Source: a virus. Taken from it: 25,362 nucleotides of DNA. The DNA lies in IMG/VR virus record IMGVR_UViG_3300028595_000058, positions 1 to 25,362 of that record; one strand, given 5' to 3'. This document shows, piece by piece, positions 1 through 25,362 of this stretch. The stretch's first letter is position 1. Each line of letters opens with the position of its first letter. Below the pieces are notes generated by a model. It did not search any database, was not told the origin of the DNA, and worked only from the letters and a program-made list of their open reading frames with translations. Both the position numbers and the translations under genes were made by a program.

Positions 1-582
1 AATGGATTCAATGGCACTGTATATGGGGCTACATTAGATACGAATAGGTTTGGAGAAGCAAATAGTGCATACTTATTTAATAATTTTGACAGTATTATTT
101 CGTCTGCTTCATTACTAAATGATACAGCTTATTCAATATCATTATGGTTTAAAGATAATACCGGAGGCAGTGTTACTTTCAAAGGCTTGGTGTCATGGGG
201 ATCTTCAGTGACAAGCAGAAAACCATACACATTCGTAAATAATTTTAATGGTAACTATCGGTATGCTAATGCAATTATAGGTGCAACAAACTACACATTA
301 TTTTCATCCACACAATCGCAACCTGTAAACGAGTGGATTCATTTGGTTTTTGTTTGGTCAAATAACGAATTATCAATTTATATTAATAATGTCAAAGAGA
401 CGACTACGTTATCCACGCCATTAGCATCGTTAGATAGTGAACAAAATATGCACATCGGGGGAAGTTCTGACGGTACAACAGCTGGGGGAGGTGTGATAGA
501 TGATATTTACATTTTTAATATTGGCCTAACAGCTTCTGAAATAAATGATTTATACACAGAAGGAGGGTGGCCATCGCCATGA
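1..582 (+). CDS. LamG/concanavalin A-like domain protein, C-terminal part
   Basis: The reading frame is open from the first base, so the gene starts upstream and only its last 193 residues are present. They look like a LamG or concanavalin A-like jelly-roll: a strand YSISLWFK, a strand EWIHLVFVW, the hairpin LSIYINN, and the typical closing motif IDDIYIFNIGLTASEINDLY. Such domains bind glycans and in phages usually sit at the end of tail fibre, tail tip or other surface-binding proteins. The position just before the lysis genes fits a receptor-binding or tail-associated protein. The internal ATG at 187 is unlikely to be the true start because the domain begins well before it. Domain call is firm; the tail-fibre role is inference. 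Confidence 0.8.
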   Translation, partial: NGFNGTVYGATLDTNRFGEANSAYLFNNFDSIISSASLLNDTAYSISLWFKDNTGGSVTFKGLVSWGSSVTSRKPYTFVNNFNGNYRYANAIIGATNYTLFSSTQSQPVNEWIHLVFVWSNNELSIYINNVKETTTLSTPLASLDSEQNMHIGGSSDGTTAGGGVIDDIYIFNIGLTASEINDLYTEGGWPSP

Positions 583-875
583 AAATAATATTAATAACTT
601 TATTTGTGTTACTTACAGTAGAAGCAAGTACGCAATCTAAAAAGCAGGAAATGTTTATTGCTTCTACTGGATTTGTAGGTGGTGCTTGTATAACACTTGC
701 TCCAGCCTTTCCAGTTTTGTTAGTACCTGGCCTTTGTCTTGTTGCTACGTCAATGATAACAGTTACTTATAAAAAATCATACGGTCCCGGAATGGTTGTA
801 AATTCAGTTAAAATATTAGGTATTGAACTTAAAAGCAAAAAATCATGTGCAAATTACCCGTCTTATTATCAATAA
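579..875 (+). CDS. Small exported or membrane protein, unknown function
   Basis: A 98-residue protein. I prefer the ATG at 579 over the GTG at 567 because it overlaps the upstream stop as ATGA and lies downstream of an AGGAGG sequence at 561-566. The N-terminus, MKIILITLFVLLTVEASTQS, is a good signal peptide with possible cleavage after the Ala-Ser region. A second hydrophobic, glycine- and proline-rich stretch (about residues 25-60) may be a membrane hairpin. It is translationally coupled to the LamG protein and precedes two lipoproteins, so it may belong to a set of envelope proteins. No family recognised. Confidence 0.65.
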   Translation: MKIILITLFVLLTVEASTQSKKQEMFIASTGFVGGACITLAPAFPVLLVPGLCLVATSMITVTYKKSYGPGMVVNSVKILGIELKSKKSCANYPSYYQ

Positions 876-1339
876 TTTTTCTTGTTTCGTGTGATTATTT
901 AGAATTAGACATTACAACAGACTACACAGAATTTAGTTTAAATATTAACCCAAGTAAGCCAGATTTACATAAAATAGATAATATAGTAACTATCGATCAG
1001 ATAGAATTTGAAATGAATTATTTGGGTGTAAATATAGAAGATATTAAAAGTGTTTCTATTAACGATGCTTTTATAAAAATAACAAACGAAAGTAAAGAAA
1101 AAAGCTTCGATAAATATTCACAAATGTATGTTGTATTAGATAATTTAGATACAATTGCATGGAATTACAACGTGCAAAAAAACTCATATAAGGTAGATTT
1201 TGAGGTAATAAATAAAAATGCTTTAACATATTTCGAAGGTGATACGCATGTTTTTTCAGTTTATGCACAATTAGATGAGCAAATGTTTGATACACTTTCG
1301 TTAAACGTTAAATTAAATTATAAAATAACAATAAAATAA
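845..1339 (+). CDS. Lipoprotein, unknown function
   Basis: A 164-residue protein beginning MCKLPVLLSIIFLVSC: a short hydrophobic signal followed by the lipobox L-V-S-C, so the mature protein would be anchored at Cys16. The mature part is rich in beta-type alternation (for example SLNVKLNYKITIK at the end) and acidic residues, suggesting a small beta-sandwich. It overlaps the upstream gene by 31 bases and is followed by a second lipoprotein. Phage lipoproteins are known to act in superinfection exclusion or as outer-membrane spanin partners; neither can be shown here. Confidence 0.7.
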   Translation: MCKLPVLLSIIFLVSCDYLELDITTDYTEFSLNINPSKPDLHKIDNIVTIDQIEFEMNYLGVNIEDIKSVSINDAFIKITNESKEKSFDKYSQMYVVLDNLDTIAWNYNVQKNSYKVDFEVINKNALTYFEGDTHVFSVYAQLDEQMFDTLSLNVKLNYKITIK

Positions 1340-1344
1340 TATTT

Positions 1345-1635
1345 ATGAAAACTTTCTATTTATTAACTGTAATATTATTATCTTCATGTGCTAGTTATCA
1401 GGTAATTAGTTATAACGAAGTTTTTACGCCTTATGTTGTCGTAGACGTAAAAACAGAAAAAGAGGCTGCAAGGTTAGAAAAAAGGATTGAAAAAAAGACT
1501 AAGAAAAACATTTACAGAGATGGTAATAAACTTTATTTCAGGCCAAGTGTAGCAAACGCGAAGAGAAAAATTCTTTTTAAAGAATACGGATATTTTAAAA
1601 ATAAATATATAAAGCAAATTAAAGATCAGTTATAA
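1345..1635 (+). CDS. Small lipoprotein, possible outer-membrane lysis partner
   Basis: A 96-residue protein with signal MKTFYLLTVILLSSC, lipobox L-S-S-C at Cys15. The mature part is strongly basic, with a helical Lys/Glu stretch (EKEAARLEKRIEKKTKKN). It sits between another lipoprotein and a holin-like membrane protein. Small basic lipoproteins beside holins and endolysins can be o-spanins, but no matching i-spanin is clear in this operon, so that role is only a guess. Its TAA stop overlaps the next start as TAATG. Confidence 0.65.
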   Translation: MKTFYLLTVILLSSCASYQVISYNEVFTPYVVVDVKTEKEAARLEKRIEKKTKKNIYRDGNKLYFRPSVANAKRKILFKEYGYFKNKYIKQIKDQL

Positions 1636-1823
1636 TGGAGCGGATAAAGGGATATTTAGCATCGGTAGGCTTAATAGGGATAAGCGCAATTGGTTGGACC
1701 GATTTAATCCCAGCTTTACAGGTTGTTTCACTCTTAATTGGTATAGGGGTCGGTATTACAACTTTGATATTGCATAGACAAAAATATCTAATAAACAAAA
1801 ATAATGAGAAAATTAATAAATGA
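1635..1823 (+). CDS. Small membrane protein, holin-like
   Basis: A 62-residue protein with two hydrophobic segments (about residues 7-20 and 28-46, the second being VVSLLIGIGVGITTLIL) and a charged Lys/Asn-rich C-terminal tail. Size, two membrane spans and charged tail match class II holins in general form. It starts on the last base of the upstream stop (TAATG), and the endolysin lies 1.3 kb downstream in the same run of genes. There is a second holin-like candidate at 3560, so which one forms the lethal pore is open. Confidence 0.55.
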   Translation: MERIKGYLASVGLIGISAIGWTDLIPALQVVSLLIGIGVGITTLILHRQKYLINKNNEKINK

Positions 1824-2661
1824 CGCGAAGGTATACAAAAACGAAAACGGAATAATATTTTTCGAAACACCAGAAAAAGAATTTTCTGTTTTATGGTTCG
1901 CGGACGCTCACATGGACAATCCTAAGTCTGAACTAGGCTTTATGCACAAAACGATAAAAGACAATCAAAACTCTTATATAATATTTGGAGGCGATAACCA
2001 CGACTTGATGCAATGGAAGATGGACAAGCGAGCTTCTTATTCTGCCATAAAAGAAGAACATAAAGGCGATGACTATTTTAATAGGGTTATTCACACAACA
2101 CAAAAAGAGATAATAGAGCCTTACAAAGATCGTATCATTTGTTTTACTCGTGGCAACCACGAAACTAGCATAACAAGAAAATTAAACTTTGATTTTTTTG
2201 ATTTTCTTTTACAGGGTTCAAATATTAATTGTGGTGATTTTTCAGGATATATTAATTTTAGAACAAAAATAGACGATAAAAGACAAAATTCTAAATTGCT
2301 TTATTATCAGCACGCGCCATCGACAGGAGGCAAAAGATCAAAAGGGATGCTTTCAGTTGATATAATGCTTGGACAAAGACCATCAGCGGACATAATTTTA
2401 AGCGAACATATACACACTACTACTATACACCCAGAAACAGTTGAAGTTGTAAATCGAAATTTTAGTTTAAAAGAAAAACTAATCTGGTTTATATTTGCAC
2501 CTACATTAAAAGCAGAACATAAGGGTCGCAGAGAGGGTTTTTATCACGAAAAAGTTAAGGCCGGGACCACAACGATAGGAGCAATTAAGCTTAATTTCAA
2601 ATACAATAAAGACAATAATTTGATGTATGTAAAACCTGAATACGAATTAATGTATAATTGA
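1804..2661 (+). CDS. Calcineurin-like metallophosphoesterase
   Basis: A 285-residue protein with the full set of metallophosphoesterase motifs in order: FADAHMD (Asp34, His36), GGDNHD (Asp64), RGNHE (Asn118, His119, Glu120), YQHA (His170) and EHIHT (His202, His204, in place of the usual GHxH). These residues bind two metal ions and hydrolyse phosphoesters. The spacing fits a whole catalytic domain. Similar enzymes occur in many Bacteroidetes phages; the substrate (DNA ends, nucleotides or phosphoprotein) cannot be read from sequence. It overlaps the holin-like gene by 20 bases and shares one base with the next gene (TGATG). Confidence 0.85.
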   Translation: MRKLINDAKVYKNENGIIFFETPEKEFSVLWFADAHMDNPKSELGFMHKTIKDNQNSYIIFGGDNHDLMQWKMDKRASYSAIKEEHKGDDYFNRVIHTTQKEIIEPYKDRIICFTRGNHETSITRKLNFDFFDFLLQGSNINCGDFSGYINFRTKIDDKRQNSKLLYYQHAPSTGGKRSKGMLSVDIMLGQRPSADIILSEHIHTTTIHPETVEVVNRNFSLKEKLIWFIFAPTLKAEHKGRREGFYHEKVKAGTTTIGAIKLNFKYNKDNNLMYVKPEYELMYN

Positions 2662-2846
2662 TGGCCTACGATAAAATTCGAAATAAAATATGGAGTATCC
2701 TTTTAAAAGGACATAATTCTAAATTGTATGATATTGAAATAGCTAACGAAATAACCGAAATGATTATTAATGACAAAGAGTTAAGAAAAGATATAATTGT
2801 TTCAGATTTTCAAAAAGAATTAGATAAACAGGCGAAAAATCAATAA
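2661..2846 (+). CDS. Hypothetical protein, 61 residues
   Basis: I choose the ATG at 2661, which overlaps the upstream TGA stop as TGATG, rather than the TTG one codon earlier. The protein is predicted mostly helical with mixed charge, no signal peptide and no membrane span. It lies between the metallophosphoesterase and another unknown gene in the lysis-end operon. No family recognised. Confidence 0.55.
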   Translation: MAYDKIRNKIWSILLKGHNSKLYDIEIANEITEMIINDKELRKDIIVSDFQKELDKQAKNQ

Positions 2847-2856
2847 ATTTGCGTAT

Positions 2857-3144
2857 ATGATTTCAGAAAAAATAAAACTACGAAAACTTAGCCGAATACT
2901 TGACGAGTATTCTAAATATTTCGGGAAATTTACAAAAGGTTATGCCGAAATTGCAACCGAAAAAGACAAAGAAGATAATTTAATAGAAGATGAAAATGAA
3001 TATTTTATAGTAAAATTTGACAATCACGTTATAAAACCTGTAAAAACAAAATTAATTCCTATCGAGGATTTAGACGAAGAAATAAACAGATATAGAGCAA
3101 GACTTAAATACAAGCAAGAAAATAAAGAAATGATATTAGAATGA
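2857..3144 (+). CDS. Hypothetical protein, 95 residues
   Basis: A charged, soluble-looking protein: a basic helical N-terminus, an acidic middle (EKDKEDNLIEDENEY), and a C-terminal helix rich in Arg, Lys and Glu that could form a coiled coil. Its stop overlaps the endolysin start as ATGA, so the two are likely co-translated. A TAAATTTG sequence matching a -7 element lies at 2844-2851, only six bases before the start, with no good -33 element. No family recognised. Confidence 0.6.
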   Translation: MISEKIKLRKLSRILDEYSKYFGKFTKGYAEIATEKDKEDNLIEDENEYFIVKFDNHVIKPVKTKLIPIEDLDEEINRYRARLKYKQENKEMILE

Positions 3145-3563
3145 GACCAATTGATGTAGCATTAACAGAATATTACACCGCTGAAGGAAGTGGAATGGAA
3201 GATAATCCAGAAGTATTAAAGTATTTTGATTCGATGGGATTAGACGGAAAAAAATTACATGATAGTACTGCGTGGTGTAGTGCATTTATGAATTATTGTC
3301 ATATTAAGACTCGATATAAACATTCCGGGGAATTAAACGCGCGATCTTGGTTAAGTATTGGCAATAAGGTTAATGTGCCAAAGCTTGGAGATGTTTGTAT
3401 ATTTTGGAGAGAGGACCCATATTTATGGAAAGGGCATGTAGGATTTTATATAAATGAAACTGAATATAGTATTCGTTTATTAGGTGGAAACCAGCAAAAT
3501 ATGGTTCAAATCATAAATTATCCTAAAAAAAGATTGTTAGACATTAGGAGGCCAGTAAAATGA
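3141..3563 (+). CDS. TIGR02594-family peptidoglycan hydrolase (endolysin)
   Basis: A 140-residue single-domain protein with the signature of the TIGR02594/CHAP-like cysteine peptidases: STAWCSAFMNYC, with the catalytic Cys46, then GDVCIFWR, KGHVGFYI with the catalytic His99, and LLGGNQ with the third active-site residue Asn117. These enzymes cut peptide cross-links in cell-wall peptidoglycan. There is no signal peptide, so release would need a holin, and holin-like proteins sit on both sides (1635 and 3560). It overlaps both neighbours by four bases (ATGA). The endolysin role is well supported by family and context; exact bond specificity is not known. Confidence 0.85.
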   Translation: MRPIDVALTEYYTAEGSGMEDNPEVLKYFDSMGLDGKKLHDSTAWCSAFMNYCHIKTRYKHSGELNARSWLSIGNKVNVPKLGDVCIFWREDPYLWKGHVGFYINETEYSIRLLGGNQQNMVQIINYPKKRLLDIRRPVK

Positions 3564-3793
3564 AACTAAATCAAATACCAAAGAACCTAATTTCTGAAAC
3601 ACCAAAACAGGATAAAAAGAAAAGAAATTTGTCTTTAATTGTGGCTGGTGTTGGAATAGGTGCAAGAATAGCTTTATCTTTTACCCCAGCTGCACCTTTA
3701 GCATTAGCATCCTTAGCAAGCGAATTAATGTGGGCCGGGTTTGCTGGTTTAGGATTAGCAGGATATTTCCAAAACAAAACTATAAAAAAATAA
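3560..3793 (+). CDS. Holin-like membrane protein
   Basis: A 77-residue protein with a basic cytoplasmic N-terminus (PKQDKKKRN) and two hydrophobic segments, about residues 24-42 and 44-69, rich in Ala, Gly and Leu, followed by a Lys-rich tail. It starts with an ATGA overlap on the endolysin and has an AGGAGG sequence about 8 bases upstream. This topology beside an endolysin is typical of class II holins. No specific family recognised. Confidence 0.6.
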   Translation: MKLNQIPKNLISETPKQDKKKRNLSLIVAGVGIGARIALSFTPAAPLALASLASELMWAGFAGLGLAGYFQNKTIKK

Positions 3794-3794
3794 A

Positions 3795-4124
3795 ATGGAA
3801 AAATTAGGAATTGAAAAATTAAAAAGTACTGCATTATTGATTATTAATTTAACTGAAGAAATTGCAGAAAAAACATCGGACGGGAAACTCTCGATCTGGG
3901 AGGCTATTACAGTAGCAGGTAAAAACTCTAAAGATATTATCGATGTTATCAGATCAGGTCAGAATATTTTTAACGAATATACTGATTTAGACAGCGAAGA
4001 ATGGAGAAAGTTAATAGAGTTTGTTGAAATTGAATTAGATTTACAAAACGAAGAAATTGAAGATTTGGTAGAAGATATTTTTGAATGGGTTGCAATAACG
4101 GCTAAAATGATTTCTCGCTTTTAG
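3795..4124 (+). CDS. Hypothetical acidic helical protein, end of late operon
   Basis: A 109-residue acidic protein, mainly helical, with no signal peptide or membrane span. The last third is very acidic (NEEIEDLVEDIFEW). It follows the holin-like gene after one base and is the last plus-strand gene before the terminator at 4148-4171. Similar small acidic proteins are seen next to lysis genes in Bacteroidetes phages, but I cannot assign a function. Confidence 0.6.
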   Translation: MEKLGIEKLKSTALLIINLTEEIAEKTSDGKLSIWEAITVAGKNSKDIIDVIRSGQNIFNEYTDLDSEEWRKLIEFVEIELDLQNEEIEDLVEDIFEWVAITAKMISRF

Positions 4125-4147
4125 TGTTTTTGTTTTAATAGTGTTTT

Positions 4148-4171
4148 ACCCCTCTCCGGAGGGGTTTTTTT
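4148..4171 (+). terminator. Rho-independent terminator of the late operon
   Basis: A GC-rich hairpin, CCCCTC-TCCG-GAGGGG, with a perfect six-base stem (seven with the flanking A-T pair) and a tetraloop, is followed by seven T residues. It lies 24 bases after the last plus-strand gene. On the opposite strand the hairpin has no T run, so it serves mainly the plus strand. Confidence 0.9.
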
Positions 4172-4217
4172 ATTCCCTTTTAAATGAATATTTTAAATTA
4201 TTCCCTTTTAGATGAAT
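4171..4217. repeat. 19-bp direct repeat pair at the edge of the minus-strand block
   Basis: TATTCCCTTTTAAATGAAT at 4171-4189 recurs at 4199-4217 with one difference (AGATG for AAATG), 28 bases apart. The pair lies between the terminator and the stop codon of the minus-strand gene at 4217, exactly at the boundary between late genes and the accessory block. It could be a duplication, a protein-binding site or a scar of insertion. Confidence 0.6.
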
Positions 4218-4438
4218 TATTCTTTGCAGTCATCTATTCGAACGCAATTTTCTCTAATCCATTTACGAGTTCTGTATGAACCGTTTATTCTGTAACAATA
4301 AGAGCCTCCTTTTAAAATCTCTTTTCTTTTGTTAAAATTCAGATCAAACACCTGATTATCAGTCGTTATATAAACATCGTAGCACATCCATTTAACTTTA
4401 TTGTATATTTCTTTTTGTTTTATTGATGTATCTTCCAT
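4217..4438 (-). CDS. Hypothetical protein, 73 residues
   Basis: The protein has a basic C-terminal half with aromatic and Arg residues (YRINGSYRTRKWIRENCV) that looks suited to nucleic-acid binding, similar in style to short phage proteins with a repeated K-W-[IL]-R-E-N type motif. It is the last gene of the minus-strand block and follows the hairpin at 4472-4517. Function not known. Confidence 0.6.
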   Translation of the reverse strand: MEDTSIKQKEIYNKVKWMCYDVYITTDNQVFDLNFNKRKEILKGGSYCYRINGSYRTRKWIRENCVRIDDCKE

Positions 4439-4471
4439 GTTGTCAGGTGTTTAATCTGTTAATGTACACAT

Positions 4472-4517
4472 ATACGCTAGTTGTAGTGCATTAAAACGAC
4501 ACTACAACAACGTGTAT
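4472..4517. repeat. Two-part imperfect inverted repeat downstream of the methyltransferase
   Basis: The arms TTGTAGTG (4481-4488) and CACTACAA (4500-4507) pair perfectly around an 11-base loop. After a 3+3 base internal loop (TAG against CAA), ATACGC (4472-4477) pairs with GTGTAT (4512-4517) with one mismatch. A bulged two-step stem like this recalls short attC sites, but conserved R-box sequences are not clear. It differs in sequence and size from the three larger repeats at 5548, 5909 and 6578. There is no T run, so a terminator is unlikely. Confidence 0.6.
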
Positions 4518-4567
4518 AGTTAATGCCTAAGTAAGTGCTTAACCCAAAGTGTAGTGTCTGTTTGCCC

Positions 4568-4586
4568 ATAATTAAAATATTTTTTT
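4568..4586. repeat. Left copy of a 19-bp inverted repeat flanking the methyltransferase
   Basis: ATAATTAAAATATTTTTTT here is the exact reverse complement of 5297-5315. This copy is 26 bases beyond the methyltransferase stop. The core AAAATATTTT is itself palindromic, so the match is partly of low complexity, but 19 exact bases around one gene is still notable. Confidence 0.6.
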
Positions 4587-4612
4587 GCCAACGCTCTTTT
4601 TCTCACTCATAC

Positions 4613-5296
4613 TTAAAATAAAGTGTGCTGTGATTTTAAAGCATCTAAACTTCTTTGTCCGTTACCAAACCACTTTTCATCAAGTTCAGTTCCTATATAA
4701 TTTCTGTTTTCTTTATAACAAGCAATCGCAGTAGAAAAACTACCCATAAAGCCATCAAAAATCAAATCACCTTCTTTACTACTATGTAATATTATTTTGC
4801 GAATAATATCGTATTCTTTTTGGTGTGGGTGGCTTGTATCTGTATGCTGTACGTGTTTCATTTTCCAAACATTACTCATATCCTTTCTATTATACTTTGC
4901 TTTGCCTTTTTCAAGCACCAAACAAACCTCGTACTGGTTTCTAAAACCATAACCCATACCAATATTGTTTTTAACCATTATACAAAGCATACGGTAGTTA
5001 TAACCGTTATTTACTGCATACTCTTTTATTTGGTTTACAAATTTATGGTTGCTAAACAAGTATAGGCTTGTGTCTTGTTTCATTTTTGGTAATACTGCAT
5101 CTAAAAAACGGTAGTTAATACTTTCGTCTTCATTGTTTAGTATTTCTTTTTCGTTTCTGCCATAACCAATCCCATCTCCGTAAGGTGGGTCAACTATTAC
5201 TAAATCCAAACTTTCATCTGGCATTACTGCAATTAAATCAAAGCAGTCTGCATTGTAGATTTTGTTTTTTGCAAAAACAATTTTGCCATCGCTCAT
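4613..5296 (-). CDS. Beta-class DNA methyltransferase, probably N6-adenine
   Basis: A 227-residue protein. The catalytic motif IV, VDPPYGDG (DPPY at residues 36-39), comes first and the AdoMet-binding motif I, FDGFMGSFSTA (about 180-190), comes near the C-terminus, the order that defines beta-class enzymes. HPHQKEYDIIRKII at about 156 corresponds to the usual HPTQKP region, and IGTELDEKWF is the acidic end of motif II. DPPY points to adenine N6 rather than cytosine N4 methylation. No restriction enzyme gene is adjacent, so it is likely an orphan enzyme that protects phage DNA or modulates expression. It is in the minus-strand accessory block, between a terminator-bearing non-coding stretch and an inverted repeat. 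Confidence 0.9.
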   Translation of the reverse strand: MSDGKIVFAKNKIYNADCFDLIAVMPDESLDLVIVDPPYGDGIGYGRNEKEILNNEDESINYRFLDAVLPKMKQDTSLYLFSNHKFVNQIKEYAVNNGYNYRMLCIMVKNNIGMGYGFRNQYEVCLVLEKGKAKYNRKDMSNVWKMKHVQHTDTSHPHQKEYDIIRKIILHSSKEGDLIFDGFMGSFSTAIACYKENRNYIGTELDEKWFGNGQRSLDALKSQHTLF

Positions 5297-5315
5297 AAAA
5301 AAATATTTTAATTAT
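5297..5315. repeat. Right copy of a 19-bp inverted repeat, abutting the methyltransferase start
   Basis: Reverse complement of 4568-4586 over 19 bases. It lies directly upstream of the methyltransferase ATG, so it covers the ribosome-binding region and might act in control of that gene as well as being an end repeat. Confidence 0.6.
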
Positions 5316-5363
5316 TAATTCTGTTCTTAATTCAATCTTTGTGCTTATCAAAGGCACTAACCA

Positions 5364-5381
5364 TACACAATACGTTGTGTA
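5364..5381. repeat. Short hairpin upstream of the methyltransferase
   Basis: TACACAA-TACG-TTGTGTA is a perfect seven-base stem with a four-base loop. It lies between the methyltransferase start and the minus-strand terminator at 5386-5408. ACACAAC/GTTGTGT is also the outer box of the large repeat at 5548, so this may be a degenerate relative. Confidence 0.55.
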
Positions 5382-5385
5382 CAAT

Positions 5386-5408
5386 AAAAATGCTAGTCTC
5401 TCCTAGCA
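5386..5408 (-). terminator. Rho-independent terminator, minus strand
   Basis: Read on the minus strand: TGCTAG-GAGAGA-CTAGCA followed by TTTTTATTG. The stem is six perfect base pairs. It would end transcripts coming from the cluster upstream (higher coordinates) about 90 bases before the methyltransferase, which would therefore need its own promoter. Confidence 0.7.
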
Positions 5409-5547
5409 GTCACACCTAAGCTAACTAGTACAACATAGTATCGGACATCGCTCCTTTCGGTTTACGTATGCTACCCGACCTAACACCGTTATACGTGCCT
5501 CCCTGTGTCCCACACGCTCTTTTTCTGCCACCGCATTTTTTACAGAT
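5409..5547 (-). other. GC-richer non-coding stretch, possible small RNA
   Basis: No convincing gene. The only long reading frame (63 residues, 5421-5612 minus) overlaps the repeat at 5548 and has no recognisable protein character. The DNA here is distinctly GC-richer than its surroundings, and the stretch ends at the minus-strand terminator, so a short structured RNA is possible. It also holds GTATAAC and GTTAGGT only three bases apart on the minus strand, which resemble the outer boxes of the large repeats and may be a collapsed copy. A 13-bp direct repeat, ACGCTCTTTTTCT, occurs here (5514-5526) and beyond the methyltransferase (4591-4603). Confidence 0.35.
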
Positions 5548-5678
5548 ACACAACAATGTGTATAAATAATAGCGGTGTTACTGCAATATTTTAAATAACT
5601 ACTTTTAATCAATCCTTGTAAATATATGAAAGTTTTTGGCTTTAAATCCGCTACTATTCATACACTCGTACGTTATGG
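5548..5678 (-). repeat. attC-like structured repeat B (131 bp)
   Basis: Read on the minus strand: outer box CCATAAC (5678-5672), 6 unpaired bases, stem strand GTGTATGAATAGTAGCGG, a 72-base centre, stem strand CCGCTATTATTTATACAC, 3 unpaired bases, outer box GTTGTGT (5554-5548). The 18-bp stem has 16 Watson-Crick pairs. It begins 7 bases after the stop of the gene at 5686. The same layout, including the position of the two stem mismatches, is repeated at 5909 and 6578. This resembles integron attC sites (R'' ending AAC, R' starting GTT, asymmetric unpaired bases). Confidence 0.7.
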
Positions 5679-5685
5679 CACAATA

Positions 5686-5898
5686 CTACTTTTTACGTGC
5701 CTTAAACCTTTCTATATATTCACAAAGTGTAGTTAATACTGCTTCACTCGCTTCTTTTTCGCTCTCGTTGTCATACTTTTCTGCATCTCTTAACAGTTCA
5801 AGCATTGTTGCAAATTCTTTTTTTGGTGGTATAGGTGGTACTTCAAGTGGTAATCCTCCAATACTGCTAACTATTTGTTTTTTTCTATTCCAAAACAT
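5686..5898 (-). CDS. Hypothetical protein, 70 residues, cassette-like gene
   Basis: The protein has a short basic start (MFWNRKKQ), a proline-rich segment (GGLPLEVPPIPPKKEF) and a C-terminal helical half (about residues 30-70) of mixed charge. No signal peptide or membrane span. The start codon lies 10 bases after the GTTAGGC box of repeat C and the TAG stop lies 7 bases before the CCATAAC box of repeat B, so the gene fills the space between two repeats, as a cassette gene would. Function unknown. Confidence 0.6.
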   Translation of the reverse strand: MFWNRKKQIVSSIGGLPLEVPPIPPKKEFATMLELLRDAEKYDNESEKEASEAVLTTLCEYIERFKARKK

Positions 5899-5908
5899 AC
5901 CGTACTGT

Positions 5909-6039
5909 GCCTAACAATTTGTAAAAATAATAGCCGAGTTAAACGATTTATTTAAGCTATTACATATGTTTAATATTCGTTGTAATTTGATAAGTCAGTA
6001 TTCTAAAACGGCTACTATTCTTACAAGTAGCCGTTATAC
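5909..6039 (-). repeat. attC-like structured repeat C (131 bp)
   Basis: Minus strand: outer box GTATAAC (6039-6033), 6 unpaired bases, stem strand TTGTAAGAATAGTAGCCG, 72-base centre, stem strand CGGCTATTATTTTTACAA, 3 unpaired bases, outer box GTTAGGC (5915-5909). GTTAGGC matches the classic integron core site GTTRRRY exactly. The 18-bp stem has 16 Watson-Crick pairs, with mismatches at the same two positions as in repeats B and D. Confidence 0.75.
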
Positions 6040-6093
6040 ACAAGCGTAGAAAGTATCGTTCAATTAATCAACACCTGTGCAAATTTGCCATAA

Positions 6094-6240
6094 TTATTTT
6101 TGCCCTCGCACGTGTTCTTCGAATAAATCGTACAAGTAATCAGTAAGGTTTTTACCTGCTTTGGCAGCCATTACAGATAATTTATTGGCTGTTGTGCCTT
6201 TTTGGTCTAGTTCGCCTTGTATTTTAACGAGTTTTTTCAT
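6094..6240 (-). CDS. Small ribbon-helix-helix-like protein (48 residues)
   Basis: The frame begins with ATG at 6240-6238, overlapping the stop of the 64-residue gene as TAATG, and ends with TAA at 6096-6094. The N-terminus, MKKLVKIQGELDQKG, could be the beta strand, and MAAKAGKNLTDYLYDLFEEH has the pattern A-x-x-x-G-K-[ST/N]-L-x-x-[YF]-[IL] found in the helix of CopG/Arc-type and antitoxin-like proteins. It is the second gene of a two-gene operon. A DNA-binding or antitoxin role is suggested by this pattern only. Confidence 0.6.
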   Translation of the reverse strand: MKKLVKIQGELDQKGTTANKLSVMAAKAGKNLTDYLYDLFEEHVRGQK

Positions 6241-6434
6241 TAAAATTCCCTCCAAGTTGCTTTTATACCTCTTTTTTTAGGTAAAGTTTCACCTCGCTCA
6301 GTCAACTCTTCTAATGCTGCTAAAGCTAAAACATTTGGTGTTTTTTTAACAACAGTTTCATCATAATAAACTTTTACTTCTTTTTTAACTGCTCCTGTTT
6401 TTTTGTTTCTGAATGTTACTAAATAAGCTTTCAT
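6240..6434 (-). CDS. Hypothetical protein, 64 residues, first gene of a coupled pair
   Basis: A basic protein with a beta-strand start (MKAYLVTFRNKKTGAVKKEV), a likely helix around ALAALEELTERG and a basic end. It has its own recognisable promoter (6461-6493 minus) and is coupled to the ribbon-helix-helix-like gene by a TAATG overlap. The pair sits between repeats D and C. The arrangement is like a toxin-antitoxin or regulator pair, but no known toxin family is recognised. Confidence 0.6.
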   Translation of the reverse strand: MKAYLVTFRNKKTGAVKKEVKVYYDETVVKKTPNVLALAALEELTERGETLPKKRGIKATWREF

Positions 6435-6460
6435 AATCGTATCTTTTTAAATTTGTTTAT

Positions 6461-6493
6461 GTAAATATATAGCATATATACGACATATACAAA
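6461..6493 (-). promoter_or_regulatory. Bacteroidetes-type promoter for the 64/48-residue pair
   Basis: On the minus strand TTTG (6493-6490) is followed after 20 bases by TATATTTA (near match to TAnnTTTG). The start codon is 27 bases downstream. Spacing and sequence fit the Bacteroidetes primary sigma factor consensus with one base off at the last position of the -7 box. Confidence 0.6.
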
Positions 6494-6577
6494 TAAAGGT
6501 TACAAAAAATAACCCCTTACCTAAAAAATAATTATTACGTCCGTATTTCAAATGTAGTTAAGTGGTTAAACGCCAGT

Positions 6578-6706
6578 GTATAACACTTTATAAAAATAAT
6601 AGCCGTATTCGTGGTAATTGAATCGGCTATACATTTATTTAAGTGTGTCATAGGTTGAAATATCCTGCAAGTAATCGGCTACTATTCTTATAATTTTTCG
6701 TTATGG
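6578..6706 (-). repeat. attC-like structured repeat D (129 bp)
   Basis: Minus strand: outer box CCATAAC (6706-6700), 6 unpaired bases, stem strand TTATAAGAATAGTAGCCG, 70-base centre, stem strand CGGCTATTATTTTTATAA, 3 unpaired bases, outer box GTTATAC (6584-6578). The stop codon TAA of the gene at 6701 lies inside the CCATAAC box, which is a common feature where cassette genes run into their attC site. Stem arms differ from repeat C mainly by compensating changes next to the outer boxes, while the centre is different in sequence but similar in length. Confidence 0.75.
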
Positions 6707-7093
6707 CGCATGAACCGCCCGCACAATCGCCTCGTTTAAACAAATTGCTTCCTCTTGTGCTATTTTTATGGCTTGCATGCAATAATGCCTAACTACTATA
6801 CTTTTATCATCATCGGTATTGTTGACAATTTTAGCGTACTTAACAATCTTCTCAGTTTCTTCAACAGTGTATGGGCTTATTACGCTTAATTCCTCCGCTA
6901 AAGTGCTTGGAAAATACACACAATCACGCGCCATAACACTAAATATAAATAATAAAAATTTACTTCGTTTTGCGGTTCTTTCAAGTTCTCTGCCAAAATT
7001 GAGGCAAGCTAAACGGAACTGCATAAAAGCTCCTATACTGGTGTTTAAGTGAATTAATTGTCTTTGTTCTAAATTGTAATATGGTTTCTTCAT
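6701..7093 (-). CDS. Hypothetical protein, 130 residues, cassette-like gene
   Basis: A largely helical protein with several cysteines (4) and a hydrophobic stretch around residues 44-56 (SKFLLFIFSVMARDCVYF) that may be a buried helix rather than a membrane span. The stop codon overlaps the outer box of repeat D, and the start is a few bases from the half repeat at 7106-7132. No family recognised, and no promoter of its own is obvious. Confidence 0.65.
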   Translation of the reverse strand: MKKPYYNLEQRQLIHLNTSIGAFMQFRLACLNFGRELERTAKRSKFLLFIFSVMARDCVYFPSTLAEELSVISPYTVEETEKIVKYAKIVNNTDDDKSIVVRHYCMQAIKIAQEEAICLNEAIVRAVHAP

Positions 7094-7105
7094 GTCCGTA
7101 AATTT

Positions 7106-7132
7106 TTACTATTCATACATTAACCGTTATAT
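7106..7132 (-). repeat. Half copy of the attC-like repeat (only the R'' arm)
   Basis: Minus strand: ATATAAC (7132-7126), 5 to 6 bases, then ATGTATGAATAGTA, which matches the first arm of repeats B, C and D. The partner arm is absent, and the ATG of the 130-residue gene follows 12 bases later. The half site starts 6 bases after the TAG stop of the degenerate gene at 7139, the same gene-stop-to-box spacing seen in the complete copies. Confidence 0.6.
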
Positions 7133-7138
7133 ACAAGG

Positions 7139-7308
7139 CTACATTCGTACTAACGGAGTAACCCAAACACCTGTTTCATTGCAGTATTTCTTTTCTATAA
7201 TCCTATCAATAGCAAATGCAGGCTCAAATATTGGGTAAGCACTTGCTAATGTGTAATTTTTACCATTTGTTGTATTTAATTGTTACTACACATAGCCTTG
7301 TCCATCAT
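7139..7308 (-). pseudogene. Frameshifted small gene, or two-frame coding sequence
   Basis: A start ATG ATG at 7308-7303 follows GGAGGTGA and overlaps the upstream stop as ATGA, but the frame stops after ten residues (MMDKAMCSNN). In the -1 frame, coding-like sequence continues for more than 40 residues through TLASAYPIFEPAFAIDRIIE and NETGVWVTPLVRM to a TAG at 7141-7139, with no start codon of its own. A single added base, or a -1 frameshift, would give one protein of about 56 residues. This may be a decayed gene or a sequencing error; the A-rich slip site needed for programmed shifting is not clear. Confidence 0.5.
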
Positions 7309-7568
7309 TCACCTCCTAAACTTTCGCCTCCAAAATAACCGGCAACTATATTAAATTCTCTTATAGAGTTTTTTCTAACTTGTCTTTCTAATTCGTCAAT
7401 AGATTTTAAATAAACATAAGCGTGTTTTTTAAATTCCTTTTGTTTTTTAATGCTTAATTCTATTTTATTTATCTTTAATTCCAATCTGTTTTTTGCAGAT
7501 TCAAGCTTATTATTCCATTGTAACATTACAATGTTAAATACTATGCTTATTATTAATATTGTTTTCAT
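7305..7568 (-). CDS. Small membrane-anchored coiled-coil protein
   Basis: An 87-residue protein with an N-terminal hydrophobic segment (KTILIISIVFNIVMLQW), followed by a long Lys/Glu-rich helix with heptad-like spacing (about residues 20-70) and a Gly-rich end (YFGGESLGGE). One membrane anchor plus a periplasmic coiled coil is the form of an i-spanin, but it is far from the endolysin and on the other strand, so that is only one option. Its start overlaps the upstream gene by 35 bases. Confidence 0.6.
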   Translation of the reverse strand: MKTILIISIVFNIVMLQWNNKLESAKNRLELKINKIELSIKKQKEFKKHAYVYLKSIDELERQVRKNSIREFNIVAGYFGGESLGGE

Positions 7569-7737
7569 TTAATTGTTTATCTAAAATTTTTTGAATTGAG
7601 TTTAATAAATTATCTATCTTTTTTCGATACTTTTTCGGACATCTTAACTCACCATGCAGATGAGCTATATTAGTTTTATTACAAGTAAAGTACTCGCTTA
7701 AAACGGTCCATTTAATTAAGTCTTTTGCTTTTATCAT
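7534..7737 (-). CDS. Small HTH-like protein, candidate Cro/repressor-type regulator
   Basis: A 67-residue protein. MIKAKDLIKWTVLSEYFTCN resembles the start of short phage DNA-binding proteins, with a possible helix-turn-helix around LSEYFTCNKTNIAHLHGEL, then KKYRKKIDNLLNSIQKIL as a final helix. It is the first gene of the minus-strand operon and faces the early plus-strand operon across a shared control region with promoters on both strands and a palindrome, which is the usual place for a phage regulator. Fold assignment is by pattern only. Confidence 0.6.
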   Translation of the reverse strand: MIKAKDLIKWTVLSEYFTCNKTNIAHLHGELRCPKKYRKKIDNLLNSIQKILDKQLNENNINNKHSI

Positions 7738-7751
7738 ATTTATTGTTTTAA

Positions 7752-7767
7752 ATTTGATTCAAATATA
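7752..7767 (-). promoter_or_regulatory. Leftward -7 element overlapping a palindromic operator candidate
   Basis: ATTTGA-T-TCAAAT (7752-7764) is a perfect palindrome around a single central base. It overlaps a minus-strand TATATTTG (7767-7760), an exact match to the Bacteroidetes -7 box, 23 bases before the start codon at 7737. The best -33 box, TTTG at 7794-7791, is 23 bases away, longer than usual. A bound dimer here would block the leftward promoter. Confidence 0.55.
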
Positions 7768-7811
7768 TAAAAAACTTTTTAAATAAAAAACAAAAAAATA
7801 TTATAAAATAA

Positions 7812-7842
7812 TTTGCAGTTAATAAAATTTATATTATCTTAG
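7812..7842 (+). promoter_or_regulatory. Rightward early promoter
   Basis: TTTG at 7812-7815, 19 bases, then TATCTTAG at 7835-7842 (TAnnTTTG with one change). The spacing is exactly that of the Bacteroidetes consensus. The predicted transcript starts near 7849 and leads into the tightly packed gene series that begins at 7888. Confidence 0.7.
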
Positions 7843-7887
7843 TAGAGCAATTGAGGATAACCTCACAAAACATAAAAAACAGAAATT

Positions 7888-8175
7888 ATGAAAACAAAAA
7901 TTAAAAACATCGAAGACAAATCTTTAAGAGAAAAAGTTATAAATACACACGGAGTTAATGCTTATAAAGCAGCCCCTACAAGTGAAGTTCTTGAAATGGA
8001 ATGTTATATATATAAGTTTAATGTAGAAAACGAAGGTGAATTTGAATATGTATTTATTCCGGAAAATAAATACACAATTGATGGATGTGTCGGAATAATA
8101 AATAATAGCAATTTCGTTTATAAAGTAGAGGCTGAAGAATTACGAAAAGAAGCAATTGAAATAATTAACAAGTAA
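7888..8175 (+). CDS. Hypothetical early protein, 95 residues
   Basis: First gene of the rightward early operon, 46 bases after the promoter. It has a basic, helical N-terminus (MKTKIKNIEDKSLREKVI), a beta-rich centre (ECYIYKFNV, FEYVFIP) and a helical C-terminus (EAEELRKEAIEIINK). Soluble, no motifs recognised. First-transcribed phage genes often modify the host, but nothing here shows that directly. Confidence 0.65.
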   Translation: MKTKIKNIEDKSLREKVINTHGVNAYKAAPTSEVLEMECYIYKFNVENEGEFEYVFIPENKYTIDGCVGIINNSNFVYKVEAEELRKEAIEIINK

Positions 8176-8185
8176 TAATATTAAC

Positions 8186-8338
8186 ATGAAAACATCAAAA
8201 AAATATAATGTAGCTGGTCAAATAATCAGTGCTAATACCAAAAAAGAAGCAGTTGAGAAATATATTTATTATCGAGATAATTGCTTTATGAGTAATTGCA
8301 ATCGCAAATTTTCAACGCTATATAGATTAGCATTTTAA
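8186..8338 (+). CDS. Hypothetical protein, 50 residues
   Basis: The frame starts with ATG at 8186 and reads MKTSKKYNVAGQIISANTKK to a TAA at 8336-8338, directly before the next ATG. Pattern: a beta strand, then a helix (TKKEAVEKYIYYRDN), ending with basic and aromatic residues. The placement in a gap of matching size between two genes, without extra spacing, supports it as real. Confidence 0.5.
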   Translation: MKTSKKYNVAGQIISANTKKEAVEKYIYYRDNCFMSNCNRKFSTLYRLAF

Positions 8339-8524
8339 ATGAATATTAAGCAACTTAAAAAAGAACTCGGATTAAAGGATAAAAACCTTGCCGAGTTCTT
8401 CGGATTAAATCCGGTAAGCTATTATAAAATCTCGGCCCGAAAAAGATACGAAGAAAGTTTTATTCAATGCATAATTATAAAATTTAAACACTATGAAAAC
8501 AGAGAAAATTTACGCTTTAATTAA
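8339..8524 (+). CDS. Small XRE-like HTH protein
   Basis: A 61-residue protein. LKKELGLKDKNLAEFFGLNP followed by VSYYKISARKRYEESF has the pattern of an XRE-type helix-turn-helix: the two recognition helices fall at about residues 16-23 and 26-37. The remaining helix is basic. It abuts the upstream stop and overlaps the next gene by 32 bases. Likely a small transcription regulator for phage genes. Confidence 0.6.
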   Translation: MNIKQLKKELGLKDKNLAEFFGLNPVSYYKISARKRYEESFIQCIIIKFKHYENRENLRFN

Positions 8525-8762
8525 AGAACATGCTGTCAAAAATACAATAACTTGGCAGCGAGGTAACGAAGAATTTAGTAAAAATGGATTAGACATTTAC
8601 TATGAATATTCTAATTGTTTTGATGTAGAAGAAAAAATTTTTAACGACATGCAAAAAGAAATTGAAGTTTCAGGGTCCTTAGAAATATACAATATTAAAG
8701 TATTTAAAAACGAAATCGAAACTGAATTAGAAGGTTTCACAATAGAAAGCACGGAGTTATGA
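8493..8762 (+). CDS. Hypothetical protein, 89 residues
   Basis: An acidic protein with mixed helix (KIYALIKEHAVKNT) and beta strands. It overlaps the HTH gene by 32 bases and the zinc-ribbon gene by four (ATGA). No motifs recognised. It is part of the early gene series. Confidence 0.6.
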   Translation: MKTEKIYALIKEHAVKNTITWQRGNEEFSKNGLDIYYEYSNCFDVEEKIFNDMQKEIEVSGSLEIYNIKVFKNEIETELEGFTIESTEL

Positions 8763-8911
8763 GAACTTACATTTGCGAAAATTGCGGAGAGACAGTATAC
8801 GGCAAGTTAAAAACTTGTACGGTATGTGGAAGTGAAAACCTATACGAAATTAAGTCTTTTGATTTATTCGTTGAACTATCAGAATTAACAAAACCAATAA
8901 ATTTAAACTAA
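8759..8911 (+). CDS. Small zinc-ribbon protein
   Basis: A 50-residue protein that starts MRTYICENCGETVYGKLKTC and continues TVCGSEN. Four cysteines in two CxxC knuckles, ten residues apart, form a rubredoxin-like zinc ribbon, followed by an acidic tail. It is tied to both neighbours by overlaps (ATGA and TAATG). Such proteins usually act as DNA- or protein-binding adaptors; target unknown. Confidence 0.75.
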   Translation: MRTYICENCGETVYGKLKTCTVCGSENLYEIKSFDLFVELSELTKPINLN

Positions 8912-9132
8912 TGAATAGGCTCAAACAACATGAAAACTGTATTGAAATACTAGAGGCCATTGAACGATTTGAAAGGTTTAAATCTGACAAAAAATACAGT
9001 ATATTTTTTCATTCTAATTATTTTACAGGAATGAAAAAGAAGCTTAGACACGAAATAGAAATTTACGAAATGTGTATTAAAAGACTAGAAGAACGTTATA
9101 AAAAACAATTAAATAAATTAATTAAATTTTAA
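8911..9132 (+). CDS. Hypothetical helical protein, 73 residues
   Basis: Very rich in Lys, Glu and Arg, almost wholly helical, probably a coiled coil (EIEIYEMCIKRLEERYKKQL). It lies directly upstream of the single-strand DNA-binding protein with four bases between them. No family recognised. Confidence 0.6.
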   Translation: MNRLKQHENCIEILEAIERFERFKSDKKYSIFFHSNYFTGMKKKLRHEIEIYEMCIKRLEERYKKQLNKLIKF

Positions 9133-9136
9133 AATT

Positions 9137-9751
9137 ATGGCAATTAACGCAACAAACACAGGCAATGCAATCGAATTAATTCCCCCAGGAAGTTATGTAG
9201 CAAGATGTTATTCTATGATTCATATAGGAACTATTAATGTAGAATATCAAGGGCAGACAAAGATGCTAAACAAAGTAAGGCTAACTTTCGAACTGCCGAC
9301 AGAGTTAAGAGTGTTTAACGAAGAGAAAGGAGAGCAGCCAATGGTAAAAAGTAAGGAATTTACTTTGTCTATGCACGAAAAAAGCACGTTAAGGCAATTT
9401 TTAGAATCATGGCGAGGAAAAGGATTTACAGACGAAGAAAGTAAGTTATTTGACATAACCAAACTTTTGGGAATTGATTGTATGCTTTCAATCATACATA
9501 AAGAATCAAAAAACGGTGGTAATTATGCCGATATTAGTAGCATTTCAAGAATTCCTAAAGGTATGAAATGTCCGCCACAAGTAAACGAAAATTTTGAGTT
9601 TAATTTTGAAGATAAATTCAATATTCAAGTATTAGAAAGTTTTCCTGATTTTATAAAAGATAAGATCAAATCCAGTCAAGAGTACATTAAAATAACAGGT
9701 GATTTAGAGGAAATTGAATTACAAAAAGAAGATGAAGATTTACCGTTTTAA
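9137..9751 (+). CDS. DUF669-like phage single-strand DNA-binding protein
   Basis: A 204-residue protein. The opening, IELIPPGSYVARCYSM, is of the kind P-x-G-x-Y-x-A found in DUF669-like phage replication proteins, with a beta-barrel-like middle. The last residues, EDEDLPF, match the acidic Asp-x-Pro-Phe tip of bacterial SSB proteins that recruits replication and recombination partners. It is followed by recombination genes, including NinG. Role: coating single-stranded DNA during replication and recombination. The tail is directly seen; the fold is inferred from pattern and context. Confidence 0.75.
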   Translation: MAINATNTGNAIELIPPGSYVARCYSMIHIGTINVEYQGQTKMLNKVRLTFELPTELRVFNEEKGEQPMVKSKEFTLSMHEKSTLRQFLESWRGKGFTDEESKLFDITKLLGIDCMLSIIHKESKNGGNYADISSISRIPKGMKCPPQVNENFEFNFEDKFNIQVLESFPDFIKDKIKSSQEYIKITGDLEEIELQKEDEDLPF

Positions 9752-9761
9752 TTTAAAAATT

Positions 9762-10160
9762 ATGAGTATAATTAAAAACACTTATGTAGAAATAGAGCAG
9801 CTTCAAATAGAAGCGATAGAAGGTAATATAAACGAGCTGGATGCGTATATACAGCTCTCAGACCTTGAAAAAAAAGTAAAAGAAGTAAAAGAAGGATTAA
9901 AAGATTATGCCTTAACTCAGTGTAGAAAATATCAAGAAAAAAGTTTCGTTCATTCTGGAAGAAAAATCCAGATTAGAAACACAAAACGATGGAGTTATAA
10001 GCACGCTAAAGCATGGCAAAAAATTACAGAGGAAAGGAAAACGCTTGAAATGAAAATGCAAGCAGCAAATTTAGCCGGATTGGACACTGATTCTGAAACA
10101 GGCGAAACAATAACACCTGCACAGTATGTGACAGTTGAAACTATAGCGATAGGATCATGA
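9762..10160 (+). CDS. Hypothetical protein next to the SSB gene, 132 residues
   Basis: I take the ATG at 9762 (MSIIKNTYVEIEQLQIEAIE), ten bases after the SSB stop, instead of an earlier frame-open start inside the SSB gene. The N-terminal half is a long coiled-coil helix; the C-terminal half has a basic patch (SGRKIQIRNTKRWSYKHAKAW) that could bind nucleic acid. The constant pairing with a DUF669-like protein in phages suggests a role in replication or recombination, but no catalytic motif is visible. It ends in an ATGA overlap with a tiny membrane gene. Confidence 0.65.
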   Translation: MSIIKNTYVEIEQLQIEAIEGNINELDAYIQLSDLEKKVKEVKEGLKDYALTQCRKYQEKSFVHSGRKIQIRNTKRWSYKHAKAWQKITEERKTLEMKMQAANLAGLDTDSETGETITPAQYVTVETIAIGS

Positions 10161-10294
10161 GCGAATACGACAACTTTATGTACGATTTGAATCCTAAAGG
10201 CTTTCAGCGATTAGTCAGGCTAATTTTAACGATAATAGCAGTTTCCATAATCACAATGTTGTTATTAAAATGTTCAGCTACACAGACATATTAA
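10157..10294 (+). CDS. Small single-span membrane protein, 45 residues
   Basis: The frame starts with an ATGA overlap at 10157 and ends with TAA at 10292-10294. It encodes one clear membrane segment, RLILTIIAVSIITMLLL, after an N-terminal charged part. It overlaps the next gene by 25 bases. Small membrane peptides inside replication operons are common in phages; function unknown. Confidence 0.55.
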   Translation: MSEYDNFMYDLNPKGFQRLVRLILTIIAVSIITMLLLKCSATQTY

Positions 10295-10659
10295 AAGCCT
10301 GCGAATATGCACAATTGCCGGAAAAGTTAGCTAATGAATTACTGGCTAACCTTCCGGCTAAAAGATCAAGCAAACAAAATTCTTCGCTGCACTTGTTTTT
10401 TAAGAAAATTGCAGACGCTTTAAACGAGCAGGGCCAGACGTGGAACTATCAACATTTGATAACTAAACAACTTATAGAAGTTCCGTTTTCTTTAGAACTT
10501 ATTAAAGAGTATATTTGGAAGCCGATACAAAAAACTTTATTCGGAACAGATAGTACTACTAAATTAACTACTAAAGAAATTAACGAAATAGTAGATGTTA
10601 TAAATCTACATTTTAGTAAAAATTTTGAATTAACTTTTGAATTTCCACATAATGAGTAG
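10270..10659 (+). CDS. Conserved-type phage protein beside NinG, possibly NinB-like
   Basis: A 129-residue protein. A central helical section (SSLHLFFKKIADALNEQGQT) and a C-terminal pattern of IWKPIQK, ...TTKLTTKEI... and ...VINLHFSKNFEL..FPHNE recall a phage protein family that lies just upstream of ninG in Bacteroidetes phages and may fill the place of lambda NinB. The resemblance is from memory of the family pattern and not shown by catalytic residues. Its stop overlaps the NinG start. Confidence 0.6.
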   Translation: MFSYTDILKACEYAQLPEKLANELLANLPAKRSSKQNSSLHLFFKKIADALNEQGQTWNYQHLITKQLIEVPFSLELIKEYIWKPIQKTLFGTDSTTKLTTKEINEIVDVINLHFSKNFELTFEFPHNE

Positions 10660-11020
10660 CATAAAAACGGTTGATAAATGGTTTTCTGAATACATAAGAA
10701 AACGAGATACACAGTCAGGAGCTGTAAGATGCCCGACATGCGGTGGCGTGATTACTTACGAAACATCGGACGCAGGACATTTCATTTCTCGCAGGTTTAT
10801 GAATACCAGATGGAACGAAAAAAATGTACATGCCCAGTGTAGGAAATGCAATCGATTTCAGTATGGGAATCAATATGAATTTGGTTTATTTATTGATTCA
10901 AAATACGGAAAGGGTGAAGCTGAAAAACTTTTATTCTTGTCTAAGTTAGAATACAAACCAATGCCACACGAATTAAAAGAAATTGCTAAATATTTTAGAC
11001 AAAAAATTAAAGAATTATGA
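10652..11020 (+). CDS. ninG: NinG/Rap-like recombination protein (Holliday junction nuclease type)
   Basis: A 122-residue protein; the ATG at 10652 overlaps the upstream stop, and I prefer it to a TTG upstream. RCPTCGG holds Cys27 and Cys30, followed by DAGHFISRR (His43), ...RWNEKNVHAQCRKCNRF (Cys63, Cys66), and YGNQYEFGLF. This is the hallmark of NinG/Rap, a zinc-dependent HNH-type endonuclease acting on recombination branch points in lambda. It is in a recombination segment after the SSB and NinB-like genes. Confidence 0.85.
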   Translation: MSSIKTVDKWFSEYIRKRDTQSGAVRCPTCGGVITYETSDAGHFISRRFMNTRWNEKNVHAQCRKCNRFQYGNQYEFGLFIDSKYGKGEAEKLLFLSKLEYKPMPHELKEIAKYFRQKIKEL

Positions 11021-11142
11021 AAACAGTAATAGTAACAGATTATCTACCAAAAACAAGGATATTAATTAAAGAAGAAGATAACGAACAGGAAAGAATACGA
11101 CATTTCAAAAACAAACAATTAAATAAAAAATTAAGATGGTAG
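11017..11142 (+). CDS. Small basic protein, 41 residues
   Basis: The frame begins with an ATGA overlap on NinG and ends with TAG at 11140-11142. MKTVIVTDYLPKTRILIKEE is followed by a basic tail (RIRHFKNKQLNKKLRW). Beta strand then helix, no motif recognised. Confidence 0.45.
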   Translation: MKTVIVTDYLPKTRILIKEEDNEQERIRHFKNKQLNKKLRW

Positions 11143-11267
11143 AAAAAGCCTTACGACAAAACGATCCAAGTGATTACTTTGATAAATTAAAAGTTAATGT
11201 AGTACAAATTAAAAATGAGGATTTAAAAAATGGAACAAATTGCAAATCGCGAATTGCAAACTGCTGA
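11136..11267 (+). CDS. Possible small protein, 43 residues
   Basis: The frame starts with ATG at 11136 inside the previous gene and ends with TGA at 11265-11267, inside the following gene by 38 bases. Long overlaps at both ends and no recognised family make this a weak call, but it fills the otherwise empty 87 bases between its neighbours. Confidence 0.35.
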   Translation: MVEKALRQNDPSDYFDKLKVNVVQIKNEDLKNGTNCKSRIANC

Positions 11268-11427
11268 ATTTTTAATTGATGAATTTTTAAAATTAGAAAA
11301 TCCAGAGGCGGTAAAAGAATATGTTAAAAGACAGGTTAAATGGAGCATTACACCAAACTCGACAACTAGCAAAATAATACAGTTAGCAGATAAAAAACTA
11401 ACTAAATATTATGAAAGTTTAGTATGA
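11230..11427 (+). CDS. Hypothetical protein, 65 residues
   Basis: A helical, mixed-charge protein (NRELQTAEFLIDEFLKLENP). It ends in an ATGA overlap with the next gene. No family recognised. Confidence 0.55.
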   Translation: MEQIANRELQTAEFLIDEFLKLENPEAVKEYVKRQVKWSITPNSTTSKIIQLADKKLTKYYESLV

Positions 11428-11639
11428 ATTTAAAAGAGATTGTAACAAGGGACAAGCGAATCCCAGTTATTGAAGATGAGTGTTTATTTGTAATAAAAGA
11501 GTACATAAAAGAGCGAAAGGGAATAGACGTAAATCCAGTAATTAATTTAGACACAAGCTTAATGCTTCAGTATCAAATTATGAATAGATTATTTTTATGT
11601 GCATCAAATTGGTATTTAGAAAATAAATACAAAGAATAA
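11424..11639 (+). CDS. Hypothetical protein, 71 residues, last early-operon gene
   Basis: The protein is helical with a short hydrophobic patch near the C-terminus (QYQIMNRLFLCASNWYLE). It is the last gene before the terminator at 11725-11749. No family recognised. Confidence 0.55.
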   Translation: MNLKEIVTRDKRIPVIEDECLFVIKEYIKERKGIDVNPVINLDTSLMLQYQIMNRLFLCASNWYLENKYKE

Positions 11640-11661
11640 TATATTGTTTAAATTAATTTTG

Positions 11662-11669
11662 TATATTTG
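11662..11669 (+). promoter_or_regulatory. Perfect -7 element between the early operon and the terminator
   Basis: TATATTTG is an exact match to TAnnTTTG. The only TTG upstream is 15 bases away (11644-11646), short of the usual 19, so the promoter is possible but weak on the -33 side. It would start a transcript near 11676 that meets the terminator about 70 bases later. Confidence 0.45.
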
Positions 11670-11724
11670 TTAAGCATTTTTTTAAGTAAAGTTTTTCATA
11701 GATAAGTTAGTATTTAGTGATTTG

Positions 11725-11749
11725 CCCCGGCTACGGTCGGGGATTTTTT
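11725..11749 (+). terminator. Rho-independent terminator after the early operon
   Basis: CCCCGGC-TACG-GTCGGGG forms a seven-pair stem (one G-T pair) with a TACG tetraloop and is followed by A and six T residues. It lies 85 bases after the last early gene and just before the replication module. Confidence 0.85.
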
Positions 11750-11772
11750 AGCAAAATTTAATTTACAAGTAA

Positions 11773-11952
11773 ATGAATATACATAAGACAAACGAAAAAA
11801 TTTTAATTTGGATGCATAGAACAAAAATTTCCGGGCAGCAGATAGCAAATGAAATAGGAATAAGCCGACAAGCATGGAACGCTAAAATGAAAAATAATAA
11901 TTTTAGTGTTGGAGATATTATAACAGTAAAAAGAATGGGTTTTAAAGATTAA
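11773..11952 (+). CDS. Small HTH DNA-binding protein, 59 residues
   Basis: The frame runs from ATG at 11773 to TAA at 11950-11952. GQQIANEIGISRQAWNAKMK is a clear helix-turn-helix of the XRE type: QQIANEIGIS is the positioning part and RQAWNAKMK the recognition helix. The gene is directly downstream of a terminator and four bases before the replication initiator. A Cro-like or CII-like role in switching on replication genes is plausible. Confidence 0.7.
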   Translation: MNIHKTNEKILIWMHRTKISGQQIANEIGISRQAWNAKMKNNNFSVGDIITVKRMGFKD

Positions 11953-11956
11953 CATT

Positions 11957-12592
11957 ATGGGTGTTATTCAGGATATAAATGAAAATTATTACACTGGATG
12001 GATAAAAATATTCAGATCGATTAGAGACCACTGGATATGGAAGGACCCTGAAAAATTACAATGGTGGATCGATCTTCTTTTAGAAGTAAATCATGAAGAT
12101 AAAAAAATTGCAATTGGATATGATATATTTGAATGTAGCAGAGGTCAATCGTTAAACAGTTTATTAACGTGGGCAAAAAGGTGGAATACGAATAAAAGTA
12201 AGGTAATTAGGTTTTTAAGCATGCTACAAAAAGATGATATGATACGAATTGAAAACGTAAAAAAAACGACACGGATAACTGTCTGCAACTATGGCGATTA
12301 TCAGGGTGTGCGGAACGAAAGCGAAACGCAAACGAAACGCAAACGAAACGCAAACGAACACAAACAAGAATTAAAGAATTATAAGAATATAAGAATAGAA
12401 GATAGCATACAACAATTTAAGGATGAGGTTAAGCAATATTCTAACGAGTATCAAACCGAAATGTTAAAAGCATTTTTTGAGTATTGGAGCGAACCTACGG
12501 TAAAAAAAGACAGAATGAGAAAAGACTTAGAAAAAACTTGGGACACTAAACGAAGATTAAACACATGGTACAGGAGAGGAAATGGAAAATAA
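11957..12592 (+). CDS. DnaD-like phage replication initiator
   Basis: A 211-residue protein. The N-terminal part (about residues 12-115) has the winged-helix pattern of phage replisome organisers: GWIKIFRSIRDHWIWKDPEK, later RGQSLNSLLTWAKRWNTNKS, then FLSMLQKDDMIRIE, TTRITVCNYGDYQG. A basic linker (about 117-137) follows, encoded by tandem 11-bp repeats, and then a helical C-terminal part that would contact the helicase or ATPase. The gene is followed by the RepA-type ATPase. Role: binding the origin and loading the helicase. Confidence 0.75.
   Translation: MGVIQDINENYYTGWIKIFRSIRDHWIWKDPEKLQWWIDLLLEVNHEDKKIAIGYDIFECSRGQSLNSLLTWAKRWNTNKSKVIRFLSMLQKDDMIRIENVKKTTRITVCNYGDYQGVRNESETQTKRKRNANEHKQELKNYKNIRIEDSIQQFKDEVKQYSNEYQTEMLKAFFEYWSEPTVKKDRMRKDLEKTWDTKRRLNTWYRRGNGK
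12311..12365. repeat. Iteron-like tandem repeats, candidate replication origin
   Basis: Three perfect copies of CGAAACGCAAA run back to back at 12322-12354. A degenerate copy (CGGAACGAAAG, 8 of 11 bases) precedes and a partial copy follows (CGAACACAAA). They lie inside the initiator gene and are followed at 12367-12420 by very AT-rich DNA. Origins embedded in the initiator gene, with iterons then an AT-rich stretch, are known from lambda (ori in gene O). Confidence 0.6.
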
Positions 12593-12989
12593 AATTGAAA
12601 TACTAAACGACATTTTAAGCAAAACATGTAAAACTGATAAACAATACGAGTTTGCTTTAAAAATTTTAAGGGAAATTATAGAAGAACAAATTATGATTAA
12701 TTCTAAGCTTAAGAAATTAACCGAAAAACAATACAAAGATTATTTTAAAACAATAAACAAACTAACTAAATTAGTTCAGATATTTGGATTAACAGAAGTG
12801 GACTTCCTTGTTATGTCGGAAGGTTTTTTAGATTTCGTTTTAGAATGTAAAAAAGAACTTAAAAAAGAGATAACTTGCAGGCAGTTAACAAATTTTAGAA
12901 GTCTTTATATCAATTATTGTTCTTATAACGGATTTAACCCGTCAAATTTAAACGATCTCAAAAAATTCGAACATGATATTAGAAAATAA
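12582..12989 (+). CDS. Hypothetical protein in replication module, 135 residues
   Basis: An almost fully helical, Lys-rich protein that overlaps the initiator by 11 bases and the ATPase by 17. The position between initiator and ATPase is where helicase loaders or accessory proteins are found, but no Walker motif or other signature is present. Function unknown. Confidence 0.6.
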   Translation: MENKIEILNDILSKTCKTDKQYEFALKILREIIEEQIMINSKLKKLTEKQYKDYFKTINKLTKLVQIFGLTEVDFLVMSEGFLDFVLECKKELKKEITCRQLTNFRSLYINYCSYNGFNPSNLNDLKKFEHDIRK

Positions 12990-13761
12990 AAGAAATGTCA
13001 AAAACAAGCCTTTAAATGTGTTAAACTACGAAGATGCAAAAGTGGTTTTAAATGGGGGTTATGAAAAACCAGATTATAATTTTTACATTAAGGACACAGG
13101 AGTTTTTACAAAAGGAAACTTTTCTGTAATAACAGGGAAAGCAAAGAGTAGAAAATCAACTTTACTAAGTATGTTTTTGGGTGCTTTTTTAACCGATAGA
13201 ATAATTCTGAAATGGTTTGAGTCTGCCGGTAATGGTAAACTAATTTTATTTGACACGGAGCAGAGTAAATTTCATATTCATAGACTTGTTAAATACGCTT
13301 GTTTACTTTCTAATAACGAACTACACCCAGAAAATTTTCAGGTTTATGCTTTAAGACCATTTAACCCGGTAGAGCGCTGCGAAATAATTAACGAAATATT
13401 AGAAAAAGAAAAAAATATTAATTATGTTGTAATTGATGGTATTAGGGATTTGGTACACGATTTTAACAGTGCTGAAGAGGCAACGGAAATAAGCACAAAA
13501 TTAATGAAATGGACTGCAGAATATAATTGTCATATTACAAACGTGTTACATCAAAACAAAGGTGATAATAACGCGAGAGGACATCTTGGGACTGAATTAG
13601 TAAACAAGGCAGAAACAGTATTGTCGGTGGAAAAATTAGAAAACGTTAGTAAAGTAGAGTGCGCGCAAAGCAGAGGTATGCCCTTTGATGGGTTTCAGTT
13701 CGGGATAAATATTAGTAATAAGTTATTTATAGAGCCTTATATTGGGAAAGATGATTTTTAA
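12973..13761 (+). CDS. RepA/RecA-like replicative ATPase
   Basis: A 262-residue protein of the AAA_25/RepA type. The phosphate-binding loop is GKAKSRKST (residues 55-63), with Arg in place of the usual second Gly. Then come LILFDTEQS (about 90-98), the Walker B strand YVVIDGIRDL (151-160), VLHQNKGD (about 191-198, with a sensor His193) and ARGHLGTEL (201-209). Related proteins are hexameric helicases of plasmids and phages. It follows the initiator, consistent with a replicative helicase. Confidence 0.8.
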   Translation: MILENKRNVKNKPLNVLNYEDAKVVLNGGYEKPDYNFYIKDTGVFTKGNFSVITGKAKSRKSTLLSMFLGAFLTDRIILKWFESAGNGKLILFDTEQSKFHIHRLVKYACLLSNNELHPENFQVYALRPFNPVERCEIINEILEKEKNINYVVIDGIRDLVHDFNSAEEATEISTKLMKWTAEYNCHITNVLHQNKGDNNARGHLGTELVNKAETVLSVEKLENVSKVECAQSRGMPFDGFQFGINISNKLFIEPYIGKDDF

Positions 13762-13826
13762 AATAATTAGTAAAAAGATTAGATTAAATTAAAAAAAAAA
13801 TATTAATTTGGCTATTAAAAAAGAAA

Positions 13827-13961
13827 ATGAACGATTATAAAAAAATAAACGAGTATAAAAAAGAAATAGATAGGCTGAATAATATTATAAATCAAATGGA
13901 ATCGCGTGCAGGTGCAGACACGCAACTAACTTATATTAACAGACTAAAAAAAGAATGTTAG
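13827..13961 (+). CDS. Small coiled-coil protein, 44 residues
   Basis: The frame runs from ATG at 13827 to TAG at 13959-13961. YKKINEYKKEIDRLNNIINQ has leucine and isoleucine spacing of a coiled coil. After it, 162 bases up to 14123 hold no gene; that stretch includes a GC-richer part around 14030-14070 and an unusually strong Shine-Dalgarno sequence just before the next gene. Confidence 0.5.
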   Translation: MNDYKKINEYKKEIDRLNNIINQMESRAGADTQLTYINRLKKEC

Positions 13962-14123
13962 AAACAATAAAGAATACGATGCCGTAAATAGGAAAATCGC
14001 CTTACTTGACGTCATAACAAATTTTAATTGTGGCTAACGGACTGCGGTAAGAAATCGTGCCGACAAATATTCACGAATGATGAAACGAAGTACTAACGTA
14101 AAAAAAGAAAAAAGGGAGGCAAA

Positions 14124-14702
14124 ATGGCCTGGTATGATTTGAATGAAAAACAAGAAACGAAGAAAGAATATTTGGCGAGAGTAAAATATGAAGAAATTAT
14201 TTGCATAAAAGCAAAGTCGTTTATGGATATTGTAGATGGCGAACTTAAATCAAATGTTCAATATCGGATAATTACAGAACATGGATTCAATGCAATTACC
14301 GTAATTGAATACATATCGAAATTTTACGAACTAAGCGAAATTTATATAGCCGTATATCGAATGAATCAACAAGCGGTAAATAAATTGACAGAGTTTATTG
14401 ATAATGAAAATATAAGTTGCAATATTTTACTTTCGTCATTTTTTAGGGATAATAAGAAATATGAAAAATGGAGTAAAGATTTAATAACATATGCCGAAAA
14501 TAAAAAAAATGTGAAAGTATCATTTGCATGGAATCACGCAAAAGTATTTTTAGCGAAAACAAAAGATAATCGAAACATAGTTTTTGAAGGCTCCGGGAAT
14601 TTATCAGATAATGCAAGAATAGAACAATATATAATAGAAGATAATAAAACGACATTCGACTTTCATAAAAATTGGATTGATAACATTTTAAATTTAGAGT
14701 AA
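14124..14702 (+). CDS. Phospholipase D-like (HKD) family protein
   Basis: A 192-residue protein. Near the C-terminus it has WNHAKVFLAK, with the HxK pair His138 and Lys140, then VFEGSGNLSDNARIEQY, the Gly-Ser-Gly-Asn segment that follows the catalytic motif in PLD-like nucleases and transferases. Only one such motif is present, so an active enzyme would be a dimer, as in Nuc-type nucleases. The Asp that often follows HxK is not at the expected place. A strong AGGGAGG precedes the start, unlike its neighbours. It overlaps the next gene (TAATG). Confidence 0.7.
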   Translation: MAWYDLNEKQETKKEYLARVKYEEIICIKAKSFMDIVDGELKSNVQYRIITEHGFNAITVIEYISKFYELSEIYIAVYRMNQQAVNKLTEFIDNENISCNILLSSFFRDNKKYEKWSKDLITYAENKKNVKVSFAWNHAKVFLAKTKDNRNIVFEGSGNLSDNARIEQYIIEDNKTTFDFHKNWIDNILNLE

Positions 14703-14971
14703 TGAAAATTTTAAAAGAACAAGAAGAACAGGTAATTAATTTTGGTGTATTTGATTACAATGCAAAAAAAATAGCCAGCATTTTGGGGCTTGAAAAAAAT
14801 GAAGTTGAAGAAGAATTTAAAAATAAAGATTCACAACTTAGTAAATTGTTTCAAAAAGGCAAAGACATGGCAGATTATGTAATTGATTTGAAATTGTTTG
14901 AAATGGCTAAAACAGGAGACATAAAAGCATTGGATAAACTCGATTCAAGGAAGTGGGATAGAACTCATTAA
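14702..14971 (+). CDS. Small protein paired with the PLD-like gene, possible packaging accessory
   Basis: An 89-residue protein. NAKKIASILGLEKNEVEEEF has an HTH-like form, and KGKDMADYVIDLKLFEMAKT followed by GDIKALDKLDSR resembles the end of small terminase-like proteins of Bacteroidetes phages. It is coupled to the PLD-like gene and followed by a terminator. A DNA-binding or packaging role is inferred from this pattern only; a better small-terminase candidate lies at 16936. Confidence 0.55.
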   Translation: MKILKEQEEQVINFGVFDYNAKKIASILGLEKNEVEEEFKNKDSQLSKLFQKGKDMADYVIDLKLFEMAKTGDIKALDKLDSRKWDRTH

Positions 14972-14985
14972 CACTTTTTAAAAAA

Positions 14986-15015
14986 GAAAAAAGCCAACGC
15001 TTTTTGCTTTTTTTG
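14986..15015 (+). terminator. Rho-independent terminator after the PLD-like pair
   Basis: AAAAAGC-CAAC-GCTTTTT forms a perfect seven-pair stem and is followed by a run of seven T residues. It ends the transcript 15 bases after the 89-residue gene. The next 119 bases (to 15134) contain no gene longer than a 26-residue frame (15101-15181). Confidence 0.75.
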
Positions 15016-15134
15016 TCAGAATACGCACAAACTTTAAAGCGAGCGATTAACCCCGCTGCATACAAAAATTATTTATATGCGTAACAAACAAAATAAAATC
15101 ATGAATCCAAACTATTTAAAGAAATACAAAAACA

Positions 15135-15290
15135 ATGATACAAACAGACCTTTATTATCAAATTTGGAAGGAAGAATATAACAAAATTCAGAAAACTACT
15201 CAAATATCTGATAAACTTTTATATGAATATTACAATTCTGGAATGACACCAGAACAAACATGGAACGAAATCAATTATTTACCTTTTTAA
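15135..15290 (+). CDS. Hypothetical protein, 51 residues
   Basis: The frame runs from ATG at 15135 to TAA at 15288-15290. MIQTDLYYQIWKEEYNKIQK is helical and GMTPEQTWNEINYLPF is a typical short helical end. No motifs recognised; position and fit to the gap support it. Confidence 0.5.
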   Translation: MIQTDLYYQIWKEEYNKIQKTTQISDKLLYEYYNSGMTPEQTWNEINYLPF

Positions 15291-15291
15291 A

Positions 15292-15387
15292 ATGACAACA
15301 CAAATAACAATCGCCTTAATACCTGCTTTTTTAGTAATAATAGGATTTATATTTACATGGATATGGGTAGCGACACACAACAAATAA
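15292..15387 (+). CDS. Tiny single-span membrane peptide, 31 residues
   Basis: ATG at 15292 to TAA at 15385-15387. The peptide is almost entirely one membrane span (IALIPAFLVIIGFIFTWIWV). It overlaps the next gene by 31 bases. Short membrane peptides like this recur in this part of the genome (10157, 16000). Confidence 0.4.
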   Translation: MTTQITIALIPAFLVIIGFIFTWIWVATHNK

Positions 15388-15560
15388 CAGGAGAGTATTT
15401 AACACAATCAGGGAAGAAAATGAAAGTACTTGGTAAAGTGTGTGAGAATCCTAACCAGAAAAATAAAAGGTATTTTTACAGATTAAAAATAGGTAATACT
15501 TTTGTAGAACAAAACGAATCAGCGTTTGAACGATTTATTAAAACATGTCATAAATTATGA
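15357..15560 (+). CDS. Hypothetical protein, 67 residues
   Basis: A basic protein with a beta-rich centre (KKMKVLGKVCENPNQKNKRY) and a helical end. The first ATG (15357) and the one two codons later (15363) are both possible. It overlaps the next gene as ATGA. No family recognised. Confidence 0.55.
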   Translation: MDMGSDTQQITGEYLTQSGKKMKVLGKVCENPNQKNKRYFYRLKIGNTFVEQNESAFERFIKTCHKL

Positions 15561-15982
15561 AAACATTTACAGACGAAAACGGAAAAAAGTATAAGTTAGT
15601 TCCTATTGAAGAAGAAAACAAAGAATTAACTTACAGTGATATTTGCGAAACGCAAGATCAAAGATGGTATTTTGATTTTTTCGGAAATGCTAAGTGCTTT
15701 GATGACGACAAGTATCATTTAGACAAAGAGGAAGACGCTCAAAAAATTAAAATACTAATAAAGTTATTTAATATAGCGTCTTATTTTAATGGTGACTGGA
15801 AGCCTGAAAAAGAAGAATATTGTCATTATATTGATATATACAGGGGTATATTAGAGGAAAGTGATTATATTCAAAGCAACAGGAATGATTACGAAAACAT
15901 TCTTATTCCGCATTTTAAAAACGTATCAGATGCAAAAACAGCTTTAGAAATGATTAAAGAAGATTTAAAAGAGTTAGAATAA
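15557..15982 (+). CDS. Hypothetical protein, 141 residues
   Basis: An acidic protein that begins MKTFTDENGKKYKLVPIEEE, an N-terminus often seen on phage proteins of unknown role, with a Trp/Phe-rich segment (QRWYFDFFGNAKCF) and a helical C-terminus. No enzymatic motif recognised. It is followed by a promoter-like sequence. Confidence 0.65.
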   Translation: MKTFTDENGKKYKLVPIEEENKELTYSDICETQDQRWYFDFFGNAKCFDDDKYHLDKEEDAQKIKILIKLFNIASYFNGDWKPEKEEYCHYIDIYRGILEESDYIQSNRNDYENILIPHFKNVSDAKTALEMIKEDLKELE

Positions 15983-15987
15983 TTTTG

Positions 15988-15995
15988 TATCTTTG
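15988..15995 (+). promoter_or_regulatory. Candidate promoter (-7 TATCTTTG) before the membrane-protein genes
   Basis: TATCTTTG fits TAnnTTTG exactly and is followed by CA, as in many Flavobacteriia promoters. The -33 region, TTTA at 15964-15967, is 20 bases away and one base off TTTG. Transcription would begin near 16002, at or after the start codon of the tiny peptide at 16000, so it more likely serves the 117-residue gene at 16068. Confidence 0.5.
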
Positions 15996-15999
15996 CATC

Positions 16000-16071
16000 A
16001 TGGAATTACAGTTTGTATTCATATTTTTAATAGCTTGCGCTTTTGCAATAGCGTTACAACTAGACGAATGA
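16000..16071 (+). CDS. Possible tiny membrane leader peptide, 23 residues
   Basis: ATG at 16000 to TGA at 16069-16071. MELQFVFIFLIACAFAIALQ is one hydrophobic span, and its stop overlaps the next start as ATGA. It is only five bases from a -7 element, so translation from a leaderless transcript would be needed. Low confidence, but the coupling is suggestive. Confidence 0.3.
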   Translation: MELQFVFIFLIACAFAIALQLDE

Positions 16072-16421
16072 ACTGGACATTAACACCCATACAGGCAAGG
16101 CAAATATTAGAACATAATAATATGTTTAATGACTTGCATTTCGCTTGGGAGTTTTTTAAACAGTATGCGGAATTATTTGACGACAATTTACAGGCTTTTG
16201 CAGAGTATGAACATATATATTTAGAGAACGCAGGCCGATTGGGTTACGAAATAATTGATACCGAATATGAATATATTGCAACCGGTTTCGAAAGTGAATC
16301 AGATTTAAAAGCAAGCGCTTGTATTGTGATTATGGAAATAATAGAAGAAAAAATACAAAGTAGAATACGCGATAAGGTAATTGAAAGTTACAACATATTT
16401 TTTACGGTTGAAAAAAATTAG
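16068..16421 (+). CDS. Hypothetical protein, 117 residues
   Basis: I take the ATG at 16068 (MNWTLTPIQARQILEHNNMF), since an earlier in-frame TTG would give an unlikely N-terminus. The protein is helical and acidic, with many aromatic residues (EYEHIYLENAGRLGYEIID). No motif recognised. Confidence 0.6.
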   Translation: MNWTLTPIQARQILEHNNMFNDLHFAWEFFKQYAELFDDNLQAFAEYEHIYLENAGRLGYEIIDTEYEYIATGFESESDLKASACIVIMEIIEEKIQSRIRDKVIESYNIFFTVEKN

Positions 16422-16430
16422 ATTTACAAG

Positions 16431-16910
16431 ATGGCAATAAAAATATACAGCATAATATCAGTTTTAATTATATTCGTTTGGTATTTATGTCACATAATTA
16501 AAAAATACGGTGTATTAAAATCAATTAGTGCATCATTTTACGAAACAAAAGACAAATTTAGATTATTTATGTTCGGTATATCAATAAGTGCAATACCATT
16601 TGGATTGTGGCCAACAAAACCGCTATTCTTAATCGGATTAATACTTTTGTTTATGGTGGGAGTTTTCTCCGATACACGAAAAAGCAACATCATAATGATA
16701 ATTCATTCATTATGTGCAACCGGGGGGATATCCTTACTATTTTTAAGTCTAGGCTTATATTGGGCAATATGGTTTGTAGTTCCTTTAATGTTAATAGGGA
16801 GCCTAATGATATACAAAAAAGCAAAATTTTGGATTTGGGGGGTGGAAGTACTCGCATTTGTGTTAGTTATTTTAGGTTTAGGAATAACGCTTAAAAAAGA
16901 TAAAAAATAA
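16431..16910 (+). CDS. Multi-span membrane protein, unknown function
   Basis: A 159-residue protein with about five membrane spans: residues 7-23, about 47-60, 66-78, about 92-125 (long enough for two) and 138-153, and short charged ends. It precedes the terminase genes. Multi-span proteins at this place in Bacteroidetes phages are common but not characterised. A role in membrane-related exclusion is possible. Confidence 0.65.
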   Translation: MAIKIYSIISVLIIFVWYLCHIIKKYGVLKSISASFYETKDKFRLFMFGISISAIPFGLWPTKPLFLIGLILLFMVGVFSDTRKSNIIMIIHSLCATGGISLLFLSLGLYWAIWFVVPLMLIGSLMIYKKAKFWIWGVEVLAFVLVILGLGITLKKDKK

Positions 16911-16935
16911 ATATTCTATTACAGAATAAAAGAGA

Positions 16936-17199
16936 ATGCCATTCGAAAAAGGAAGAAATAAAACAGGAGGTCGCAAAAAAGGTGTGGAAAACAAGGATAA
17001 AAAACAAATCCGTGAATTTATTTCTATGTACCTAAATGAACACACTGAAAGATTGGAACAAGAGCTGAATAAACTTTCAGGAAAAGATTACATAAACGCG
17101 ATAACCGGGCTTTTAGAATATTCAATACCTAAACTAAACAGGACTGAAATAAAAGACGAATCAACAAAAGAGATTATTGTTAAGAAGGTAAGAGAATGA
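16936..17199 (+). CDS. terS: Terminase small subunit-like protein
   Basis: An 87-residue basic protein starting MPFEKGRNKTGGRKKGVENK, a positively charged N-terminus seen on small terminase proteins, then a helix (KKQIREFISMYLNEHTERL) and a C-terminal part with IPKLNRTEI. It ends in an ATGA overlap with the large terminase. Role: recognising phage DNA and presenting it to the large subunit. The call rests mainly on the N-terminal pattern and position. Confidence 0.65.
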   Translation: MPFEKGRNKTGGRKKGVENKDKKQIREFISMYLNEHTERLEQELNKLSGKDYINAITGLLEYSIPKLNRTEIKDESTKEIIVKKVRE

Positions 17200-18386
17200 T
17201 AGTTGATTTACAGGATCGTTCACTATACACAACAAGTTATTTTAAAATAGAAAAGATCCTTCAAGAGCCAACAAGGTTTAAAGTCGTTTATGGGGGGTCC
17301 GGTTCGTCAAAGTCTTTTTCATATTACCAACATCTTATAATTCAGCTTTTAGAGGAAAAGAATCACGACTTTCTTATTCTTAGGAAATACGGAACAACGA
17401 TAGAACAATCAGTATTTAACGGTATAAAAGGCATAATTCAAACATGGGGTTTAGCTGATTATTTTACTTTTACTAAAAGACCTTATGTAATCACCAATAA
17501 TATTACTGGGGTTAAAATGCTTTTAATGGGTGTCGATGACCCGGAAAAATTAAAGTCGATTGTAAACATTAAAAGAGTATTGCTCGAAGAGGCTACAGAT
17601 TTCACCTTTGCAGACTTCAAAGAAATAAACAGACGTGTAAGAGGTATAGAAGGAATACAGATAGGCCTATGCTTTAACCCAATCAGTCATACGCACTGGA
17701 TTAAGAAACACTTTTTCGATACACCAGAAATAAACAAAAATACAAGTGTGGTTAAATGCAGTTACCAAGATAACGAATATCTTACACAAGAAGATATTGA
17801 CCAGCTTCATCAACTTAAATTGATTGATGAAATGGATTATAAGGTCTATGTACTAGGTGAATGGGGCATATTAACAAATCGATTAATATTTAAAAATTGG
17901 TCCGAGTGCGATAGCATACCAGGAGAAGCAAAAGAACTTCCGACAGGTTTGGATTGGGGTTTCGCAAACGACCCTACCGCAATCGTAAAAGTTTACAAAT
18001 TAGAGAACACATTATATCTTGATGAGGTTTGTTATGAAACTGGACTTACTAACGATGTTATCGCTGAAAGACTTAAACAAGCCAATATAAAAAATTACAT
18101 AGTGGCAGATAGTGCGGAGCCTAAAAGCATACAGGAATTAAGAAAGCACAATTTAAATGTGTATGCAGTTAAGAAATACCCGGGAAGCATAAAGGATGGT
18201 ATCAAGCTAATGAAAGGCTATCAAATTAAAGTAACCAGCAGAAGTAAGAATATCATTACAGAATTTGAAAACTACGTTTACAAGGTAGATAAGGCTGATA
18301 ATATACTACCTGATCCGGTAGATAGCTATAACGATTGTATAGATGCGATTCGGTATGTAATTTTAATGAAAAACAGGCTTTGGTAA
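17196..18386 (+). CDS. terL: Terminase large subunit (PBSX-type)
   Basis: A 396-residue protein. ATPase motifs: Walker A YGGSGSSKS (residues 32-40), Walker B RVLLEEATD (about 127-135). The C-terminal RNase H-like nuclease has GLDWGFANDPTA (Asp253), VADSAEPK (Asp305) and YNDCIDAIRY (Asp380/Asp383). The order fits the PBSX-type Terminase_3 family. The enzyme cuts concatemer DNA and drives it into the head. Confidence 0.92.
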   Translation: MIVDLQDRSLYTTSYFKIEKILQEPTRFKVVYGGSGSSKSFSYYQHLIIQLLEEKNHDFLILRKYGTTIEQSVFNGIKGIIQTWGLADYFTFTKRPYVITNNITGVKMLLMGVDDPEKLKSIVNIKRVLLEEATDFTFADFKEINRRVRGIEGIQIGLCFNPISHTHWIKKHFFDTPEINKNTSVVKCSYQDNEYLTQEDIDQLHQLKLIDEMDYKVYVLGEWGILTNRLIFKNWSECDSIPGEAKELPTGLDWGFANDPTAIVKVYKLENTLYLDEVCYETGLTNDVIAERLKQANIKNYIVADSAEPKSIQELRKHNLNVYAVKKYPGSIKDGIKLMKGYQIKVTSRSKNIITEFENYVYKVDKADNILPDPVDSYNDCIDAIRYVILMKNRLW

Positions 18387-18472
18387 ATCCTATTTAACAA
18401 TAATTAACTCACGACAAGACTATATTCAAGACAATATATCAGTCAAGATAAAATAAAATTAATATACAATTG

Positions 18473-18503
18473 TTTATTATGTTAAATAGAATTTGTATAT
18501 TTG
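18473..18503 (+). promoter_or_regulatory. Promoter for the head and tail genes
   Basis: TTTA (18473-18476; one base off TTTG), 19 bases, then TATATTTG (18496-18503, exact). The gap between large terminase and portal (18387-18519) has no gene, and this element ends 16 bases before the portal start. The short GCGCATACGCGTA that follows could be a regulator site. Confidence 0.65.
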
Positions 18504-18519
18504 CGCATACGCGTAAAAA

Positions 18520-19725
18520 ATGAGATTTACAAATAGGCTAAAAAATGCTTACTATTCTCTGATTCACCCCGAGAAGCTTGGCGGTTCGATATTCTATCCC
18601 GTCAAATCTAAGTATCACAAAGAGCAAAATATACTTAAAGATTTTGAGGAAATCCCCGAACTTAACGCGGTTATAAACTGGAAGGCTCGCGCTTTTTCTA
18701 ATATGAATCTAAGGGTGGTATCTAAAACAACGGGCGAAATAGTGGAAAATGATATATCTACACTATTAAGACAGCCGAACTGGTGGCAGGGGCAAGGAGA
18801 ATTTTTAAAGCAAACCAAATTATTTCATGATATATTCGGAAATGAGTTTTTATATTTCTTATCTACAGTAGGATTTAACACGGTTAAGGCTTTCTATACA
18901 ATGCCTCCTCAAAACATGGAGGTATGCGATAAGAACGAATTACCTTTCTTCATGTCGCTTGAATCAAATTTACAGTATAATTTTACATGGAAAGGGAAAG
19001 AGTACACCCTAGATCCTGAAAAAATAATTCATTTAAACGATAACAACGTAAATATAAACTCGGAAAACTACGTGTTAGGCAAGTCTAAAATAGAATCTTT
19101 AAAGGACCCGTTAAAGAATATTAGAGCTTCCTATAATGCTAGGGGTGTTAATCTTTATCAAAACGGACCTATGGGTATTATTTCAAGTGCAGCCCGTGAT
19201 GGTGCTGGCTCTATTCCGTTACTACCCGAGGATAAAGAACAGGTACAAAAAGAACTAAGAACATACGGAGCTTTAGAAAATCAGTTTAAGTATATAGTAA
19301 CGTCAAACGCTTTAGACTTTACGCCAATAAGTGCTGATACCGAAAAGTTATTGGCATTTGAGGAGGTAAGAGAGGATTTTGATAAAATAATGGATGCCTA
19401 CGGTCTTACTAAAGATATTTTTTCAAGTGCTGAAAATTCAACGTTTGAGAATAAGAAAGAGGCTGAAAAGCAAGCGTACCAGAATACAATAATACCAGAG
19501 GCAACAGAGTGGATCGCAGCAATCAACAAGAAATTTGATACGGGCAACAAGCCTTATGTTATTGTGGGTGACTATTGGCATTTACCAGTGTTCAAAGAGA
19601 ACATGCAGGAAACAGCGAATACATTACAAACACTTACTAATTCACTTTCTACGCAGTTAGCGGATGGTGTAATAACAGTAGATGAATACAAAGAGAAACT
19701 AAACGAATTTTATGAAAAAAAGTAA
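18520..19725 (+). CDS. HK97-type portal protein
   Basis: A 401-residue protein with the usual portal pattern: an N-terminal clamp with NAVINWKARAFSNMNLRVVS, LLRQPNWWQGQGEFLKQ, a stem with FHDIFGNEFLYFL, and ...DPEKIIHLND... and SAENSTFENKKEAEKQAYQN near the C-terminus. It forms the twelve-subunit ring at the head vertex, through which DNA passes. It lies between terminase and protease, as in HK97-like phages. Confidence 0.88.
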   Translation: MRFTNRLKNAYYSLIHPEKLGGSIFYPVKSKYHKEQNILKDFEEIPELNAVINWKARAFSNMNLRVVSKTTGEIVENDISTLLRQPNWWQGQGEFLKQTKLFHDIFGNEFLYFLSTVGFNTVKAFYTMPPQNMEVCDKNELPFFMSLESNLQYNFTWKGKEYTLDPEKIIHLNDNNVNINSENYVLGKSKIESLKDPLKNIRASYNARGVNLYQNGPMGIISSAARDGAGSIPLLPEDKEQVQKELRTYGALENQFKYIVTSNALDFTPISADTEKLLAFEEVREDFDKIMDAYGLTKDIFSSAENSTFENKKEAEKQAYQNTIIPEATEWIAAINKKFDTGNKPYVIVGDYWHLPVFKENMQETANTLQTLTNSLSTQLADGVITVDEYKEKLNEFYEKK

Positions 19726-19840
19726 ATACATAAAATTATTAGAAAAAAAGAATAGTGTTGAAAAAGACGAAATAATTTTAAAAGATGGATATACCAAATC
19801 TGGAGCAGAAAGAGTTATTTGCTTGGTTAAAGGAGAATAA
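19712..19840 (+). CDS. Possible small protein between portal and protease, 42 residues
   Basis: ATG at 19712 to TAA at 19838-19840. It overlaps the portal by 14 bases and the protease by 56, which is much for a real gene. A basic peptide (MKKSKYIKLLEKKNSVEKDE). It may be a real overlapping gene, but a chance frame cannot be excluded. Confidence 0.3.
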   Translation: MKKSKYIKLLEKKNSVEKDEIILKDGYTKSGAERVICLVKGE

Positions 19841-20585
19841 GCAACTTTTAATTACTGAAAAAAAATCTAGCACCAAACACAGTGATGGACTTTCTGTACA
19901 TTTAAAAGAAGATATAGCAGACAAGGCGAATAAACCGATTAATGCGAATAAAAACGAGATAAAAGTAAGGGTAGTAATTAACACTACTAATATAATGGAC
20001 TCGCACAATGACGTTCATCTGAAAGGTATTTGGAACAAGTCTTTAAAAGAAAACAAAAATATATTTCATCTCCAAGAGCACGAAATGAAGTTTGATAAGA
20101 TAATTGCAGATTCGGACGATCTGGAAGCATACACAAAGTTTTATAAATGGTCTGAATTAGGATTCGATTACGAAGGAAGAACACAGGCTCTAGTATTTGA
20201 TTCTGTAGTTAAAGCAGAACGGAATCCTTTTATGTTTCAACAATATGCAGCTGGGAGGGTAAAGAATCACTCTGTTGGTATGCAGTATGTGAAGATTGAT
20301 TTAGCAATTAATTCGAAAGAATATCCAGACGAGAAGGCAATTTGGGATAAATATGTTGACGAGATTGTAAACCAAGACGCAGCAAAAGCGAAAGGTTATT
20401 TTTTCGCAGTGCAAGAAGCGAAAATAATTGAAGGCAGTGCCGTACCTGTTGGAAGTAACAGGGCGACACCAACATTAGATAATAATTTAAAGGAGCCGTC
20501 TTATGACACTCCAAACGAGCCGTGGAAAACACTCAAAGCAAACGATTTAATTAATAATTACAAAAAATTCAGAAATGGAAACTAA
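19785..20585 (+). CDS. HK97-family prohead protease (peptidase S78)
   Basis: A 266-residue protein. INTTNIMDSHNDVHLKG at about residues 65-81 is a core strand, FHLQEHEM holds the catalytic His99, KNHSVGMQY the nucleophile Ser163, and QEAKIIEGSAVPVGSN has the third residue Glu216. It cleaves the scaffold domain of the capsid protein during maturation. It overlaps the capsid gene by 11 bases. Confidence 0.85.
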   Translation: MDIPNLEQKELFAWLKENKQLLITEKKSSTKHSDGLSVHLKEDIADKANKPINANKNEIKVRVVINTTNIMDSHNDVHLKGIWNKSLKENKNIFHLQEHEMKFDKIIADSDDLEAYTKFYKWSELGFDYEGRTQALVFDSVVKAERNPFMFQQYAAGRVKNHSVGMQYVKIDLAINSKEYPDEKAIWDKYVDEIVNQDAAKAKGYFFAVQEAKIIEGSAVPVGSNRATPTLDNNLKEPSYDTPNEPWKTLKANDLINNYKKFRNGN

Positions 20586-21798
20586 AGAAGTATTAGACTT
20601 GCTTAAGGGTGTCGCTGATGAAAACAAAGCAGCGGTTAAGCAAGAGATTAATGACGCGGTAAGCGGATTAGTAAAGGCAGACGAATTAGAAGAAAAAATT
20701 AATTCTATTTCAGACGCTAATAATGTATCTTTTAAAGAAGTTAAAGACGCTATCGAGGCACAAGGTGTAGCAATCGAAAGTCTTAAAATTAAAGAAGCCG
20801 ATAAAGTTAAAAACATTGAAGACTTAATTAACGATGTTTCAGAAGATTTAGCGAAGGTAGTATCAAATAGAACTGGAAAAACTTCTTTTGAAATCAAAAC
20901 AGACGTAACTCGCGCGAGTGTAACAAATCACACCTTGGCAATGCGCTTGAGTGAGATCGGTCAGTTAGCGTATAAAGCAACTAAATTAGAGCCTATTTTC
21001 AATAGTGCAGTTGTTTCTCCGAACTCTAACGGTGTTATTCGTTATGTAGATCAGCAATCGCTTACAAGAAATGCAGCATTTACAGCAGAAGCAGCACAAA
21101 AACCAGAATCAGCTATCGTATGGCAAGAGTACACAGAAACAGTACAAAAAATTGCCGATACTTTACCGATAACAATGGAAGCAGCTGCAGACGTTAACTT
21201 CATTGCGTCTGAAATAAGAAACTTTCTTTTAAACAACCTTAACCTTAAAATTGATACTGATCTTTATTCTGGTGATGGTAACTCTCCAAACATTAGTGGT
21301 ATTTATACAAAAGCAGATACTTTTACAGCAGCAGCAAGCGGAATCGGTGGAGCTAATTTATTTGATCTTATTTTAAAGGTACAAGAGGACATCGTAGACG
21401 GTGCTCAGTACGTGCCTAATGTTGCCTTAGTAGGTTATGATAAATATAACTCAATGCTACTTAACAAAGAAGCAACAACCAACGCTTACATCGCACCCAA
21501 TTGGTCTGCACCTGTTGTTATGGGTGGTCAGCCTGTTATGAATGTAAATGGTATTACTGTACTACCTTCTGCATCTGTTACAGCTAATACCATGGTAGTA
21601 GGTGATTTCAATTTCGCTACTATTTACAATCTAGGCGGAATTAGTGTTGATATGGGTTGGATTGATAAGCAATTTATTGAAAACATGATGACTTTACGCG
21701 CGGAACGTAGATTGGCTATGTTAGTAAGAAACGCACACACTGACGCTTTCCGTAAGGTAGCGGACGTTGACGCAGCATTAACAACTTTAGCATCGTAA
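20575..21798 (+). CDS. Major capsid protein, HK97 fold, with scaffold domain
   Basis: A 407-residue protein. The first 100 residues or so are highly charged and helical (MADENKAAVK-type, KADELEEKINSISDANN), forming the delta scaffold removed by the protease; the mature part starts near the segment TGKTSFEIKTD. Then the capsid domain: SAVVSPNSNGVIRYVDQQ, TETVQKIADTLPITMEAAAD, GDGNSPNISGIYT, PNVALVGYDKYNSM, ITVLPSASVTANTMVVGDF and FIENMMTLRAERRLAMLVRN. Order and sequence match HK97-type major capsid proteins. Confidence 0.9.
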   Translation: METKEVLDLLKGVADENKAAVKQEINDAVSGLVKADELEEKINSISDANNVSFKEVKDAIEAQGVAIESLKIKEADKVKNIEDLINDVSEDLAKVVSNRTGKTSFEIKTDVTRASVTNHTLAMRLSEIGQLAYKATKLEPIFNSAVVSPNSNGVIRYVDQQSLTRNAAFTAEAAQKPESAIVWQEYTETVQKIADTLPITMEAAADVNFIASEIRNFLLNNLNLKIDTDLYSGDGNSPNISGIYTKADTFTAAASGIGGANLFDLILKVQEDIVDGAQYVPNVALVGYDKYNSMLLNKEATTNAYIAPNWSAPVVMGGQPVMNVNGITVLPSASVTANTMVVGDFNFATIYNLGGISVDMGWIDKQFIENMMTLRAERRLAMLVRNAHTDAFRKVADVDAALTTLAS

Positions 21799-21800
21799 AT

Positions 21801-22196
21801 ATGAAAAATTTAGTAGTAATATTATTAGCATTTGTTTCTCTATCCGTATTCGGACAAAGAGAAATTATCGACACCATACAGGGTGCAGAAACTGTAAACT
21901 TTAGCGCGATGGTTAACGCTGGTACTGTTCAGGTATTATGCGAAGATGACTTCGGCGGAACTTCAGACGGTTTAATCAGATTACAAGGCTCAAACGACAA
22001 CGTAACTTACAGTACATTGGTTTTTGATGTAAACGATCAGTTTGTTTATACAAACAACGATAACGATTCATTAACTATTGTGGATAATGCTACATGGTTA
22101 ATTGATCTTGATAAACTTGGTTTTCCATATTACAGAATTACAGGAACTGGAACTTCAGGTGATACGACAAAAGTGACTATTAAGTGGTCTAAATAA
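21801..22196 (+). CDS. Exported beta-domain protein in the capsid region
   Basis: A 131-residue protein. MKNLVVILLAFVSLSVFGQ is a typical signal peptide with cleavage after Gly18. The mature part has ...LIRLQGSNDNVTYSTLVF..., a pattern of small phage or surface beta-sandwich domains that bind to something (e.g. decoration or fibre domains), ending TKVTIKWSK. A secretion signal is unexpected next to the capsid genes. It could be a head decoration protein with an ancestral signal, or a real exported protein such as an exclusion factor. Confidence 0.65.
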   Translation: MKNLVVILLAFVSLSVFGQREIIDTIQGAETVNFSAMVNAGTVQVLCEDDFGGTSDGLIRLQGSNDNVTYSTLVFDVNDQFVYTNNDNDSLTIVDNATWLIDLDKLGFPYYRITGTGTSGDTTKVTIKWSK

Positions 22197-22203
22197 TTTA
22201 TAC

Positions 22204-22225
22204 GGGGGTGTAAAAACCCCCATTT
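22204..22225 (+). terminator. Hairpin between the exported protein and connector genes
   Basis: GGGGGT-GTAAAA-ACCCCC forms a six-pair GC stem, followed by ATTTAATT, a weak T run. It may be a partial terminator that lowers expression after the capsid gene, or an RNA-stabilising hairpin. Confidence 0.5.
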
Positions 22226-22237
22226 AATTAAAACGTT

Positions 22238-22387
22238 ATGTTAGTAGAATTTTTAAAAGATTACGCAGTAAAGAAAAAAGGCGAAACTCTTGATGTTGAA
22301 AGCCAATTAGCTGCAAGATTGATAAGCAAAAAAATTGCAAAGAAGTACAAAAAACCTGTAAAAAGAGCAACTAAAAACGCTGAATAA
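22238..22387 (+). CDS. Small basic protein, 49 residues, in the head region
   Basis: ATG at 22238 to TAA at 22385-22387. MLVEFLKDYAVKKKGETLDV is followed by ...AARLISKKIAKKYKKP, strongly basic. It overlaps the connector gene as TAATG. The position after the capsid and before the connector is often occupied by small accessory or decoration proteins. Function not known. Confidence 0.6.
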   Translation: MLVEFLKDYAVKKKGETLDVESQLAARLISKKIAKKYKKPVKRATKNAE

Positions 22388-23010
22388 TGGCATTAATTGA
22401 CAGCACATACTTTGTTAATGAAATAAATTTACCTAGCGACAATTTAGCTAACATAGATTCTTATATTACTCTATATCAGGAAGAAATATTAAGAAAGTTA
22501 TTGGGCTATGAGTTATTAGAAGCGTTGGAGAACGATTTAGATGTAAACGGAGAGCCTCAGTCACAAAGATTTATCGACTTAGTAAATGGTGCTGAATTTA
22601 GTTTTGATTTTTGCGGAGACACAATTAACGAGAAGTGGGAGGGATTAAGAGGTATTAACTTTAAATCTTTAATTGCCTACTATACTTATTACCGATATAG
22701 AGAAAATACAGATACATTTTTCGATGGTGCTGGTCAAATAGAGCCAAATCACGAAAATTCAGTAAACGGTGACGCTATTCCTAAGTTAGTTAGCGTATGG
22801 AATAAAATGATTGATTTATACGGTGATTTTCATTGGTGTGAGTGTTATTTGCCTAATTATTCACCTTCTTTGATACTATTAAGAGATAGCCAAACGTATA
22901 TTCATTTGAACGATTATCCGAGTGCATATAATTTTTTGTTAGCAAATAGAACAAATTATCCGGAGTGGGTATTTAAACCGATAAGAAAACTTAATCAATA
23001 CGGAATATGA
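22387..23010 (+). CDS. Head-tail connector-like protein (DUF6712 type)
   Basis: A 207-residue protein. It starts MALIDSTYFVNEINLPSDNL, then YQEEILRKLLGYELLEAL, and RGINFKSLIAYYTYYRYREN, a helical bundle of the form common in head completion and adaptor proteins of Bacteroidetes phages. The short distance to the capsid gene supports the role. The call is by pattern and position. Confidence 0.6.
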   Translation: MALIDSTYFVNEINLPSDNLANIDSYITLYQEEILRKLLGYELLEALENDLDVNGEPQSQRFIDLVNGAEFSFDFCGDTINEKWEGLRGINFKSLIAYYTYYRYRENTDTFFDGAGQIEPNHENSVNGDAIPKLVSVWNKMIDLYGDFHWCECYLPNYSPSLILLRDSQTYIHLNDYPSAYNFLLANRTNYPEWVFKPIRKLNQYGI

Positions 23011-23552
23011 TTGATAGCAGGTTTTTCGTAGATGTAATGGAAGAAATAGTTTCCGATGTTAGGGCTGAATATGATACATCAAACGGATTAGAGCCTTATT
23101 TTATATTTGGGCATCCAGTTGAAATAGCAAAGAGATTAAGTTTAAAGGATCAAAACGCAGTCGATAAGTTTAGAAAATTTCCTCTGATTGCTTTATTGAC
23201 GGATATTACAGAATCCCACGATTTGCCACAATTGAAAGATTACGTAGTTAATTTTACAGCGATAATTGTTACAAACACAAACAAAAACTACAAAAGTGTA
23301 GAAAGATATACAAACGTATTTAAGCCAGTTTTGTACCCGATATACGAAAAATTGATTCAAAAAATGGAAGAGTCTTCGTACATACATTTTAAAGGTAATG
23401 TAACGCATAATAAAATAGATCGCTTGTTTTGGGGTGCGGAAGCAGTAAATGGTAATACAGGCCTAATATTCAATCAATATTTAGACGCGATACAATTAAA
23501 TTTTACAAACGTAAGAATAGTTAATAATTACGAGGCATTTTGTAACGATTAA
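23007..23552 (+). CDS. Head-tail joining or tail terminator-like protein
   Basis: A 181-residue protein. DAVDKFRKFPLIALLTD-like text (residues 52-67) is followed by beta strands around VVNFTAIIVTNTNKNYKS and ERYTNVFKPVLYPIYEKLIQ, which fits the alpha/beta form of tail-terminator proteins. It starts with an ATGA overlap on the connector. The role is inferred from position. Confidence 0.55.
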   Translation: MIDSRFFVDVMEEIVSDVRAEYDTSNGLEPYFIFGHPVEIAKRLSLKDQNAVDKFRKFPLIALLTDITESHDLPQLKDYVVNFTAIIVTNTNKNYKSVERYTNVFKPVLYPIYEKLIQKMEESSYIHFKGNVTHNKIDRLFWGAEAVNGNTGLIFNQYLDAIQLNFTNVRIVNNYEAFCND

Positions 23553-24461
23553 ATGAGTATAATAAAACAAATATCGTCTCTGCCTGATACAAAAATAGGA
23601 TTTGTAAACGGGAATAATTACAGTTATTTAAGCAGTATTTACTTAACATCTACTGATTTTACTTTGACTGATCCAACGGATTACGATGAATATATTGCAG
23701 CCTTAGAAAACGGGGACTTAACACCGATACACGATATTTTAGAAATAGAGGACCTAAGTCAAGAAACAGAATTTCACGAAAGTTTACAAAACTTTACATA
23801 CATAACTAAAAAAGGTAATTACAGACACAAGTTTAAAGTATCATATAACATCGATAAACATATAAACTTAGAAAATATTTCGGGTGCTTCCTTAAATGTT
23901 ATTTATGTAGATTGTAATAGAAACTTATATCTAACAAACAAAGGTGGTTCTTACAGAGGTTTCAAAACAAATAGAATAGCGATAGATAATTTTTTGTTTG
24001 CCGGCACCGACATGCCTTATTTTACAGGGATAGACATAGAGCTAAAAGACGAATCAGAAATAAATAAACATGGTATAGTTAAAGCAGCTTCTTGGAATCC
24101 GGATAATGTTGATAGGCTATCTGTCACTATTGATGTTCAATTTATCGACAGTGATAATTTGAACTTTAAGTTAACAAGGTTGGGTGAAGAAATAGAGGGA
24201 TTGCCAGGCACTTCTATTAGTGTTCACGACAACGTGAACGGTGAACTAACATTCGCGTTTTTTGATAATGCTTCGGGAGTTTACAGGACTAATACATACA
24301 GCAGCCAGTTAACTAGCGGATCAATTCAAATACTTAGTGATCTTTATTTGGGTTGCATTAATTATGTAAACACCATAACAGTAGATATAACACAAAACTA
24401 CGTATTTGAAAATAATGACAATTTTGTATTTGAGAATGATGATAATTACATATTTGATTAA
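23553..24461 (+). CDS. Tail tube-like protein with C-terminal repeat tail
   Basis: A 302-residue protein, start one base after the upstream stop. The N-terminal half shares the pattern of the protein at 24998 (IYLTSTDFTLTD against IFLTTSDFEFST, and later GNYRHKFKVSYNIDKH against SKRSFRLKFDLTLDQH), so the two are probably duplicates. The C-terminus carries a repeat of eight residues, NYVFENND/NFVFENDD/NYIFD. Tail tube or tail-associated structural protein is the most likely role. Confidence 0.55.
   Translation: MSIIKQISSLPDTKIGFVNGNNYSYLSSIYLTSTDFTLTDPTDYDEYIAALENGDLTPIHDILEIEDLSQETEFHESLQNFTYITKKGNYRHKFKVSYNIDKHINLENISGASLNVIYVDCNRNLYLTNKGGSYRGFKTNRIAIDNFLFAGTDMPYFTGIDIELKDESEINKHGIVKAASWNPDNVDRLSVTIDVQFIDSDNLNFKLTRLGEEIEGLPGTSISVHDNVNGELTFAFFDNASGVYRTNTYSSQLTSGSIQILSDLYLGCINYVNTITVDITQNYVFENNDNFVFENDDNYIFD
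24396..24458 (+). repeat. In-frame 24-bp repeat at the 3' end of the tail gene
   Basis: Two full 24-base units (24396-24419, 24420-24443) and a third shortened unit (24444-24458) encode NYVFENND, NFVFENDD and NYIFD. The unit is a short acidic-aromatic motif that ends the protein. It may be a docking peptide in the tail or a site of repeat-number change. Confidence 0.7.
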
Positions 24462-24463
24462 TT

Positions 24464-24985
24464 ATGGGAGACGTTAAATTAAGTAGTAAACCAGCAACCA
24501 CGACAACGGCAGGCACGTTTTTGCCTATTAATGTTCCGGATGGTGGAAGTCCAACGGGGTTCGTTACAAAAAGAATATCAATGGCAAATATTCAGGCCAG
24601 TATAAATAATAGTAATAATCCTAATATTTCAGATCTGGAAGACGATGTACAGCAATTACAAACGGACGTGGTTTCTTTACAAGATGAATTAACTAGAGTA
24701 ACGTTTAAAAGTGTTAGTACAAACCAGACCTTTTCACAGCCACAATACGCCCAAATAGATAGTATTAGTGTTTTGAATAATTCTGGTTCGATGGCAACTT
24801 TCTCAATCGGAACAACATCTTCAGGCACCGATATAGTTGATGTTAGAACAATTAATGACACAGACTGGTATTTAAATCAACCCGGAAGTAATGGTGTTAA
24901 TTCAGATGGTGCAGCTAGGACCGTTTATATTACCGTATCTGGAACTATTAATGTAACAATTTTTTACAGAATAAATAACTTTTAA
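24464..24985 (+). CDS. Structural protein with coiled coil and beta domain
   Basis: A 173-residue protein. N-terminal low-complexity part (SSKPATTTTAGTFLPINV), a coiled coil (ISDLEDDVQQLQTDVVSLQD, about residues 55-75) and a C-terminal beta part with many Thr, Ser and Asn (SMATFSIGTTSSGTDIVDV). This is typical of trimeric fibre or spike components. It lies between two related tail proteins. Confidence 0.6.
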   Translation: MGDVKLSSKPATTTTAGTFLPINVPDGGSPTGFVTKRISMANIQASINNSNNPNISDLEDDVQQLQTDVVSLQDELTRVTFKSVSTNQTFSQPQYAQIDSISVLNNSGSMATFSIGTTSSGTDIVDVRTINDTDWYLNQPGSNGVNSDGAARTVYITVSGTINVTIFYRINNF

Positions 24986-24997
24986 ATTTTTATAATT

Positions 24998-25362
24998 ATG
25001 GCAGAATGTCCAAACGTAGTACAGGGCTTACCTGTAGAGTGTAGAAAGGGTAACAAGTATGTCCTTCTACGCGGAATCTTCCTTACAACTTCTGATTTTG
25101 AATTTTCAACTTTTGCTGATGCTGGTGATCAAGACAATTGGCTAGATGGTGTAGTAAATAAACAAATTTTTCCTGTTCATTTTGTCGAAGAAATTGAGGA
25201 CACTACCGAGGTGGTAGAGCCTTATACTTCTCCAAGCGGTGATAAGAAAAAACTCAGAGAATCTAAACGATCTTTCAGACTTAAATTTGATTTAACTTTA
25301 GATCAACACAAAGTTTTACGTTCTTATTCAGGCCAAAACTTTAGATTGTTTTGGTACGATCA
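24998..25362 (+). CDS. Tail protein, paralogue of the 23553 protein (cut by window end)
   Basis: The first 121 residues only. MAECPNVVQGLPVECRKGNK leads into a domain similar to the start of the gene at 23553: IFLTTSDFEFST, FPVHFVEEIED, and SKRSFRLKFDLTLDQHKVL. Two cysteines are near the start. Likely a tail tube or baseplate-related protein. The gene continues outside the window. Confidence 0.6.
   Translation, partial: MAECPNVVQGLPVECRKGNKYVLLRGIFLTTSDFEFSTFADAGDQDNWLDGVVNKQIFPVHFVEEIEDTTEVVEPYTSPSGDKKKLRESKRSFRLKFDLTLDQHKVLRSYSGQNFRLFWYD

Follow-up and report, generated by a model that had tools for sequence, protein, structure and literature searches.

Putative attC-type sites in an integrase-less phage gene-cassette array, with related arrays beside tyrosine recombinases in Bacteroidota

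The viral locus

The window, meaning the whole stretch of DNA analysed, is the entire 25,362-base IMG/VR record IMGVR_UViG_3300028595_000058, which also encodes terminase, portal, and capsid genes. Four candidate attC-type sites lie on its minus strand: element A (5543..5683; AAC at 5674-5672), element B (5904..6044; AAC at 6035-6033, GTT at 5915-5913), element C (6573..6711; AAC at 6702-6700, GTT at 6584-6582), and element D (6926..7137, ~212 nt). The coordinates of A to C include the outer boxes. These three share one layout: AAC, 6 nt, one strand of an 18-bp stem, the centre, the second stem strand, 3 nt, and GTT. This geometry had been noted for three minus-strand repeats in a preliminary description of the DNA, and all three are present, the two-arm pattern being matched three times in the window and in none of 100 shuffles; a fourth copy, element D, had been missed. 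It has arms of the same kind as A to C and a longer centre, containing part of an ORF. Sites of ~200 nt with a partial ORF in the loop, resembling D, were also seen at 31109-31322 and 39507-39718 of L220.

A covariance model (R1) was built on 57 elements, three of them from the window. On the minus strand, A to C score 98-109 bits (103.4 for A, 108.8 for B, and 97.7 for C; E-values 1e-20 to 1e-23), compared with 38-50 bits on the plus strand. Element D, in which arms and boxes could be read, scores 43 bits (E=1e-7), and no other match in the window exceeds 16 bits. The mismatches reported within the stems do fall at fixed places, but on the minus strand they are G.T wobbles, with A.C mismatches on the plus strand. 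The minus strand is therefore the strand able to fold fully. Folding as DNA predicted the full 18-bp stem on the minus strand in C and B (minimum energy) and in A (centroid), and not on the plus strand of A to C; z-scores were modest.

Elements A to C are imperfect inverted repeats that fold as single strands, and at 129-141 nt they lie within the attC range (57-142 nt), D being longer. Four elements occur within 1.6 kb, and no tyrosine recombinase (PF00589) was found in the window record, possibly a fragment; the absence of an integrase had been claimed from the outset. Both features correspond to the definition of a CALIN (at least two attC sites within 4 kb, no integrase). The elements matched no Rfam family, element A had no match in plasmids, and BLAST of the region against phages matched the methyltransferase gene alone.

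Gene cassettes and their cargo

The elements bound three candidate cassettes, all on the minus strand. Cassette D-C (6700..6940) holds an ORF of 78 codons (6701-6937) with its ATG in the start box and its stop in the end box; the two boxes, GTTATGGCGCGTGA and TCATGCGCCATAAC, pair at 13 of 14 positions. Cassette C-B (6033..6584) contains two short ORFs, one at 6240-6434 and the other ending near 6090, and its boxes, GTTATACACTGGCG and CGCTTGTGTATAAC, pair at 12 of 14. Cassette B-A (5672..5915) carries an ORF for 70 aa (5686-5898), its boxes, GTTAGGCAC and GTGCCATAAC, being complementary save for one extra base. A further cassette is probable at 4519..5361 on the minus strand, where an N6/N4 DNA methyltransferase gene (4613-5296; PF01555, E=1e-28) lies between boxes without stems (GTTAGTGCCT and AGGCATTAAC; 9 of 10 complementary by eye).

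Relatives of the methyltransferase (72-89 % identity) occur in viral contigs showing no element nearby. No Pfam or PHROG family was found for the small cassette proteins, and only one of the three has a viral relative: the 78-codon ORF of D-C has a 78 % identical protein relative in contig L227, there without an attC site, the strong homology being confined to the cassette interior. Cassette C-B and a cassette of phage G038 (terminase 43 % identical) have their ends in common but differ in the middle.

Two smaller features were noted in this region. At 4482-4511 there is an inverted repeat with perfect arms (GTTGTAGTG...CACTACAAC) and an 11-nt loop, which resembles two cassette boxes without an intervening gene, or a terminator. 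Within 5353-5500, at two spots, an AAC box is followed by a GTT box within 3-12 nt with no stem; these are possibly sites whose hairpin was deleted.

Paired boxes at cassette ends

In integrons, the start box of a cassette pairs with the end box of the same cassette, since excision brings the two together in a circle. This was examined for neighbouring elements on the same strand separated by less than 1.5 kb, with a threshold of at least 7 of 9 positions outside the fixed GTT/AAC. The start and end boxes of the same cassette are complementary in 92 of 118 adjacent pairs, against 1.6 % for random pairs, while the two boxes of one element are complementary in only 10 of 176. This mutual complementarity of GTT start and AAC end boxes is what would be seen if excision as a circle restored a paired site. 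It is the strongest single argument for attC-type sites, and it is independent of GTTAGGC.

The complementarity extends to about position 14 and then stops, both in chromosomes (n=78) and in viruses (n=34), and both have a fixed G.T at box position 11. At positions 4-9 it is weaker in viruses (0.71-0.91) than in chromosomes (0.97-0.99), which may mean that a fraction of the phage arrays is in decay.

Distribution of the family and the stem signature

Outside the window, the two-arm pattern was found in 39 viral stretches. Where the spacing is ~90-94 bases, the full layout is mostly present; the remaining stretches are chance-like. In genomes sampled at one per species, it was found in at least 118 stretches, nearly all from Bacteroidota among the matches listed, which also include some Marinimicrobia, Chlorobiota/Ignavibacteria, and Cloacimonadota. 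With R1 (E<=1e-6), at least one element is present in 102 of 120 Flavobacteriaceae genomes, while 28 control loci, mostly chance matches to the pattern, reach no more than 28 bits. The family is found in many phages as well as in most of these Flavobacteriaceae. Closely related elements (98 % support) occur in a Flavobacterium MAG (L053, 2968-3108) and a Marinimicrobia MAG (L060, 5263-5403), reflecting either inter-phylum transfer or mis-binned contigs.

Outer stem pairs covary across the family. In 130 elements chosen without the pattern, stem sequence varies while two G.T wobbles recur at the same places, 5 nt apart, with the G on the AAC-side arm. There is an unpaired central spacer, of 5-7 nt on one side and 2-4 nt on the other. 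The extrahelical bases that determine strand choice in attC sites (a G in L'' and a T 6-8 nt on) were not found, nor were bulges; the two G.T wobbles are present instead. GTTAGGC, which had been assigned to element C and offered as an exact fit to the integron core GTTRRRY, belongs to the element at 5909-6039, and the fit is uninformative because 19 of 163 family boxes match GTTRRRY while GTTR is present in all 163, among boxes anchored at GTT.

Recombinases beside the chromosomal arrays

The complete chromosome of Lacinutrix neustonica (NZ_CP113088) has at least 134 element matches. Many of these belong to a same-strand array spanning 839-1005 kb, which follows a tyrosine recombinase gene (834-835 kb) whose reading frame is disrupted in the assembly. 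Near-identical ~450-bp cassettes without a clear ORF are repeated in both of the arrays examined from this species (L079 and L121). In Spongiivirga, Maribacter, Winogradskyella, and others, intact recombinases adjoin the arrays. Among genomes found through the recombinase N-terminal domain, elements lie downstream of the recombinase and on the opposite strand in 22 of 25 same-contig cases, the pairs being hand-picked among the best matches listed.

At all eight recombinase-array loci compared, the recombinase stop is followed after 25-201 nt by a GTT box that fits the first cassette's end at 11-13 of 14 positions, the next best box reaching 8-9. The chromosomal loci therefore have both parts of an integron platform, a tyrosine recombinase by the array and an attI-like boundary before the first cassette.

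The families scoring best with the array recombinases are IntI (TIGR02249) and archaeal-type XerA (NF040815). Unlike IntI, they remain below the TIGR02249 cut-off (194-228 bits; cut-off 265), all those adjacent to arrays lack the IntI-specific additional domain (IntI1 residues 197-227), and an additional N-terminal domain of ~95 aa, with no match in Pfam, is present in most (L160, L162, L164, L168-L170, and L173). This extra domain is apparently repeated in L164. Support in the recombinase tree is too poor to place the array recombinases relative to IntI1; the best solved relative of a related protein, L159, is the V. cholerae IntI4 structure (2A3V).

The additional IntI domain is held to be necessary for integron recombination. 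Surveys for IntI select by it (PMC2426708), which may explain the absence of Bacteroidota arrays from such surveys. Integrons have been reported as nearly absent from Bacteroidetes, with IntegronFinder 2.0 detecting one complete integron, in Salinibacter ruber, besides In0 elements (PMC9024848), and no Bacteroidota set is among the taxon-specific attC models (PMC8352920). Despite this reported near-absence, sites are present in the large majority of the Flavobacteriaceae genomes searched here.

Phage arrays and gene polarity

Tandem same-strand arrays occur in both chromosomes and phages, with up to 16 element matches in a phage record. Of 17 viral records with arrays, 15 lack a PF00589 recombinase, among them the window and records of 57-94 kb; in the two that have one, the elements are chromosome-like. 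Many phage cassettes measure just ~150-400 bp and contain ORFs of 40-130 aa, alongside larger ones.

Canonical integrons fold on the bottom strand, and the chromosomal arrays here have the same polarity, with genes opposite to the G.T-folding strand (58:3). In phage arrays, in contrast, genes lie on the G.T-folding strand (24:2; Fisher p=5e-16, a value that overstates the number of independent events because arrays are related, although the contrast is nearly complete all the same). Simple uptake of host cassettes by phages would not be expected to give this reversal. A host cassette in a phage array would be antisense, and vice versa, so the phage cassettes are probably for the most part a pool of their own, passed from phage to phage.

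In the element tree, which has few columns and weak support, phage elements cluster (11 label changes, compared with 37 in shuffles) and unrelated phages have elements in common. Cassette ends are also common to phages with distant terminases. Among 14 terminase relatives of the window phage, three records have elements and the closest (53 %) has none. No cassette gain or loss was seen between near-identical phages in a collection without close relatives of the window; two record pairs sharing elements are each the same phage, one of them a circularly permuted phage of ~39 kb.

Members of the family are also carried by the isolated, lytic Polaribacter phage P12002L. Qi et al. (2023; PMC9892861) described in this phage a CALIN that contains two methyltransferases, and reported that its attC2 recombined with IntI1. 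It is likely that those attC sites are the family elements found here in P12002L. The preliminary description had considered an attC array in a phage unusual; the array itself is supported, but phage attC arrays were already published in that paper.

Interpretation and alternatives

The elements are most probably attC-type recombination sites, and the region at ~4.5-7.1 kb an integrase-less gene-cassette array in a phage; we put the probability of this at about 0.8. The attC-like reading first proposed from the repeats is supported by the cassette-end complementarity, the tandem arrays, and the chromosomal recombinase and attI-like anatomy. Against it, the third window cassette has imperfect boxes, and no excision, insertion, or single-cassette difference was seen in collections that lack close relatives. 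The system does not belong to the canonical integrons, having neither GTTRRRY boxes, nor extrahelical bases, nor the IntI-specific domain; an integron-like mode of working is nevertheless the best explanation.

One strand of each site, the minus strand here, can fold into a long hairpin containing two G.T wobbles at fixed places, with a box of ~14 nt on either side. A host recombinase would bind the folded single strand and recombine at the box, and the excised circle would regenerate a paired site. From the chromosomal anatomy, the lack of a phage enzyme, and the recombination of a P12002L site with IntI1, we infer that a host enzyme acts on the phage sites. The phage could in this way gain, lose, and exchange small genes, such as that for the DNA methyltransferase, with the host enzyme supplied in trans.

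Alternatively, a phage may once have acquired a stretch of cassette array whose sites no longer recombine in phages. The missing recombinase, the weaker box complementarity in viruses, and the stemless boxes around the methyltransferase gene would all suit such a dead array. It is unlikely, however, given that two window cassettes keep 12-13 of 14 complementary box positions and that elements and cassette ends are common to unrelated phages; the near-uniform polarity of the phage arrays, unlike that of the chromosomes, also means that they are not simply captured host arrays. A role in mRNA, with the phage hairpins acting as terminators or processing signals, could coexist with recombination and would fit both the position of phage genes on the folding strand and that of sites directly 3′ of stops. 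As the sole explanation it is improbable, since the folding strand of the chromosomal arrays is non-coding, the complementarity joins the ends of cassettes rather than of hairpins, which an RNA role leaves unexplained, and Rfam has no match.

The wide distribution, and the existence of near-identical elements with differing boxes at both sides, might instead be taken to indicate dispersed MITE- or REP-like repeats that move by themselves and are intergenic incidentally. Regular same-strand arrays, boxes specific to each cassette, and a recombinase with an attI-like boundary heading the arrays make this very hard to sustain. Chance inverted repeats are refuted: the window is AT-rich DNA with many weak ones, but the shuffles, the E-values, the recurrence across Flavobacteriaceae genomes, and the low-scoring controls are all incompatible with that origin.

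Whether the attC-type sites belong to a second type of integron is an evenly balanced question. Such a type would be widespread in Bacteroidota and related phyla, with XerA/IntI-like recombinases without the IntI-specific domain and G.T-wobble hairpin sites, and lytic phages would exploit it in trans through arrays of mirrored polarity, so that small genes, possibly with counter-defence roles, would stay in a pool exclusive to phages and separate from that of the hosts.

Comparison with known systems

The Vibrio cholerae superintegron is similar in its long arrays of single-gene cassettes, its sites of ~130 bp, its paired end boxes, and the recombinase and attI that head the array. It differs in several respects: here the recombinase gene is codirectional with the cassettes and the attI-like box lies behind its 3′ end, the recombinase is without the IntI-specific domain, the boxes are ~14 nt with GTTR alone invariant, and the stems carry G.T wobbles in place of extrahelical bases. 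Should the array-adjacent recombinases prove active, the Bacteroidota branch does not need the IntI-specific domain, and G.T wobbles, instead of extrahelical bases, may determine which strand is used.

The phage CALINs of Qi et al. (2023; PMC9892861) are alike in having integrase-less attC-type sites beside DNA methyltransferase genes, and include the family through P12002L; the common Bacteroidota family, the reversed polarity, and the host platform are not reported in that paper. The host-type system appears to be undescribed in the open-access journal papers searched, in which no description of host-type arrays was found, while phage attC arrays are already known (PMC9892861). For phages, the arrays would represent a route to the acquisition of single genes without a recombinase of their own, and polarity distinguishes their cassettes from those of hosts.

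Elements on plasmids

Two elements were noted on plasmids. In Myroides odoratimimus (NZ_CP125998; L225, 285-426), a 66-bit element immediately precedes genes for a tyrosine recombinase and an IS91 family transposase. On the 1.6-Mb Persicobacter plasmid CP012852 (L221, 8175-8315), a 76-bit element lies ~3.4 kb from a related tyrosine recombinase.
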